Assembly: GCF_026314945.1 (NCBI RefSeq)
Contig: NZ_CP111121.1
Location: 1,550,001 to 1,614,000 of the forward strand
Length of the DNA: 64,000 bases
Direction of reading: 5' to 3'
Source of the DNA: Chryseobacterium fluminis
Lineage (GTDB): Bacteria > Bacteroidota > Bacteroidia > Flavobacteriales > Weeksellaceae
In this document: positions 1 to 64,000 of the stretch, piece by piece
How positions within the stretch are numbered: the stretch's first letter is position 1
Layout of the letters: every line of letters starts with the position of its first letter
Made by a program: the position numbers and the translations under genes
Notes under the pieces: generated by a model
What the model was told of the DNA's origin: nothing
What the model saw: only the letters and a program-made list of their open reading frames with translations
Database searches by the model: none

Positions 1-2706
1 GATTAAACCAGAAGAAGAAATCCCTTCTGTTATAATCCTGAAAGCAGAACTGGCATCGGAATTATAAAATTCAACCTGTGCTTTTCCGTACTGATCGGTC
101 TCCACTACCGGATTCCAGTATAAAGTTTCCCTGTAATCATGGCGGTAGGAAGTAGCGGTAGTCTCATAAACCGGATAATAAAAGCTTCGCGTGTAGGAAT
201 AGGCAGTAAGGCTGTCTCCGGGAATCGATAATGTTGCGTAATATGATTTCCGGGTCACGTTGAATTTTATATTCGACCTGTTACTTTTAAAAGAGGTGAT
301 GACCACTACTCCGTTTGCACCACGGCTGCCATATACTGAGGTTGCCGCCGCATCTTTTAATATGGTAATGCTGTTGATGTCATTAGGATTAATCATTGTT
401 TTCATGTTTTCAACAGGAATACCATCCACCACGTACAGTGGTGTTTTATTGGAAATCGAAGCATTTCCCCTGATCTGAACATTAAGAAAGCCACTTCCCG
501 GCTGACCCGCCGGACTTATTTCTATTCCGGCTGCCCGGCCATTTAAAACAGCACTCATGCTTGAATTTTGAAATTCATTGGATACCGTAACCAAAGAACC
601 CGTAGATTTAGCATTCGTTCTGGAGGAAGAGTATCCCATCACGACAACACCTTCTAATTCCTGTGAGTTTAATGATCTTGAACTGTCACTGATATTGTTA
701 TTCGGTCTTCTCAGCATTGAAGTATTGGGACGGTTTTCGCTTACTTCCTTATTTTGGGTCTCTTCCGGTTTCCGGCCTTCTACTTCCTGTAATACTTTTT
801 TCCCGGATTCATTTACCGCTTCCTTTACAACTTCTTCTATATTGACATTACCGGGAGATTTTTTTGACAGCGGATTCACAGCCAGCTTATATGATAAAAT
901 TCTGATTTTCACTTCCTGCCTTGGCTGGAAAGATTTTGCAATCAGCTGATTGGAACCATTACCCTGAAGATCTGAAAAATAGAACGTTCCGTCATCGGAA
1001 GTGACCTGCTTCAGAATCATTGAGCCGGAAATCAGATAGACCTCAGCTTTTATGGGATTTTTATTTTCATCTTCTACAATCCCATAGATGGGATTCTTTT
1101 TCTCAGGCAAATAGCTGTATTTCTGATCTTTAATCACTTCAGGAGTCAGTTCAAAATACCGGTAGCCGTTGGTCAGCATTAATAAGTCGAGACTTTCCGT
1201 GGCTTTTTCTTCTTTTTTGTCAAAATAAAACTGAGGTCTTTCAATTTTCCCTCTCAGTTCAGAATCCATCAGTAACCAGGAAAGAATATGGTTTTGTCTG
1301 TCATCTGCATAGGTCCATAGCTTGTCATCGACCACGCTTATTCCCAGGTTGGCAGGGACCGGTTTATTATTTTCATCCGTTGTTTCAATGGTGACCACTA
1401 CTTTCTCGCGAGGCTGATAATTTTGCTTTACCGGTTTTACTTTTACATTCAGCTGCTTATTTTCATGGGTAAAAACAAGCCGTTCAGCCAATGGAATTCC
1501 GTTTTCCGAAACGGTAAACCGGCAAATTCCGATAGGAAGTCCGTTTTCATCAATTTCCAGAGAATTCAGTCCTTTTTTTAACGACAGGGTTTTGGTGTAC
1601 TTTTCTTTTTCGCGAAAGCTTCCCTGAATAACTACCTCTTTTTCATCCGTTGACTGAATGCTCAAATGGATCTTTCCCTTACTTTTACGCGCCGAAAATA
1701 CAATACCTTCTTCCTGGACAGCCGGAAACCGATATATCTGCGTAATATTCTCCGGCTTTATGACTTTGGCATAATAAGTCTCACCTCGTCTGGGTGTAAA
1801 AAGGAAACTACCCATTCCGAAATTATACGCTGCTGCCTCAGCCATTTTTTCATGATTCTGATTGAACACTGCTACCACAGCATCAACCGGTTTTTCATAT
1901 TCATCCAAAGCTTTAAAGGCGATATTCTGTTCTAATCCATTGATAAAAGTTCCTCCTTCAGGCATCAGTTTCACATCGACACGGTTCAGGACAATCGGAA
2001 TATTCCTGGAAACAGACTCTGTAAATCCATCGAAGCTGACTTTAATATTCAGCAGGGCATCAGAAGATTTTAAAACGGCCGGAAGATTAAATTTCAGCTG
2101 TTTTTTTCCTTCTTTATCTGTAATGAGTTTTCCTTCGGATATTTTTTCACCATTATGCATCACTGTGTACTCTGCTTCATAAAAAGGAATCGGCAGATTG
2201 CTGAGACTTCTCATAGTAAAATCTGCCAGGACCTCATCTCCTGCACCATATCCTTTTTTAGGGAAATCCAGCTTCATCAGGATTCTTGGGGAAACTGTTT
2301 TCTGTAGAGTGATCTCTTTTTCAAAAGTGTTTTTCCCATCTTCGTTCATCATCCAGTTGGTAAAGACACGAATTTTATAAATTCCGCCTTTCATATCATT
2401 CGAAAAGTAAAAGTATCCTTCAGAATATCCTTTTTTAATCTCGTATTTCTCTTTTTTGATGACACTTCCGCTGGGATCAGTCAGTTCCACATTCACCACC
2501 CTGCTCTGCTCAGTGGGATGATTATTTTCTGCATTGACCGTATAAATTTTAAAGTACATCTCATCGCCGGGTTTATAAAACACATGGTTGGTCTGGATGT
2601 ACGTTTTTTCTTTTTCAAAATCTTTGAATGGCTGCTGGGCATTCAGACGAAGGCCTGAAGCAAGAAAAACCAGCAGAATAAGGTAGATTGTATTTTTAAA
2701 ATTCAT
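1..2706 (-). CDS. MG2-domain / TonB-plug-domain outer surface protein (3' end beyond window)
   Basis: The frame is open from an ATG at 2706 down to the window edge (about 900 residues seen) with no stop. It starts with a signal peptide (MNFKNTIYLILLVFLASG...NAQ). Next come beta-rich segments typical of bacterial alpha-2-macroglobulin MG2 modules (YIQTNHVFYKPGDEMYFKIY near residue 35). A carboxypeptidase-regulatory-like domain follows at about 530-600 (GIVEDENKNPIKAEVYLISG), then a TonB-receptor-plug-like domain at about 700-810 ending in TSVYGSRGANGVVVITS. The start lies 4 bp after the stop of the disrupted receptor gene upstream, so the two were cotranscribed. In the family such proteins are partners of TonB receptors at the outer membrane; the substrate is unknown. 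The IS upstream in the operon may reduce expression by polarity. Confidence 0.8.
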   Translation of the reverse strand, partial: MNFKNTIYLILLVFLASGLRLNAQQPFKDFEKEKTYIQTNHVFYKPGDEMYFKIYTVNAENNHPTEQSRVVNVELTDPSGSVIKKEKYEIKKGYSEGYFYFSNDMKGGIYKIRVFTNWMMNEDGKNTFEKEITLQKTVSPRILMKLDFPKKGYGAGDEVLADFTMRSLSNLPIPFYEAEYTVMHNGEKISEGKLITDKEGKKQLKFNLPAVLKSSDALLNIKVSFDGFTESVSRNIPIVLNRVDVKLMPEGGTFINGLEQNIAFKALDEYEKPVDAVVAVFNQNHEKMAEAAAYNFGMGSFLFTPRRGETYYAKVIKPENITQIYRFPAVQEEGIVFSARKSKGKIHLSIQSTDEKEVVIQGSFREKEKYTKTLSLKKGLNSLEIDENGLPIGICRFTVSENGIPLAERLVFTHENKQLNVKVKPVKQNYQPREKVVVTIETTDENNKPVPANLGISVVDDKLWTYADDRQNHILSWLLMDSELRGKIERPQFYFDKKEEKATESLDLLMLTNGYRYFELTPEVIKDQKYSYLPEKKNPIYGIVEDENKNPIKAEVYLISGSMILKQVTSDDGTFYFSDLQGNGSNQLIAKSFQPRQEVKIRILSYKLAVNPLSKKSPGNVNIEEVVKEAVNESGKKVLQEVEGRKPEETQNKEVSENRPNTSMLRRPNNNISDSSRSLNSQELEGVVVMGYSSSRTNAKSTGSLVTVSNEFQNSSMSAVLNGRAAGIEISPAGQPGSGFLNVQIRGNASISNKTPLYVVDGIPVENMKTMINPNDINSITILKDAAATSVYGSRGANGVVVITSFKSNRSNIKFNVTRKSYYATLSIPGDSLTAYSYTRSFYYPVYETTATSYRHDYRETLYWNPVVETDQYGKAQVEFYNSDASSAFRIITEGISSSGLI

Positions 2707-4342
2707 AAAATTAAAATTGAAATGAAACCATGCACCCAAAAGTCTTATAAGAGGGAAGATTAAAGAAATCCAGTCCTCTTCCGTTCTCAGCATCATAGAA
2801 ATTCTGATTAGGATCTGCCCCTTTAGCGGCCTGCCAGAGCAGAATATTATTCACAAAAAAAGTTACCCCTAATGCCCTTTTAAATTCTCCGACATTAAAT
2901 TTTGCCGTTAACGAAATTGTATTGATCCTTATGTAATCTGCGTTCTGAACATAGTCTTCCGCTACTCCCAGATAGCCGTATCTCGACCATCGGTTTTTTG
3001 AAACGGGCTGATCCGGATCGTAGAAATCAACAGGGATCTGATTAACCATTCCATTGGAATTCACCCCCTGGAATACATAATTTCTGATATTGCGTTCGTC
3101 CCCGGAAGTTGAGGACCTGCCATAATAATCCAGTACCGCCTGGGTGCCGTTCCAGATCTGTCCTCCCTTTTTCCATTCCCAATTCAGATCAAGAGAAAAC
3201 ATTTTGTAGGACAGGCTGTGATTGAATTTCACCACAAAATCAGGAGTAGGATCTGCAATCACTTTTAGACCGTCTGCCTTTTCAGGATATCCGGATTCAT
3301 CAATCAGTAAAGCGCCGTCGGCATTTCTTTTAAAATAACTTCCGACCACAACGCCTAAGGCCTCACCTTCCCTCAATGTTTTATAAATATCTGTAAACCC
3401 CGCAAGCGCCAGACCGTTATATCCGGGACTTACCCGATTCACTCTATCCTGATAGCTATAGAATGAAGCTTTCTGGCTGGTTCTGAAATCGGTTCCCAGA
3501 TAAATATGATCATACGAGAAACTTACGTCATAACCGGTATAGGTATGATCTGCCAGATTCTTCAGAAGCAATTGGTTTCCTTCAAAAACAGGGAAAATAT
3601 CATCTGTGATTTTCCTTTTAAAATATTCTGCTTCAAAAGCCAGATTCCGGTACGTCAGTTTAAAACCACCTTTCCACTCTTGTGTATTCACAGTTGAAAG
3701 GTTTTTGAAACGTTCCGCTTCCTGCACCGGAAAATACTGATAGGCATTCTGGGCTTTAAGTAAAGTAGTTCCGTAAGAAGCATATGATTTTGTGATTTCC
3801 GGCTCTGTACTTAGCCGGGTATACGTCCCGAACATTTTCAAATTAATATTATACCAGCCAAAAATATTATTGAACATAATATAGGCCCCGGCCTTTGGAA
3901 GCCAGTAATTATCCCTGAGAGAGGTATTTGAGATATAGAATGCATTCCCCGCATTGAAACCCATAAAAAAATCGTTACGATCGGTATAGTCAACCTTAGT
4001 TTATTATATAATCCTGTATTAACCTCTGATACAGATAAGTTTTGTTGGTCAGACTGTGAAAAACCTGTGATCTCTCGTTGTTCAGAATATAATTAAGGCT
4101 GAGCAAATGGTCCGTATGGTATCCGTCAAAAGAATAGGATCCTGAAATATTCGAATGATATAATCTGTTATTCTGCAACCGTTCATTTTGTATACCATCG
4201 GCAAATCCATGGGTGGAAGGATGGTACTGATCAAAATTCCGGAAATAATCATTCTCGAAAGATTGACTGATATTTAAATTAAACTGCCCCCACTGTCTTT
4301 TAAGATCAAAGCTGAACTGTCTTCTTCTATCCTGGTAATTAT

Positions 4343-5270
4343 GAAGTGATCTTGACTTATTAAAAAAAAATAGATTAGTTGTTTGCTATAAAAAAAGGGA
4401 TTAGGAAATTAGTGCCGCTAAACAAAAAAAAATCCTATCCCTTGTACCAAGTACTAAGCAAAGATACAATAGAATTAGAAATTGCACCTTATATTCCAAT
4501 TGGAAAAAGAGGTTTCAAATCAAAAGCACCTATTTGTGAGATTATTAACTGTATTTTATATAAACTTAAAACAGGCATTCAATGGTATCTTTTACCTGTT
4601 TTACAATTGTTCAGTAAAGAAGTTCTACATTATAAGACAGTTTTCGGCTACTACCATCAATGGTGTAAAGCCGGAATATGGAGAGCCTGCTGGAGTGGTA
4701 TTTTACAAAACAATAAATCAATGATCGATTTGTCCAGCGCAGATGTAGACGGCAGCCACACTCCGGCGTTAAGGGGAGGTGAAGCCGTTGGATATCAGGG
4801 TAGGAAAAAGCGTAAAACAACTAATGCCCTTTATTTGTCGGATCGAAATGGCTTGCCACTGGCCATGTCGATCCCTGTGTGTGGAAATCATAACGATTTG
4901 TTTAATATTGAAAAACATTTTACAGAAATGACCAATTTTTTACAGGAGTCGGGTATCTCATTGGATGGTCTTTTTGTGAATTTTGATGCCGGATTTGATG
5001 CGGAGAATCTACGTTTAAGAGCGTCAGAATTGGGGATAATAGCCAATATTGCTCATAATAAAAGAAACTCTAATACAGATAATGACCATTATTTTGATCA
5101 TCAACTATACAAAGAGCGATACGCCATAGAAAGAACAAATGCCTGGCTGGATAGTTTCAGATCGGTGCTCAACAGGTTTGATACCACCATTACCAGCTGG
5201 ATAGGATTTAATTATTTAGCTTTTATTGTTATTGCCTGTAAAAAGATGATGAAAAAGTCGAGATGAGTTC
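4343..5270 (+). mobile_element. IS5-family insertion sequence, 928 bp
   Basis: The ends form imperfect inverted repeats of 19 bp with 15 matches: left 4343-4361 (GAAGTGATCTTGACTTATT) and right 5252-5270, read on the minus strand as GAACTCATCTCGACTTTTT. They are flanked by a 3-bp direct repeat TAT (4340-4342 and 5271-5273), consistent with target duplication. Excision with one TAT restores the reading frame of the host TonB receptor, which supports these boundaries. It carries one transposase gene in the opposite orientation to its host gene. Confidence 0.85.
4379..5266 (+). CDS. IS5-family DDE transposase
   Basis: The product is about 295 aa. It has an N-terminal DUF4096-like region (ICEIINCILYKLKTGIQWYLLP) and a DDE catalytic core. 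The first Asp lies in SSADVDGSH, the second in VNFDAGFDAE, and the Glu in the YKERYAIERTNAWLDSFR signature of IS5 transposases. The frame is intact to a TGA inside the right terminal repeat. No in-frame ATG exists near the start. A stop at 4376-4378 limits the N-terminus, so TTG at 4379 or an internal GTG must be used, which makes the start uncertain. It catalyses cut-and-paste transposition of the element. Confidence 0.85.
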   Translation: MFAIKKGIRKLVPLNKKKSYPLYQVLSKDTIELEIAPYIPIGKRGFKSKAPICEIINCILYKLKTGIQWYLLPVLQLFSKEVLHYKTVFGYYHQWCKAGIWRACWSGILQNNKSMIDLSSADVDGSHTPALRGGEAVGYQGRKKRKTTNALYLSDRNGLPLAMSIPVCGNHNDLFNIEKHFTEMTNFLQESGISLDGLFVNFDAGFDAENLRLRASELGIIANIAHNKRNSNTDNDHYFDHQLYKERYAIERTNAWLDSFRSVLNRFDTTITSWIGFNYLAFIVIACKKMMKKSR

Positions 5271-6615
5271 TATATTTATTTTCCTGAGCCAGCAGAAACT
5301 CCGGATTGTCTGCTCCCCTGCTGTAGCTTCTCTGGGCACCGTCGGGTAACAGCAGTCCCTGTTTATTGGAGAATGAAACCGGGGTCAGGAGGGAGTTTTG
5401 ATAAGCCCTGTTGAACACTGCTGTCCTGTTGGAATTAGTCGCTTTATTTTCTTCATAGACCACTGCAAAATTGAAGTCGAATTTTAAAATCTTCGTGTTA
5501 AGTTTTGTCTTTAAGGTGTTCAGGACATTATACTGGTCAGTCAAATACATATGATTTTTCTCTTGCCCGAGATCTAATGAAATCCGGATTTTTTCATCGT
5601 TTTCGTTCTTGATAAAAGCATTCAGTCTCAACTGGTTGCTATATCCTACTGTTGCTTTAAAAAGTTCATTATTGTAGGCAGTTGCAGGAGGATTTCCGCT
5701 GATTGCAGGAACCAGCATTCCGTTTTGGTCATACGGATATGGCTGGTGATCAAATGCTAACGTAGAAATATCCGGTCCGAAACTGAACATTTCATCAGTT
5801 TCGGGTCCCCGCCAGACCGGCTGTCCGTTATACGATCTTCCCTGAACGTATTGTTTCTGAATCCGGGGAATAGCATTGCGGCTTTTAATGTCAAAAGACG
5901 TGGTAAAACTTCCGTTAAGAAATAAATACTTTTCCGGCATTCTTTTCAGCTTGAAATTGTTCTCGCTGACCTGCTTCAGCTTTCTTACTTTAAAAACATA
6001 TTGATCAGAATGTAATGTTAAGCGCTGACGGGAATTTTCAAGGCTGTATTCGTCTTCGGGTTTCTTCGAGACCAGACTGTCATAGGCACTGCTATGAATA
6101 CTCAGCACTCTTTCTTTAGGAATTTTGCTTTCTAAAATGCTTTTAAGTTCATCTGGGTAATAAACGATCTCTCTGCTATTCCCGTTATTCCAGACCAGTG
6201 TATCATAAGCTTTTGCGGCAATAATGGCAAAGCCTTTTTCATCCGTAAGCTCATATACTCCGCTGGTTTTATTATAAACCTTTAAAAAATTCTGGGGCTT
6301 ATTTTCCTTATTGAGAAATGTTCCTGCATGATACAATTGTGAATTCTGCGCACACACCATAAATAAACCAGGCAGAAATAACAGGATATAGATTTTTTTC
6401 ATTGTATAGGGTTATTAGAAAATGAAAACTGAAAATACTTCTGAAGAAAAGGATCTCTTCAGGATATGATCGTCAAAAAACATGAAATTAAAGCCGGATA
6501 CCGGAAGTGATTGTTTTTAAACAATACATTCCATACACCATATCATCAAACTTTACCATAACCACTACAGCAATGACTTCCGGCCTGCTTCTCCAGCTTC
6601 AAATCTTTTGGAATT

Positions 6616-7725
6616 TTATTTTTTTACAGGTGAATTTTGCCTGATTATTTTTTCCACTGCTTTCTTCTGCTTTCTGGTGATGTCTGTCGTTGTAACCACG
6701 ATCATCCCGTTAGCGGCACGACTGCCATAAACAGCCGTTAATGCTGAGTTTTCATTTTTGAAAATCTGTATGGATTCTATTTTGTCCGGATCCAGATTTT
6801 TAAAGTGTACAGCATCTGAAACCTGCCCGTTGATAAGGTACAGCGGATCTTTATCGGTTTTTTCACTACTCATACCTCTTACTGAAACCGACTGCTTCGC
6901 AGATGCATCTGCATACCCTGAATTTATATTGATCCCGGAAGCCTTCCCCTCCAGTGAGTTTACCAGATCTCTGCCTGAAATGGTCGTGGAGGACGCAGTA
7001 TAATTTTTAGATTTGGCAAGCGGCCTGTTATATCCCACGATTGCCAGTGATCCTTTTTTGTCGTATGAATCAAAAGAAATGGACTGTGCGGTGTCACCCA
7101 CAGCATTGATATTGGTAGGGTGACCTTCATTGGATGACATTCTGAAAGAAGAATTCAGGATAGATTTCTTTTCTTTTTTGATTCCCATGGCAATGACTTC
7201 TTCCATATTCTTTTCTTTCGGAGTATCAGAATGGGCAGCCATAGCAGGTTCCCGGTAAATATCTGCTTTAGGTGCATAAACGGCAGTATATTCCGGCATC
7301 GGAGATCTGTAAACAGAAGGTAAAGGCTTTTCAACCGCAAGTTTTTTCACAGACTCCGGTTTTTGAATTTCTTTTTCAATATTTGTTTTAATGACTTCAT
7401 CGATCTTTTGAATATCATGTCCAGGCACTTTTGTTTCTGCAGGGGCAGGTAACACGGTATGTGTTGCCATGACCGCAGCCGGCTCTTGTGGTATTCCTGT
7501 TTCTTTGTGATCTGTAGTAAAATAAAGAGCTCCGAATCCAATAATTAAACTTGCCGCTATTCCGTAAGGAATCCACATCGGGATGGTTCTTTTTTTGGAT
7601 TCTTTTTTATCCAGTTTCTCTTCTACCTTACTCCAGACTTTTTCAAACCCCGGAAATGTCGCAGGTTCATCCAAAGCTTTGGATGCCTCATTGAAAGTTT
7701 TATCTATATCGTGATTATTTTCCAT
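6616..7725 (-). CDS. Anti-sigma-like membrane protein with C-terminal TonB-plug-like domain
   Basis: This 369-aa product has a cytoplasmic N-terminus (about 1-48) with the look of an anti-sigma factor. One transmembrane helix follows (about 50-70, WIPYGIAASLIIGFGALYF), then a charged linker. The C-terminal domain (about 245-350) resembles a TonB receptor plug: SLEGKASGININSG, SVSVRGMSS, PLYLINGQ and AVYGSRAANGMIVVTT. It starts 12 bp after the ECF sigma gene, the standard sigma/anti-sigma arrangement. The tail echoes the plug of the MG2 protein three genes downstream, so it may contact a receptor in the periplasm. Binding of the sigma factor is inferred from position and topology. Confidence 0.75.
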   Translation of the reverse strand: MENNHDIDKTFNEASKALDEPATFPGFEKVWSKVEEKLDKKESKKRTIPMWIPYGIAASLIIGFGALYFTTDHKETGIPQEPAAVMATHTVLPAPAETKVPGHDIQKIDEVIKTNIEKEIQKPESVKKLAVEKPLPSVYRSPMPEYTAVYAPKADIYREPAMAAHSDTPKEKNMEEVIAMGIKKEKKSILNSSFRMSSNEGHPTNINAVGDTAQSISFDSYDKKGSLAIVGYNRPLAKSKNYTASSTTISGRDLVNSLEGKASGININSGYADASAKQSVSVRGMSSEKTDKDPLYLINGQVSDAVHFKNLDPDKIESIQIFKNENSALTAVYGSRAANGMIVVTTTDITRKQKKAVEKIIRQNSPVKK

Positions 7726-7737
7726 TGTTGTAAAAGT

Positions 7738-8256
7738 TTAAATGTTTTGATTGACCAAGAGTTCCTGTAATCTTTTTCTGGCAAAATTAAGCTGCGATTT
7801 TGAGGTTCCTTCACTGATGGAAAGCATCATTGCAATCTCTTTATGAGGATAGCCTTCGATCGCAAAAAGGTTGAAAATCGCTCTGCAGCCTTCCGGCAGG
7901 AAGTTAAGCAGGCTCAGGACATCTTTTTCAAAAGAAATACTTTCTGTGGCAGATTCCGAAGAAAATGCATGACTGTCTTCTAAAGTAATATGAAGTGCCT
8001 TTTGGCTTCTCAGTTTTTGGAGACATTCATTAACGGCAATTTTCCTGGCCCAGCTTTCGAAAATATCCGGATTCTGAAGTTGATTTATTTTTGTAAATAT
8101 TTTATAAAAAGTATCTGCTAAAACTTCTTCAATGTCTTCATCATTTTTCAGATAGCGTCTGCAGACCGAGTATATTTTACCCGCCATTTTTTCGTACACC
8201 TGCCGCTGAGCATTGCGGTCGTTACGTTGACATTCTAACAGTAATTCTCTTTCCAT
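7738..8256 (-). CDS. ECF RNA polymerase sigma factor (sigma-70 family)
   Basis: At 172 aa this is the usual length for an extracytoplasmic-function sigma factor. Region 2 is visible at about 10-80 (RQVYEKMAGKIYSVCRRYLK, DIEEVLADTFYKIF, FESWARKIAVNECLQKLR). Region 4 lies at about 110-165, with the helix-turn-helix PHKEIAMMLSISEGTSKSQL. It is first in an operon with the anti-sigma-like gene 12 bp downstream, then the TonB receptor and the MG2/plug gene. It probably drives this operon or related surface genes in response to an envelope or nutrient signal. The signal is unknown. Confidence 0.92.
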   Translation of the reverse strand: MERELLLECQRNDRNAQRQVYEKMAGKIYSVCRRYLKNDEDIEEVLADTFYKIFTKINQLQNPDIFESWARKIAVNECLQKLRSQKALHITLEDSHAFSSESATESISFEKDVLSLLNFLPEGCRAIFNLFAIEGYPHKEIAMMLSISEGTSKSQLNFARKRLQELLVNQNI

Positions 8257-8696
8257 AGTCAGGCATTATACTCTCATAGATGCAGTAATTTCTAAAAAGG
8301 TTGGAAACATAATAAACTTTTTTTAAAAATACTGGAAAATGCTGAATGTGACAAAGGGATTATTATGGCGGGAAGAGGGAGGCTGGAAGTTTAATGTGAC
8401 CGGGATTTTAAGGAACAATTCCTCAGTCCGGATGTTTTTGGTAATGCAATCGAAAGAATGATCAAACCTAAATCATTTATTTTTTTAATTTACCCAAAGA
8501 ATATGATACTATCAATATAATCTTCTTCAAGCTCTGATTAACAGGCTTTTCAATATAAATTTAAGGCCTCCCGCTTACAAAATCCACTCCTTTCCATACC
8601 CTTTTCATAAAAAACTTTCTTTTTTGATTTAACTTTTCCCTCTGTAACAAATCTATAACAGCATCGACTATTCATATAAATAATCTTTTTATAGTA
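8257..8696. other. Intergenic region between divergent sigma-factor and protease genes
   Basis: This 440-bp AT-rich stretch contains no convincing gene. It must hold the divergent promoters for the sigma gene (minus) and the papain-like protease (plus), but I found no full TTG-N19/21-TAnnTTTG match. A small palindrome AGGAACAATTCCT occurs near 8411. Confidence 0.5.
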
Positions 8697-9899
8697 ATGA
8701 AAAATACCAAAATTGCATCATTACTTTTTGTTTTGTCTGCAGGAAGTATGATGTTTGCCCAGGATAACTTAATCAACAAGCTCAAAAACAATCAGTCTCA
8801 AAATGCTAATTTCCAGTTCACCACCTTGAAAGATGTAGGAGCTACTTCAGTAAAAAACCAGGGTTCATCGGGAACCTGCTGGAGCTATTCGGGAAACTCT
8901 TTCCTGGAATCTGAAATGCAGAGAATGGGTAAAAAACCGGTTGATCTGGCAGAAATATTTACCGCCAGGAATTCTTATCACGACAAAGCAAAATTATATG
9001 TTTTAAATAATGGTGCCATCAGTTGGGGCGACGGAGGCGAATTACACGACGTCATCAATATGTATAAAAAATATGGTGCTGTTCCCCAGGACGTGTACAC
9101 AGGGCTGAAAGAAGGTCAGAAACTGAATAACTTCAATGAAATGCAGGGGAAATTAAAACCTGTATTGGACAGCCTGGTTCAGGCTTCATCTAAAGGGAAG
9201 CTTTCGGACAACTGGATGGCTTCTGTAGATGCAATCCTGGACGAATATTTAGGAAAAGTTCCGGCCAACTTTACGTACCAGGGCAAAAATTATACGCCCA
9301 AAACTTTTGCTAAGGAAGTCGTAGGGATAAATCCTGAAGATTATGTAGAGATTTCCTCGTACAAAGATTATCCTTATTATCAGAAATTTGTAGTTCCTAT
9401 TCCTGATAACTGGAGCCACGATTCCGACTGGAATGTGCCGATGAAAGATCTGACGGCCATCATTGACCATGCTGTGAACAAAGGATATTCTATAGGATGG
9501 GCAACCGATGTATCCGAGCCTTATTTTTCCTATAAGAATGGGGTTGCCTATGTTCCTGACATTGATCTGGACAATATCACTTCAGAAAATAAGGGGGCGC
9601 TTTTCACAGAACCTAAAAAAGACAAGACCATCACAGAAGATATGCGTCAGAAAGCACTGAACAATCTTTCTACAACAGATGATCACGGGATGCATATCGT
9701 AGGATTGGCCAAGGATCAGTCCGGAAAAGAATATTATATGGTTAAAAACTCCTGGGGGGTAACCAATGATTTTGAAGGATACCTTTATGTAACCAGACCT
9801 TATGTTGAGTATAAATCAACAGCCATTCTACTGCACAAAGATGCACTGCCGAAAAGCATTAAAAAGCAATTGAAACCTACTAAGAATATTGGTTTGTAA
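8697..9899 (+). CDS. Secreted C1 (papain-like) family cysteine peptidase
   Basis: This 400-aa product starts with a signal peptide (MKNTKIASLLFVLSAGSMMFAQ). The papain-fold catalytic elements are in order: Gln55 of the oxyanion hole and Cys61 in KNQGSSGTCWSY, the His in TTDDHGMHIVGL (about 330), and the Asn in VKNSWG (about 350). The long insert between Cys and His recalls the bleomycin-hydrolase/aminopeptidase-C branch, but the signal peptide implies export. It is monocistronic: a sigma-factor gene diverges upstream and a terminator follows at 9950. The small GG-leader peptide gene just downstream is a possible substrate, though GG peptides are normally cut by C39 transporter peptidases, so this is speculative. 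Confidence 0.9.
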   Translation: MKNTKIASLLFVLSAGSMMFAQDNLINKLKNNQSQNANFQFTTLKDVGATSVKNQGSSGTCWSYSGNSFLESEMQRMGKKPVDLAEIFTARNSYHDKAKLYVLNNGAISWGDGGELHDVINMYKKYGAVPQDVYTGLKEGQKLNNFNEMQGKLKPVLDSLVQASSKGKLSDNWMASVDAILDEYLGKVPANFTYQGKNYTPKTFAKEVVGINPEDYVEISSYKDYPYYQKFVVPIPDNWSHDSDWNVPMKDLTAIIDHAVNKGYSIGWATDVSEPYFSYKNGVAYVPDIDLDNITSENKGALFTEPKKDKTITEDMRQKALNNLSTTDDHGMHIVGLAKDQSGKEYYMVKNSWGVTNDFEGYLYVTRPYVEYKSTAILLHKDALPKSIKKQLKPTKNIGL

Positions 9900-9949
9900 A
9901 AAGAACTCACTTTTTGCCTTTTAAGGCATTAGATATTTAAATCTGTTAG

Positions 9950-9982
9950 AAACCGTTTTCAATTTTTGGAAGCGGTTTTGTT
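9950..9982 (+). terminator. Terminator after the C1 peptidase gene
   Basis: An 11-bp stem with two G-U pairs has arms 9950-9960 (AAACCGTTTTC) and 9968-9978 (GGAAGCGGTTT) around a 7-nt loop, followed by TGTTT. It covers the TTG near 9966 that could otherwise be taken as a start of the next gene. Confidence 0.65.
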
Positions 9983-10034
9983 TAAGGTCATTTCTGGTTT
10001 ATCCATTAAAGAATTTTTTTTATCTGAAATATTT

Positions 10035-10244
10035 ATGTTGATCATCAAAATATTCCGTAAGAATGAACTGAAAAAATTATTAAAATCAGATTTAAAAAGA
10101 ATTAATGGCGGAAACCCTCCGGATCGCGAAGCAAATACCATTGAGTATTACTATTCCCAAAAAACGAGAGTCCGGGATACTGGAGCGTGTTCCGGTAAGT
10201 ACAGGTTGCCCTTTGAAATTGAAACCAGCTTTCGGAAATTCTGA
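10035..10244 (+). CDS. Small double-glycine-leader peptide (bacteriocin-like)
   Basis: Translation from ATG 10035 gives about 69 residues. The leader has the Bacteroidetes GG pattern (KNELKKLLKSDLKRINGG), followed by a polar mature part of about 43 aa (NPPDREANTIEYYYSQKTRV... to ...FRKF) with a single Cys. The frame is open further upstream to a TTG near 9966, but that lies inside the terminator hairpin of the protease gene, so ATG 10035 is preferred. Such leaders normally direct cleavage and export by a C39-peptidase ABC transporter, and none is in this window. Function (bacteriocin, signal or other) is unknown. Confidence 0.6.
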   Translation: MLIIKIFRKNELKKLLKSDLKRINGGNPPDREANTIEYYYSQKTRVRDTGACSGKYRLPFEIETSFRKF

Positions 10245-10252
10245 AAGCTGGT
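10224..10252 (+). terminator. Hairpin overlapping the stop of the GG-peptide gene
   Basis: Perfect 10-bp arms, 10224-10233 (ACCAGCTTTC) and 10243-10252 (GAAAGCTGGT), enclose a 9-nt loop. The hairpin spans the stop codon. Only a weak T-run follows, so it may be an RNA-stabilising hairpin rather than an efficient terminator. Confidence 0.45.
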
Positions 10253-10391
10253 ATCGTTTAAAAATTTAAATAGGTAAATCAAAAATATAGATGATGATAA
10301 ACGGTGAACTTCACCTGACCAGTGAATAGTTTGTTAATAATACTGAAGGTTAAAAATTAACAGCCGGATCAATTCACCATTCACCATAGTT

Positions 10392-11453
10392 TTAATAAAG
10401 TACCGCCAGACTTTCTGCCGAGAAATCCAACAGGTCTTCCGTATTTCCTTCTTTTACTTTTTTTACCCACTCAGGGTCCTGCAAAAGGGCACGGCCTACC
10501 GCTACCAGGTCAAAGTCTCCTCTTTCCAGTCTTCTGGTGAGTTCCGATAAATCTGCTTTTCCCGTTCCCTGCCCGGCAAAGGCGGCCATAAAGTCACCTT
10601 CCAGTCCTACAGAACCTACAGTAATCGTCGGCTGACCGGTAATTTTCTTTGCCCAACCTGCAAAATTGAGATCAGAACCTTCAAATTCAGCTTCCCAGAA
10701 ACGGCGTTGCGAACAGTGAAAAATATCAACTCCCGCTTCTTTTAGCGGCAACAGCCATTCTTCCATTTCCTCAGGAGTGTGGGCTAATTTTGTTTTATAA
10801 TCCTGCTGTTTCCATTGGGAAAGACGGATAATAATCGTGAAATCCTCCCCTACCGCTGCCCGGATCGCTTGTACCACATCCACGGCAAATCTGCTTCTTT
10901 CTTTCAGTGTTTTTCCGCCGTATTCATCCGTTCTTGTATTGGTAACATCCCAGAAAAACTGATCGATCAGATAACCATGTGCCCCGTGGATTTCCAACAC
11001 GTCGAATCCAAGGTCTTTTGCAGACTTTGCTGAAGCAGCAAACTGGGCAATCGTATCCTGAATATCTTCCATGCTCATCGTTGAGGCTTTTTCCATCTCT
11101 ACTGAAGGATAATCTGCAGAACTTCTCGTATCTCCTACATGCCAGATCTGAGGTCCCATTTTTCCACCATTGGCATGAACGGCAGTGATGACGTTCTTCC
11201 AGCCGTTTAATGCTTCTGTTCCGTAGAAATCGGGAATATTCTGTATATTTTTAGAGGCAGGTCTGTTGATGACCGTTCCTTCTGAAAGAATCAATCCCAC
11301 TTCGGCTTCTGCTCTTCTGGCATAATAATCGGCAATAGCCTGGGTAGGAACTCCGTTATCAGACTGTGCTCTGGTCATCGGAGCCATGACAATTCTATTT
11401 TTAAGCTGTAAATTCTTATATTGGAAAGGTTTAAATAATGATTCTATACTCAT
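10392..11453 (-). CDS. Old yellow enzyme family NADH:flavin oxidoreductase / alkene reductase
   Basis: This 353-aa flavoprotein has the OYE TIM-barrel features. The N-terminus is FKPFQYKNLQLKNRIVMAPMTRAQ, the substrate-binding region includes EIHGAHGYLIDQFFWDVTN and the Arg of IIIRLSQW, and the FMN-phosphate loop is VAVGRALLQDPEW near the C-terminus. It reduces activated C=C bonds of electrophiles such as enones, using FMN and NAD(P)H. The divergent HxlR regulator gene lies 243 bp away across a region with GTAAC repeats. Electrophile-responsive control by that regulator is therefore likely, as in other HxlR/OYE pairs. Confidence 0.92.
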   Translation of the reverse strand: MSIESLFKPFQYKNLQLKNRIVMAPMTRAQSDNGVPTQAIADYYARRAEAEVGLILSEGTVINRPASKNIQNIPDFYGTEALNGWKNVITAVHANGGKMGPQIWHVGDTRSSADYPSVEMEKASTMSMEDIQDTIAQFAASAKSAKDLGFDVLEIHGAHGYLIDQFFWDVTNTRTDEYGGKTLKERSRFAVDVVQAIRAAVGEDFTIIIRLSQWKQQDYKTKLAHTPEEMEEWLLPLKEAGVDIFHCSQRRFWEAEFEGSDLNFAGWAKKITGQPTITVGSVGLEGDFMAAFAGQGTGKADLSELTRRLERGDFDLVAVGRALLQDPEWVKKVKEGNTEDLLDFSAESLAVLY

Positions 11454-11476
11454 TTTTAAAGGTCTGTTTTATAATT

Positions 11477-11491
11477 GTTACACAAAGTAAC
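11477..11491. promoter_or_regulatory. Inverted GTTAC/GTAAC site upstream of the OYE gene
   Basis: GTTAC-ACAAA-GTAAC is a 5-bp inverted repeat with a 5-bp spacer, 23 bp upstream of the OYE start codon. The half-site recurs four times at 11533-11572 on the other side of the intergenic region. It is a candidate HxlR operator, inferred from position and repetition. Confidence 0.45.
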
Positions 11492-11532
11492 TAATAATAG
11501 TTCACATTTGTATCTTTCGATTAAAAAAAGTG

Positions 11533-11572
11533 GTAACTTTGCAGTAACTTACATTAGTAACATTGAGGTAAC
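11533..11572 (+). promoter_or_regulatory. Four GTAAC iterons overlapping the hxlR-side promoter
   Basis: GTAAC occurs at 11533, 11544, 11557 and 11568, spaced 11, 13 and 11 bp, close to one helical turn. The first overlaps a -7 type element TAACTTTG at 11534-11541, matching TAnnTTTG. This suggests autoregulation of the HxlR gene by binding on one DNA face. Confidence 0.45.
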
Positions 11573-11613
11573 TCTTAGAAGTAGTCTGGTTTATATTAAT
11601 GAAATGCTTATTA

Positions 11614-11646
11614 AAACCTAACGGGTTTCAGAGACCCGTTAGGTTT
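11614..11646 (+). repeat. Perfect 13-bp inverted repeat in the hxlR leader
   Basis: Arms AAACCTAACGGGT (11614-11626) and ACCCGTTAGGTTT (11634-11646) enclose a 7-nt loop, about 50 bp before the HxlR start codon. No T-run follows immediately. It may be an RNA hairpin in the leader or a dispersed palindromic repeat. Confidence 0.55.
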
Positions 11647-11696
11647 GGGGAAAGTTGCGATTTTTATTTTACAGCTAAGGTTAATAATCAAACAGT

Positions 11697-12086
11697 ATGA
11701 AAAAGAACGAATTGATGGCTTACAGCTGTCCTTTGGGGAAAGCAATGGCTGCATTGGGAAGCAAATGGAAACCCATTATTGTATTGGTCATCAAGGACCG
11801 GAAACTTCGTTTCGGGGAACTTGCGGTAAGAATTAACGTTATCTCAAGAAAGGTTCTGACAGATCAGTTGCGCGAAATGGAAGCCGACGGACTGGTGATT
11901 CGCGAAGAGTTTAAGGAAATTCCTCCAAGGGTTGAATATTCGCTGACGGAAAAAGGACTGGCCCTGCTGCCGATCATGTATCAGTTAGAAGAATGGGAAA
12001 CGAAATATCATGTTTACGATCCTGAAAAAGAGAAGGACTGCAAGACTCTTCTGGAAAGTAAGAAGATGAAAAAGGCTGTTGTTTAA
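11697..12086 (+). CDS. HxlR-family winged-helix transcriptional regulator
   Basis: This 129-aa product is a typical HxlR/DUF24 regulator. It has the conserved N-terminal Cys in YSCPLGKAMAALGSKWKPII, the recognition-helix region LRFGELAVRINVISRKVLTDQL, and the wing EADGLVIREEFKEIPPRVEYSLTEKG. The N-terminal Cys commonly senses electrophiles or quinones by thiol modification. It is divergently transcribed from the OYE reductase gene and preceded by GTAAC iterons, so it most likely controls that reductase and itself. Confidence 0.9.
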   Translation: MKKNELMAYSCPLGKAMAALGSKWKPIIVLVIKDRKLRFGELAVRINVISRKVLTDQLREMEADGLVIREEFKEIPPRVEYSLTEKGLALLPIMYQLEEWETKYHVYDPEKEKDCKTLLESKKMKKAVV

Positions 12087-12096
12087 TGGTTTTTTT

Positions 12097-12882
12097 TTAC
12101 TGTATAGTTCTGGCAACAACAGAAATTAAGTTTCCAGAACTATCAAATGTTTCATCTAATTGGATGAATGTTAAATTTAGATTTATTAAATCTGAATATT
12201 TGAGTATAATGTAGTTCCCTTTTATATCTTTATATAAACTACTTGGATCTGAAATAAATTTTCTTTGAGCATTCGTTACTATAAGTAGATCTAAGCCTCC
12301 GTCCTTAGCCAATTGATAATCAGCAAGAACTCCTTTATAAATAAATGTTTGATCATTAACATTTACCAATGCGTCGACATGGGTAAAATCAACATCCTCC
12401 ACAGTATCATTCTGTAAAATATGAGAATTTTTTTCGAAATTTAATAATCTTGCAGTAATAATATAATGCCAAATATTTTTATATCTTAAAATGTCATAAG
12501 TTATATCGAGTGATTTGGACAGGACATATGTTTTTAATCGATTACCAATTAAATATGATATAATATTAAGGAAAATTTGATAGATAATAATAGCAATTTT
12601 ATTTTTCTCTACTGATGTAATTGCTAATTTTATTAAGTCATCGTTGGAAGATGTTAAAATTTAAAAGAATATCAAACCTTAAATCGTAACCAAAAAAATA
12701 ATAGATTATCGGATAAGATAATAAGTAAAGAATAAGGCTTGGAAAAAGAGTATTTATTAATAAATTATAAAATCACTTGTAGTATATTGATTTGAAAATT
12801 CTCCGGAATAAAAGCCTTTAGCAAACGAAATTCCAGGAAGAACAAGGATTAAGAGAATAATTCCACTTAAAGCAATATCCAC
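12097..12882 (-). pseudogene. Hypothetical integral membrane protein with two frameshifts
   Basis: Reading from GTG at 12882, frame 1 gives a membrane segment (ALSGIILLILVLPGISFAKG, then FYSGEF) and stops near 12757. Frame 2 continues INTLFPSLILYLLSYPIIYY up to about 12645. Frame 3 gives a third hydrophobic segment (KIAIIIYQIFLNIISYLIG) and a soluble C-terminal domain (DALVNVNDQTFIYKGVLADY...) to the stop at 12097. Each switch falls in a T homopolymer: one missing T near 12760 and one extra T near 12660. Correcting both gives about 260 aa. Its GTG start overlaps the stop of the 71-aa gene upstream. The pieces resemble flavobacterial hypothetical proteins of the PGxxFxxxFYSGEF type; function unknown. 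Confidence 0.7.
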
Positions 12883-13097
12883 TATTTCGAAGCTTCTAAT
12901 TTTTCTTTAGTAATTGGCTGCATTAACTCAATTCTTTTAGAAATTCCATCCTTAGCAGCGGCTCTGATGGCAGAAATAATATTGCCGGAATCTTTTTCAC
13001 TATGAAGTAATATTCTACCTAAAGCGCTACTAACAGCAACTCTTCCGGTAGATAAGTCTCTCTTCCCTAATAAAGATTTTTTAACATTTTTTTTCAT
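12882..13097 (-). CDS. Hypothetical 71-aa basic protein
   Basis: This is a short, Lys/Arg-rich, probably helical protein (starts MKKNVKKSLLGKRDLSTGRV, ends ITKEKLEASK) with no signal peptide or membrane segment. It has a strong promoter (TTG-N20-TAAGTTTG) whose -7 element ends 4 bp before the ATG, implying a leaderless transcript. Its TAG stop overlaps the GTG start of the membrane-protein gene (TAGTG), so the two are translationally coupled and may work together. I do not recognise the family. Confidence 0.6.
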   Translation of the reverse strand: MKKNVKKSLLGKRDLSTGRVAVSSALGRILLHSEKDSGNIISAIRAAAKDGISKRIELMQPITKEKLEASK

Positions 13098-13101
13098 AAA
13101 C

Positions 13102-13132
13102 CAAACTTAAGGATTTTATTCTGATCAGGCAA
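13102..13132 (-). promoter_or_regulatory. Bacteroidetes-type promoter of the 71-aa gene
   Basis: On the minus strand, TTG (13132-13130) is followed after 20 bp by TAAGTTTG (13109-13102), a full match to TTG-N19/21-TAnnTTTG. The start codon at 13097 falls at the expected transcription start. Confidence 0.7.
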
Positions 13133-13187
13133 CTAATTGATTTTAAAATAGATAAATTTGATAAATTATACCAATTAAAAATATCTA

Positions 13188-13217
13188 AAAAAACCGCTTC
13201 CAAGAAGAAAGCGGTTT
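13188..13217 (-). terminator. Terminator of the fused E1 dehydrogenase gene
   Basis: Arms AAACCGCTT (13191-13199) and AAGCGGTTT (13209-13217) enclose a 9-nt loop. Read on the minus strand the stem is followed by a run of T, fitting an intrinsic terminator for the gene ending at 13239. Confidence 0.8.
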
Positions 13218-13238
13218 ACAATTTATCTAAAATCCTAA

Positions 13239-15671
13239 TTAAAATATTGCAGGATATTTCTGAGGATTTGTTTCATTAAACATGGCGTAGATTTTTTCTA
13301 CCATATCATCTGAAGAAGGTTTGCTGAAATAATCTCCGTCACTTGCATAGGCAGGCCTGTGGTCATTGGCCGCAATCGTTAACGGGTCAGAATCCAGGAA
13401 TCTGAATGCTTTTTGTTTTTCCAGAATCTGCTGAAGAATAAACGCTGAAGTTCCGCCTTCCACATCTTCGTCGATGACAACCAACCTGTTGGTTTTCTTT
13501 ACTGATTCGGCAATTTCATGGGTTAGATCAAAAGGGATTAATGACTGAACATCGATAACTTCTGCTGAAATCCCTAATTTTTCCAACTCTTCTGCTGCTT
13601 CCATGACAATTCTCCAGGTTGAACCGTAAGTCACTAAAGTTACGTCACTTCCCTCTTTTGTCACTTCAATTTTTCCGACAGGAACAGTGAATTCTCCTAA
13701 GTTATCTGGTTGCTTTTCTTTTAACCTGTATCCGTTCAGACATTCAACAATTACCGCAGGATCATCGCTCTGAAGCATCGTGTTATAGAATCCGGCAGCT
13801 TTTGTCAGGTTTCTTGGTACCAATACTAAGATCCCTTTTGAAAGATTCAGAATTCCTGCCATCGGAGAGCCTGAATGCCAAACGCCTTCTAAACGGTGGC
13901 CTCTGGTTCTGATGATTACAGGTGCTTTCTGACCGCCTTTTGTTCTGTACTGAACCGTTGCCAGGTCATCACTCATTCCCTGTAAGCAATATAGAATATA
14001 GTCCAGGTACTGAATTTCAGCAATCGGTCTTAGCCCTCTCATCGCCATTCCGATTCCCTGACCTAATATGGTAGCTTCACGGATGCCCGTATCGGCAACG
14101 CGAATGTCACCATATTTTTCCTGCATTCCCTCGAGTCCCTGGTTGACATCACCGATATTTCCGGCATCTTCACCAAAGACTAAAGTTTCAGGATATTTTT
14201 CGAATATTTTGTCGAAGTTATTTCTTACCACAACTCTTCCGTCCACTTCTTCAGAACTGTCGGAGTAGACAGGCTTAATTTCTTTTACGTTTTCCGCTTT
14301 CCACTGGGATTGAGAATATAAATGAGAAGAATAGTTATCTTTTTCAACCTCAAAAATAGCACTGTATTTCTGCATCAGCTGATTTCTTTCTGCTGAATCT
14401 GTTCCCCTGGTTGCCAGTAAAGATTTTCTTACCAGATGAAAAACATCTTTCTTTGCCTTAGAAACCAGTTTATTGAACTGGGTAATATAATTTTCAATCT
14501 CTGCATTCTGTCCTTTGAGATTTTCTACCAAAGGCAATACTGATCCGGCTAAATCGGTAATGGTTTTCTGATAATTTTCCCAGGCATTTTTCTGTCCTGC
14601 TTTTACTGTTTTTTTAGCTTCGTTATCTATTGAATCCAGTTCCTCAGCGGTTGCGATGATCTCTTCCTTACCTTCAATCTCTATTGAATAATTTAAAATC
14701 CACTCTCTGAATTTTACCAGGCCGTCAAACTGAGATTCCCAAGCCAGGCGCTCTTCATTTTTATATCTTTCATGAGATCCTGAAGTAGAATGTCCCTGCG
14801 GCTGTGTCACTTCGATTACATGCACTACTACAGGAACGGATTCCATTCTTGCGAACTGCTCTGCTCTCGCATAGGAATCCAACAGTGAAGGATAATCCCA
14901 GGCTTTCACCTGAATAATTTCACATCCCTGCATTTCACCTTCTTTTCTCTGGAAACCGCTTAGCATTTCAGCGATGTCCGCTTTTGCTCTCTGCTTCATG
15001 GTGGGAACAGAAATTCCGTAACCGTCATCCCAGATCGATACGATCATCGGCACCTGAAGCGCGCAGGCTGCATTCAGGGTTTCCCAGAAATGTCCTTCAG
15101 CAGTAGAGGCATCTCCGATGGTTCCAAAGGCGATTTCGTTTCCGTTTTTTGAAAATTTTTCAGAACCGTCAAATTGTACGGATTTGTATATTTTTGAAGC
15201 TTGTGCCAGTCCTAATAATCTTGGCATTTGCCCTGCCGTAGGCGATATATCGGAAGAAATATTTTTCTGGGCGGTCAGATCTTTCCAGCTTCCGTCTTCA
15301 TTCAGACTTCTGGTGGCAAAGTGTCCGTTCATCTGTCTTCCTGCGGAGGCAGGCTCTCTTTCCACACTGGTATCTGCGTATAACTGTGCAAAAAAACTTT
15401 CAACCGTCAACGCATTCACAGATAATGCAAAAGTCTGGTCTCTATAGTATCCTGAACGGAAATCTCCGTCTTTAAATACTTTTGCCATTGCTAACTGGGG
15501 AAGCTCCTTACCATCCCCAAAAATTCCGAACTTAGCCTTTCCCGTGAGAACTTCTCTTCTGCCCAGGTAAGACATTTCTCGAGAAATCCTCCCTAACTTA
15601 TAATCTTCAAGTATCTGATTTTTAAAATCTTGAAAGGAAATTTGCTGTGTTTCAATATAGGTTGTCTGCAT
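13239..15671 (-). CDS. Fused 2-oxoacid dehydrogenase E1, alpha/beta subunits
   Basis: This is a fusion of E1 alpha and E1 beta (about 810 aa), the form usual in flavobacteria. The alpha half carries the thiamine diphosphate signature GDASTAEGHFWETLNAA and IWDDGYGISVP. The beta half starts near 480 (VFGEDAGNIGDVNQGLEGMQ) and has VIIRTRGHRLEGVWHSGSPM and the transketolase C-terminal region (VTYGSTWRIVMEAAEELEKL). The complex decarboxylates branched-chain 2-oxoacids or pyruvate and passes the acyl group to E2 lipoyl domains; the substrate is not settled by sequence alone. I chose ATG 15671 (MQTTYIETQ) over the upstream TTG at 15677. A good terminator follows, and no E2 or E3 gene lies nearby. 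Confidence 0.92.
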   Translation of the reverse strand: MQTTYIETQQISFQDFKNQILEDYKLGRISREMSYLGRREVLTGKAKFGIFGDGKELPQLAMAKVFKDGDFRSGYYRDQTFALSVNALTVESFFAQLYADTSVEREPASAGRQMNGHFATRSLNEDGSWKDLTAQKNISSDISPTAGQMPRLLGLAQASKIYKSVQFDGSEKFSKNGNEIAFGTIGDASTAEGHFWETLNAACALQVPMIVSIWDDGYGISVPTMKQRAKADIAEMLSGFQRKEGEMQGCEIIQVKAWDYPSLLDSYARAEQFARMESVPVVVHVIEVTQPQGHSTSGSHERYKNEERLAWESQFDGLVKFREWILNYSIEIEGKEEIIATAEELDSIDNEAKKTVKAGQKNAWENYQKTITDLAGSVLPLVENLKGQNAEIENYITQFNKLVSKAKKDVFHLVRKSLLATRGTDSAERNQLMQKYSAIFEVEKDNYSSHLYSQSQWKAENVKEIKPVYSDSSEEVDGRVVVRNNFDKIFEKYPETLVFGEDAGNIGDVNQGLEGMQEKYGDIRVADTGIREATILGQGIGMAMRGLRPIAEIQYLDYILYCLQGMSDDLATVQYRTKGGQKAPVIIRTRGHRLEGVWHSGSPMAGILNLSKGILVLVPRNLTKAAGFYNTMLQSDDPAVIVECLNGYRLKEKQPDNLGEFTVPVGKIEVTKEGSDVTLVTYGSTWRIVMEAAEELEKLGISAEVIDVQSLIPFDLTHEIAESVKKTNRLVVIDEDVEGGTSAFILQQILEKQKAFRFLDSDPLTIAANDHRPAYASDGDYFSKPSSDDMVEKIYAMFNETNPQKYPAIF

Positions 15672-15794
15672 AGCCAAAAATAAAATTTATAATTCTCGAA
15701 GTATTTTGCTAATATACACTTTTTAAATTAATTTTAATTTTTAATAATCTTTTTTAAAAATTTGATAATAAAAGAAATAGTATTTATATTGGAA

Positions 15795-15802
15795 TAAATT
15801 TG
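15795..15802 (+). promoter_or_regulatory. -7 promoter element directly before the 97-aa gene
   Basis: TAAATTTG matches TAnnTTTG and ends 5 bp before the ATG at 15808, which would give a leaderless mRNA. No TTG lies at the ideal spacing, so this is less certain than the 13102 promoter. Confidence 0.45.
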
Positions 15803-15807
15803 TAAAG

Positions 15808-16101
15808 ATGGAAAAAAAGTCTTCTCATATTCTTAATGCATCCAGTAATCTGCTTGGATTTTCTTTGGTGATTATCACCTCATTAAAAATCTCCAAGATA
15901 AGTCAGAGTACGCATTTGGACGAGTTTGCAGGTGTGGCATGTCTGTTTTTTGCGTTCAGTTGTTTCTGTTCGTTTTTAGCGATACGGGCAAAGAATGAGA
16001 GACGTGGAAGCAGGTTTGAGAATATTGCGGATTATTTATTTTTAATCGCTTTATTTTGCATTGTTCTGGCCGTTATAATTGTGACCGTAAAGGTCATTTA
16101 A
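15808..16101 (+). CDS. Small three-helix membrane protein, hypothetical
   Basis: This 97-aa protein has three predicted membrane helices: about 13-30 (SNLLGFSLVIITSL), 42-60 (GVACLFFAFSCFCSFLA) and 75-95 (YLFLIALFCIVLAVIIVTV). A basic loop lies between helices 2 and 3 (RAKNERRGSRF). It is convergent with the polyprenyl synthase gene, with stops 1 bp apart. No family recognised. Such small proteins are common beside core genes in flavobacteria and their role is unknown. Confidence 0.7.
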   Translation: MEKKSSHILNASSNLLGFSLVIITSLKISKISQSTHLDEFAGVACLFFAFSCFCSFLAIRAKNERRGSRFENIADYLFLIALFCIVLAVIIVTVKVI

Positions 16102-16102
16102 T

Positions 16103-17080
16103 TTAAAATTTCCTTTCAATTACATAATCCAGCATAATCAGTAGAGATTTTTTGGCATCAGAATCCGGAAATTCATTCAGAATATCTTTGGCCTTTTGTT
16201 GAAAATCCTTCATCTTGGTCACGGCATAGTCCAGACCACCTGAATTTTTGACAAAGGCGATGAGCTCTTTTACCCGTTTCTGATCGTTGTTGTACCTCTT
16301 TATTGTATTAAAATAATATTTTCTATCTTTCTCACCCGCTATTTTCAGGGTATGGATAAGTGGCAGTGTCATTTTCTGCTCTTTGATATCTATTCCTACC
16401 GGTTTTCCGATGACATTGGAACTCAGGTAGTCAAAAAGGTCGTCTTTGATCTGAAAAGCCATTCCGGTATAGGTTCCGAAGTCCATCATTTTTTTTGCCA
16501 GATGCTCATCTGCATTATTGGATAAAACTCCGATTTCACAGCAGGCCGCAATTAAAGTCGCTGTCTTCTGACGGATGATTTCATAGTAAACGTCTTCTGT
16601 AATATCCAATTTCCTTGCTTTCTCCAGCTGAAGAAGCTCACCTTCGGACATTTCACGAATGGTTCTGGAAATCACACCTAATAAATCGTAGTCCTTATGA
16701 TCTGTAGATAATAAAACCGATTTTGAGAGGAGGTAATCGCCTACTAAAACGGCAATTTTATTTTTCCAAAGGGCATTGATTGAGAAGAAATTACGTCTTT
16801 TGAAACTTTCATCTACCACATCATCATGAACTAAGGTTGCGGTATGAATCAGCTCGATCATGGAAGCTCCGCGATAGGTTTTTTCGTTGACATCACCTAC
16901 GAGTTTTGCGCAGAGAAATACGAACATGGGACGCATCTGCTTCCCTTTTGTAGTGACGATGAAACGAGTGACTTTATCTAATAAAGGTACTTTACTCTGC
17001 ATTGATTCATAAAACTTCTGTTCGAAAAGTTTCATTTCCTCATTGATCGGTCGTTTGATTTCTTCTACAGTGTTCGCCAC
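16103..17080 (-). CDS. Polyprenyl (octaprenyl-type) diphosphate synthase
   Basis: This 325-aa trans-isoprenyl diphosphate synthase has the first Asp-rich motif DDVVD at 86-90 (LVHDDVVDES) and the second, KDDLFDYL, at about 218. The substrate-binding segment GKQMRPMFVFL lies near 46. It condenses IPP with allylic diphosphates to make the long polyprenyl tail of menaquinone; the chain length cannot be read here. It begins with GTG at 17080 (MANTVEEIKR); no in-frame ATG is better placed. A -7-like TATCTTTG lies at 17124-17117. It is followed by the convergent small membrane-protein gene. Confidence 0.92.
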   Translation of the reverse strand: MANTVEEIKRPINEEMKLFEQKFYESMQSKVPLLDKVTRFIVTTKGKQMRPMFVFLCAKLVGDVNEKTYRGASMIELIHTATLVHDDVVDESFKRRNFFSINALWKNKIAVLVGDYLLSKSVLLSTDHKDYDLLGVISRTIREMSEGELLQLEKARKLDITEDVYYEIIRQKTATLIAACCEIGVLSNNADEHLAKKMMDFGTYTGMAFQIKDDLFDYLSSNVIGKPVGIDIKEQKMTLPLIHTLKIAGEKDRKYYFNTIKRYNNDQKRVKELIAFVKNSGGLDYAVTKMKDFQQKAKDILNEFPDSDAKKSLLIMLDYVIERKF

Positions 17081-17151
17081 AATCTTCGAATGATGGATAA
17101 ATAATTATTAATATCACAAAGATAATTTTTTTCAGTCAATTTTAAGGGAAA

Positions 17152-18030
17152 TTAATCTTTGAGTTTATCTTTGGGAATAAAAAACAAACTTTGTTTTGCC
17201 CCTCCCAGCGGAGAATGAAATTTTTCTCCTGAGATATAAATCCCTGTTTCATCTGCGGCAATACCCTCAATCTGGCTAACAGACAGCGAACTTCCCAGGT
17301 AATAATGCCTCGGAGCTTCTTTAAAAAACACACCGGGCTCAGTTTCATTAAATACATCTAAAAATACTTCTGTTTTCTTTGTATAACCTACCAGATAAAG
17401 TTTTTTATTAAAATATGCGGCATCGGTAACGACAAAGCCTGTTTTATACACTTCTGTTTTCCGGGCTTTCTGCTTATCTGAAATTTCAGGATCAATGATA
17501 TAATGGGTAGTCGATTTCGCGCCCCATTCTTTGGTAAACAGATGAAGTTTTCCATCCAGGTAGATCATGGCTTCCGCATCGAAATCGGTCTGCATGTACC
17601 GGGGAACAAATTCCTTCTGTTCAGGATATTCAAAAGAAATTAATTTAATACTATCACCCTTTAACAGATCATTTTCAAAAGGAACTTTATAAATCTCCAG
17701 GTGCTTTCTCGTCCCTCCGTTATTTCCGAAATCCCCGATATAGAAGTTATTTCCGTCATTAGTCAGTGCTTCCCAGTCTGTATTCTTCCCATTTATTTTT
17801 ATGGTATTGATGATCTCACCGGATTTTTTATCAATTTCAAATAATTCGGGTGTGTTGCCGCTGTCATTGAAGGTATACAGTTTTCCGTTCAGAAGGCTGA
17901 GGCCGGATGTTTCTTTCAGTTTTTCATCCAGATCATTTACCCTATATTTTCTGATCTTCAGAAACTCTGTTTTTTGAGCGAATGATTGTGAAAAAATGAA
18001 AACGGTTAAAATCAGACACAGTTTTTTCAT
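17152..18030 (-). CDS. Secreted hypothetical protein, beta-propeller-like
   Basis: This 292-aa protein has a signal peptide (MKKLCLILTVFIFSQSFAQ). The mature part has repeated beta-strand blades: ETSGLSLLNGKLYTFNDSGN, ALTNDGNNFYIGDFGNNGG, AMIYLDGKLHLFTKEWG and IEGIAADETGIYISGE. This pattern resembles SdiA-regulated or esterase-like beta-propellers, but I cannot assign an activity. It is in the same direction as the polyprenyl synthase gene, 71 bp upstream of it. Confidence 0.75.
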   Translation of the reverse strand: MKKLCLILTVFIFSQSFAQKTEFLKIRKYRVNDLDEKLKETSGLSLLNGKLYTFNDSGNTPELFEIDKKSGEIINTIKINGKNTDWEALTNDGNNFYIGDFGNNGGTRKHLEIYKVPFENDLLKGDSIKLISFEYPEQKEFVPRYMQTDFDAEAMIYLDGKLHLFTKEWGAKSTTHYIIDPEISDKQKARKTEVYKTGFVVTDAAYFNKKLYLVGYTKKTEVFLDVFNETEPGVFFKEAPRHYYLGSSLSVSQIEGIAADETGIYISGEKFHSPLGGAKQSLFFIPKDKLKD

Positions 18031-18117
18031 TGGGTAAAAATATCGATTTGATGTCAGAATCCCACTGGTTTAGTCCTGGTTTATAAAAATTGGACAGGCT
18101 ATATTAGCTAACCTGTC

Positions 18118-19059
18118 TTAAACGTCAGTTATTTTCTGAGTGACTTTGTTTTTCCCGTCCTTTTTTATCCTGTACTCTTTTTGATATTGCCTTACCGTTT
18201 TCCCTGTTCCATCGTGTCTCCAACCGGGGGAATTAAACAGATAATTGATCCGGTCTGAAAATTTCAGGTCCGGCTGTCTCATATCTTTCCAGATTTTGCG
18301 CCACTCGTATAAAAGTACGGTATCAGGTCTGTTATCGGGCATTTTTGGATATATTCCATATTTTACAGGAGTATCGGGATCTTCTTTTTCGAAAGTACCG
18401 AAGATCTTATCCCAGATGATCAGGCACATTCCCATATTGCGGTCCAGGTATTTGATGTTGCAGGCGTGATGAACCCGGTGATGGGAAGGCGTTACCAAAA
18501 TGTATTCCAGAAAGCCCATGGTCTTTACAGTCTGGGTATGTACCCACGTACCATAAACCTGGCCGATCGCATAGACAACCATAATATGCCAGGGATTAAA
18601 TCCTAAAAATGCCAGTGGCGAAAAGTATAGATACCTGTACAGTGGCTGCAGAACCGGGCTTCTGAAACCTGTGGTCAGGTTAAAATATTCTGAATTGTGA
18701 TGGGTAATATGCACCGCCCAAAAAGCCCGGGAATGATGATCTACATAATGTAAAACATAATACGCAAAATCTGTTATTACAAAACAAAGCAGCCAATACC
18801 ACACAGTGAAATCCCAGGAAACAAGCCTGTGATTATAAAAGAAAAACATCACTCCCATCGCGAAGACCTTCATCACAAGATCAAGCCCGAAGTTCATTAA
18901 TGCCAGATAAATGCTCGTTGCCACGTCTTTTCCGTTGTATAGTTTAGCTTCTGATACATGGCTGTAAAGCATCTCCGCTAAGATAACGGTGGCGTGAACG
19001 GGAATAGACCAGGCGTAGACATTTTCCAGACCGTCTTCGCCCATAAGGAAATCCATCAT
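18118..19059 (-). CDS. Sterol desaturase / fatty acid hydroxylase family membrane protein
   Basis: This 313-aa polytopic membrane protein has the di-iron histidine clusters of the family: HYVDHHSRAFWAVHITHH at about 122-140 and TPSHHRVHHACN at about 210-222. At least four hydrophobic segments flank them. The family hydroxylates or desaturates lipids at a non-haem di-iron site. The bacterial substrate is unknown and may be a carotenoid, hopanoid or membrane lipid. Two adjacent ATGs at 19059 and 19056 are both possible starts. Confidence 0.88.
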   Translation of the reverse strand: MMDFLMGEDGLENVYAWSIPVHATVILAEMLYSHVSEAKLYNGKDVATSIYLALMNFGLDLVMKVFAMGVMFFFYNHRLVSWDFTVWYWLLCFVITDFAYYVLHYVDHHSRAFWAVHITHHNSEYFNLTTGFRSPVLQPLYRYLYFSPLAFLGFNPWHIMVVYAIGQVYGTWVHTQTVKTMGFLEYILVTPSHHRVHHACNIKYLDRNMGMCLIIWDKIFGTFEKEDPDTPVKYGIYPKMPDNRPDTVLLYEWRKIWKDMRQPDLKFSDRINYLFNSPGWRHDGTGKTVRQYQKEYRIKKDGKNKVTQKITDV

Positions 19060-19133
19060 TGTACATTTGTTTAGTACAAATGTAGGATTTTAAGAATTTC
19101 TCAAAAATTTATTCTGATTTTTTTAATGAAATT

Positions 19134-20168
19134 TTAATCCGCCGTTTTATTGGCTAACTGGCCACAGGCCGCATCAATATCACCTCCCCGGCTTTTGCGG
19201 ATCATTACGGTAATGCCCGCATTTTCAAGCTGGCGGACATAGTTTTCTTCTGCCTGCTTGTTGCATTTATCGTATTTTCCGTCTCCGATGGGATTATACT
19301 GGATTAAATTCACTTTGGAAGGAACCTGTTTACAGTATTTAATCAATGCCCTGATATCTTCATCGGTATCATTGATGCCTTTCCAGACACAGTATTCGAA
19401 AGTAATAACAGATCCCGTTTTCTGGTACCAGTACTGAAGAGATTCCATGATATCCGTTAAAGGGAATTTGTCCGAAAACGGCATAATCTCATTCCGCTTC
19501 GATTCTATGGCAGAGTGAAGGGATAAAGCGAGTTTTACACGCAGGTCATCATCGGCCAGCATTCTGATCATCTTGGGAATTCCTGAAGTAGAAACGGTAA
19601 TTCTTCTTGGTGACATCCCCAAACCTTCCGGCTGGGTAATTTTTCTGATGGCTTCCACTACATTTTTGTAATTCATCATCGGCTCTCCCATTCCCATAAA
19701 CACGATATTGGAAAGTGGCCTGTCAAAATACATTTTACTCTGGCTGTCGATTAAAGCTACCTGATCCACTATTTCAGCGACTTCAAGATTTCTCATTCGT
19801 TTGAGCCTGGCCGTTGCGCAGAATTCGCAGTTCAGTGAGCATCCGACCTGTGAGGAAACACAAGCGGTGGTTCTGGTTTCCGTAGGGATTAATACCGATT
19901 CTACCAATAAACCGTCATGAAGTTTCACTCCGTTTTTGATGGTTCCGTCCGTACTTTTCTGAAGCAGATCTACAGAGACCGGATTAATGGTATATTCTTC
20001 GGAAATTTTTTCCCGAAGGGTTTTCGAAAGATTCGTCATCTCATCTATCGAATGGAGATTTTTACTCCACAACCAGTCATAAACCTGTTTAGCACGAAAC
20101 GGTTTTTCTCCCAAAGACTCAAAATAGTCCTGAAGCTGGTTCAGTGATAACGTACGGATATCTTTCAA
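19134..20168 (-). CDS. rlmN: 23S rRNA (adenine2503-C2)-methyltransferase / tRNA methyltransferase RlmN
   Basis: This 344-aa radical-SAM enzyme has the 4Fe-4S motif CxxxCxxC in GCSLNCEFCATARL (about 118). GMGEPMMNYKNV follows, and the second catalytic Cys lies in the C-terminal DIDAACGQL. It methylates C2 of A2503 in 23S rRNA and A37 of some tRNAs through a protein-bound methyl intermediate. Length and motif order are normal for the family. It lies downstream of queA on the same strand, separated by an AT-rich inverted repeat. Confidence 0.96.
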   Translation of the reverse strand: MKDIRTLSLNQLQDYFESLGEKPFRAKQVYDWLWSKNLHSIDEMTNLSKTLREKISEEYTINPVSVDLLQKSTDGTIKNGVKLHDGLLVESVLIPTETRTTACVSSQVGCSLNCEFCATARLKRMRNLEVAEIVDQVALIDSQSKMYFDRPLSNIVFMGMGEPMMNYKNVVEAIRKITQPEGLGMSPRRITVSTSGIPKMIRMLADDDLRVKLALSLHSAIESKRNEIMPFSDKFPLTDIMESLQYWYQKTGSVITFEYCVWKGINDTDEDIRALIKYCKQVPSKVNLIQYNPIGDGKYDKCNKQAEENYVRQLENAGITVMIRKSRGGDIDAACGQLANKTAD

Positions 20169-20191
20169 AATAGTATGATTATAGATTTTAA

Positions 20192-20251
20192 ATTATAAAT
20201 TTTAGATTAAATTCCACCATTAAAGTTGGGACATAATCTAAAATTTATAAT
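20192..20251. repeat. AT-rich 18-bp inverted repeat between queA and rlmN
   Basis: The 18-bp perfect arms are 20192-20209 and 20234-20251 (TAATCTAAAATTTATAAT and its complement). The spacer is 24 bp, and a partly repeated copy follows at 20250-20263. It could act as a weak terminator for queA or be a dispersed repeat. Confidence 0.5.
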
Positions 20252-20268
20252 CTATAATTTAAAATTAA

Positions 20269-21318
20269 TTACAAAATTAACATGGCATCTCCGTAAGAGT
20301 AGAATTTATACTTTTCTCTTACTGCTTCTTCGTAGGCCTGCATAATGAAATCTCTTCCGGCGAACGCTGCAATCATCATAATTAATGTAGATTTTGGCGT
20401 GTGAAAGTTGGTAATCATGGTGTTGGCTACTCCGAAATCGTGAGGCGGATAGATGAATTTATTAGTCCATCCCTGGAACGCTGAAATCTTTTTGTTTGAG
20501 GAAACAGAAGTTTCCAGGGCTCTCATTGTAGTGGTGCCTACTGCACAGACTCTTCTGTGGGCATCTACCGCTTTATTGATGATATCAGCATTTTTTTCAT
20601 CGATGATGATTTCTTCAGACTCCATTTTATGTTTAGAAAGGTCTTCTACTTCAATCGGGTTAAAAGTTCCCAATCCTACGTGAAGCGTAACTTCAGCAAA
20701 ATCGATTCCTTTGATTTCCAATCTCTTCATCAAATGTCTGGAGAAGTGTAAACCTGCAGTAGGTGCTGCTACAGCGCCTTCGATTTTAGCATAGATCGTC
20801 TGGTATCTTTCTGCATCCTCAGGCTCAACATCTCTTTTGATATATTTAGGAAGCGGTGTCTCACCCAGTTCCTTCAATTTGGCTCTGAACTCTTCGTAGG
20901 AACCATCGAATAAGAATCTTAATGTTCTTCCTCTGGAAGTGGTATTATCGATCACCTCAGCTACCAGAGATTCGTCTTCTGTAAAGAATAATTTGTTACC
21001 GATTCTGATTTTTCTGGCAGGATCCACCAGAACATCCCATACACGGGTTTCTTTATCAAGCTCTCTTAACAGGAAAACTTCAATTTTAGCCCCTGTTTTT
21101 TCTTTATTTCCGTAAAGACGGGCAGGAAAAACTTTCGTATTGTTAAAGATGAAAAGATCTTTTTCGTCAAAGTAATCTACAACGTCTTTAAATAATTTAT
21201 GCTCAATGGTTTGGGTTTTACGGTCAAGAACCATTAATCTGGCTTCATCTCTGTGCTCAGCCGGGTGTTCTGCCAATAATTCTGCAGGAAGGTCGAAGTT
21301 AAAATCGGATGTCTTCAT
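20269..21318 (-). CDS. queA: tRNA preQ1(34) S-adenosylmethionine ribosyltransferase-isomerase QueA
   Basis: This 349-aa protein is full length for QueA. Recognisable segments are the N-terminal [52 protein letters not shown] and the C-terminal [19 protein letters not shown]. It transfers the ribosyl part of SAM to preQ1 in tRNA to form epoxyqueuosine. It has a strong Bacteroidetes promoter at 21375-21406 and a 57-nt leader. The leader shows no obvious preQ1 aptamer. Confidence 0.96.
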
Positions 21319-21374
21319 TTTTTAAATTACGGTTTAAAAATTTATTGAAATTACAAGGTGTAATTTTCGAGGTG

Positions 21375-21406
21375 CAAATATACGACATTCGGGACCCCTT
21401 TGTCAA
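21375..21406 (-). promoter_or_regulatory. Promoter of queA
   Basis: On the minus strand, TTG (21406-21404) is separated by 21 bp from TATATTTG (21382-21375), a full match to the Bacteroidetes consensus. Confidence 0.7.
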
Positions 21407-21468
21407 GTATTATTTGAAATGAAATGAAAAACCGTGCTATTACGGCTATTTTTAACACAGAAAAAGTT

Positions 21469-21476
21469 TAGTTTTG
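21469..21476 (+). promoter_or_regulatory. -7 element upstream of the AIM24-family gene
   Basis: TAGTTTTG matches TAnnTTTG and lies 19 bp before the ATG at 21496. No TTG is found at the ideal upstream distance. Confidence 0.45.
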
Positions 21477-21495
21477 AGTTACAAAAAATAAACTC

Positions 21496-22187
21496 ATGAG
21501 TAAATATTCAATTGAATCTTTTGTAAATGAAACCCAAGAGAATCCGATGGAAAGAGATTATTTCGAGCTTGAAAAACCTCAGCTGCTGGAGATTAACCTA
21601 AACAGCCAGTCTGTCTGGACTAAAGCAGGAAGTATGGTTGGCTACATCGGAAATATTATGTTTGAAAAGCAGGGAATGCTTTCCGGAGGATGGGGTAATC
21701 TTCTGAAAAAGGCGATCAGCGGTGAGGGTGCCAGGCTGATGAAAGCTGAAGGGACAGGGAATTGTATGTTGCCGATTCCGGAAAAAAAGTTCGTATTCTG
21801 TACCTGAATAACGAATCGGTCTGTGTGAACGGTAATGATGTTTTGGCTCACGAAGAGCGCATTAAGAATGAAATTACAATGTTAAAGAGTGTTGCCGGAG
21901 TACTATCAGGAGGCTTATTTCAGGTTAGGCTTTCCGGAACAGGACATATTGCGATTACCACCCACGGAGATCCTTTGACATTATTGGTGACACCGGAAAA
22001 TCCTGTTTTTACAGATCCTAATGCTACGGTGGCATGGTCGGGAAACCTGAGTCCGGAACTAAAGACCAATGTTTCTTTTAGAAGTTTAATCGGCAGGGGA
22101 AGCGGCGAAGAATTCCAGATGAAATTTTCCGGGCACGGCTGGGTATTGATTCAGCCTTATGAAGAGGTATACACTATTGAAAAATAG
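21496..22187 (+). pseudogene. AIM24-family protein, single frameshift
   Basis: Frame 1 (from ATG 21496) encodes MSKYSIESFVNETQENPMER to ...LMKAEGTG. Frame 2 encodes LYVADSGKKVRILYLNNESV... to ...EEVYTIEK, the remainder of an AIM24/TIGR00266 beta-sandwich protein of about 231 aa. The switch is at 21759-21761, where GGGAATTG should read GGGAAATTG. One A is missing from a short run. The rest is well preserved, so either a very recent mutation or a sequencing error is likely. The bacterial function of this family is poorly defined. Confidence 0.85.
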
Positions 22188-22342
22188 GATTTTAAACCAA
22201 AACCCTTCTGAACAGTATAAAACACGCTGTTTTAACAATATTTCAAAATAAAATTAATGTAAAATAACGGATTAATGTACTGACTCTGATAATTTAGCAC
22301 TATTCTTATTTCAGTAATGATATTTTAATATCTTTAAAATAA

Positions 22343-24631
<2,289 letters not shown>

Positions 24632-24641
<10 letters not shown>

Positions 24642-25660
24642 ACCTTATTGTCAGAAAATTTATTGGCATTGATTGTTATGATATCCAACCGATTACCAAC
24701 GGTTTGGTTAATTCTACCTATCTTCTGGAAAATTATGATCAAGATAAAAAATATATTCTCCAGAAAATCAATAATCAGGTTTTTAAAAATCCAGACAGTC
24801 TAATTACTAATCACCTGCTAATCAATGCCCAGCTTCAGTCTCATCATTACGAGCTGATCATTATTGATCCTGTTCCGGCCTACAATCAGCAGCTCCTGGT
24901 TTATGACAAAAGCGGACAGCCCTGGAGAATGCAACATTATATCGAAAGCAGTACGACTTTTTTAAAAGTACCCTCTAAAGAAACAGCTTATGAGGCAGCA
25001 AAAGCATTCGGTCATTTTCTTGATATTGTCAATACAGGCGATGGACCCGAAATAGCAGACCCCCTACCCGATTTCACTAATTTTGAAAAGAGGATTTCAG
25101 ATTATAAAAGAGCACTGAGAGACGCAGATCCTGATTTAATCGAAAAAGCGAAAGCAGAAATAGAACTGACAAATCATCTCTTACTTTTACCCAACCGATG
25201 GATTGAACTGATCAAAAATAAATGGCTTCCCGAAAGAATCATCCACGCTGACGCTAAAATCAGTAATATTCTTTTTGATGAAAATGCTGAAGCGCTAGCT
25301 GTCATTGATATGGATACCGTGATGGTTTCTACCATTTTATACGATTTCGGAACCATGATCCAGTCCTATACCAATTCGACCCATGAAGATGATGGAAATG
25401 CCACAGACAATTTTAATGCTGAAATGTATGCCGTAAAAGAAGGCTTTCTGTTTCATCTTAAAGAAAGATTAACCCCGGAGGAATCTGAAAATCTGGATTA
25501 TGCAGCACAAGTGGTAATATATATTCAGGAAGTACGTTTTTTGACGGATCACTTAAATGGTAATAAGTATTACGCAGTGAAATATGATGATCACAACCTG
25601 GACAGAACGAAAAACCAGCTGAGGCTGCTTGAGGGATTGAGAAAATACCTTAAAGTGTAA
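24632..25660 (+). CDS. N-acetylhexosamine 1-kinase-like phosphotransferase (NahK/APH fold)
   Basis: This 342-aa protein kinase-like enzyme has an N-terminal NGLVNSTYLL glycine loop and the catalytic loop HADAKISNILFD (Brenner HxDxxxxN). The metal-binding VIDMDTVM is followed by LYDFGTMIQ. This pattern matches NahK, the anomeric kinase that makes GlcNAc/GalNAc 1-phosphate in the lacto-N-biose/galacto-N-biose pathway. It is last in the operon with the GH109 enzyme and the nucleotidyltransferase, giving a chain from glycan to nucleotide sugar. No sugar transporter gene is adjacent. Confidence 0.85.
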
Positions 25661-25710
25661 TTTTTCCCTTGGTATCATGCTCTTCGGCCAGGTAATTTCC
25701 GGATATTATT

Positions 25711-26199
25711 CTATAAATATTCTAAAATGGCTTTCCATTCTTCCAGTTTCTTCTCGAAGGAAATGGTATGAAGAGGACTTGTAGACGGCAATATGTGGAT
25801 TGGGAGTCTAAAGTTCTTCCCCAGTATTTTCTGCAGGTTTTTATACGATTTCCCTCCATTGCAAAATATCGCTTTTATATTGGGATATTCTTCTAAAAGT
25901 TCTCCGATCTGATTGGCTTCTTCATTCCTGATTTCCGAATCCAGGCTGCCTTTTCTTTCGCAGGAATCGATCACATCCCAAACGGCAATATGGTTTTTCT
26001 TTATGATATCAATTCTTTCAGCATAATTATCCGTGAATGTTTCATTAAGTAATTCACAGATAATTTTCCAGAATTTATTTTGGGGATGGGCATAATACTG
26101 TTGTTTTTCCAAAGATTTTACGCCGGGAATAGAACCTAAAATCAAGATTTCGGATGATGGGTCGATAATTGGTGGAAATGAAGAGATTCTGTTTTGCAT
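25711..26199 (-). CDS. DNA-deoxyinosine (hypoxanthine) glycosylase, UDG superfamily
   Basis: This 162-aa protein has the UDG-fold motif 1, ILGSIPGVKSLEKQQYYAHPQNKFW. CNGGKSYKNL follows mid-protein, and the C-terminal motif is LPSTSPLHT. These are the marks of the short hypoxanthine-DNA glycosylase family (family 6). It would remove deaminated adenine from DNA. It is convergent with the kinase gene and separated from the S9 peptidase gene by a palindromic repeat. No operon partners. Confidence 0.88.
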   Translation of the reverse strand: MQNRISSFPPIIDPSSEILILGSIPGVKSLEKQQYYAHPQNKFWKIICELLNETFTDNYAERIDIIKKNHIAVWDVIDSCERKGSLDSEIRNEEANQIGELLEEYPNIKAIFCNGGKSYKNLQKILGKNFRLPIHILPSTSPLHTISFEKKLEEWKAILEYL

Positions 26200-26213
26200 G
26201 ATTCAAATATTCA

Positions 26214-26276
26214 TTTTGGCTAAAGCCTTCTGAATTTTAGAAACAAAAAGCGGGCTAAAGCCCGCTCGTATTGATT
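26214..26276. repeat. Paired-palindrome dispersed repeat, copy 1
   Basis: A short palindrome TTTTGGCTAAAGCC is followed about 30 bp later by AGCGGGCTAAAGCCCGCT (26249-26266) and then CGTATTGAT. The same two-part layout recurs at 40179-40244. It lies in the space between two genes. Confidence 0.6.
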
Positions 26277-26317
26277 AAAGTAAATATTTTTTGCTAATAT
26301 TCTGCAAGTGAAACCAA

Positions 26318-28312
26318 TTAGAGTGTTTCCTTTAACCAGTCAAAGAATTCTCGCTGCCAGACCAATCCGTTCTGAGGATGGAGCACCCAGTGGTTTTCAT
26401 TAGGGAAATAGACCAGCTTGGATTTTAAGCCTCTGAGTTTCGCAGCCTGAAATGCTTCCTGTCCCTGCTCATAAGGTACACGGAAATCAATTCCGCCCTG
26501 AACGATCATAATCGGTTTGTTCCATTTTTCAACAAAATTGCTTGGGTTAAATTCTGTGTATGCTTTCGGAAGGGGCTTTTCCCAGGGAGAGCCCAGATCC
26601 CAGTTGGCAAACCAAAGTTCTTCTGTGGTCAGGTACCAGGATTTCATATCAAATAAGCCATCGTGAGCGATGAACGTTTTGAATCTGTTTTCGTGAATCC
26701 CGGCCAGCATGAATACGCTGTAACCACCATAGCTTGCGCCTACTGCTGCAACTCTGTCTCCATCAACATACGGTAATGTTTTGGCATAGTCTGTGGCTGC
26801 AAGATAATCCCTCATCGGCTGCCCGCCCCAGTCTTTGGAAATTTCTTCATTCCATTTTGTTCCCCATCCCGGCATTCCGCGACGGTTGGGAGCCACTACG
26901 ATATATCCGTTGGCGGCCATCAGTGCAAAGTTCCACCGTACACTGAAGAATTGCGTTAAGGCAGATTGCGGTCCACCCTGGCAGTATACTAAAGTCGGGT
27001 ATTTTTTATTGGGATCAAAGTTGGGAGGATAATGGAACCATACGCCCATTTCTTTACCGTCCGAAGTTTTCACCATTTTTAATTCTGATTTTCCCTGGGC
27101 CAATTTTGCATAAGCATCTTTATTGGCTTCGGTAACCTGCTTCATTTCCCCGTTTTTCACATTTACCGAGAAAAGATCTGTAGCATGGTTCACATCAGTT
27201 CTTCCTACGAGAAGAAAATTTTTGGTATCCGCAAATATTTCGTTCACATCAAAATTACCTTTTGTAATCTGCTGAACTTTAGCACTTTTAGGATCTACAG
27301 AAAACAGCTGCTTGGTTCCTTTAAAAGCTGCCGTGAAATAAATATTTTTTGAATCTCCGCTCCAGAAAACATCTCCGGAAACACTTTCATCCCACCCTTC
27401 GGTAAGATTTGAGGTTTTACCGGATTTCCAGTCTAAAAGCTTGATATCATTTTTGTCTGCTTCATATCCGTCCCTGGCCATACTCTGCCAGATTAATGAT
27501 TTACCGTCGGGACTGAATTTCGGATTAACATCGTATCCTTTGTTGGTTTCCGTTAGGTTTTTTGTTGATCCGGAAGCCAGATCATAGGCAAAAATATCGG
27601 TATTGGTACTTGTAGAATATTCTTTACCGCTTTTGGGTTTGGTAACATATAAAAGCTGTGCAGAGTCCGGGCTCCAGATAAAATCTTCAGCACCGCCGAA
27701 AGGTCTTTGCGGGGAATCCCAGGTTTTACCTTCCAGTAAGTCTTTTGCAGAATCTACCGCTGCAGAGGTATTTACTACAAATACGTGGTTATACTTTCCT
27801 TCATTGAAATAATCCCAGTGCCTGTGGTTCAGATCTGTATAAACCTGGGCCGTGGTTTTCGGAGTATCAGAATATTTATCTTTCCCCATGAGATTTTCTA
27901 CCAAAACCTGCTTGCTGAAGGCTATTTTTTTGCCGTCCGGAGAAATGACGATGTTGTCTGCTTCCCCGATGGTATAAAATTCTGACCAGCTTTTCCCACT
28001 GTCTTTTGAAAGATAGATTTTATCTCCTTCCTGGGCATAAATTCCGTTTTTATCCCACTGAATCAATGCTTTTTTACCGAAATCTATTTTTGTTGACTGA
28101 TGGTTCAGAACATTTAAAAAGTAGGTCTCATTTTTTGTTTTTTCGGTTTTAAGGTCAACCTGTCCTATTTTGTAGATCAGTGAAGACTGATCCGGGGAAA
28201 CGGCCTGTACTCCCACTTTTTTCAAAGTCCAAAGGATCTCAGGCGTCATTACTTGTTGTGCATTCATTAAGAGCGGAGCTGCCAAAGCCAGCAGACTGTA
28301 CTTAAGTTTCAT
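26318..28312 (-). CDS. Secreted S9-family prolyl oligopeptidase-like peptidase
   Basis: This 664-aa protein has a signal peptide (MKLKYSLLALAAPLLMNAQ). An N-terminal beta-propeller follows (repeats such as ISPDGKKIAFSK, WSPDSAQLLYVTK, FSPDGKSLIWQSM), then an alpha/beta-hydrolase domain. The nucleophile Ser lies in GASYGGYS (about 530), the Asp in QGGIDFRVPYEQ (about 610) and the His in NENHWVL (about 643). These enzymes remove dipeptides or cleave oligopeptides, often after proline or alanine. The promoter at 28339-28368 fits a single-gene transcript. Confidence 0.94.
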   Translation of the reverse strand: MKLKYSLLALAAPLLMNAQQVMTPEILWTLKKVGVQAVSPDQSSLIYKIGQVDLKTEKTKNETYFLNVLNHQSTKIDFGKKALIQWDKNGIYAQEGDKIYLSKDSGKSWSEFYTIGEADNIVISPDGKKIAFSKQVLVENLMGKDKYSDTPKTTAQVYTDLNHRHWDYFNEGKYNHVFVVNTSAAVDSAKDLLEGKTWDSPQRPFGGAEDFIWSPDSAQLLYVTKPKSGKEYSTSTNTDIFAYDLASGSTKNLTETNKGYDVNPKFSPDGKSLIWQSMARDGYEADKNDIKLLDWKSGKTSNLTEGWDESVSGDVFWSGDSKNIYFTAAFKGTKQLFSVDPKSAKVQQITKGNFDVNEIFADTKNFLLVGRTDVNHATDLFSVNVKNGEMKQVTEANKDAYAKLAQGKSELKMVKTSDGKEMGVWFHYPPNFDPNKKYPTLVYCQGGPQSALTQFFSVRWNFALMAANGYIVVAPNRRGMPGWGTKWNEEISKDWGGQPMRDYLAATDYAKTLPYVDGDRVAAVGASYGGYSVFMLAGIHENRFKTFIAHDGLFDMKSWYLTTEELWFANWDLGSPWEKPLPKAYTEFNPSNFVEKWNKPIMIVQGGIDFRVPYEQGQEAFQAAKLRGLKSKLVYFPNENHWVLHPQNGLVWQREFFDWLKETL

Positions 28313-28338
28313 AAATTCCTGTTTAATTCAAAGATTTC

Positions 28339-28368
28339 CAAAGGTATGCAAATGTGGTTAAAATTCAA
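28339..28368 (-). promoter_or_regulatory. Promoter of the S9 peptidase gene
   Basis: On the minus strand, TTG (28368-28366) is followed after 19 bp by TACCTTTG (28346-28339), a full match to the Bacteroidetes consensus. The leader is about 20 nt. Confidence 0.7.
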
Positions 28369-28764
28369 ATTAATAAAACATTTATCAGATGTAATTCAGA
28401 AGCGGTGATGATTTCAATGTAAAACGATTTAGCAATTCTGATGATCTGTTTTATCTCAGAGTTTATATTTTGACGCAAAGTTATTTATAGTAGGGTTGTG
28501 ATAAAGAGACAAAGAAGGATCAATTGCGTTGATCTGATGAAGCTGTATTTTCAGGCTTCGCCCAACCAATTTAACTTGGCCTTAACTATTTTACAAAATT
28601 TTATTGAATCAATGATGAAGTAAAAACCTGTAAGGAACTGATAAAATTGGCATAGGAAAAACTAATGATGGAACAGAATATGAATAAAATAATCAGAAAT
28701 CAATAATAAAAATCCCGATCAGAAATATGACCGGGATTTTCTATCGTGATATGAATATAGTGTC
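28369..28764. other. Intergenic region with one terminator
   Basis: About 400 bp lie between the S9 peptidase promoter and the YvlD-like gene. Apart from the terminator at 28700-28740, I see no gene, repeat or further promoter here. Confidence 0.5.
28700..28740 (-). terminator. Terminator of the YvlD-like membrane protein gene
   Basis: Arms AAAATCCCG (28709-28717) and CGGGATTTT (28732-28740) enclose a 14-nt loop. On the minus strand a T-rich tract follows. It lies 24 bp after the stop of the gene ending at 28765. Confidence 0.75.
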
Positions 28765-29109
28765 TTAATCTGCATCCGAGAACATCGAATTGGCAAAAGA
28801 GGTGATAATCGACAGTAAGATACTGAAGATAAAGGCCCACCAGAAACCGCTGACTTCCATACTGTCAATGAAATAATCAGCTATCAGAATGATCAAAGCA
28901 TTAATCACCAGTGCAAAAAACCCAAGTGTGATGATGGTTAAAGGTAATCCAAAGATGCTCAAAATCGGCTTGATGGTCAGGTTTAAAAGTCCTAGAACAA
29001 TAGCAAATATAATGGCTGTAGAGAATCCTTCAAAATGGACTCCCGGCAAAACTTTGGTTAAGAGAAAGGCAACGATGGCCGTTATAAAAAGTCGTATTAA
29101 TAAGTTCAT
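28765..29109 (-). CDS. YvlD/phage-holin-IV family small membrane protein
   Basis: From ATG 29109 the product is 114 aa with four hydrophobic helices: LLIRLFITAIVAFLLTKVLP, TAIIFAIVLGLLNLTIKP, LPLTIITLGFFALVINALII and FWWAFIFSILLSIITSF. It matches COG1950 (YvlD), often named phage holin family 4. The frame is open upstream to 29166, but MNLLIRL is the family's usual start. Despite the name there is no phage context; these are chromosomal membrane proteins of unknown role. Confidence 0.85.
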   Translation of the reverse strand: MNLLIRLFITAIVAFLLTKVLPGVHFEGFSTAIIFAIVLGLLNLTIKPILSIFGLPLTIITLGFFALVINALIILIADYFIDSMEVSGFWWAFIFSILLSIITSFANSMFSDAD

Positions 29110-29422
29110 AGCGGTGGATTTTTTTAAAGTTGATGTTGAGCTTGCAAAAGGCGTTCCAATCGGCATAACGAGATGAAATAACAGGATGCTGTTTGGTGAA
29201 AAACCTGCCAGTCATGTCATTACAGATTATTCTATTTTTAAGGCTGAACTGAATCATGTACAGGGAATGTAGGTGAATGAGTTTAAATTTATTGTCAAGT
29301 AAATTATCAACTCCAGGGAATCATCTGTGCAATGCTCTACAGGATAAAAGTTTGTAGTTGTTACCCAATATTGAAGAGTGTCACCGTCATTTTAGCCCGG
29401 ATCGCAGTATCTGTCTGAGCTC

Positions 29423-29469
29423 ATTTCCGGGATTTCGGCAAGCCTCCGGCTTGCCAAAATCCCGGAAAT
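29423..29469. repeat. Strong 22-bp hairpin in a 408-bp intergenic gap
   Basis: Arms 29423-29444 and 29448-29469 pair over 22 bp with one mismatch around a 3-nt loop (centre GGCAAGCCTCCGGCTTGCC). The gap 29110-29517 holds nothing else recognisable. It may be a dispersed palindromic repeat or a terminator for the thioesterase gene. Confidence 0.55.
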
Positions 29470-29517
29470 AGCGAGTACGGAGAGCCGGAAAAGCTCCAAA
29501 TAATCTTAGATAAGGCG

Positions 29518-29940
29518 TTATTTGATCTTCATCATGGTTACCAGTGACGTTGCGACATGACTTTCGGAGGTTTCGTGGTCATCCACCACATAAATTTCGG
29601 TTCTGATGACACTGATTTTTGCGCCTCCTTTTACCACATAGGATTTTGAAACCAGCGCATCACCAATGGCGGGTCTTAAATAGTTTACTTTCAGTTCTAC
29701 GGTGACGACATAACAGTCTTCCGGGTAATGGCTTACGGCAGCGTATCCCGAAGAGACATCCACCAGGGAAGCAATCATGGCTCCGTTGAACATGCCGGCT
29801 TTTCTGGTCATCAGTTCCATTTTCGGGATTTTCATGGAAATGAAATCGGTATCGACTTCAAGGAGTTCCGCTTTATAGAATTTTAAGGTCTCGGAGCGGC
29901 TGAAGCTGTCGGTGATAAGTTGTTTTTTTTCGGGGGTCAT
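29518..29940 (-). CDS. PaaI-family hotdog-fold thioesterase
   Basis: This 140-aa product has a hotdog-fold layout. The central helix carries GMFNGAMIASLVDVSSGYAA, where the Asp is the usual catalytic residue, and the following strand reads VVTVELKVNYLRPAIGDALV. The family hydrolyses acyl-CoA thioesters, but the substrate cannot be assigned. It lies downstream of topB on the same strand, 167 bp apart, and probably has its own promoter. Confidence 0.85.
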   Translation of the reverse strand: MTPEKKQLITDSFSRSETLKFYKAELLEVDTDFISMKIPKMELMTRKAGMFNGAMIASLVDVSSGYAAVSHYPEDCYVVTVELKVNYLRPAIGDALVSKSYVVKGGAKISVIRTEIYVVDDHETSESHVATSLVTMMKIK

Positions 29941-30107
29941 GGATTGTTATTTGAATGGTAAATGTAAAGACAAATTATCCAAATATTCTATACCGGGAGC
30001 ACAAATTTAAAACCGGAGTTCAAAGTGAACCGGCCGGTTGTTGATAATATCAAGAACAATGTTCGTAGTATCTGTTAACAACAAGGACAAAATCCGGGTG
30101 AAAAAGA

Positions 30108-32231
30108 TTAATTAAGCTCAACCTGAAAATGATCAGAGAGTAATAACACGCCTTCCGTTAAACTTTCAGGATGTGTGGTAAAACCTTTCAGCTTTGAAGT
30201 TTTTCCTTTTAAAACCAGATCCAACAGCTGTTTGTCCGATATCTTTTTTCCAAAAATATCGAAAGATATTTTAAAGCCGCAATTTTTAAAATCCGAACAC
30301 CCTACCGCTGTTTTTCCTTTTATTAAATGATGTTCTTTGCATTTCGGGCATTTCGTTTCCTCCCAGGACTGAAGTTCTTTTTTTGCTGCGGGTTCGCGTT
30401 TTTTCTTTTCTTTAACTTCTTCTTTTTCTTCATGCAGGGTAAATACCTTCGCTTTTCCGTCCACTACTTTTTTGGTAAGCTCCGTAACCATCTGGATCAG
30501 TTCTTCCTTAAAATGGTTGGCTTCATATTCACCGCTTTCGATTTTACGAAGCTTAGATTCCCATTCTCCCGTCAGTTCCGGACTTTTCAGCAATTCGTCT
30601 TCAATAGTGTCAATCAGCTGAATTCCGGTTTGGGTAGCAATTAAGTTTTTCCTTTTCTTCTCGATGTATTTTCTTTTGAAAAGTGTTTCGATAATGTTGG
30701 CCCGGGTGGAAGGTCTTCCGATTCCGTTATTTTTCAGGAGTTCCCGGAGTTCTTCATCTTCCACCTGCTTTCCGGCAGTTTCCATGGCCCTCAGAAGAGT
30801 TGCTTCCGTATAAGGTTTCGGAGGGGACGTTTTTCCCTGGTGAATCATCGGATCATGAGGTCCGGTCTCCCCGACTGTAAACTCAGGAATGGTCTGCTCC
30901 TCTTCTTTATCTTTTTCTTTATCCGTGGGTTCTTCTTTGGTATCTTTTGCATACACGGCTCTCCAGCCGGGCTCAAGAACCTGCCGACCGCTTGTTTTAA
31001 ACGGAATGGTTCCTACCTGTCCTTCTACCAGGGTGTTTGAAATTTTACATTCGGGATAGAATACAGCAATAAACCTTTTCGCAACCAGATCGTAAACCAG
31101 TTTCTCTTCCCTGCTCAGGTTCTGGGATGGCGGAACTTCGGTCGGAATAATGGCATGGTGATCCGTGACTTTCGCATCATCAAAAACAGCTTTCGACTTT
31201 GGAATCGGTGCTTCCAGTAAGGGTGCAACCAACTCCTGATAGAAATACATTTTCCGGAGGATGCCTTCTATCTTAGGATATAAGCTGTCCGATAGATAAG
31301 TGGTATCAACACGCGGATAGGTGACGTGTTTCTTTTCGTAAAGACTCTGAATATACTTTAAGGTATTTTCTGCTGAATATCCGTATTTTTTATTGGCTTC
31401 CACCTGAAGACCGGTCAGATCGAAGAGTCTCGGATTTTTCTCTTTTCCTTCTTTGATTTCAAATGAAACAATCTCAAAGGGATTGACTTTAAGATATTCC
31501 AGGCCTTTTTCGGCACGCTCTAAAGTTTTCAGACGGTCGATGGCCGCATTGAAGATAACGTCACGGTATTTGGTTTTGAGTTCCCAATATTCTTCTGTGG
31601 TAAAGGCATCGATCTCTTTTTGTCGCTGCACCAGCATGGCCAGCGTGGGCGTCTGTACTCTCCCGATGGAAAGAACGGCTTTATTCCCCCCGAATTTTTT
31701 TGTAAAAAGCCGGGTGGCGTTAATTCCCAACAGCCAGTCTCCAATCGCTCTTGCATTTCCCGCGAGATAGAGGTTTTTGTAATCTTCGGAAGGTTTTAAA
31801 TTGGCAAAACCTTCTTTAATCGCCTCTTCGGTAAGGGATGAAATCCACAGACGCTGTATAGGTTTGTTACATTTAGCTTTCTGCAGAACCCACCGTTGAA
31901 TCAGTTCTCCTTCCTGCCCGGCATCCCCGCAGTTGATGACCTCATCACATTCTCCGACTAATCTTTCGATCACTTTAAACTGATTTTCAACACCTTTGTT
32001 GGGAATTAATTTGATCCCAAAATTATTCGGAATGATCGGCAGTAAAAAAAGATTCCAGGATTTGTATTGTGGACCGTAATCGTGAGGTTCTTTCAGCGTG
32101 CAAAGATGTCCGAACGTCCACGTCACACAGTAGCCGTTCCCTTCCATATAGCCCTGTTTAGGCATGGTAGCGCCCAATACTTTAGCAATATCTCTGGCAA
32201 CACTGGGTTTCTCGGCAATACAAAGTTTCAT
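30108..32231 (-). CDS. topB: DNA topoisomerase III (type IA)
   Basis: This 707-aa type IA topoisomerase has an N-terminal Toprim domain (MKLCIAEKPSVARDIAKVLG; NCGDAGQEGELIQRW near 100). The catalytic Tyr lies in HVTYPRVDTTYLSD (about 305). GIGRPSTRANIIETLFKRKY follows at about 500, and a C-terminal four-Cys zinc ribbon (CPKCKEHH...CSDFKNCGF) at about 630-655. It relaxes and decatenates DNA through a covalent 5'-phosphotyrosine. It borders the AT-rich reverse-transcriptase island on its 5' side. Confidence 0.95.
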   Translation of the reverse strand: MKLCIAEKPSVARDIAKVLGATMPKQGYMEGNGYCVTWTFGHLCTLKEPHDYGPQYKSWNLFLLPIIPNNFGIKLIPNKGVENQFKVIERLVGECDEVINCGDAGQEGELIQRWVLQKAKCNKPIQRLWISSLTEEAIKEGFANLKPSEDYKNLYLAGNARAIGDWLLGINATRLFTKKFGGNKAVLSIGRVQTPTLAMLVQRQKEIDAFTTEEYWELKTKYRDVIFNAAIDRLKTLERAEKGLEYLKVNPFEIVSFEIKEGKEKNPRLFDLTGLQVEANKKYGYSAENTLKYIQSLYEKKHVTYPRVDTTYLSDSLYPKIEGILRKMYFYQELVAPLLEAPIPKSKAVFDDAKVTDHHAIIPTEVPPSQNLSREEKLVYDLVAKRFIAVFYPECKISNTLVEGQVGTIPFKTSGRQVLEPGWRAVYAKDTKEEPTDKEKDKEEEQTIPEFTVGETGPHDPMIHQGKTSPPKPYTEATLLRAMETAGKQVEDEELRELLKNNGIGRPSTRANIIETLFKRKYIEKKRKNLIATQTGIQLIDTIEDELLKSPELTGEWESKLRKIESGEYEANHFKEELIQMVTELTKKVVDGKAKVFTLHEEKEEVKEKKKREPAAKKELQSWEETKCPKCKEHHLIKGKTAVGCSDFKNCGFKISFDIFGKKISDKQLLDLVLKGKTSKLKGFTTHPESLTEGVLLLSDHFQVELN

Positions 32232-32354
32232 GAATTTCGGAATTATTGAAGGGTTGCAAAAATCGGGAATTTTTTTGACTTTCGCTAATTTAGTTGAGAG
32301 TTATCACTTGATGATTGAAACAGAGCAAGATCCGAAATTATAAAGAAAATTTAT

Positions 32355-33965
32355 TTATTTTTTATTCAAATGTCTGTCAATCGCTGTAAAAACTATATGT
32401 TTTCTTTTTCTAATCTGATTCATGAAATGATCTTCTTCAAATATTACACAGCATCTTTTTATATAAGAATAATAATTCGATTCTTTTTTATTATTTGCAG
32501 AGTAATGTGAAAATTCATAGAATCCTCTTTCATTTTTAACTAAAGAATATCTTTTCCTCGTTTGTTTCTTAAGCTCTGTACTTTCAGAATCATTAATTTT
32601 TAAAGGCTTATTATAAAGCTTTTTAATCTGATTGATATAAACTGCCTTTTTAGCTTCAGGATTCTTGTGTAATAAAGTTCTGGCTCTTTTACATCTTCTT
32701 TTGGTTATAGAAATTATCTTTCTATAATAACTAGACAGATTAGCTGATTTAATTACCGTTTTATATCCCCTAAATTCAAAGCCTAAATATAATAGTGGAG
32801 TTTCTATTTCTTTTTGAGTCAATTTATTTATTTTAAAGCATGCTAATCTCTTATCATTATGTTTGGGGGAATAAATAACATTTCTAAAAATAAATTTCTC
32901 TGTCTTATTTTTACTTATTTCAACTTTGCTTTCCTCAACTAAATCATAAATGTATTTTTCAATATATTCAGTTTGATTAGGCTTGCAAATTATGACAATA
33001 TCATCGGAATATCTTTTATAGTAAGCTCCCATTTCTTGTACAAGATTAATAACTATTTTTAAGTCAAAATCATATAAATATATATTAGCAAGAAGAGCAC
33101 TTATAGGAAGACCTTGTGGAATTCCAACACTAATTTTATCTCTAGTAAAAGGATTACTATATATTCTTAACTTTCCTTCTTTAATTGTTTTTCGAAATTC
33201 TTCATTACTTTCAAAAAAACATTTAAACCCTTTTTCTTTTCTAATTTTAGCAAGTTTCGCTTCATCAAAACCTAATCTTCGCCCTTTCCTATTTTCTTTT
33301 TGAACTCTTAAATCGTCAAGAAGTACATAGCGAAATTTTGTACATGCTTTAAAAACATTATAATGATCTTTTGGCAGTTCATCTACATTTAAAAGCCATT
33401 TCCATTTTTGCTTTAAAAACTGATGATTTAAACTTGGAAAAAAACTCTTTAAATCGAAAGTTAAAACACAAACCTCTTGATCATTTCCTCTTTTTTTAAT
33501 CTCATCAATAGCTTCTTTCGCAAAATGAATAGTACTTTTCCCCCTTTCATCCTCTTCGGAAATAGCAATTTTACGATAGGCATTTACACAAGAATTTAAT
33601 AAAGGATTTTCTTTTAGTTTTTGTTCATACAAATTATCTAAAAGAAATTTATAATATCCGTAGACAAGAGCATCCATATGACTTGCATAGTGTAATGGGC
33701 GAAGCTTATGTGTTTTTTCTGCTTGGTTAGTATCTTTATGAAAATGAGAATGTCTCCTTTTGTTATGCTTATGTCTTTCAGCATCCCCCTTTTTATATTT
33801 TCTATCTTTTAAAACAGTATGTATAAGAGGATAAAAAGCATATTTTGCTACATAACTTTTATTTGTAATATTATGAGAGTATCTTTTCCAGTCTTCTCCT
33901 ATTTTAAGAGAAGGTGAAAGATGTAAATAGCCTTTTTCTTTTATCCAATCTGGTCTTTTATTCAT
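32355..33965 (-). CDS. Reverse transcriptase of the unknown-group / defence (UG/DRT) type
   Basis: This 536-aa RT has palm motif A LTFDLKSFFPSLNH (Asp171), motif B GIPQGLPISALLANIY (281-296) and catalytic YSDD at 319-322. The thumb segment is LLYLGFEFRGYKTVIKSANL (391-410), followed by a basic helical region. Group II intron maturase and DGR signatures are absent, and the retron NAxxH/VTG motifs are not evident. The HYASHMDALVYGYY...CVNAYRKIAI lead-in (about 92-134) and the alpha-helical C-terminus are of the type seen in UG antiviral RTs (DRT). The exact group cannot be decided by eye. The gene is much more AT-rich than its neighbours. A candidate ncRNA abuts its start codon and a WYL-like gene diverges beyond it. 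Confidence 0.85.
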   Translation of the reverse strand: MNKRPDWIKEKGYLHLSPSLKIGEDWKRYSHNITNKSYVAKYAFYPLIHTVLKDRKYKKGDAERHKHNKRRHSHFHKDTNQAEKTHKLRPLHYASHMDALVYGYYKFLLDNLYEQKLKENPLLNSCVNAYRKIAISEEDERGKSTIHFAKEAIDEIKKRGNDQEVCVLTFDLKSFFPSLNHQFLKQKWKWLLNVDELPKDHYNVFKACTKFRYVLLDDLRVQKENRKGRRLGFDEAKLAKIRKEKGFKCFFESNEEFRKTIKEGKLRIYSNPFTRDKISVGIPQGLPISALLANIYLYDFDLKIVINLVQEMGAYYKRYSDDIVIICKPNQTEYIEKYIYDLVEESKVEISKNKTEKFIFRNVIYSPKHNDKRLACFKINKLTQKEIETPLLYLGFEFRGYKTVIKSANLSSYYRKIISITKRRCKRARTLLHKNPEAKKAVYINQIKKLYNKPLKINDSESTELKKQTRKRYSLVKNERGFYEFSHYSANNKKESNYYSYIKRCCVIFEEDHFMNQIRKRKHIVFTAIDRHLNKK

Positions 33966-33971
33966 AAAAAA

Positions 33972-34345
33972 GCTTGTAAAAAGTCAATATCGTTTTATAA
34001 TTACATACGCTTTCGCAAGATAAGTACCCAGTTACTGAGTCATCAATATTTCCGTAATTAATAGAAATAGCTTTAGAGCTTATTCAGCTTATCGTGAAGA
34101 ACTGTGTATATATAATTAAACCCCGTCAAGATGATGACAGATAAATTAATAAAATCAATTAGGTATTTGGAACCTACTATAATTATCACTAAATTTGTGG
34201 CTATTATCCTATTGTCGTACTTCAACCTTCAAAATTGGGAAGAAGTATTCGAATCTTTAAACCTCATAACCCATTTGTTATAAGTAAGTTTTTAGTAAAA
34301 ACCTATTATCTTAATCTAGTTGTAATTACACTCCTTTTTACAAGC
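33972..34345 (-). ncRNA. Candidate structured RNA upstream of the reverse transcriptase (template/cofactor)
   Basis: This non-coding stretch ends 6 bp before the RT start codon. Its two ends are complementary: GCTTGTAAAAAG (34345-34334) and CTTTTTACAAGC (33983-33972) form a perfect 12-bp stem. Inside, TGTAATTACA and TGTAATTATA (34330-34321 and 34005-33996) pair over 10 bp with one G-U. A run of six T follows the stem up to the ATG. Internal hairpins include TAGGTTTTT/AAAAACTTA and TAGGT/ACCTA. A closed RNA directly 5' of an RT is the layout of DRT and retron ncRNAs. The extent and function are inferred. Confidence 0.6.
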
Positions 34346-34368
34346 ATCCAAAAATACATATTTATTAT

Positions 34369-34376
34369 TATATTTG
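34369..34376 (+). promoter_or_regulatory. -7 element of the WYL-like gene
   Basis: TATATTTG matches TAnnTTTG and gives a leader of about 24 nt before ATG 34405. No TTG sits at the ideal -33 distance, which leaves room for activation or control by a regulator. Confidence 0.6.
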
Positions 34377-34404
34377 CCAGATAACCGCGAAAATAAATTA
34401 AATT

Positions 34405-35586
34405 ATGGGAAATATTTCCATCGGTGATTTTGTCTGTCTTAAAAATCATCCTTATACTTACGATAATAATTTTATAAAAATATCAGCTAATGCTGATATG
34501 ATTCCACCTATCATGGTGATTTCAGAAATATTAAATAAAGATGAATATGATACTGTAACTGGCAAACTTTTTGAAAAGCAATTTAAGTGTATTTATTATT
34601 CACATAAAGATGGAAAATATCAAGATAAATGGATTAAAGAAAGTCAAATAAAATTATTAAAACCAATAAAATCATATTTGAATTTATATGAATTTAATTC
34701 TATTGAAAATTATGATTTAGAATTTCTTAAAGATAAATATGTAAATGAACTTGTTTGTCTAAAAAACGTAGATTTTGAGTTAAATAAAAAGAAGGTATTT
34801 ATTGACAGTTCAAATGGAAAACGTACTGAAAAAGAAAATAATCACCTTGACTTTTTACCTCCTGTAATGACGATTGTAGATATTGTAAAAAATAAAGAGG
34901 AAAAAAAATTCTCTTCTCGAAACGCTCAATTAGAGAAAGCTTGTTCTAAATACCTATTCAAATGCAAATGGTACAACCACAAAACAACAACATATTCTGA
35001 AGAATTTATCCCATCAAACATTTTAGGCCTAATTATAAATCAAAACATTTATATTGATTTTTTTAAATCTTTCTTAAATGATAGGTTTGTACTAATATTA
35101 CAAAGAAACAATAATATCTCAATTGCAGCCAAAACTTTAGCCAATCCAAAGGAGATAATATTTAATCATTATTATTATAAATTAAACTACTTTGATTACC
35201 TTCAACAAAAGATTTCTTCAATATCGTTAAGCGATATAAGATCTGAAAATTCAAATTTGCATTTTAATACTATTAATCTCATTCCTAAAAAATCAGTTTT
35301 TGGAAATAACTATCCAAGCTACGGTTTAACATTTAAACAAATTACGGAAGATATTTTCGTAAATGGCAATTACTTTTTAATAACTTATAAAGATAAATTA
35401 GATAGAATGACTAAAAGAATAATCAAAGTTATTTCTAGAGATTATCATACAAATGACCTTGAAAATGAAGACTATGTTTTTATTGTGGCAAATTGCTTTT
35501 TAAGAGATGGGAATATTAGACATTTCAATTTAAAGCAAATTACAGAAGTTACTGAGATTCAAAAAGGAGCTAGTTTACTCGAATAA
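34405..35586 (+). CDS. Hypothetical protein: two YodC/DUF2158-like repeats plus WYL-like C-terminus
   Basis: This 393-aa, AT-rich gene encodes an internal duplication. Repeat 1 (about 7-84) has GDFVCLKNHPY, IPPIMVISEI, FKCIYYSHKDGKY and ESQIKLL. Repeat 2 (about 115-208) has ELVCLKNVDFE, LPPVMTIVDI, FKCKWYNHKTTTY and PSNILGL. Each resembles the small SH3-like YodC/DUF2158 fold. The last 70 residues (FLITYKDKLDRMTKRIIKVI...YVFIVANCFLRDGNIRHFNL) follow the WYL-domain pattern of alternating strands with conserved Arg. WYL domains often sense ligands or nucleic acids in defence-island regulators, but no helix-turn-helix is seen. It is divergent from the RT gene across the candidate ncRNA, so a regulatory or effector role in the same system is plausible but unproven. 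Confidence 0.65.
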   Translation: MGNISIGDFVCLKNHPYTYDNNFIKISANADMIPPIMVISEILNKDEYDTVTGKLFEKQFKCIYYSHKDGKYQDKWIKESQIKLLKPIKSYLNLYEFNSIENYDLEFLKDKYVNELVCLKNVDFELNKKKVFIDSSNGKRTEKENNHLDFLPPVMTIVDIVKNKEEKKFSSRNAQLEKACSKYLFKCKWYNHKTTTYSEEFIPSNILGLIINQNIYIDFFKSFLNDRFVLILQRNNNISIAAKTLANPKEIIFNHYYYKLNYFDYLQQKISSISLSDIRSENSNLHFNTINLIPKKSVFGNNYPSYGLTFKQITEDIFVNGNYFLITYKDKLDRMTKRIIKVISRDYHTNDLENEDYVFIVANCFLRDGNIRHFNLKQITEVTEIQKGASLLE

Positions 35587-35605
35587 AATGAAAATATTAA
35601 TAATG

Positions 35606-35640
35606 AGGCCGTCTCACAACTCGTGAAAACGGCCTTTTTT
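35606..35640 (+). terminator. Terminator of the WYL-like gene
   Basis: Arms AGGCCGT (35606-35612) and ACGGCCT (35629-35635), with an inner TCAC/GTGA pairing, are followed by five T. It lies 20 bp after the stop codon. Confidence 0.8.
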
Positions 35641-35862
35641 ATGAAATTTTCCTGTATCCCTATACGAGCAGGGTTTCCGTTTAAACAATTCTCAACCCAC
35701 ATCGTTTAGTTGTTATACACCTTCCAATATGTTAACGAAAACCAGTTTATTATTTCTTATTCACCTCAGCAATTGCATTTTAATTCCGCCGCCTGCCACT
35801 TCAAAGAAAGACGGACCTGCCAGCAGATATACTTTTTCCAGTTTTTTGGTTTTGGATAGTTT

Positions 35863-35957
35863 ATGTCGGATGTCGGATGTCGGGTGTCGGGTGTCGGGTG
35901 TCGGGTGTCGGATGTCGGATGTCGGGTGTCGGGTGTCGGGTGTCGGGTGTCGGGTGT
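35863..35957. repeat. Heptanucleotide tandem repeat (RTGTCGG), about 13.5 copies
   Basis: Thirteen complete 7-bp units RTGTCGG and a partial unit run without interruption. The first base varies in blocks: three A, four G, two A, four G, then the partial unit. Because 7 is not a multiple of 3, all frames stay open, which creates spurious small ORFs on both strands. The surrounding 35641-36150 holds no convincing gene. Confidence 0.9.
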
Positions 35958-36152
35958 TTATCAAAGGTAGTTTTTGGGTGACAATTTCACATTGATGTGG
36001 GATAAGGAATGGATATTTTTTTTATTTATTCATTTTCCCATTTTTTTCGCCCACCGAGAGATATTTGTCTTTTTTTAGATAACGGAACATACTATACACA
36101 ACTCACAATCAAATACCAATACCATAAAAACAGTTGTATTTTTTTACACAAA

Positions 36153-36185
36153 AAGACCCGGACTAAAAAACCCGGGTCTTCAAAC
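36153..36185 (-). terminator. Terminator of the pirin gene
   Basis: Arms AAGACCCGG (36153-36161) and CCGGGTCTT (36172-36180) enclose a 10-nt loop. On the minus strand TTTTTG follows. It sits 50 bp after the pirin stop. Confidence 0.75.
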
Positions 36186-36230
36186 CACACTATATTTCAC
36201 TCCTACAGGAGTATCTGTTTAATTTTTCTG

Positions 36231-37106
36231 TTACATTGACATCGGTACTTCCATTAACAGAATTTCAGTTCCTTCCGCTGTTGTTTTTATAGTCAGATCG
36301 GTAATATCCCAAACTCCGAAGCCATCTCTTTTTTCTAATGGCTGACCTTCAATTTCTGCGCTTCCTTTTAAAATAAAAGCATACACTCCGTTTCCTTTTT
36401 TCTTCAGCTGATAATTGGTTTCGGTTTGATTTTTAAAGTTTCCCAAGTGAAACCAGGCATCCTGATGAATCCAGACTCCTTCATCATCAGCATTGGGAGA
36501 AAGAATTTGCTGAAACGTATTTTGACTTTTTGTTTTGTCTAATGTGATCTGGCCATATCTCGGCATAACATTTCTTTTATCAGGATACACCCAGATCTGA
36601 AGGAATTTAACCGGGCGGTCTGTATTTTTATTAAATTCGCTGTGCATAATTCCGGTTCCGGCACTCATCACCTGGATATCTCCGCTTCTGATCACTGCAG
36701 AATTCCCCATACTGTCTTTATGTTCCAGATCACCTTCCAGAGGAATGCTGATGATTTCCATATTGTCGTGAGGATGGGTTCCGAAGCCTCTTCCTGCTTC
36801 TACTTTATCGTCATTAAGAACTCTCAGTACTCCGAAATGCATTCTTTCCGGATTATGATAATTGGCAAAACTGAAAGTATGGTTGCTCACCAGCCATCCG
36901 TGGTCTGCCTTTCCTCTTGAATCTGCTTTATGAATCACAGAATTGTCTTTAATTTTTGACTCAGGGTTGGGTAAATGATTGTATCCGATGGGCTCAAGCG
37001 GCTCGATTTCGTCAATCTCATTTTTCATGGTATTTCCAAGTGAGGCAGATGCTACAAACATTCCTGTTCCCAATAATCCTTTCTTTAAAAAATCCTTTCT
37101 GTCCAT
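36231..37106 (-). CDS. Pirin-family bicupin protein with N-terminal export signal
   Basis: This 291-aa protein has two cupin domains. The pirin metal-site motif lies at about 95-115 (GFGTHPHDNMEIISIPLEGD) with further ligands in GTGIMHSEFN (about 150). The C-terminal cupin starts near 200 (ILSPNADDEGVWIHQDAWFH). Bacterial pirins of the YhhW type have quercetinase (dioxygenase) activity. The N-terminus RKDFLKKGLLGTGMFVASAS resembles a Tat-type signal, unusual for this family. Its promoter shares an operator with the dioxygenase operon at 43.2 kb, so it probably belongs to the same electrophile/quinone response. Confidence 0.88.
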   Translation of the reverse strand: MDRKDFLKKGLLGTGMFVASASLGNTMKNEIDEIEPLEPIGYNHLPNPESKIKDNSVIHKADSRGKADHGWLVSNHTFSFANYHNPERMHFGVLRVLNDDKVEAGRGFGTHPHDNMEIISIPLEGDLEHKDSMGNSAVIRSGDIQVMSAGTGIMHSEFNKNTDRPVKFLQIWVYPDKRNVMPRYGQITLDKTKSQNTFQQILSPNADDEGVWIHQDAWFHLGNFKNQTETNYQLKKKGNGVYAFILKGSAEIEGQPLEKRDGFGVWDITDLTIKTTAEGTEILLMEVPMSM

Positions 37107-37137
37107 ATCTGTTGTTATTTATTTGATTTCGATAAGG

Positions 37138-37186
37138 CAAATGTAGGGAGAGAAAATATGTTGTGCATTTAACTAGTTTAATAAAT
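37138..37186 (-). promoter_or_regulatory. Pirin promoter with operator shared with the 43-kb dioxygenase operon
   Basis: On the minus strand, ATTTATTAAACTAGTT then AAATGCAC (37186-37163) is followed after exactly 17 bp by TACATTTG (37145-37138, matching TAnnTTTG). The same block at the same spacing lies at 43225-43273. The core AACTAGTT is palindromic and covers the -33 region. Beyond it, 37187-37423 shows no gene. Confidence 0.7.
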
Positions 37187-37423
37187 CGCTTTTGAAATAT
37201 TTTTTGGTTCTATTTTTTTGTTGGAATAAGAAAGGGCTATAAAAAAGTTTTCTTATAAAATTTGAGTTTTCGGGTATCTGATAAATTAAAATTTATAAGA
37301 CCTTTTTTTGGAATAAAAACAAAGGATCGGTAATCTGTAAATATAATCATCCTGCCAAAAATTTCAAGTATTTACTAAACTTATCAGTAATTGGAATTTT
37401 TTGAATGATTTATTAATTGAAAA

Positions 37424-38008
37424 TCATTTATCCTTTGAAGCCAGTCGCTTTCTGATGGTACTCACAAATTCTTTTGAAACCCCAAGATAAGAGGCAATAT
37501 AATACTGTGGAACTCTCTGTGGAATCGTGGGATATACTTTCACAAATTCTAAATAACGGTCCGACGCACTTTTTGATATGGTATTCACCAGGCGGTTCTG
37601 AAGTGTTGATAAATTTCGCTGAACCAACATTCTGAAAACCCTTTCGAATTTCGGATATTGTTTTAACAATTTTTCTTTTGATTCCGGATTCAGTAGGTAA
37701 ATTTCTGAGTCTTCCAGGGTTTCAATATAGAGATTTGAAGGCTTCTGTTCCTGAAATGAGGCAATATCACTCGTCCACCAGTCTTCAATAGCAAATAAAA
37801 TCGTCACTTCGAAACCGTTATCATCCAGGTAATAGACTCTCACACAGCCTTTCTGGATATAGCCTTCAAACTGACATACCTCTCCTTCTCTTAATAAAAC
37901 CGTTTTCTTGGGAATCGTCTGACAGGTGAGCAGATCGGTGAAAAAATTTTCTTCTTCCTGACTAAGATTAATGAATCGTGTGACGTTTTTAATGATATTT
38001 TCGAACAT
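37424..38008 (-). CDS. Crp/Fnr-family transcriptional regulator
   Basis: This 194-aa product has an N-terminal cyclic-nucleotide-binding-like beta-roll (about 20-110, KKTVLLREGEVCQFEGYIQKG). The C-terminal helix-turn-helix is at about 160-190 (VPQYYIASYLGVSKEFVSTIRKRL). The phosphate-binding RxS signature of true CRP is absent, so the ligand is unknown. The gene follows the 103-aa receiver-like protein gene by 9 bp in the same direction, suggesting one transcript. It could regulate the nearby pirin or antiporter genes. Confidence 0.85.
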   Translation of the reverse strand: MFENIIKNVTRFINLSQEEENFFTDLLTCQTIPKKTVLLREGEVCQFEGYIQKGCVRVYYLDDNGFEVTILFAIEDWWTSDIASFQEQKPSNLYIETLEDSEIYLLNPESKEKLLKQYPKFERVFRMLVQRNLSTLQNRLVNTISKSASDRYLEFVKVYPTIPQRVPQYYIASYLGVSKEFVSTIRKRLASKDK

Positions 38009-38017
38009 AAATTAAGT

Positions 38018-38329
38018 TTACGGCTGCAAATTAGGAAAAAGTGCGTAAACTTCATTCTTTAAAAGTCCGCTTCCCCCGCCATAATGGTCTATGACCTTCA
38101 CTTCCTGATCTGAATTTTCACAAAAAACCTTAATATCTTTTTCAAACTGTTCCTCCAGTCCCGAACTCAGCAGAACAATGTCCGTTTTATGTTCCCGGAT
38201 ATAGTCATAGCACAGTGTTTCGTTACTTTGTATTTCAGCTTTCCAGCCTTCTGTGTTTTCGATGATTCTTTTTAAGGTGTCCAGTATTTCCTGGTTTTTC
38301 CCGATCACGAGAAATTGTAGTGTTTTCAT
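38018..38329 (-). CDS. Receiver-like small protein, hypothetical
   Basis: This 103-aa protein has an alternating strand/helix layout like a response-regulator receiver (LQFLVIGKNQEILDTLKRII...DIVLLSSGLEEQFEKDI). The acidic pocket and phosphoacceptor Asp are not in canonical positions, so it may be a degenerate receiver. It lies 9 bp upstream of the Crp/Fnr-type gene and probably shares its transcript. Possibly a sensor partner of that regulator; no function is assigned. Confidence 0.6.
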   Translation of the reverse strand: MKTLQFLVIGKNQEILDTLKRIIENTEGWKAEIQSNETLCYDYIREHKTDIVLLSSGLEEQFEKDIKVFCENSDQEVKVIDHYGGGSGLLKNEVYALFPNLQP

Positions 38330-38504
38330 TGTATATTTTTATTTTTAAAGTACTGGTTATCTGTTAATGGTTAATAGTTTGGGTTATAATTCAAGTTTCA
38401 CCTCTGGTTAAATTGATGCTGTACAGAATAATTTTTCTTCAGACTTTCCCATCAGAAAAATTGAATACATTTATTTTCAATTTCACCGATAAAGATCAAC
38501 GGCC

Positions 38505-40115
38505 CTACAAATGTTTATTCCCGGTAATTTTTAATTCATTTAAATCCAATTGCGATTCAGCTCTCCTGATTTCGTCATCACTAAACTGTTTTTCTCTTTT
38601 TATTTTAAACAATTCTTTACGCTGCATTGCAAAAATATCGAGCATGATCTTATGATATTCTTTGAGGTCATTCTGCCTGTTGGTGCACATTTCCAGAGAA
38701 TTCAGATGACCTTCCTGAACAGAGATGTCATTCTCAATGGTATTTTTGAAATTCTCAACCAGGCTGTTATTATTCAGACTGGATTTATATCTTTCATTCA
38801 GTCTGTTTACTGCCAGGTTATCCAATCTGATCTGAATGGCAGCCTGCTGCTCGTGGGATGGTAAAATCGGATCTATTTCTCCGATTTTCGTTAATTTAAT
38901 GATCAGGGGAAGAGTAAGCCCCTGAAAAACCAGGGTTACAAAAATAACGACAAACGTAATGAAAATGATTAAATTTCTCATGGGAAATTCTGCCTGATCG
39001 TTCATCATCACCGGAATAGATAATGCCGTTGCCAGAGAAACCACTCCACGCATCCCTGCCCAACCGATGATTAACGGGTTTTTCCATCCCGGGCTTGGAT
39101 CTTTCCGGATCTTCTTGCTCAGCCATCTTGGAATGTGAGCCACCGGATAAATCCACAACAGACGGACCACAATTACAATTGCACTTATGATCAGGCCATA
39201 TTTAATCCCGTCCGTCAGGGAAGTTTCTCCCAATCCGCTGATAATATCAGGAAGTTCCAGTCCTATCAGCACAAAAACCAATGCATTCATCACAAAAATC
39301 AGGGTATTCCAGACTCCGGTCATATTAATTCTTGTCGTTCCGGTTTTAAAAATCTCATGCGAACGGAAAGACATGAATAATCCACCGCTTACCACTGCCA
39401 TGACTCCCGAGAAGTGAAAATGTTCCGCGCTGAGAAATAAAATATAAGGGGTCATGACCGTCAGTGCAGCATCTATCGCCGGTGTGGTCGGCAAAAACCG
39501 GTGTATGGCATAAAAAATATGAGCGCCCGCGATTCCTACAACCACGCCCATTCCAGCCACCAGAAAAAACTGCCCGGTCGCTTCCTGCATCGAAAACATC
39601 CCGGTCATTACTGCTGCCAGTGCAAATCTGAAAACAATTAATGATGATGCATCATTAATTAGACTTTCACCTTCCAGCATGGCTACCGTTCTTTTTGGCA
39701 CTTTCAATCCTTTTAAAACTGTTGTTGCGGCTACGGCATCCGGCGGTGAGACAATGCCTCCCAACAGAAATCCTAAAGCCAGGGTAAATCCTGGAATTAA
39801 GGCCTGTGATGCAAAAGCTACGACTAAAGAAGTGAGAAAAACCAATCCGAAAGCCAGTAATCCGATTGTTCTTTTCCATTTCCAGAAATCATTCCACGAG
39901 GTATACCATGCTGCTTCATACAAAAGGGGCGGCAAAAAAATCAGAAAAATAATTTCCGGATCCAGTTTTAATACCGGAACTCCCGGAATGAGACTGATCC
40001 CCAAGCCTGCCAGTACCAAAAAAATGGGATAGGCAATTTTGATGCGTTGTGCAAGCATCACCAGCAGCATGACGATGAGTAAAAGGCCCAGTATTAAGAG
40101 TAGTTGTTCGTGCAT
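38505..40115 (-). CDS. Na+/H+ antiporter, CPA1 family (NhaP-like)
   Basis: This 536-aa protein has about 12 membrane helices in the first 415 residues. The ion-binding ND motif lies in LEGESLINDASSLIVFRFAL (about 155) and the unwound-helix region in GGIVSPPDAVAATTVLKGL (about 125). A cytoplasmic tail of about 115 residues follows (LPSHEQQAAIQIRLDNLAVN...). It exchanges Na+ or K+ for protons to control pH and salt. The divergent side contains a paired-palindrome repeat. No operon partner is evident. Confidence 0.92.
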   Translation of the reverse strand: MHEQLLLILGLLLIVMLLVMLAQRIKIAYPIFLVLAGLGISLIPGVPVLKLDPEIIFLIFLPPLLYEAAWYTSWNDFWKWKRTIGLLAFGLVFLTSLVVAFASQALIPGFTLALGFLLGGIVSPPDAVAATTVLKGLKVPKRTVAMLEGESLINDASSLIVFRFALAAVMTGMFSMQEATGQFFLVAGMGVVVGIAGAHIFYAIHRFLPTTPAIDAALTVMTPYILFLSAEHFHFSGVMAVVSGGLFMSFRSHEIFKTGTTRINMTGVWNTLIFVMNALVFVLIGLELPDIISGLGETSLTDGIKYGLIISAIVIVVRLLWIYPVAHIPRWLSKKIRKDPSPGWKNPLIIGWAGMRGVVSLATALSIPVMMNDQAEFPMRNLIIFITFVVIFVTLVFQGLTLPLIIKLTKIGEIDPILPSHEQQAAIQIRLDNLAVNRLNERYKSSLNNNSLVENFKNTIENDISVQEGHLNSLEMCTNRQNDLKEYHKIMLDIFAMQRKELFKIKREKQFSDDEIRRAESQLDLNELKITGNKHL

Positions 40116-40178
40116 AATTTTTTATTTATACTTCTTTTGCCTAGAAGACAAAGTTTCCTCTAATGTATAGATTATTTA

Positions 40179-40244
40179 AGTTTTGGCTGAAGCCAATTGA
40201 TTTTTAAATTTTTATTTAAACGGGCTGAAGCCCGTTCCTATTGA
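40179..40244. repeat. Paired-palindrome dispersed repeat, copy 2
   Basis: AGTTTTGGCTGAAGCC is followed about 30 bp later by AACGGGCTGAAGCCCGTT and CCTATTGAT, the same arrangement as at 26214-26276 with compensatory base changes. It lies between the antiporter and hydrolase genes. Confidence 0.6.
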
Positions 40245-40271
40245 TATTTGTAGCTTTTGTATTTAAGAAAT

Positions 40272-40892
40272 CTATTTAAAAATCAAGGTATTGGCCAGCT
40301 CCATTTCTTCCTGATTAATAGAATGTCCGAAGTTGGCATATACTTTTTCGGTAACGTCAGCATTCATTTCTTTTAAAATATTGGCTGTCGCATATACTCT
40401 TTCTACCGGAACATGGAAGTCGGGATTGCTGGTTCCAAGAAAAATCGGGGTCCGGGCAAAATCTCCCGAATAATTTTCGCGATTGATCTTATCTCCGATA
40501 ACGCCGCCTATGATGGCTGCAGCTCCTCCAAACTTCTGAGCATTTCTCGCTAAAAACTCCAGTGTAAGACAGGCTCCCTGCGAAAATCCGAAAAAATAAA
40601 TATTTTCAGATTTAATTCCTGCATCTGAAGCACTTTTCACTGTTTTTCCAATCGTTTCAATAGCTGACGACAACCACGGTTCATTTTGTTCGACAGGAGC
40701 TATAAATGAAAGCGGATACCAGCTTCCGTTGGTTGCCTGAGGCGCTAATAAGGCATAATCTTCAACATTTAAATGCTGCGAGAGGCTTAAAATATCCTGT
40801 GCGCTTCCTCCTCTTCCATGAATCATTATTAAAGCTTTTTCGGCTTGTTCCAAAGGTTTCCCTGTTGTTTTAATATCTAAAATATGGCTCAT
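40272..40892 (-). CDS. Alpha/beta hydrolase, MhqD-like carboxylesterase/phospholipase
   Basis: From ATG 40892 the product is about 206 aa. The nucleophile Ser lies in FFGFSQGACLTLEF (about 105). The oxyanion region is ALIMIHGRGGSAQDILSL (about 20), and the catalytic His is in YANFGHSINQEEM near the C-terminus. This is the short carboxylesterase class to which Bacillus MhqD belongs. The start is placed right after the stop of the dioxygenase gene (1 bp gap). In Bacillus the mhqED/mhqA genes respond to catechol and quinones, and this operon has the same combination. Confidence 0.88.
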   Translation of the reverse strand: MSHILDIKTTGKPLEQAEKALIMIHGRGGSAQDILSLSQHLNVEDYALLAPQATNGSWYPLSFIAPVEQNEPWLSSAIETIGKTVKSASDAGIKSENIYFFGFSQGACLTLEFLARNAQKFGGAAAIIGGVIGDKINRENYSGDFARTPIFLGTSNPDFHVPVERVYATANILKEMNADVTEKVYANFGHSINQEEMELANTLIFK

Positions 40893-40893
40893 T

Positions 40894-41847
40894 TTATCTG
40901 TATTTTTCTGTTGGATAATTAAATTTAGGAAGAACATCATTCAGATGTGCTCTTTTATCTTCAAACTGTTCAGGCAGGCTTAAATGCTCTCCTAACGAAG
41001 CGAATTCCTCGTCAGCATCGAATCCGGGCCCGGAAGTGGCAATTTCAAATAAGACACCTCCCGGTTCTTTAAAATATACGGAAGTGAAATATTTACGGTC
41101 CTTCACTTCGGTATGTTCTAATCCGAATCTGTTTAATTTTTCAATCATTTCAAGCTGTGACTGCGCGTCTGGCGTCGCAAAAGCAACGTGGTGAACGGTT
41201 CCTCTTCCTGCCAGACCTTTCAAAGCATTGGGAGTGCACACCAGATCCACATACCTTCCGGGAGCATTACCGGTTCCGAATCTGAAACGGTCTGCGCTTT
41301 CGGCGATGATCTGATGATCCATTTGGGTGGTCAGCAAAGCCGCTGTTCTTTCATATGCATCCAGCCAGATTTCCACATGATGAATTCCTTTGACGGCGTA
41401 ATCTTTCGGAATAAATTTGTTATCGTAGCCTTTTCTGTCATCTTTATCACTAAAAACCAATTCCAGTCCTAATCCGTCGAAATCTTCAAGGTAGATGAAA
41501 ACTTCGCCGGAAAACCTCTGCTGAGGCTGTTTGAAAGGAATATTAAACTGGTTCAGCCGGTTCAGCCAATAGTCCAGCGCATCTATTGAAACTGAAAATG
41601 CTGTTGTGTTCAGCATTCCTTTACCATGCCTTCCGTTTACCAGACCTTTGCCGTACGGAAAAGTAGTCAAGATCGTCCCGGGCGTTCCGAACTCGTCCCC
41701 GAAATAAAAGTGATAGACTTCAGAATAATCAAAATTAACGGTTCTTTTTACCAGCCGAAGTCCTAAAATTCCGGTATAAAAGTCTATATTTTCCTGTGCA
41801 TCGCCTGTGATGGCTGTGACATGGTGAAGTCCTGTGATAAGTGACAT
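40894..41847 (-). CDS. Ring-cleaving dioxygenase (VOC superfamily, MhqA/MhqO-like), paralogue 1
   Basis: This 317-aa protein has two vicinal-oxygen-chelate modules. The first metal ligands are in GLHHVTAITGDAQENIDFY (His8) and the second module begins KGIHHVEIWLDAYE (about 150). GTVHHVAFATPD lies near 215 and the C-terminal Glu in GGVLFEIATSGPGF. It is predicted to cleave hydroquinone- or catechol-like rings. It lies 1 bp from the hydrolase gene and 68 bp from the GNAT gene. A second paralogue sits three genes upstream in the same operon, so the operon carries duplicated ring-cleavage capacity. Confidence 0.88.
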   Translation of the reverse strand: MSLITGLHHVTAITGDAQENIDFYTGILGLRLVKRTVNFDYSEVYHFYFGDEFGTPGTILTTFPYGKGLVNGRHGKGMLNTTAFSVSIDALDYWLNRLNQFNIPFKQPQQRFSGEVFIYLEDFDGLGLELVFSDKDDRKGYDNKFIPKDYAVKGIHHVEIWLDAYERTAALLTTQMDHQIIAESADRFRFGTGNAPGRYVDLVCTPNALKGLAGRGTVHHVAFATPDAQSQLEMIEKLNRFGLEHTEVKDRKYFTSVYFKEPGGVLFEIATSGPGFDADEEFASLGEHLSLPEQFEDKRAHLNDVLPKFNYPTEKYR

Positions 41848-41915
41848 AGTTTGTTGGTTTTTGGTTGATTGCTGTTGGTTAATAGATTTTAATGTAAAGG
41901 TGATTTGTTATCTGA

Positions 41916-42212
41916 TTATTCCTGTTCTTTCAGCCAAACGTCATTATATTCTTCGGGATTGCGTTTGAACTGTGCATGAACGTATGGACATAACGGAACG
42001 ATTTTCAAATCATTTTCTCTGGCATAAGAAACCAGTTTGGCGAGTAATAATTTGGCGAAACCTTTTCCGGCATATTCTTCATTCACTTCCGTATGATAGA
42101 CGGTTAATTTATGTCCGATCACCGAGATATCCATTTTTCCTGCTTTATGATCATCTGAAAAAAGCTGAACTTCTCCTCTTACGTTTCCTAAAACTACTTG
42201 TGTTGTTTCCAT
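41916..42212 (-). CDS. Short GNAT-family N-acetyltransferase (YjdJ/NATD1-like)
   Basis: This 98-aa protein has the compact GNAT fold of COG2388. The acetyl-CoA loop is EEYAGKGFAKLLLAKLVSYA (about 45-65) and the C-terminal IVPLCPYVHAQFKRNPEEY is characteristic. The substrate is unknown. It lies between the two dioxygenase genes with short gaps (68 and 53 bp). It is probably cotranscribed from the promoter at 43225 and may help detoxify amines or reactive products. Confidence 0.82.
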   Translation of the reverse strand: METTQVVLGNVRGEVQLFSDDHKAGKMDISVIGHKLTVYHTEVNEEYAGKGFAKLLLAKLVSYARENDLKIVPLCPYVHAQFKRNPEEYNDVWLKEQE

Positions 42213-42265
42213 ATTGTTTATTGTTTATTGCTAAGATATACCGTTTGTGAAAACTGATTAATGAT

Positions 42266-43198
42266 CTATGATAATTTCGGTAATACACCTTCTATTTTTT
42301 CACGTAATGCTTCATGTTGTTTCGGAAGTTTTAGGTTGCGTCCCAATTCGTTTAAAGGTTCATCTACGGTGAATCCGGGATTGTCTGTGGCAATTTCGAA
42401 CAGTACGCCACCCGGCTCTCGGAAATATAATGAGTAGAAATAATCTCTGTCGATTTTTGGAGTAATGCTTAAGCCTGCTGACATTACTTTTTCACGAAAT
42501 TCCATTAGTACATTATCATCTTTCACCCGGAATGCCACATGGTGATTCGTTCCTGCTGCATTTCTTCCAGCCGGAATTTTATCATTTTCTATAATATCCA
42601 CAAGGTTTGCTGTTTCAATGGCATCTGTTGCCAGACGGTATCTTCCTCCTTCCTGTTTTTGTAAATCATATCCAAAAATATCCGTTAATACTTTAATGGT
42701 CAGATCTGCTTTTTTCAGAGTCAGGGTAATATTGTGGAATCCTTTTAATGCATTTTCATCTTTAATATCATCCGTTGTCCAGACTTTTCTGTCATCAGGA
42801 GCTGATGATTCTATAAACTGCAGCTGTAAACCGTCCGGATCTTTAAACGCGATTAATTTTTCACCAAAAATCTCTCCTTCCTCAACTTGTATATTAAACT
42901 GGTGTAATCTGTTTTTCCAGAAACCCAGACTTCCTTTTGGAACCGAATATCCGATATGCGTAGCCAGTCCGCTTCCGTTGGTCCCTCTTCCGATTCCTTC
43001 CCAGGGAAAGAAAGTGAGAATTGTTCCCGGCGTACCTTCTTCATTTCCAAAATAAAAATGATAGGTTCCCGGATCATCAAAGTTCACGGTTTTCTTGACA
43101 AGCCTTACGCCTAAAACCTGAGTATAAAAGTCTAAATTTCTTTTGGCATTATCTGCAATTGCGGTGATATGGTGCAGTCCTAAAATTCTATTTTCCAT
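42266..43198 (-). CDS. Ring-cleaving dioxygenase (VOC superfamily, MhqA/MhqO-like), paralogue 2
   Basis: From ATG 43198 the product is about 310 aa with the same two-module layout as its neighbour: GLHHITAIADNAKRNLDFY, KGFHNITLTLKKAD, GTNHHVAFRVKDD and GGVLFEIATDNPGF. The frame is open 57 bp further upstream, but that would run into the -7 region and the conserved family start is MENRILGLHH. It is first in the four-gene operon and has the operator-containing promoter shared with the pirin gene. Confidence 0.9.
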   Translation of the reverse strand: MENRILGLHHITAIADNAKRNLDFYTQVLGVRLVKKTVNFDDPGTYHFYFGNEEGTPGTILTFFPWEGIGRGTNGSGLATHIGYSVPKGSLGFWKNRLHQFNIQVEEGEIFGEKLIAFKDPDGLQLQFIESSAPDDRKVWTTDDIKDENALKGFHNITLTLKKADLTIKVLTDIFGYDLQKQEGGRYRLATDAIETANLVDIIENDKIPAGRNAAGTNHHVAFRVKDDNVLMEFREKVMSAGLSITPKIDRDYFYSLYFREPGGVLFEIATDNPGFTVDEPLNELGRNLKLPKQHEALREKIEGVLPKLS

Positions 43199-43224
43199 TT
43201 TCCGTTTGTTTAATTTTGATATGA

Positions 43225-43273
43225 CAAATGTAGGCTGATAAAAAAACCTGTACATTTAACTAGTTTAATAAAT
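43225..43273 (-). promoter_or_regulatory. Dioxygenase-operon promoter with shared operator
   Basis: On the minus strand, ATTTATTAAACTAGTT then AAATGTAC (43273-43250) is followed after 17 bp by TACATTTG (43232-43225). Compared with the pirin promoter the 24-bp block differs at one base and the spacing is identical. This strongly suggests a common regulator. Confidence 0.72.
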
Positions 43274-43294
43274 ACACAAAACCTGATTCCCGGA

Positions 43295-43336
43295 TAAAAA
43301 AGAAAAGCCCTTTTAAATCCTGGATTTAAAAGGGCT
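43295..43336 (-). terminator. Terminator of the giant-protein operon
   Basis: Perfect 15-bp arms, 43306-43320 (AGCCCTTTTAAATCC) and 43322-43336, on the minus strand are followed by TTTTCTTTTTT. It lies 17 bp after the last stop of the operon and isolates it from the dioxygenase promoter. Confidence 0.88.
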
Positions 43337-43353
43337 GACTTTAATCAATATGT

Positions 43354-43890
43354 TTATAACTGAGCCAGATCACTTACCGTGAGCTGAACATCTCCTTGTT
43401 TTAACATGGTTCCGTTACCTACTTTCATGGCGTCTAACCTGAATGTTGTATAGTAGATATTCGGTACTTTAAACCATAAATAAACACTGGAATCGGTTCC
43501 GACATATTGTCCTGCTGTAATGGCAGTGCTTCTGTTGATATGGGTTTTTGTCTTTGATATGGCATTGGAAGGACGATAACAATATCCTGTCCAGATAATA
43601 TCAATAATCTCACCTGACTGATAGGAATATCCCGAAGCATGTAAATAATACATTGCGGTATGCGTATCGACTTTATAGGGAAGCTTTATATGATACAGAT
43701 GGGTACTGCTGTTTTTAGTCATCAGGTGTTTTAAAATTCCTGTTCTTACGCTTCCTACTTCATCAGACCCGGCAAAATCCGGATTATCCAAATGCACATA
43801 GCTGTCGAGCATATCTTCAAACTGCTTTTCCGTAGGCCTTTTCCCGGCCTTGAAAAATGTTTTCAGCTCTGAAATTATTCTTTTAGGCAT
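43354..43890 (-). CDS. Tail-fibre-like small protein
   Basis: From ATG 43890 the product is about 178 aa. Its first 35 residues (ELKTFFKAGKRPTEKQFED, then MLDSYVHLD) match the N-terminus of the 580-aa protein encoded just upstream. The rest is a beta-rich single domain (HLYHIKLPYKVDTHTAMYYL...) of unknown type. The start overlaps the upstream stop by 8 bp. The shared N-terminal motif, also seen at the N-termini of flavobacterial phage tail fibres, suggests an anchoring segment that attaches alternative distal domains to one structure. Last gene of the operon; a strong terminator follows. Confidence 0.6.
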   Translation of the reverse strand: MPKRIISELKTFFKAGKRPTEKQFEDMLDSYVHLDNPDFAGSDEVGSVRTGILKHLMTKNSSTHLYHIKLPYKVDTHTAMYYLHASGYSYQSGEIIDIIWTGYCYRPSNAISKTKTHINRSTAITAGQYVGTDSSVYLWFKVPNIYYTTFRLDAMKVGNGTMLKQGDVQLTVSDLAQL

Positions 43891-45625
43891 GACTGACTCT
43901 TTTTTTAAGGTCTTCAATTTCTTTATTCTGAGAAATCAGATACAGAGTGAGTTCTTCAATTTTCTGAAGAAGTTTAATCTGGAAGTTCCCGATTTCCACT
44001 CCGTTCTCCGTCATTTCTTTGGCGGAAGGAATTTCAGGAAGATGATTTTTTTCGGAAATAAACTTTTCAACCTCCTGAATTGGTTTTAAATCATAGTCTG
44101 ATGCGAAAACGAAATCCGCGGTCGGAGTCTGAGTAATAACGACATCTTTCGCCTCAAGTTTACCGTACAACGCCATATTTCCGGTATCTCCCAGCACCAG
44201 CCTTGCTCCATAATTTCCGTTGTCGAAGTAACTCCAGAACTGCAGGCCGTTACCATAAGCACCTCCCATATTATAAATCGCCCACCTTCTTGCTTTATCA
44301 GCCGGCTTACTGTTATTCACAAGAAGAACCGATCCTCCTTCATTTTCAGAAGATTGTGAAGTGATTCCTCCTTTTACGTCAAGTGCCGAAATAGGATTAG
44401 ATGTTCCTATCCCCACATTTCCTCCTTTGGGATTTAGTGCCAGATCATAAAATGTAGTCGTATTGTTAAAATCCTGAGGCTGAATCCATCCGTAAGAAGG
44501 ACCGATATTCATTCCGAAATCCATAACTTCTCCATACCCTTCGTCACTGGACTGTAGCCTTAATAAAGCATTAGAATTCTTACCATTTGTAGGTCCGCCT
44601 TCATCATAACTTTGTGTAGCACTGATGGTTAATGGTTGAGTTGAATTTGAAAGACCTCCAATACTTACATTTCCGTTGGGAGCAATATTCATTTGTGTCC
44701 CCCCGTTGGTTACAAAATTGATGCCTCCGGAGACCGTGTTATTATTCAGTCTGTTATTTATAATATTCAGGTCGTTATAAGAACCATACGTAAATCCGTT
44801 TGCTGAATATCCTGAGTTGAGTTCCAGGTCAGCAGTATTATGGTATTTTAATCTGATTTTGTTACTGCCACCTCCTGCGTCAGCCCTGTCAAAAGATGCT
44901 GAGATATAATTGATGTTACCTAAGGGCTGTGCTTCCTGCACATGTAGTTTTGCTTCGGGAGAACCGGTGCCTACTCCCAGTTTTGCATCTTTCGTAACTT
45001 TCAGTCCCACTTTAGCTGAATCCGGAGAAAAAGTATCTCCCACCAGTAAGCTCCAGTCATGCGTCATAGGCTGTAAACCGATATTTGACGGATCATTTCC
45101 CTTATTATTAAGAGTATTCCATGCACTGTTTTTATTAATTGACCGTACTTTAATCACTACTGACATCGTTGCATTGGTGACACCGAGTACTTTTGTTGCT
45201 CTGATACGGAACCTTCGGGAAGAACCATTGACGTCAATTGTAAAGCCATTTGTATTTGGATCTGCTACATAGTTATTTTTATTAATGATTCCACATTCTC
45301 TCCACATATTTGGATTTGAATGTGAAACTGCAGCAAGGTGAGTCGCCGCGGAAGCAATACTTCCTCTGGTATAAGCTATCGAAATTTCATAAAGTCCGCT
45401 TGCATAAGCCATCTCCGGAAAAACTTCTAAAAACTCTACATAATCTCCGACCTGATAACCAGACGGAAAATCAAGATAAGTGGTATATTCAGAGGTCTGC
45501 AGATTCTTAATAGCCGAATCATCTAAGTGAGCATAGCTGTCTATAAGATCTTCAAACTGTTTTTCGGTAGGCCTTTTATTGGCTTTAAAATATTCTTTTA
45601 ATTGGGTGATGGGTGTTTTTGCCAT
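43883..45625 (-). CDS. Tail-fibre-like protein with C-terminal S74-like region
   Basis: This 580-aa protein begins with the anchor motif LKEYFKANKRPTEKQFEDLI (then DSYAHLDD). A jelly-roll-like region follows, then fibre-like repeats (AKLGVGTGSPEAKLHVQEAQ, IAPNGNVSIGGLSNS, KGGNVGIGTSNPISALDVKG) typical of trimeric tail fibres. The C-terminus (DYDLKPIQEVEKFISEKNHL...) resembles the region of bacterial and phage fibres where an S74-type chaperone sits, with a final coiled coil (LLQKIEELTLYLISQNKEIE). It lacks a signal peptide. It sits 20 bp downstream of the 1617-aa gene and probably forms the receptor-binding fibre of whatever the operon builds. Confidence 0.7.
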   Translation of the reverse strand: MAKTPITQLKEYFKANKRPTEKQFEDLIDSYAHLDDSAIKNLQTSEYTTYLDFPSGYQVGDYVEFLEVFPEMAYASGLYEISIAYTRGSIASAATHLAAVSHSNPNMWRECGIINKNNYVADPNTNGFTIDVNGSSRRFRIRATKVLGVTNATMSVVIKVRSINKNSAWNTLNNKGNDPSNIGLQPMTHDWSLLVGDTFSPDSAKVGLKVTKDAKLGVGTGSPEAKLHVQEAQPLGNINYISASFDRADAGGGSNKIRLKYHNTADLELNSGYSANGFTYGSYNDLNIINNRLNNNTVSGGINFVTNGGTQMNIAPNGNVSIGGLSNSTQPLTISATQSYDEGGPTNGKNSNALLRLQSSDEGYGEVMDFGMNIGPSYGWIQPQDFNNTTTFYDLALNPKGGNVGIGTSNPISALDVKGGITSQSSENEGGSVLLVNNSKPADKARRWAIYNMGGAYGNGLQFWSYFDNGNYGARLVLGDTGNMALYGKLEAKDVVITQTPTADFVFASDYDLKPIQEVEKFISEKNHLPEIPSAKEMTENGVEIGNFQIKLLQKIEELTLYLISQNKEIEDLKKRVSHA

Positions 45626-45645
45626 AATTTTATTTTTAATTTCAT

Positions 45646-48600
45646 TTATACGTTCGGTCTTACGACAAACGTCTGTTCGATGATCATTCCGTCGGTCCCG
45701 TCGGTGGAAATCCCTCCGATCTGGGCTGATGAATTAGGGTTATACAGGGTAATGATACGGTCTTCTTTACTGAACATTCCTGAGGTATTTTCGGTAACGA
45801 CTTTGAAATGATGGTAGACAGGATTTCCTTCTGCATCTTTCACGGTAAGAGGATCCAGGCCTATTTTCTGTAGTCTTAGGAACATTGTTCCGTCGGTAAT
45901 ATCAAAAATATCTTTTGCCATCCAGCTTTCGGTGTTAGTCAGCGGATCGTTTTCAAATAAATACAGCTGTACTTTGGAGGCATTGGACGGAAGGACATTC
46001 ATTCGGGCCAGTTCTTTCCAGTTCCCCTGGTTATTCATTTTATAAAGGTGATATTTGCCCTTATAACACTGCTCTTTCCAGCTTAATAATCCTGAGGTCA
46101 CTACGTTTCCGCTCACGGCATCAGATTCAAACTGCAGCTCGGGAGCACCCGGCAGGACGTTCTCTGTCATCATGGTGATCATGATCTTCGATGCTTCTGA
46201 GGGAGCATATTCGGTAACGATCACATCGCTCTGGGTGGTGGTATATTTCGCTTCGGCATATTCTACTTCGGCCTCCACCGTCACGCGGTAATATAAAGGA
46301 TCGCTGAAGGGAACCTGGGTAAGATCATCGAAGCTGTCCTGCAGCGTCCAGACTCCGTCATCAGACATGGTGTCTTCAATCGCCAGTTCATGCACCAGTT
46401 CCATGGTTCTTACCGAAACGGCATCCTGCATGGTAAGGGCACGGTATAATTTGGTCTTTTTAACATTGTAAACTTTGTTGTAGGTATTAATGTTCACTTT
46501 CATCGCCGGGCTCACCCCATTGGCAGGGTTTTCCAGCACCGGAATCACACTTTTGATTTCCGGAGTCTTTAACGGGAATGAATTGACCATTTTTACAGGG
46601 CCTATCACCTCACTCATCTCACTCTGTACGAGCTGGGCATTGGTTTCTTTGACGGCATAAAAGTACACGCTTTTTGAAGCGCCGTCCAGGGTATAATCTA
46701 CAAATAACGTCTTATGCTTCGGCGTGGTTTCCAGGATTTTCATCATAGGAGCCATATCAAATTCTCCATTGACATCGTTACCCGGAGTCAGCAAAGTTCC
46801 GTTTTTATCCCTGATCACCTGGGCTTTCGGAATGGGCTGATAATCACCGCCTTTCACAAACTGGTAAAGAATCGGAACTTCCGTCAGCGGAACAAAGGTG
46901 TTTCGGATCGTCTGTTTTACAAAATCAAGAAAGGCCACCTTTCCAAATGTACCACCGGGATCCGCCGGGATAATAACCTGCGATAAAGTCTGAATATTGT
47001 TATACGCTGACTCCGTAAGGGCAGGGATCGCCGGGCTGTAATGCTCGTTATGATCGGCAATAAACAGGTTGATTCCCTTTAACAGATCCGGGCTGTTAGG
47101 AATCGGAAGCCTGTACCCGTTATGAAGGTTAAACTGCGTCGCATCGCTGTTGAAAATACAATTGGCCAGTTCCGATAACCGGTCATTGAAAAAATCATCG
47201 TTATTTTTTTCACGGATATCTTCTACCGAATTCGGTTCAGGACTGGCATTATAATCCTGGGTATGCTTGTATAAAGAGCTCAGCAGAATGTCATCATTGC
47301 TCCGAAGGAACATCACGCTGAAGGGCTTATGCTGATACGTATTGGTAAAGGCATAGGAAGAACGTCCGAAGGTATCGGGCCTGGTAGCATATTTCGATCC
47401 CATCGGCATTTCAGGGGCCATAGGCGCTTCGATTTTTCTTCCGAACATCATGGTCGGGATAGAAATCCGCGACTTATAATCCACATAAGTGAGATCTACC
47501 GTTCTAGTCCCGAAAATGCTGTATTTTTCCAGCGCATCATCCTGAGGGATAATGTCTTCTTTGGTAAGCCTGCATGGTACATTATGGTGAAGGTAGGCCC
47601 TGTAGCCCGGGTAGAAGTTCACTTCTGTGGTGATCCCTGGCATAGCCACAGGCAGTAACGGATTAGTAGCAAATGATTCATCCAGGGCAAAGATTTTAAG
47701 ATCTCCATTACCGGCACCGATATTATCGATACGGATGACCTTAAGGACTGCTTTTTCCTGATTCTGAACACCATACCTCTCCACACGGATGCTTCCACGG
47801 TACCATTGTACACTGTCCTGTCCTGCGACTGTAGCATACTGAGGGTGATTCCCCAGGTTGAAGCCCGGGAAATTAATCTCATACAGACCTGTAAAAGGAA
47901 GGGGCTGGTGGGTAACGGGATCTAAGTCGATGACTTTGGTCATCACCGCTGTTCTGTTGATTCCCCGATATTTCCTGAAATACGTATTATAGGTAGTGTC
48001 AGGAGCCTGACCTGATTCTATGGTTTTCTCTTCGGTATGAACCGGCCAGCCGTCCCCGATCTTGATTTTTAAAGGGTGTGGGTTTACGGCACCCCAGGTT
48101 GAAGGGTTCTGCATGTTTTCTACCACCATCAAAGATTCGTTGGCAACAGGTACCGTAAAGTTCGCAGGGTCAAAAGGCATCGCCGTATTCTGTCCGAAAG
48201 CATTTCCAACCTGTTTTTTCAGGATGTGGAAAACGGGATAATCAGGGTTGGTACCGGATACAATATTGTGAATAATATAATCATCGGTGCCCACAGAGAA
48301 TACGCCCCCAACATATTTTGGGAAGTCTGCCACTGCAATGGTAGGTTTTAAGGTCTGGGCCGTCGCGGCAGTGGCCCCTGTACTGCTGAGTACCAAAGCT
48401 TTGGTTTTAATTACAGAAACCAAAGGGTTGCCCGGCAAATCGGTAACACTTTCAATGGCTCCGAATACTCTGTTTGGAATTTCGGGGCGGAAGAATACCT
48501 CAATATGGTCGGCAAAAAGTTCTTCTGCGTCCGGTAAAGGACTGAAATCCGAAACTTCTTCTCCGTTTACCGCTTTCTGATAGGTAATCATATCCTGGGA

Positions 48601-50499
48601 CGCGTCATACTCCATCGTAAGTCTCACCAAAGTCTTGTCCGCAGCAGGGTTTTGATTATACAGGGCCTGTTCGTTGACTGAAGTCAGCAGTAAAGGAAGC
48701 TCCTGCTGAATCAGAAAGGCGTTCACGCTGGATGGCGGTAACAATCCATTGGCAGGTTTGATGCTGGATTCTACCTGATAGGTCTCCAGCGATGTGGCGG
48801 ATCTTGAGAACCAGTTGACTCCGTAAGATCCATAGACATGCCTGCCGGATCTTTTCTGTTTATGAACATAGGCAGGGTTCCCAAAGTCAGGAAGGGCAAT
48901 GGCTATGGTTTCATTATGGGCTTTTTCACCGTTGGAAAATACATTCACATAGTTCGGGTCATGAGCAAGCTCAGGAAGTCTCCAATCGGTCTCCTCATTC
49001 ATCCTGTATTCTATTCCCACATTCACGGGATAGGTGAATTTTGACATGTCGAATTCTTCCGGTGAATAGTAGAAAGGGCTGTTGGAAGGCTCATCCGGGG
49101 AGAGCTCATGGATCATTAAACTCATGTATCTTGAGGCGCCGTCATAGGTATATCCACTGGCATCCGTCAGGCTGCTCATGGTAACCCCTGCCGCAGGATC
49201 GGCGGAAACAATACCCGGTACCGGCTTCTTAAGCTTCACCGGTAAACAGGTGCGCTCATCTGTTAGGGAAGTAGGTAGGGTAAAGGCAACGTGAGTCACC
49301 TCATTCATCCCCTGCCCGTTACCCAGGTCGGCTAAGGTTACATAATGAGCGGCATACATATACTGCTCGCCACTGTAGATTTCATCGGTAATGTCCATAT
49401 GTCCCAATCCCAGCATTCTTGCCACGTGGAAATCCAGAGCGGCCATCTGAAGAATATTGAAATGAGAGACTTCCAGCGGATTAGGATCGTTAAAATTATC
49501 TTCAGGATAATAATAGTCCAAAGCCAACGGATTGCTCGCCGATTCGCTTAAATGGATATATTTCTCCACGGAGTCCCTGATGCTGGTTTCAGGGTCTTTG
49601 GTATCATCATACCACTTAGACTGGTAGTTTCTGATATTCACAAATTCCCCGTCATTGTATCTGGGCCAGGCGGCATGCACCGTACGGTTACCCGAATCCT
49701 GCTCCAGCCTTTTATAAGCTTCGTCGTCTTTGGTGGTAAGGGCAAATTTACCGATTTCTTCCCAGCCTTCTCTCTGGGCAATATCCTCGTAGAATTCGAA
49801 ATCTATTTTGGTAATAAGATTATCCGGTAATGAGACAAAACGGACGCTTCTGGCATTTTCGGCAAAAAACTTATCTCTGAAATTGGCGATCGTCTGGCGG
49901 AAGGTAACGTTCTTCGGAAGGTTCTGCTTATTGGTTTCCACCGAGAGAATTTCCGTTTTCATCCCCTCGATCACTGTATCGTTTTCGGGGGTAAACTGCA
50001 CGGCGAAGAATAAAGCATCCTTCGATTCTACTTCAATAAGGTTGTTCCCATATTGCTGCAGGAAGGCATAAGGATCATTGAAAGGATCATAATTTGCTCT
50101 TACTTCGTTATATTTAGTGGTATTTCTAAAATACACATAAAACATTCTCCCGTCGCGCTTCCCGCTGGAATACAGCCATAAAGCTTCTGAGTCTACCACC
50201 GTACTCGGGGAAGAGGTAAGATATAAAGTAGTGGCTATAGGTTCGTAACGAAGTCTGAAGAGTCTTATATAGTCATCCTGCTTGTTGAAACCTTCAGGAG
50301 AGCCTTGGTAGGCGTCTCCTTTAGGTAAATGTTCTCCGGCAGCTCCCTTAAGCATCCATCTTAAATGGATGCCCGCAGTACTGTCTTCTCCTCTTGATCC
50401 CGCAGCCTGAATATATAAACAATCTGACTGTAAAAAGGTATTATTCATCGGTAATGAGGCAGCGGCCACATTAGGTATAGTATTGGTATTGAAAGACAT
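45646..50499 (-). CDS. Giant hypothetical protein, 1617 aa
   Basis: This long protein has no signal peptide or membrane segments. It is acidic-to-neutral and beta-rich, with few Cys. The N-terminus includes CLYIQAAGSRGEDSTAGIHL, which looks like a structural domain. The C-terminal third (from about 1230) has fibronectin-III-like strands (PEIKSVIPVLENPANGVSPA, DPLYYRVTVEAEVEYAEAKY, GLLSWKEQCYKGKYHLYKMN). I do not recognise the family. The start is 2 bp after the 2183-aa gene's stop, so the two are coupled and probably made in proportion. Codon and base composition look richer in G+C than the RT island but similar to the neighbouring giant genes. Confidence 0.7.
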   Translation of the reverse strand: MSFNTNTIPNVAAASLPMNNTFLQSDCLYIQAAGSRGEDSTAGIHLRWMLKGAAGEHLPKGDAYQGSPEGFNKQDDYIRLFRLRYEPIATTLYLTSSPSTVVDSEALWLYSSGKRDGRMFYVYFRNTTKYNEVRANYDPFNDPYAFLQQYGNNLIEVESKDALFFAVQFTPENDTVIEGMKTEILSVETNKQNLPKNVTFRQTIANFRDKFFAENARSVRFVSLPDNLITKIDFEFYEDIAQREGWEEIGKFALTTKDDEAYKRLEQDSGNRTVHAAWPRYNDGEFVNIRNYQSKWYDDTKDPETSIRDSVEKYIHLSESASNPLALDYYYPEDNFNDPNPLEVSHFNILQMAALDFHVARMLGLGHMDITDEIYSGEQYMYAAHYVTLADLGNGQGMNEVTHVAFTLPTSLTDERTCLPVKLKKPVPGIVSADPAAGVTMSSLTDASGYTYDGASRYMSLMIHELSPDEPSNSPFYYSPEEFDMSKFTYPVNVGIEYRMNEETDWRLPELAHDPNYVNVFSNGEKAHNETIAIALPDFGNPAYVHKQKRSGRHVYGSYGVNWFSRSATSLETYQVESSIKPANGLLPPSSVNAFLIQQELPLLLTSVNEQALYNQNPAADKTLVRLTMEYDASQDMITYQKAVNGEEVSDFSPLPDAEELFADHIEVFFRPEIPNRVFGAIESVTDLPGNPLVSVIKTKALVLSSTGATAATAQTLKPTIAVADFPKYVGGVFSVGTDDYIIHNIVSGTNPDYPVFHILKKQVGNAFGQNTAMPFDPANFTVPVANESLMVVENMQNPSTWGAVNPHPLKIKIGDGWPVHTEEKTIESGQAPDTTYNTYFRKYRGINRTAVMTKVIDLDPVTHQPLPFTGLYEINFPGFNLGNHPQYATVAGQDSVQWYRGSIRVERYGVQNQEKAVLKVIRIDNIGAGNGDLKIFALDESFATNPLLPVAMPGITTEVNFYPGYRAYLHHNVPCRLTKEDIIPQDDALEKYSIFGTRTVDLTYVDYKSRISIPTMMFGRKIEAPMAPEMPMGSKYATRPDTFGRSSYAFTNTYQHKPFSVMFLRSNDDILLSSLYKHTQDYNASPEPNSVEDIREKNNDDFFNDRLSELANCIFNSDATQFNLHNGYRLPIPNSPDLLKGINLFIADHNEHYSPAIPALTESAYNNIQTLSQVIIPADPGGTFGKVAFLDFVKQTIRNTFVPLTEVPILYQFVKGGDYQPIPKAQVIRDKNGTLLTPGNDVNGEFDMAPMMKILETTPKHKTLFVDYTLDGASKSVYFYAVKETNAQLVQSEMSEVIGPVKMVNSFPLKTPEIKSVIPVLENPANGVSPAMKVNINTYNKVYNVKKTKLYRALTMQDAVSVRTMELVHELAIEDTMSDDGVWTLQDSFDDLTQVPFSDPLYYRVTVEAEVEYAEAKYTTTQSDVIVTEYAPSEASKIMITMMTENVLPGAPELQFESDAVSGNVVTSGLLSWKEQCYKGKYHLYKMNNQGNWKELARMNVLPSNASKVQLYLFENDPLTNTESWMAKDIFDITDGTMFLRLQKIGLDPLTVKDAEGNPVYHHFKVVTENTSGMFSKEDRIITLYNPNSSAQIGGISTDGTDGMIIEQTFVVRPNV

Positions 50500-50501
50500 G
50501 T

Positions 50502-53500
50502 TTATGAGTTTATTTTAATATTTTCAGCAATAACTGTACTTGATTTTTTATATTTTGTTCCGTCCCAAACTTTATAGATGAATTTAAAATTCAGTTCGGT
50601 AGCGGTGATGGATTTCGCGGTATTCATCACTAAAGCCTGTGAATAGTCTTTGGAATAAATTACCTTATAATCGGAATTCAGAACCGGTTTCCCTGAGCTG
50701 TTGAAATTCACGACTTCAATCATTCCTTCCTGAGTGACTACAGGCGGAGTGGCCAACGTATGCACTGTTACCACCTCTTCTACAGGAATTTTAGGATGGT
50801 TGAACGGTTCTGGGTTCCGGATTAAAACCGCAACCACCTGCCCGGTATCCGAATCTGTGATTTTATTGAATTCCGTGGTCGGAGCATCCTCCTGAGGAGT
50901 AATCCCGAACAGACCCTGGACAATCCTGTCAAACGGATGCTGGTACTGGGTTTCAATGGCTTTACTTAAGGAATTAGTGCAGACTTCTTTCGGTTTGGTC
51001 CTGATAATATCCCAGGCTGCCGTGAGTTTATTCGGCGCTATGGATTTTTCAATAGAATAGACTGCCTGTCTGATCCCGGCCAGTCCGTTTTCACCCTCAT
51101 AGCCAATGAAACAGCTCTTTACCTGCTCTTCAAAGTTCTTATAGCGCGAGGTCTGGAACACAAACTTATGGACTTCTTTAGCATATTTCTGCTTCAGCTC
51201 TTCGGTAATATTCATCAGATCAACCCCGGGCTCATCGCCCCAGTACAGGTTAAGAACCTGGGCCGTATACAGCTTCTGTGGTTTTAATTTTTTAGGTCGG
51301 GCCACACGGTAGATCGATTTTGGCGTAGTGAGGGTAATATCTCCGATACAGCTCTGTCCGTTATTGAGCATATTTGCATACTGGCTCAGTACCGGCGGAA
51401 TGGCAGGGTTATCATCGGTTAACCATTCTTCAAAGGTTTGGGAAATCTCACTTGGAGAGGTTTCAATGAACTGTTCGGTAGCATCAATATACGGTGGATT
51501 GACCACCGAAATACCTTCTACCGGATCTTTGATGATAATCTTCATCGTTCCTCCAAGGGGCTTAAGGCCTTTATATTCATGCCAGCCATCTAATAATTTA
51601 GAGACATAACTCGAGGTAAAATACATGGAGATTTCTGTCGTATCATCCTGGTAGAATAAAGGCTTGGCATTCACCAGGTTCCCGTCTGCATTGGGATAAG
51701 ACCGCTGGTAATCGATATATGCTCTGAGTGAGGTATGCGGATACTGATCCGGATGGGCAGTCTGCTGCTCAATGGTGTTCCCGCCGGTATCGCGAAGCAC
51801 TCCTGTTGTGTCTTCTAAAATATGAACCGAGCCGTCAGGATTTTTAATCTCAATATCACCATAGGTAGCATTGCGGTCCAGGTGGAAGAAGCCAAGGGGC
51901 CCTGCCGTACGGAATGCATAACCGTAATGATACGGCTGCTGAACGGTATTATCTACTTTATCCTGAAGGGTAAACTTCACGTAATACGCAGTATCCGGTC
52001 GCCAGATCGGCTGTACGGAATGGGTGATCGCATCTACTGCAGCCTGGGTTTGGGCTTCGATTGCCTCCTGAGAAGGAATACTGAGGTTAAATTCATAGTC
52101 TTCTACCGATAGCCATTTAACTTCATGGAACAGCGTAAAGCATTTCTTATTACTGGAGCAGTTGCCAAGATCTTTCAGAATCGAAATGATATCTTCACAC
52201 GCCTGGTTGTAGGCCCCTATATTGGTCACATACATCGTCCAGCCACCCAATAAAACAGTACTGATGGTAGAGATCTGTCTGGCAAGAAGGTTTCGCAGGT
52301 AAGAATATCCCGGCGTATTGGCAACAAAGGCATTATAAGCATCGAATAATGGCGATTGGCTTAATCCTGTCCGGTCATTGAACAGCCCGAACTCCTTGGT
52401 GGAAAGTTCCGTACTCAGGTTACACAATCGGGAATCTGTACAAGGATTCATATCCAGAGATAATCTTTCAACCTGTCGGAACTTGGACTTCATCTTTTCA
52501 AAACGCTCAATGATGCCTGAGATATCATCCGGGTTCGATGCTACATATTCGGAAAGCGCATCCAGAAGTTTTGCATACTGGCTCAGATATATCGTAAAAA
52601 TCGCAGAGCCGATGCCGTACGACTGCAGAGAAGATAACATTGAGTGGAACACGCCCGTATCTAATCTTTTCCTGATAAAATCGGCATATTCCAGACCGGT
52701 AGCAGCCCCGCCTCTTCTCTTGAAAGGAACAAAGAAATTATTGTTATAATGGCCCAGGATATCAGGGTAGTATTTACACATTGCCTCTTCTTTATCCCGT
52801 CTTGCTCCGTCGCATCCCACGGATTGGTATTTTTCCAGCTGGGACTGCAGACTCATATACTGCTGCCAGTTGCTGGGCTGCACCTGGCCTACGTAGCCGC
52901 CCTGCGAGAGGGCCTGCTGGTAACCCTGTTGCATCAGTACTGCCATCTGCTCCTGAATCAGGTTAATCTGCACAGAATCTGTAACATCAGGAATGATCAC
53001 AATTTTTGTAATTCCTTTACTCGCAATAGGCTCAGGAACAACCACCCGATCGCTCAGCTCTGCTTTGGAGTAATAGATCTCATCCATATCGTACTGAACA
53101 AAAGACTGGCTGTCATCAATTAGCGGACTGAAATACTGGATCTTTAATCCTGTACTGTACGTACTTAGCTTAAGTTCTACCTTTTGAGATGGTGCCGGAA
53201 GCATGATCGTAAGATGCGAGGTATTCTTAAATTCCAGCGACTGATCGAATCCGTGCATATTCACGGCATCGGATACTTTGCCCGAGTCGCCCTGCATGAC
53301 AGGGTTCCCGTAAATATCTACGGTGTACTGAACATCTCCCGAAATCTGGTATGAAGCGCCTTTACTCTGGAAGAAGCTGTTGCTGGAAGCATAATACTGG
53401 GTATTCAAAGGCTTATCCAAGAAGTCAGAAACCGAATCGTCGATATCCTGGCCCTCACAGAACAGTGTGGAAGGCATTACGCCATACTGTTCAGGAATAA

Positions 53501-56500
53501 ACCATCCCGGGTTCCCCTGCTCCGTGTAGGAGAACGGCGTCATGCCCAGAATACGGATCGCATTGTACTGATTGTCTTTTTTCTGCCATTGTCCTGCTTT
53601 GGCAGCATCAAGATACGTATTACCAGGATCCATCGCTTTGAACGGGTTATATTGGATCCAGCCTGCAGAAATTACTGCCCCGGTTACAGGATCGGTATGG
53701 GGATGTTCTTTGTAGGCACTGATCTCGATGCTTTCAAGGGTATACTGGTGTTTAACCTGTCTCAGCTCAAGACCTTTCATCACTTTATCCGGCGGGATGA
53801 GATCTACGGCATTACCCGCAGCGCTGGTATAACCCCCGATAATCTCATTGGCTGCTAAGCTCGGAATTAAGCCCTTGGTACTTTTAATATCGATATAGGT
53901 ATCCAGAGGTACGACTTTGGTAATGGTACTCACAGCCGGATAAGCCTGAGGATCAGCAACCTGCTGAAGATCAAAGGTTTCATTGGTAAGCATACTCACT
54001 CCCTTAACCAGACTCTCGCTCTGTCCTGGGATTTCCGTAAACGGATTCACAGGATCTCTTCTGACGGTTTTATTAAACTCCCACTTAAGTTCGATCTTGG
54101 CACTGAAGCTGAGCTTAAAGAACAGGATCTTGATCTTAAAGGCCACACTGAAGGCTCCGTAAATCAGGAACGGTTCAGGAGATTCTACAGCCAGGAGAAT
54201 CGTGACGGAAGCATAGATCCGGATGATCTTTACATCGATATCGATCGTTAAGCCGGCTTCGAAGTAAGCTCCCATCTGCGGCTTCTGGAAACTGATCTTG
54301 CCCCCTAGCTCAAGGTAAGCCAAAACGAAGATCTTAATCGGTCCGAATTTCCTGTCGAACCTGAACTCGCCTCTGGCTCCGGCTTCGATTCCTTTGCCTG
54401 AAATCATCAGGAAGGCTTTCAGCGTAAAGAGGTTCTTTAAAAGACTCGCGGTGATAGGAGCCTGTTTGGTTCCGAAATTAATATACCACGCCGATGGGTT
54501 ATTAAAGAAGAAACCGGCCTGGATCTCCGCGTAAAGCTTGATGATATCCCCGGAACTTTCAGGGAATTTATAGTCTGCCCCGAAACCGAACTCCAAAGAG
54601 TTGTCCCCGAAAATAAAGAAGGCAAAGAATGGAGGATCATCCTGATAAGTTACCCTGCTGGATAAAAGCTTCATCCTGGCATCCACCATTACCATTGATG
54701 GTAAGGATAACAGCAGCATCGCATTGGCGGAGATGATATTTCCATTGGCCATCGTATCACCCAAAAGGGCGCCTACTCCTAACGAGAACGGGAAATTATA
54801 ATCCTCGGTCTTGTCGGGACGGCTGAATTTATCAACCCCAACGCCTCTTTCAGGAGCCGTATAATACTGGTACCACGTATTGTCAGAGGTCATCCCGATC
54901 GCTGCTTTTTCAGCGACATAACGGTAGCCCAACAGGCCGCGGAAACCGTAAATGGATACGGGACCCAGGGCAATAGGGTTTGGAAGTTCAATGTGCGCAT
55001 CGATTAAAAATGCAGGGTATTTGGGTGCTAAACGCATGTCTACCCCACCCGTAATTCTCGGGTTTTTGACCTTTAAGCTCACCCCACCCTTGTATTCCTG
55101 GAATTCGCCAGGCTCAGGGATCGACAGCCACCCTTTAATTGAAACCGTAGGGTCACTTGAGTTGGCTGGAATGATCATATCCACATGGATCGTCTGGATA
55201 TGAAGGTAAGAATCACGCGGTCCGTCATCAACGGTATAATAGAACTTAATCCCGTCACCACGGGCATCGATCCCGGCAACGCCGATGCTCACACCTCCAT
55301 CAAAGCCAAAATAGTTATACTTACGGATCACTCCGCCTTTTTCACGCTCATGGGAACCGAAGTGGATCGCAGTAACCGACACATCAACAGGTCCAATTGG
55401 CAGCTTGATAGGCTTGGGAAGGGTCATATTACCCCCGTTTACCCTGAAATCGATATGCCCGTCGCTGTAAATCCTAAGCGCAGAAATACTCAGCGTCTGG
55501 CCTTTTAATAGACCACCCAACAAGTCGTCCACAAACTCTACGTCAGCGGAAGCGCCGATAAACAGCTTGCCGTCTTCTTTGCCGAGCTCTACGGATTTTA
55601 AATGCAGGGTGAAAACACCCGGCAAAGTAATCTTAGGATCGAATGGAGGAACAGCAGCAGCGGTTAAAAGGAAATCGCCATCGGCATCCAAATGTCCTGT
55701 GACATCTATTCTTGCTGCATTATTACTGGAATCTTTGAATTTTTCAAGGACCAGCTGAGCTTTAATATTGGAGGAAACGATATCACTTTGTTTAAAGGTA
55801 ATATCGAATGAATTAAAACCGATACTCCAGCCTTCCATATTGGCATACAAATAGTTATCACTTGCAACCGGAGTTCCGTTAATGGCCTCCAGGCCAATCG
55901 TTCCGGAAATACCTCCGGTTCCTACCAAGAGATCATTTCCATAGATTTGAAGGGTTGTATTATTAACATTTTTAAACCACTTGGAAGGCAGTGCGATTGC
56001 CGCTCTTTTAGCATATACTCCTTTAAAATTATCCGGTCTTCCGTCTATGATGGCTTCCGGAATATTGGAATCTGAACTCAAATCGATTTTAAGCTGTTCA
56101 AATTCAGCGATAAGCCCTGTATTCCCGATCATTGACCGGTTCAGATTAAAACTGTTTTCTTTATAAAATTTTAATCCACTGTCAGAAGAATAGTTCAGCG
56201 TTCCTACATCAAAAGTGAGATAGCTGTGATAAGGCTCCGGTAAAGGTTCGTCTAACTCAAGGTTCGGGTCCTGTCCTGTATTAACGGGAGTTAACCACTT
56301 TCTTGGGAATCTTAACCCCAGGCTTAAATCAGAGATTGTTGCCTGAAAATGGAGTTTAATCAATTCTTTGATATTATCTTCCACATTATCAACAATATCA
56401 CTGAAAAGTTTTTTAAGCCTTGTCACTCCTTCACTGAATCCGTTACCTTCAATATATGATTTAATGATAACATCTATGATATCAAGATCATAAGATTCGA

Positions 56501-57053
56501 TAGAATCTGCAAGGCTCTGCAGCTGATCCTCCTCTAATGCATTAGGATCATAGCTGATAACGGTATTATAGTCGTTATTAATTTTGTTAATCAGCGTTTC
56601 TACAGCGTTTACTTCCGGAATAAATGTAACGATAACATTTCTTAAAAGGTCCTGCGGTGTAATTTCGGCTAATTCGAATAGTATCTGAAAAAGCGTCACA
56701 AGAGTATTATCGAACGAGTCTAAGGTGAATTGTTTTACATAACGGATAATTTTCCAGTTGTAATCTACTGAAACGGCCACTTCAGTAGTACCGACAGCGG
56801 TAGGATTTACCACTAATTTCATACTGTCGTCCCCTCCTAAAAAAGGGAGATTTATTCCGAGCTGTGTCAGAAACACAATTTTAAGGGAATAGTGACCAGA
56901 AGAACCATCAGGAGAAGTGTACAGATGTATATCTTTTGCATAGAGATTACCGAAGATACTTTCTAAAGCCTGTCTCACACCATCAAGCTGGTCAGGTATA
57001 TTATCTATCGGCAGAACATCGCTCAGCCGAGGATAGATTAATGAATTACTCAT
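50502..57053 (-). CDS. Giant hypothetical protein, 2183 aa, beta-rich (DUF6603-like N-terminal half)
   Basis: No signal peptide. An alpha-helical N-terminal region (about 1-260) precedes about 800 residues of repeated amphipathic beta strands (for example SIGFNSFDITFKQSDIVSSN, LPIGPVDVSVTAIHFGSHE, LGPVSIYGFRGLLGYRYV, IYASVTILLAVESPEPFLIY). These recall long beta-sheet proteins and the DUF6603 type, judged by eye only. The C-terminal half (from about 1050) is mixed, with a helical, Cys-containing part near 1420-1640. It follows the PG-binding/LysM protein gene by 120 bp. It could be a large structural shell, scaffold or cargo; no activity is recognisable. Confidence 0.65.
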   Translation of the reverse strand: MSNSLIYPRLSDVLPIDNIPDQLDGVRQALESIFGNLYAKDIHLYTSPDGSSGHYSLKIVFLTQLGINLPFLGGDDSMKLVVNPTAVGTTEVAVSVDYNWKIIRYVKQFTLDSFDNTLVTLFQILFELAEITPQDLLRNVIVTFIPEVNAVETLINKINNDYNTVISYDPNALEEDQLQSLADSIESYDLDIIDVIIKSYIEGNGFSEGVTRLKKLFSDIVDNVEDNIKELIKLHFQATISDLSLGLRFPRKWLTPVNTGQDPNLELDEPLPEPYHSYLTFDVGTLNYSSDSGLKFYKENSFNLNRSMIGNTGLIAEFEQLKIDLSSDSNIPEAIIDGRPDNFKGVYAKRAAIALPSKWFKNVNNTTLQIYGNDLLVGTGGISGTIGLEAINGTPVASDNYLYANMEGWSIGFNSFDITFKQSDIVSSNIKAQLVLEKFKDSSNNAARIDVTGHLDADGDFLLTAAAVPPFDPKITLPGVFTLHLKSVELGKEDGKLFIGASADVEFVDDLLGGLLKGQTLSISALRIYSDGHIDFRVNGGNMTLPKPIKLPIGPVDVSVTAIHFGSHEREKGGVIRKYNYFGFDGGVSIGVAGIDARGDGIKFYYTVDDGPRDSYLHIQTIHVDMIIPANSSDPTVSIKGWLSIPEPGEFQEYKGGVSLKVKNPRITGGVDMRLAPKYPAFLIDAHIELPNPIALGPVSIYGFRGLLGYRYVAEKAAIGMTSDNTWYQYYTAPERGVGVDKFSRPDKTEDYNFPFSLGVGALLGDTMANGNIISANAMLLLSLPSMVMVDARMKLLSSRVTYQDDPPFFAFFIFGDNSLEFGFGADYKFPESSGDIIKLYAEIQAGFFFNNPSAWYINFGTKQAPITASLLKNLFTLKAFLMISGKGIEAGARGEFRFDRKFGPIKIFVLAYLELGGKISFQKPQMGAYFEAGLTIDIDVKIIRIYASVTILLAVESPEPFLIYGAFSVAFKIKILFFKLSFSAKIELKWEFNKTVRRDPVNPFTEIPGQSESLVKGVSMLTNETFDLQQVADPQAYPAVSTITKVVPLDTYIDIKSTKGLIPSLAANEIIGGYTSAAGNAVDLIPPDKVMKGLELRQVKHQYTLESIEISAYKEHPHTDPVTGAVISAGWIQYNPFKAMDPGNTYLDAAKAGQWQKKDNQYNAIRILGMTPFSYTEQGNPGWFIPEQYGVMPSTLFCEGQDIDDSVSDFLDKPLNTQYYASSNSFFQSKGASYQISGDVQYTVDIYGNPVMQGDSGKVSDAVNMHGFDQSLEFKNTSHLTIMLPAPSQKVELKLSTYSTGLKIQYFSPLIDDSQSFVQYDMDEIYYSKAELSDRVVVPEPIASKGITKIVIIPDVTDSVQINLIQEQMAVLMQQGYQQALSQGGYVGQVQPSNWQQYMSLQSQLEKYQSVGCDGARRDKEEAMCKYYPDILGHYNNNFFVPFKRRGGAATGLEYADFIRKRLDTGVFHSMLSSLQSYGIGSAIFTIYLSQYAKLLDALSEYVASNPDDISGIIERFEKMKSKFRQVERLSLDMNPCTDSRLCNLSTELSTKEFGLFNDRTGLSQSPLFDAYNAFVANTPGYSYLRNLLARQISTISTVLLGGWTMYVTNIGAYNQACEDIISILKDLGNCSSNKKCFTLFHEVKWLSVEDYEFNLSIPSQEAIEAQTQAAVDAITHSVQPIWRPDTAYYVKFTLQDKVDNTVQQPYHYGYAFRTAGPLGFFHLDRNATYGDIEIKNPDGSVHILEDTTGVLRDTGGNTIEQQTAHPDQYPHTSLRAYIDYQRSYPNADGNLVNAKPLFYQDDTTEISMYFTSSYVSKLLDGWHEYKGLKPLGGTMKIIIKDPVEGISVVNPPYIDATEQFIETSPSEISQTFEEWLTDDNPAIPPVLSQYANMLNNGQSCIGDITLTTPKSIYRVARPKKLKPQKLYTAQVLNLYWGDEPGVDLMNITEELKQKYAKEVHKFVFQTSRYKNFEEQVKSCFIGYEGENGLAGIRQAVYSIEKSIAPNKLTAAWDIIRTKPKEVCTNSLSKAIETQYQHPFDRIVQGLFGITPQEDAPTTEFNKITDSDTGQVVAVLIRNPEPFNHPKIPVEEVVTVHTLATPPVVTQEGMIEVVNFNSSGKPVLNSDYKVIYSKDYSQALVMNTAKSITATELNFKFIYKVWDGTKYKKSSTVIAENIKINS

Positions 57054-57173
57054 ATTTTGTATTTTGGATGAGATTATTAATAGTTTAAATGATTGGGATA
57101 CTGATTTTTCGGCAAGGGATTACCGGAATCAGTTATAAAATGATTCTAAGCGCTTAGAATATGTATTAAGAAA

Positions 57174-60100
57174 TTATTTTGAAGGCTCGAATAAAAGATC
57201 GGTTATCTTTCTGTAGTCCTGACCTAAGGTATGTCTGATAAGTTCAATTAAACCTCTCATCGGATCATCGCTTGCCAGCACGGTCATCTGATTTTTGTCG
57301 ATCAGCAGACTTCTGTCGAACAATCCTCCCTGCAGATCGATAGTCACTGCTTCTTTAGCTACCGCTTCTCCCAATTTAGCATTCACTGTTGCGGCTGCTT
57401 CAAAGCTACCTTCTAAAGCAAATGTAATTTCAAGAGAATCTACCAGAAAACGGAAAATCTTCGTAAACAGAATATCCATTACCCAGCCTGCAACCTGTAT
57501 TCCATCCCGCGTATACTCGATTGTTCTTTCAACCATAGTAAAAACTACATTAAGGTAACGTTTAACGTAATCGAGTTTATTAACATTAGATGAATTATAA
57601 TTGTATTTATCAAAAATATTGATCGTTCCGGATGACGTGCCAATATTGGTATTTTTAACCTTATTCACCAATTCATTAAGTTTTGTATTGATCGTTAAAA
57701 TGGCAAGCTGCGTCTGCTGTAAATTGGTTGTCTTTTGGAAAACAAGATAGACATTCTCATACAGCCATTTCTGGATCTCCCTCATAGTGGCCGGATTTGA
57801 ATTGATAGCCGGGTCAGATATCAGGCCGTCCCACCACATTAACAGATTTACTGTACAAAGAATGCTGTCTTTAATTAATCCGGATAACGAATTATTCTTG
57901 ATATCTAGGTTAATATCTATATCATAGGAAGCATTGAACTGCAGTCCGAGCTCCTCCATCACCAAGTCTCCTAAATTAGTATTCATAATCTTTTTGGATT
58001 TATACCATTTCGTCAGAGACTCTATGACAGTAGATTCCAAAACCGGAGCATCACCTTCAATGGCTTCTTTTTTCCGGTATTGAATGCTTTTTATTAAATT
58101 TATGGCATCCGCCGGAGTGTAAGCATCTGGATTACCAAGGATATTTAATAAAGCAGGTTTGTCCAGATGAATAAAAAACTCATCACCACCTTCCGCGTTG
58201 TAATCCACACTTCCTGTACTTGTTCCCACTTTATATAAACGGTCTTTAATTTTAAGCTTTTTAACTCCATTCACCGTCTCTTCTTCAAGTACAAACTTCG
58301 TGTAAAGGGCAATTGCTCTGTCAAATTTGAAATCGGGTAGTTCGATATCAGTATTTGTTACATCTAAAAGCTTTCGTAAACCAGGGCTGTTTTCAATTTC
58401 AATATTGGCTGCGATGGCATTTCCTAATTGTATTTCAGTGCCTGAAGGCTGCCTGGTAAGAACTTTAGGATTCAGCGCACCTTCCGGATAAGATGCTGTA
58501 TACTCCAAATCAAAACTTTTACAATCTAACCCAAATTCAAAGTTGAAATCAAGATAATGCAATATTTGATTTAATGTAGACAGATTATTTTTCTTTTCTG
58601 TCAATTCTTCATCGTCTATGAACTGATCTTCATCCCCCGGTTCTGATTTTGACCGGATATCCAATACTCCGTTAATGTTTCCGCTTGCACTTAATTTTGC
58701 TCCCAAAGTAAGATTTGCCTTTATCATGTATTGGAAAGGACTCAGGTCTACTACTTTAAAATATTGCAGTACTTTATTTGCCATCAGAGCACCTAACTGA
58801 GTCTGCGCATTTGCCATAGGTGCCATGGATGCCATACACATCGAGATAAGCGCGGTGTTATTAGGTTCTACAGGGAATTCATATTCAATTTTACCTTCTA
58901 CATATCCTAAAGCGGATGCTTCCACATCACCTTCGATCTTCAGTCCTAAATTTAATTTTTTATTTCTTTTAGCTGCTCCTAACCCTACGGTAAGCTCTAT
59001 TCCTAATGAATCATCGACACCTGCTTCAAATTTTCCCCACTGTGCCATGCAAATCACCAATTTATTTCTTTCCGTGACTTTCCGCCACATAAAAAAATCT
59101 CCTTCGGTACCTGTTTTCAGAGGAATTCCCCAAGTGACACTGGCCCCCACTTTTATGTGAGATCCAAGTCCCCTCGGCCATTTGTCCAGAAGCTGATTTC
59201 TAAGATGAACATATGCGCTTTTAAAAAAACTCAATGTTTCACGATAAAAATCCATAATTTTGTCAGCTGCTGTACTGACTGCATCATCTACAAAATCAAA
59301 AAAGACTTCTCCCAACGTTTTTCTTTGTTGAATTTCCTGTGTAATTTCGGTTCTGACATCAGGTACAGACGTAACATATGTTCCTCCTGAAAGCATAAGA
59401 TCCGGATTGAAGTTCAGATGATAATACAACATTTCAACAAATGCTTTTGATGGCACATTTATTCCCATTCCCGGCGTTACGGTCATTCCTGTTGTCACAT
59501 TTGAATATTCATTTATACTTTTTACAAAGTTGTAAAAGTTAGGCAGCTTACTGGATGATGTGCCTGATGTTGCCGGTCTTTTATTTTCATGGATAAAAAC
59601 CTTTTCCAGTTTTTTGTAAAAAGCATCATTTTTTCCAAGGTTATTAAATTTTATCGGTCCCTCTTCTCTTTTCGTATTTAAATTGAAAAAATAAAGTACC
59701 AACATATAGAATCTCACCCTTGTATCGCTGGTACTTGAAAGTCTTTTAGGAACTTTATGTACCATAACTCCCTCTCCTGTCATGTACTCAATATCATGAT
59801 CTACATAATAATATTTATTGATGATAGAATAGATATTATCTCCGTTTTTAACTTCGTAAGGTTCAGACTCCGGAAGTCTTGGTGGGGCAAATACTCTGAT
59901 TTGCTTATTATTTTTATCCCGCAACAATACCGATCCGTCATTATATTTTTTTCGACTGATATCCAGATTTTTGCCGGTAATATTATTTATTCCCGAAATC
60001 GGAACCGTGGCATTTTTCTGCCCTGTCTCTTTCAAAACCTGAACATAGTGAATACTTTTATCTTTCACTTCCACAGTTTGCATATTCTTATTCGAATCTA

Positions 60101-60614
60101 TATAAGTAAGGTTGTACTTATATAAACCGTCTGAGCCCAGAGTATCGGAGAAACTGACAAATTTATTATCTCTGTCACTTTTATCCGCGATATGCTCACC
60201 GGTTTCCATATCATAAATATGATCTGCAATAGTGAGGTCAAGCCACGATAAGGTAAGTGCATCCACAATTCCGGTAATATCAATTTCGACTTTTTGCTGA
60301 AAATCTTTTACTGCCTGTTCTGTTACCGGATTAAATTCAGAGTTTAGTGTAAAACCTCCGGGGAGATTATAATTGATATTTGGGAGTTGACCGATGATTT
60401 TTAATGCCATCTGTATACGCCGTACGACTCCTGGTCTACGATCGTCTTTCTGTACAGGAAGTGTCCTGAAAGGATTCGTCACCAGGTTTACCAGATCTCT
60501 GTTGGTTTTAAACAGTTCTGATCTCAGCTGGTAATTTCCATCGCTTGTGGTAACTGATACAAATTTATTTGAAGGTATTTTTTCTAATGCTAATTCAGAT
60601 ATATAAATTGCCAT
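57174..60614 (-). CDS. Giant protein with peptidoglycan-binding and LysM-like domains, 1146 aa
   Basis: The N-terminus carries a PG_binding_1-like three-helix domain at about 63-125 (VVRRIQMALKIIGQLPNINY, TEQAVKDFQQKVEIDITGIV). A LysM-like motif follows at about 250 (PYEVKNGDNIYSIINKYYY). The remaining 850 residues are a mix of beta (GLGSHIKVGASVTWGIPLKT, ASALGYVEGKIEYEFPV) and helical parts of unknown fold. No signal peptide is present, so any peptidoglycan contact requires non-Sec export or release by lysis, as in phage tails and contractile injection systems where LysM proteins sit in the baseplate. It is second in the operon, 24 bp after the 750-aa gene. Confidence 0.7.
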   Translation of the reverse strand: MAIYISELALEKIPSNKFVSVTTSDGNYQLRSELFKTNRDLVNLVTNPFRTLPVQKDDRRPGVVRRIQMALKIIGQLPNINYNLPGGFTLNSEFNPVTEQAVKDFQQKVEIDITGIVDALTLSWLDLTIADHIYDMETGEHIADKSDRDNKFVSFSDTLGSDGLYKYNLTYIDSNKNMQTVEVKDKSIHYVQVLKETGQKNATVPISGINNITGKNLDISRKKYNDGSVLLRDKNNKQIRVFAPPRLPESEPYEVKNGDNIYSIINKYYYVDHDIEYMTGEGVMVHKVPKRLSSTSDTRVRFYMLVLYFFNLNTKREEGPIKFNNLGKNDAFYKKLEKVFIHENKRPATSGTSSSKLPNFYNFVKSINEYSNVTTGMTVTPGMGINVPSKAFVEMLYYHLNFNPDLMLSGGTYVTSVPDVRTEITQEIQQRKTLGEVFFDFVDDAVSTAADKIMDFYRETLSFFKSAYVHLRNQLLDKWPRGLGSHIKVGASVTWGIPLKTGTEGDFFMWRKVTERNKLVICMAQWGKFEAGVDDSLGIELTVGLGAAKRNKKLNLGLKIEGDVEASALGYVEGKIEYEFPVEPNNTALISMCMASMAPMANAQTQLGALMANKVLQYFKVVDLSPFQYMIKANLTLGAKLSASGNINGVLDIRSKSEPGDEDQFIDDEELTEKKNNLSTLNQILHYLDFNFEFGLDCKSFDLEYTASYPEGALNPKVLTRQPSGTEIQLGNAIAANIEIENSPGLRKLLDVTNTDIELPDFKFDRAIALYTKFVLEEETVNGVKKLKIKDRLYKVGTSTGSVDYNAEGGDEFFIHLDKPALLNILGNPDAYTPADAINLIKSIQYRKKEAIEGDAPVLESTVIESLTKWYKSKKIMNTNLGDLVMEELGLQFNASYDIDINLDIKNNSLSGLIKDSILCTVNLLMWWDGLISDPAINSNPATMREIQKWLYENVYLVFQKTTNLQQTQLAILTINTKLNELVNKVKNTNIGTSSGTINIFDKYNYNSSNVNKLDYVKRYLNVVFTMVERTIEYTRDGIQVAGWVMDILFTKIFRFLVDSLEITFALEGSFEAAATVNAKLGEAVAKEAVTIDLQGGLFDRSLLIDKNQMTVLASDDPMRGLIELIRHTLGQDYRKITDLLFEPSK

Positions 60615-60638
60615 AAGTTATTGTTTTGTTAGTTGTTA

Positions 60639-62891
60639 TTAATACACTCTCATTGTATTAAACACCATATTGATTTGCAAAGAATCCCATTTCAGGTTTT
60701 CCAGTGTATTTTGAGTATTTACCGGCAAACCGAAAACTGATAAATAATAATAAGTTATATTTGAGTTTGTGCAGAGTACCTTTTTTGTTAAAGAATTTTT
60801 TCTGGTAATCTGTACCTCATCAGGTTTAGGAACAAGTTTCAGAAATGTACCTGCAAAATCAATATATACAGGCTGGTAGCGGAATACTGTTGTATTTGCT
60901 GCATTATCCGTAAATGTTTCTGAAAGTGACGAATTGTTGAATGCCAAACAGTTGTAATAGTTCTCAAGATAGGTCGGAAAATTAGCCTCATAATCACTGG
61001 AATTCGACGGGCGGATGACTTCCTTAAGAAGATCACGATATTCCTGATTGGTAATACAAAAGGCATCAAAATCGGCAAAGAAAGCGTCTGTCATATTTCC
61101 CTCCCCTGCTTTTACATATGCCAAAGCCTTGTAAGAGGCAGTTCCTTTCTCAACAAGGAAACGCTGCAGCAAATATTCCGCCTGGCCATCATTGATACAT
61201 CTGAAAGGTAGTGCGGAAAGAAATCCCAGAGATTCACCGGCCTGATATTCAAATTCATCAATATACATCTGATACTGAAATGTACCCGTCGGAAGTAAAT
61301 TAAATAATTTCTGATATTTCTTATCGACAGAATCATTTACATTTCTGTCTTTTACCGTCTGAGAATTAAAGGTGAAAAATGTCACATTATCTTTATCCTT
61401 TGCAATGCCTATATTAGCCAGATAAGCTTTCTTGTTTTTTCTCATGATCGGAGCGTTGATTGACGAATAAACATATACCCTGAAATCTCCATCCGCTAAA
61501 TCATCATCGCCTAAAATATCTTTCATGTGAAGAGGAAATACATTATTAAAGTCTCCGTTTCTGTAATGATCATAAGAATTCCTATTATTGGAAAGCTTTA
61601 GTAACATATAGTTTGACAGCAGCTTACCATTCTCAACATTGATATTTTTAAATGTTACCTTCTGAGTATAGCCCGATAAAACTTTATGATCTTTCGTCGC
61701 TTCACTTAACTGTACATCTGATTTCATTACAGAAAGATTATTCTTTCCCATACTGATGTTGTAAGCGTACAAAATATAGTTCGTAAAAGGATCTCCCAAC
61801 TGCATCGGGAAAGCAATTTCTATCGTTTCTTTGTTAGAAGATCCGGCCGAAGATACCTGATAGTCTCTTAACTGTAATATCGGCCATTTTGAATTATAGT
61901 AATCCATCTCTGTCAGTACCGGCTGATTGGAGGAAGATGGATTCTTCATATAAAGTCTTACTGTATCGTGTGTTTTAAAGTAATGATTATAAGAATTTCC
62001 GTAATCATCACGAATATCGATGTAGATTGTATTTTTGTTATAGAATTTCGAGAGAACCGTTTTGATCTCCATATTCTGTTCGCCTGAAGAGTAAACTCCT
62101 ATTTTACTTGCTTTATTGCTGTAAAAGTTTCCGAAGAAAGCACAGCAATCCATATAAGCCAGAATTTTTTCCTTTCTGACTCTGTCTTTAAATCTTTCTT
62201 CTCCTGTCGGAGTGGCTGACAGTGAGGGAGCTTGCAGAATATCATTAGATCTTCTGAGATCATTTAGTTTAGGTTCATATCCGATCCTGTCCAAAATGAT
62301 TTGGAATCCTGCTTTGGTAGTACCTCCTTTAAATTTCCCGATTTCAAAACCTTCATCTACAATCATGGGATGAAATAGATTCGGATCCTGAGGAGTACTT
62401 CCTGTATTGCTTTCCAGGAAGAAAGCCTGCTCCAGATAAAGATTTCCGGATACTTCGCATCCTAAATATTTTTTTGTAGCAGCCATCGTGGTTCCAGCTT
62501 CGTTATTCATTTTTTGCTGAATCTGCTGGATTCTTTCGATGATGTTCTTACCGGAACGCATGTTTGAAACGGTAAGGATCTTTCCGTCTGCCCCATATAA
62601 GGAGTTTCTTTTGATCCCTCTGTAAATAAAAAATTTAACCGGGATATTGTTTAATGCAGACACTGTAATAGGTAGTAATGCAATGTTTAATAATTCGGGA
62701 TTAGAAGGGTCTTCCTGAGCGAGAAGCAGAGATTTGCATACTGCAAATACCGGTGCATTATCTGTTACAGAAAATTTATTCTCCAAATTATACTGATCGG
62801 TACCCAAAGATCCGGATAAGGGACCGAAAGCCTCGGCTGAACTCTGGGCGACCATCGCATTGGGGTCTGTGAATAAAAAAATTCTTGCCAT
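60639..62891 (-). CDS. Hypothetical 750-aa protein, first gene of the giant-protein operon
   Basis: This soluble protein has no signal peptide (MARIFLFTDPNAMVAQSSAE), mixed alpha/beta character and no recognised family. Segments such as LPITVSALNNIPVKFFIYRG and LPTGTFQYQMYIDEFEYQAG look like structural beta domains. It is cotranscribed with the PG-binding/LysM giant protein 24 bp downstream. The 5' region (62892-63083) contains a palindrome and a larger inverted repeat that may control the operon. Its position first in a six-gene operon suggests a core component. Confidence 0.65.
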   Translation of the reverse strand: MARIFLFTDPNAMVAQSSAEAFGPLSGSLGTDQYNLENKFSVTDNAPVFAVCKSLLLAQEDPSNPELLNIALLPITVSALNNIPVKFFIYRGIKRNSLYGADGKILTVSNMRSGKNIIERIQQIQQKMNNEAGTTMAATKKYLGCEVSGNLYLEQAFFLESNTGSTPQDPNLFHPMIVDEGFEIGKFKGGTTKAGFQIILDRIGYEPKLNDLRRSNDILQAPSLSATPTGEERFKDRVRKEKILAYMDCCAFFGNFYSNKASKIGVYSSGEQNMEIKTVLSKFYNKNTIYIDIRDDYGNSYNHYFKTHDTVRLYMKNPSSSNQPVLTEMDYYNSKWPILQLRDYQVSSAGSSNKETIEIAFPMQLGDPFTNYILYAYNISMGKNNLSVMKSDVQLSEATKDHKVLSGYTQKVTFKNINVENGKLLSNYMLLKLSNNRNSYDHYRNGDFNNVFPLHMKDILGDDDLADGDFRVYVYSSINAPIMRKNKKAYLANIGIAKDKDNVTFFTFNSQTVKDRNVNDSVDKKYQKLFNLLPTGTFQYQMYIDEFEYQAGESLGFLSALPFRCINDGQAEYLLQRFLVEKGTASYKALAYVKAGEGNMTDAFFADFDAFCITNQEYRDLLKEVIRPSNSSDYEANFPTYLENYYNCLAFNNSSLSETFTDNAANTTVFRYQPVYIDFAGTFLKLVPKPDEVQITRKNSLTKKVLCTNSNITYYYLSVFGLPVNTQNTLENLKWDSLQINMVFNTMRVY

Positions 62892-62931
62892 ATTATGTAT
62901 TTGAAATTAGGTATGGACAACTAAAACACTT

Positions 62932-62945
62932 CTGCAATCTTGCAG
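62932..62945. promoter_or_regulatory. 14-bp palindrome upstream of the giant operon
   Basis: CTGCAATCTTGCAG (6-bp arms, 2-bp spacer) lies about 40 bp before the first start codon of the operon. It is a possible operator or leader hairpin; no binding protein can be named. Confidence 0.35.
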
Positions 62946-62979
62946 ATCTATTATTAATTGAAAATTGGTTTAAGAAGAA

Positions 62980-63083
62980 TCAAAGAAGTAATATAAATAT
63001 CAAATCAGACAATTGGATGAATGGAGTGAGCGATATTCATGGTTATTACTATTTGGCGAATTAGATATTCATTACTTCTTTGA
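62980..63083. repeat. Large inverted repeat upstream of the giant operon
   Basis: TCAAAGAAGTAAT (62980-62992) and its exact complement (63071-63083) are followed inward by a further imperfect pairing (AATATC/GATATT), leaving a loop of about 62 nt. It lies in the 570-bp gap between the operon and the metN leader. The rest of that gap (63084-63420) shows only an isolated TATCTTTG at 63157-63164 and no gene. Confidence 0.5.
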
Positions 63084-63434
63084 GATTGAAATAAAGCAGT
63101 TATATGAAAAATCAATAATATTTTTTAATGTGATCGTCTATAATATCTAAAAAAATTATCTTTGTGATTAATTCTACTTTCATTGGTTTACTGTTTTATT
63201 TCTAAAGCAAAACTATTCCCTCTCAACGTCAAAACTCGACGCAACAAATTTATTTTTAGAAAATTTTCAATTATTATCAGTTAAACTGTTGATATTATTA
63301 ATAATATTCTTTCAAAAATTTCGCAATCACAAAAAAAACTCTGTAAATTATTAATTTTCAAATACTTAAAATTCACCAATACATTAAAAATAAAAAAGTC
63401 TACTTTTCCAGTGGACTAATAAAAATTTATGCCT

Positions 63435-63442
63435 TATATTTG
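63435..63442 (+). promoter_or_regulatory. -7 element of the metN leader transcript
   Basis: TATATTTG is a full match to TAnnTTTG. It lies 22 bp before the leader-peptide ATG and places the transcription start near 63447. The -33 region has only a weak match. Confidence 0.6.
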
Positions 63443-63464
63443 CAACCGTAATCAGACCTATATA

Positions 63465-63563
63465 ATGAAAGCGGGATTTATACATTATTCAGTGAGAAAG
63501 CATACCATCAATAGCATGATGATGTATTGCTGTGTGCCTGAATTTCAGATTTGCTGTGGTTGA
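63465..63563 (+). CDS. Met/Cys-rich leader peptide (32 aa) of a metN attenuator
   Basis: The short ORF encodes MKAGFIHYSVRKHTINSM, then MMYCCVPEFQICCG, so the second half holds three consecutive Met and five Cys in 15 residues. It lies between a promoter (63435) and a transcription terminator (63589) in front of the methionine-transporter ATPase gene. This layout matches ribosome-mediated attenuation. When charged Met- or Cys-tRNA is scarce the ribosome stalls in the Met/Cys run, the terminator is disfavoured and metN is transcribed. The antiterminator pairing has not been resolved by eye. Confidence 0.65.
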   Translation: MKAGFIHYSVRKHTINSMMMYCCVPEFQICCG

Positions 63564-63588
63564 CCTTACTTTTATATGACATATTTTT

Positions 63589-63619
63589 AAAGGCTTTACC
63601 ACGTTGTAGAGCCTTTTTT
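63589..63619 (+). terminator. Attenuator terminator before metN
   Basis: An 11-bp stem (63589-63599 with 63606-63616; core AAAGGCT/AGCCTTT) closes a 6-nt loop and runs into six T. It lies 25 bp after the leader-peptide stop and 24 bp before the metN start. Confidence 0.8.
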
Positions 63620-63642
63620 ATTTAACAGGAACAGAATAAAAA

Positions 63643-64000
63643 ATGATAGAAATAAAAAATATTTCAAAAACATTTCACCAGAAGAAACAGTCTTTTAAAG
63701 CACTGGACGATGTGAGCCTTACGATCGAAAAAGGTGATATTGTCGGAATTATAGGATTTTCCGGAGCCGGGAAAAGTACCCTGATCCGGACGGTGAATCT
63801 TCTAGAAAAACCGGATTATGGTCAGATTATAATTAACGGAGTTGATTTTACAAAATTAAATTCCAGGCAATTGGCCGGCGAGAGAAAAAGATCGGAATGA
63901 TTTTCCAGCATTTCAATCTGCTTTCTTCCAGAACGGTTTCTGAGAATATTGCCCTTCCCTTAGAACTGGATCGCAACAATAAAGCGGATATCAACAGAAA
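63643..64000 (+). pseudogene. metN: Methionine ABC transporter ATP-binding protein MetN, frameshifted and cut by window end
   Basis: The frame from ATG 63643 gives an ABC ATPase start with Walker A GFSGAGKSTLIRTVNLLEKP and the MetN-like N-terminus IEIKNISKTFHQKKQSFKAL. It hits TGA at 63898-63900. The next frame continues [20 protein letters not shown] (Q-loop, then LPLEL), so one A is missing from the A run at 63886-63890 (five A where six are expected). The protein would import methionine with MetI and MetQ. Because the rest is well conserved and it has an intact attenuator, a sequencing error is at least as likely as a real mutation. Confidence 0.85.

Follow-up and report, generated by a model that had tools for sequence, protein, structure and literature searches.

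What joins a reverse transcriptase (RT), a gap with pairing ends and a divergently oriented gene on one compact island of the Chryseobacterium fluminis genome? In the window, i.e. the whole stretch of 64,000 nt analysed here (NZ_CP111121.1, positions 1,550,001 to 1,614,000), the RT ORF (536 aa) is read on the minus strand at 32355-33965 and that of its partner (393 aa) on the plus strand at 34405-35586, leaving a gap of 439 bp (33966-34404). G/C content is 23-30% inside the island (500-bp windows between 32250 and 35749) and 29-48% in the flanking windows shown, the majority of which exceed 32%. The flanking genes encode a type IA topoisomerase (Pfam Topoisom_bac, Toprim) and a pirin; the AT-rich island between topB and pirin, described earlier in a sequence-only reading of this DNA, is thus confirmed. 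Pirin as a conserved neighbour found no match in L002 and L003, the sole loci with enough sequence on that side. Plasmid and phage records hold 39 and 3 related loci, respectively, every one with <60% identity, and viral contigs hold three with just 30-39% identity. Judging from the comparisons below, the locus is probably a divergent DRT2-type phage-defence system consisting of an RT, an ncRNA with a repeat-bounded hydrophobic neo frame as its swappable payload, and a YodC-WYL partner.

The 536-aa ORF carries the GIPQGLPISALLANIY and YSDD motifs that the sequence-only reading had cited, and YSDD, an instance of the YxDD used as a criterion for DRT2, is unchanged across 20 aligned relatives. 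Against PADLOC the RT scores 403 bits with Drt2 (PDLC03757, E 4.9e-121) and 83 bits with the top non-Drt2 model, which is also the score of the UG17 profile. The best NCBIfam model is likewise Drt2 (NF041746, 287.6 bits), but the score lies below its cut-off of 390; in the PDB, Drt2 chains match best (9c0i, E 1.4e-36). Membership in the retrons or the group II introns is not indicated by NCBIfam (retron_St85_RT, 51.8 bits vs a cut-off of 235; TIGR04416, 71.2 bits vs 300). In the RT tree, group A falls together on one side of a branch with 100/100 support. Its sequence makes the RT a divergent member of DRT2/UG2. The earlier assignment to the UG/DRT class is therefore borne out, the RT scoring with DRT2 rather than with the models for group II introns or retrons. 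The further claim that the system is unlike any DRT type that can be named had to be abandoned: it falls inside the known types, since the enzyme resembles DRT2/UG2 and its association with a WYL-YodC protein was already modelled in PADLOC-DB 2.0.0 (2023).

Upstream of the RT, and read in the same direction, lies a putative structured ncRNA, the arrangement used as a criterion for DRT2. It spans ~374 nt (33972-34345, minus strand), its ends being set by a closing helix P1 in which GCTTGTAAAAAG (34334-34345) pairs with CTTTTTACAAGC (33972-33983) over 12 bp. The pairing is maintained in relatives despite changed letters; the best end-to-end helix scores range from 8.2 to 17.8 over 28 loci (mean 13.2, compared with a between-loci mean of 8.4, which L055 with its 8.2 does not exceed). 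The minimum-energy fold has a z of -3.36, and none of 100 shuffles is equally low. An Rfam search of 31500-37500 at E 1 matched no family. On the minus strand, a T-run visible in the sequence at 33966-33971, which recurs in the alignment of relatives, leads from the 3' arm to the RT start codon. On its other side the 3' arm is adjoined by a conserved 3' scaffold (TGACTCAGTAACTGGGTACTTATC ... GTATGTAA ..., 33984-34042, minus strand) with 18 invariant columns in an alignment of 29 loci. A second hairpin (CTTATAAC...GTTATGAG, 34263-34284, minus strand) adjoins the 5' border of the template, and relatives, judged by eye, form stems at the same place with different letters. By motif match, a TAnnTTTG -7-like promoter element of the ncRNA (TATTTTTG) lies at 34349-34356 on the minus strand; 33 of the 34 group-A loci, all but L067, have one in the zone that was searched. 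A further such element (TATATTTG, 34369-34376, plus strand) ends 28 nt short of the start codon of the partner, inside the divergent ncRNA promoter region. Of 28 loci examined, 9 have an opposite-strand TAnnTTTG no more than 60 nt from that of the ncRNA, where shuffling predicts 1.0. The pairing ends earlier ascribed to a non-coding gap of ~440 bp thus held up in the 12-bp P1. The term non-coding did not, because the plus strand, i.e. the cDNA strand of the ncRNA, bears a predicted neo unit.

This copied strand is predicted to hold a hidden endless frame, which would become a gene only after rolling copying by the RT. The predicted repeat unit of 141 nt (47 codons; 34121-34261, plus strand) is antisense to the ncRNA, bounded by short TTTA-type repeats and stop-free across the repeat junction, with an ATG at 34131. 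The predicted template-jump sites are two copies of the direct repeat GGTTTAA on the minus strand (derived coordinates 34257-34263 for the 5' and 34116-34122 for the 3' copy). With repeats placed by hand, the pair being selected after seeing which units stayed open, all 25 loci tried, out of 34 in group A, yielded units without stops whose length is a multiple of 3. All 21 distinct units are open and multiples of 3, while dinucleotide shuffles reach a mean of 1.3 and a maximum of 6 of 21 (300 rounds). An automated rule, written after the hand placement and applied to the same loci, returned 22 pairs, spread over 18 of 29 loci; 20 of them are multiples of 3 and all those 20 are open, the failing pairs being L022 and L056, and the other 11 loci have no rule pair. 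Held-out group-A loci for this rule were looked for and none was found. Seven of nine other 4-mers in the zone yield only 0-3 open units among 4-19 pairs, the exceptions being ACAA (6 of 8 pairs open) and CAAT (2 of 3). The repeat is merely 3-4 nt long in some loci (TTT in L015, L017, L018 and L023; GGTT in L005), L006-L008, L055, L056, L067 and L073 fit with other or weaker repeats, and two of the 34 loci (L019, L068) have no acceptable unit. Of 29 loci, 28 have a hydrophobic ATG frame on the cDNA strand, compared with 2 on the other strand (shuffle mean 1.0, maximum 5); the opposite strand of the distinct units is also open in 7 of 21. Codon-position bias between related units (7 pairs) showed no third-position excess.

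Other placements were tried and rejected. ACA/ACA repeats as in Klebsiella pneumoniae gave no consistent solution in group B, in group C or in two references, and a neo placed so as to run from the conserved TTACA motif on the 5' side to the scaffold was open in just 3 of 20 loci at any boundary tried. A similar scan of the control Psychrobacter L091 (annotated drt2) gave one ACA-bounded open unit of 105 nt, and the ACA scan of the Rhizobium reference L092 just a doubtful 60-nt unit. No single repeat rule for neo was found in sister clade B; in clade C, several loci have candidate units of 141-153 nt that suit CAATTTC or ATACC repeats.

Near-identical systems carry differing payload cassettes, apparently swapped at the jump repeats while the rest of the module is kept. 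L012 and L015 share 93% of their RT DNA, 98% of the 5' domain and 96% of the scaffold, and 51% of the template (raw identities, no baseline); between L012 and L016 the RT is 69% and the template 84% identical. In the compared relatives, cassette identity breaks at the TTTA-type repeats. This bears on the reading of the hydrophobic frame as an ordinary small chromosomal gene (50 aa, 34131-34283) antisense to the ncRNA, which would form a type I toxin-antitoxin-like pair beside the RT. The frame does lie on the partner's strand and, in the chromosome, ends at a stop inside hairpin 2. We nevertheless consider such a gene unlikely: being terminated, it needs neither units that are multiples of 3 nor open junctions, as found in every locus tried, and cassette identity breaks at the repeats. 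The stop-terminated 50-aa peptide was dropped as a candidate product because its stop lies beyond the repeat-bounded unit.

The partner, RTasWYL-YodC (34405-35586, plus strand), is divided by borders that we set into YodC-like barrels (1-90, 116-212), a third barrel (213-300) and a WYL-like part (311-393). It matches the PADLOC models PDLC03787 (348 bits) and PDLC03806 (74 bits), its sequence has no match in Pfam or NCBIfam and nothing meaningful in the PDB. The AlphaFold2 model is confident; residues 311-393 fit WYL domains best and match ssDNA-bound DriD, the WYL domain alone being covered by the fold evidence. Residues 1-210 are barely covered by fold matches, the coverage on which the presence of an N-terminal winged-helix DNA-binding domain, a trait used for WYL regulators, was judged, and in a separate Foldseek search had no match at E <= 0.001; the YodC-likeness of the first half is therefore drawn from the PADLOC models. 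Both lines support the two YodC-like repeats and WYL-like tail of the sequence-only reading. In several pairs the partner diverges faster than the RT; its WYL part may have a regulatory role.

A WYL protein of this kind also suits a reading in which the cDNA itself is the product, a retron-like or DRT10-like ssDNA sensed by the partner as effector. The constancy of the partner and the resemblance to ssDNA-bound DriD speak for it, as does DRT10, which is described as requiring a protein partner and making mostly ssDNA repeats (PMC12632851). No neo promoter was found, either: before the ATG in 21 concatemers, exact TAnnTTTG occurs once (0.9 expected) and TATAAT three times (2.0 expected), with no enrichment of a junction promoter of Bacteroidota or sigma-70 type (TTGACA/TATAAT) in group-A concatemers. 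(A looser chromosomal scan of 170 nt has cDNA-strand TAnnTTTG in 11 of 29 group-A loci, a count without computed expectation.) However, this reading leaves the open, multiple-of-3 hydrophobic frame in 21 of 21 distinct templates unexplained, and no enzyme domain stands out among the partner's fold matches, which hardly cover residues 1-210; it seems improbable to us. Still less is to be said for the partner as an antitoxin or immunity protein specific to its own Neo: it is invariably encoded beside the neo template, yet the two vary independently (partner 97% and Neo 21% identical between L012 and L015; 60% and 87% between L001 and L004).

A survey of 320 genomes from the host's family found partner and close RT in an identical set of 21, where the two genes adjoin and diverge. 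The divergent gene does adjoin homologous RTs in other genomes, and the proposal that RT, ncRNA and partner form one module is supported by all 21 partner-bearing genomes and by all 34 close-RT loci fetched. That the partner is a dispensable neighbour merely travelling with the RT, as 21 weaker RT loci without such a gene in the fetched flanks might suggest (among them L026, a 50%-identical RT fragment), is hardly credible given this identical distribution, its retention in 34 of 34 loci, a shorter form in 11 of 11 sister-type loci and the correlation of RT and partner distances (r 0.94).

For the divergent DRT2-type system that we favour, the course of events in K. pneumoniae DRT2 suggests that the RT would copy the template and, at the 5' repeat, jump back to the 3' one, yielding concatemeric cDNA. 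Upon phage infection this could become double-stranded and give rise to neo mRNA, whose product, a repetitive hydrophobic Neo protein, would halt growth. The partner may be a control factor of the chassis rather than a Neo-specific antitoxin; in DriD a WYL domain of this kind binds ssDNA, and that of the partner could recognise the single-stranded concatemer and then permit synthesis of the second strand or transcription of neo. A role facing the phage would agree with the rapid divergence of the partner in several pairs. A bolder version, which we put forward tentatively, is a gated plug-and-play gene synthesis: the chassis would build any cassette between TTTA repeats, cassettes would be exchanged horizontally, and the YodC-WYL protein would sense the ssDNA concatemer or the phage and license expression of the toxin gene, replacing the junction promoter of canonical DRT2.

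Exact unit, junction and protein are thus predicted for this locus, and neo appears to be conserved in one divergent Flavobacteriales clade, where it was hidden because the jump motif differs. The data indicate a modular payload whose natural breakpoints are the jump repeats, and the constant partner, faster-diverging than the RT in several pairs, may mark a site of regulation or phage recognition. If true, ACA-based annotation would understate how widespread and how exchangeable those genes are that arise only once reverse transcription has taken place. ACA repeats are used by the DRT2 templates that have been studied. The discoverers of neo call Neo annotation 'more challenging' in divergent clades and allow for alternative mechanisms there (PMC11100668).

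Compared with K. pneumoniae DRT2 (PMC12039810), the locus shares a DRT2-type RT, an upstream ncRNA on the RT strand and a template between short direct repeats whose cDNA strand carries a stop-free, hydrophobic frame that is a multiple of 3. The arrangement resembles DRT2 gene synthesis that employs a different jump motif: its open units are bounded by TTTA-type repeats, with jumping predicted from sequence, whereas K. pneumoniae uses ACA/ACA (ACA-1/ACA-2). The RT is longer (536 vs 425 aa) and, unlike that of K. pneumoniae, does not reach the NCBIfam Drt2 cut-off; the junction promoter rebuilt there across the repeats is not recognised here among the TAnnTTTG and TTGACA/TATAAT types scanned. 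The YodC-WYL gene is extra, the studied DRT2 being a single-gene operon without further proteins (a typical, not a defining trait). DRT10 (UG17), as described in PMC12632851, likewise combines RT, ncRNA and a protein partner needed for defence with repetitive cDNA. Its partner is a SLATT protein, it is described as giving short tandem repeats and no neo, and the RT here scores 83 bits with UG17 vs 403 with Drt2. BrxR, PafBC and DriD are titled transcription regulators, whereas here the WYL part stands behind YodC-like barrels; the partner's 8-17% identity to BrxR, CapW, PafBC and DriD is no proof of common function. The partner matches the PADLOC RTasWYL-YodC and RTasYodC models and adjoins a UG RT as they describe, the sister clade having a shorter, YodC-only-like form. 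Those models describe the association only; the predicted neo frame, the TTTA-type jump repeats and the apparent exchange of cassettes go beyond it.

The reverse transcriptase (RT) of the window (32355..33965, minus strand, 536 aa) belongs to the UG/DRT class, as the sequence-only reading had proposed: Drt2 is the top model in both PADLOC (403 bits, against 83 for the best non-Drt2 model) and NCBIfam (287.6 bits, below the cut-off of 390), and the closest solved structures in the PDB are Drt2 chains. In an RT tree of 56 rows, including three reference RTs on long branches, we found the window RT in group A (29 rows, support 100/100); the other clades are group B (10 rows, 100/97) and group C (14 rows, 98/97), with A and B as sisters (94/86) under the midpoint root.

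The divergent 393-aa partner gene (34405..35586, plus strand) matches the PADLOC model RTasWYL-YodC with 348 bits. Across the host family (320 genomes), an RT match at E 1e-30 was obtained in 30 genomes and the partner in 21; these 21 are precisely the genomes with an RT match >400 bits, and RT and partner are adjacent and divergent in every one of them, so that the proposed linkage of the pair across genomes is borne out. The other nine RT genomes, with weaker relatives or, in the genome G090, a 50%-identical fragment, have no partner. The full-type partner is present in all 34 fetched group-A loci, and a shorter relative (open frames of 234–262 aa) in 11/11 fetched type-B loci, a set that includes L087, where the RT is a fragment. 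At 21 weaker RT loci (among them the 14 group-C tree rows and L026, the G090 fragment), up to 1.5 kb of flanking DNA revealed no partner. The YodC partner may thus have a single origin that predates the split of A and B, with the WYL tail marking group A. The type-B loci (L057–L060, L074–L079, L087) have a conserved scaffold of their own, and their short YodC-like partner runs in the same direction as the RT in L057, L058 and L075; no single repeat rule that would define a neo unit (see below) emerged for them.

Positions and quoted motifs of the RT, the 439-bp gap and the partner gene had been read correctly; the island indeed exceeds its flanks in AT content and is bordered by topoisomerase and pirin genes. 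Within 36 loci searched, a topoisomerase adjoins the RT only in the window locus (L001), L002, L004 and L005 (L002 and L005 probably being one genome), while the others lie next to something else on that side, which suggests that the module is mobile. Pirin was not matched as a neighbour in L002 or L003, the only loci reaching that side. The neighbouring topoisomerase (30108–32231) matches PADLOC DpdF with 372.6 bits, perhaps via a common topoisomerase domain rather than a Dpd system. Directly downstream of the partner gene lies a tandem array (35864–35957; 7-bp unit TGTCGGG x 13.4, 96% matches).

The gap contains an ncRNA (predicted extent 33972..34345, minus strand). Upstream of the RT and on its strand, group-A relatives are built alike, with a 5' domain and a conserved 3' scaffold on either side of a variable middle, and 33 of 34 loci carry a TAnnTTTG element. 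The pairing ends noticed earlier correspond to the closing helix of the ncRNA, whose letters differ among loci: best-helix scores are 8.2–17.8 within a locus (mean 13.2) versus a mean of 8.4 between loci, and 7% of between-locus pairs, close relatives counted in, attain the within-locus median. The score of L055 (8.2) is not above the between-locus mean. The window ncRNA fold beats 100/100 shuffles (z −3.36). Predicted promoter elements of ncRNA and partner stand back to back at 34349–34376, offset by 20 nt, as they also are in L004, L005, L006 and L008; 9/28 loci examined have a divergent promoter-like element. In the window, a second short repeat, AATTAC (34316–34327 and 34052–34059), lies on either side of the entire 5' domain plus template; in some other loci the repeat is TTTAC.

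After dereplication, a hydrophobic ATG frame is present on the cDNA strand of the variable middle in 28 of 29 group-A loci, compared with 2/29 on the opposite strand (shuffle mean 1.0; thresholds chosen after inspection of the loci). The chromosomal frame of the window terminates at a stop codon; the terminated peptide, which we had first taken as the product, was dropped after a search for repeat-bounded units. One copy of a TTTA-type repeat directly follows hairpin 2 in group A and another lies 16–18 nt before the TGACTC scaffold (78 nt in the window, L004 and L005). In 25/25 loci with hand-placed repeats (of 34), the bounded units are 102–162 nt long, divisible by 3 and free of stops through the junction; the common repeat is only TTT in L015, L017, L018 and L023, and only GGTT in L005. 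For the 21 distinct units, shuffling (300 rounds) gave 1.3 open by chance, maximum 6; the opposite strand is open in 7/21. An automated rule, written after hand placement, yielded 22 pairs in 18/29 loci, 20 of them multiples of 3 and all 20 open. Seven of nine other 4-mers in the zone gave 0–3 open out of 4–19 pairs; the remaining controls were CAAT (2/3 open) and ACAA (6/8 open), the latter perhaps due to constant spacing from TTTA in related loci. Among the nine loci without hand-placed repeats, seven have other or weaker candidate units, and L019 and L068 no acceptable one. The predicted neo unit of the window (34121–34261, plus strand, 141 nt) would read MMTDKLIKSIRYLEPTIIITKFVAIILLSYFNLQNWEEVFESLNPVK from its ATG and then repeat endlessly. 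In the group-C DRT2-like loci L027–L030, L082, L084–L086, L088 and L089, the candidate neo units have CAATTTC or ATACC as their repeats.

Templates also appear to be exchanged as cassettes, since they differ between otherwise similar loci. Between L012 and L015, identity reaches 98% for the 5' domain, 96% for the scaffold and 93% for RT DNA, yet falls to 51% for the template (given without a chance baseline), where the units measure 117 and 141 nt, respectively; there L012 is closer to L016 (84% identical), although the RT of L016 is only 69% identical. Judged by eye, the L012/L015 identity ends at the TTT of the 5' repeat, with a single mismatch a few bases before, and returns at the TTTA of the 3' repeat. 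Similarly, L010/L011 (template 57%, RT 93%) and L054/L065 (65%, 88%) diverge in the template, and closer template matches are found elsewhere (L065 to L070, 83%; L054 to L071, 84%). As template identity breaks at the repeats, this supports the putative unit borders without recourse to the reading frame. The partner could in principle be an antitoxin specific for its Neo, the predicted repetitive protein, but this seems very improbable, since Neo and partner vary independently of each other.

The RT-WYL-YodC association is already catalogued in PADLOC, reportedly on the basis of Mestre et al. 2022. Full-text searches of open PMC yielded no paper combining 'reverse transcriptase', WYL and YodC; among the open PMC matches listed, judged by title and opening of the abstract, none deals with neo of DRT2 systems from Bacteroidota or with a WYL protein as partner of a DRT. 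The string 'Bacteroid' is absent from the main text of PMC11100668, PMC12039810 and PMC12596737. Thus, the association is known; the predicted neo unit with its TTTA jump repeats appears to be new, as does the exchange of cassettes.

According to two reports (PMC12039810; PMC11100668), the DRT2 RT of K. pneumoniae turns a 120-nt template between ACA motifs into concatemers, which become partly double-stranded in infected cells, rebuilding a promoter at the repeat junction, and the repetitive Neo protein halts growth. Group A has predicted equivalents of these parts except for the ACA motif and a recognisable junction promoter, and the window locus is a candidate phage-defence module. In group C, which is without partner, TAnnTTTG lies between scaffold and neo start in 9/14 loci (0.7 expected by shuffling; neo start assumed for L029); a looser 170-nt scan of group A found it in 11/29 loci, a count without computed expectation that includes L067 and L068, where it is near the scaffold. 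The element before neo in partner-less group C, set against group A without a recognisable junction promoter, suggests that neo expression in group A may have come under the control of the partner.
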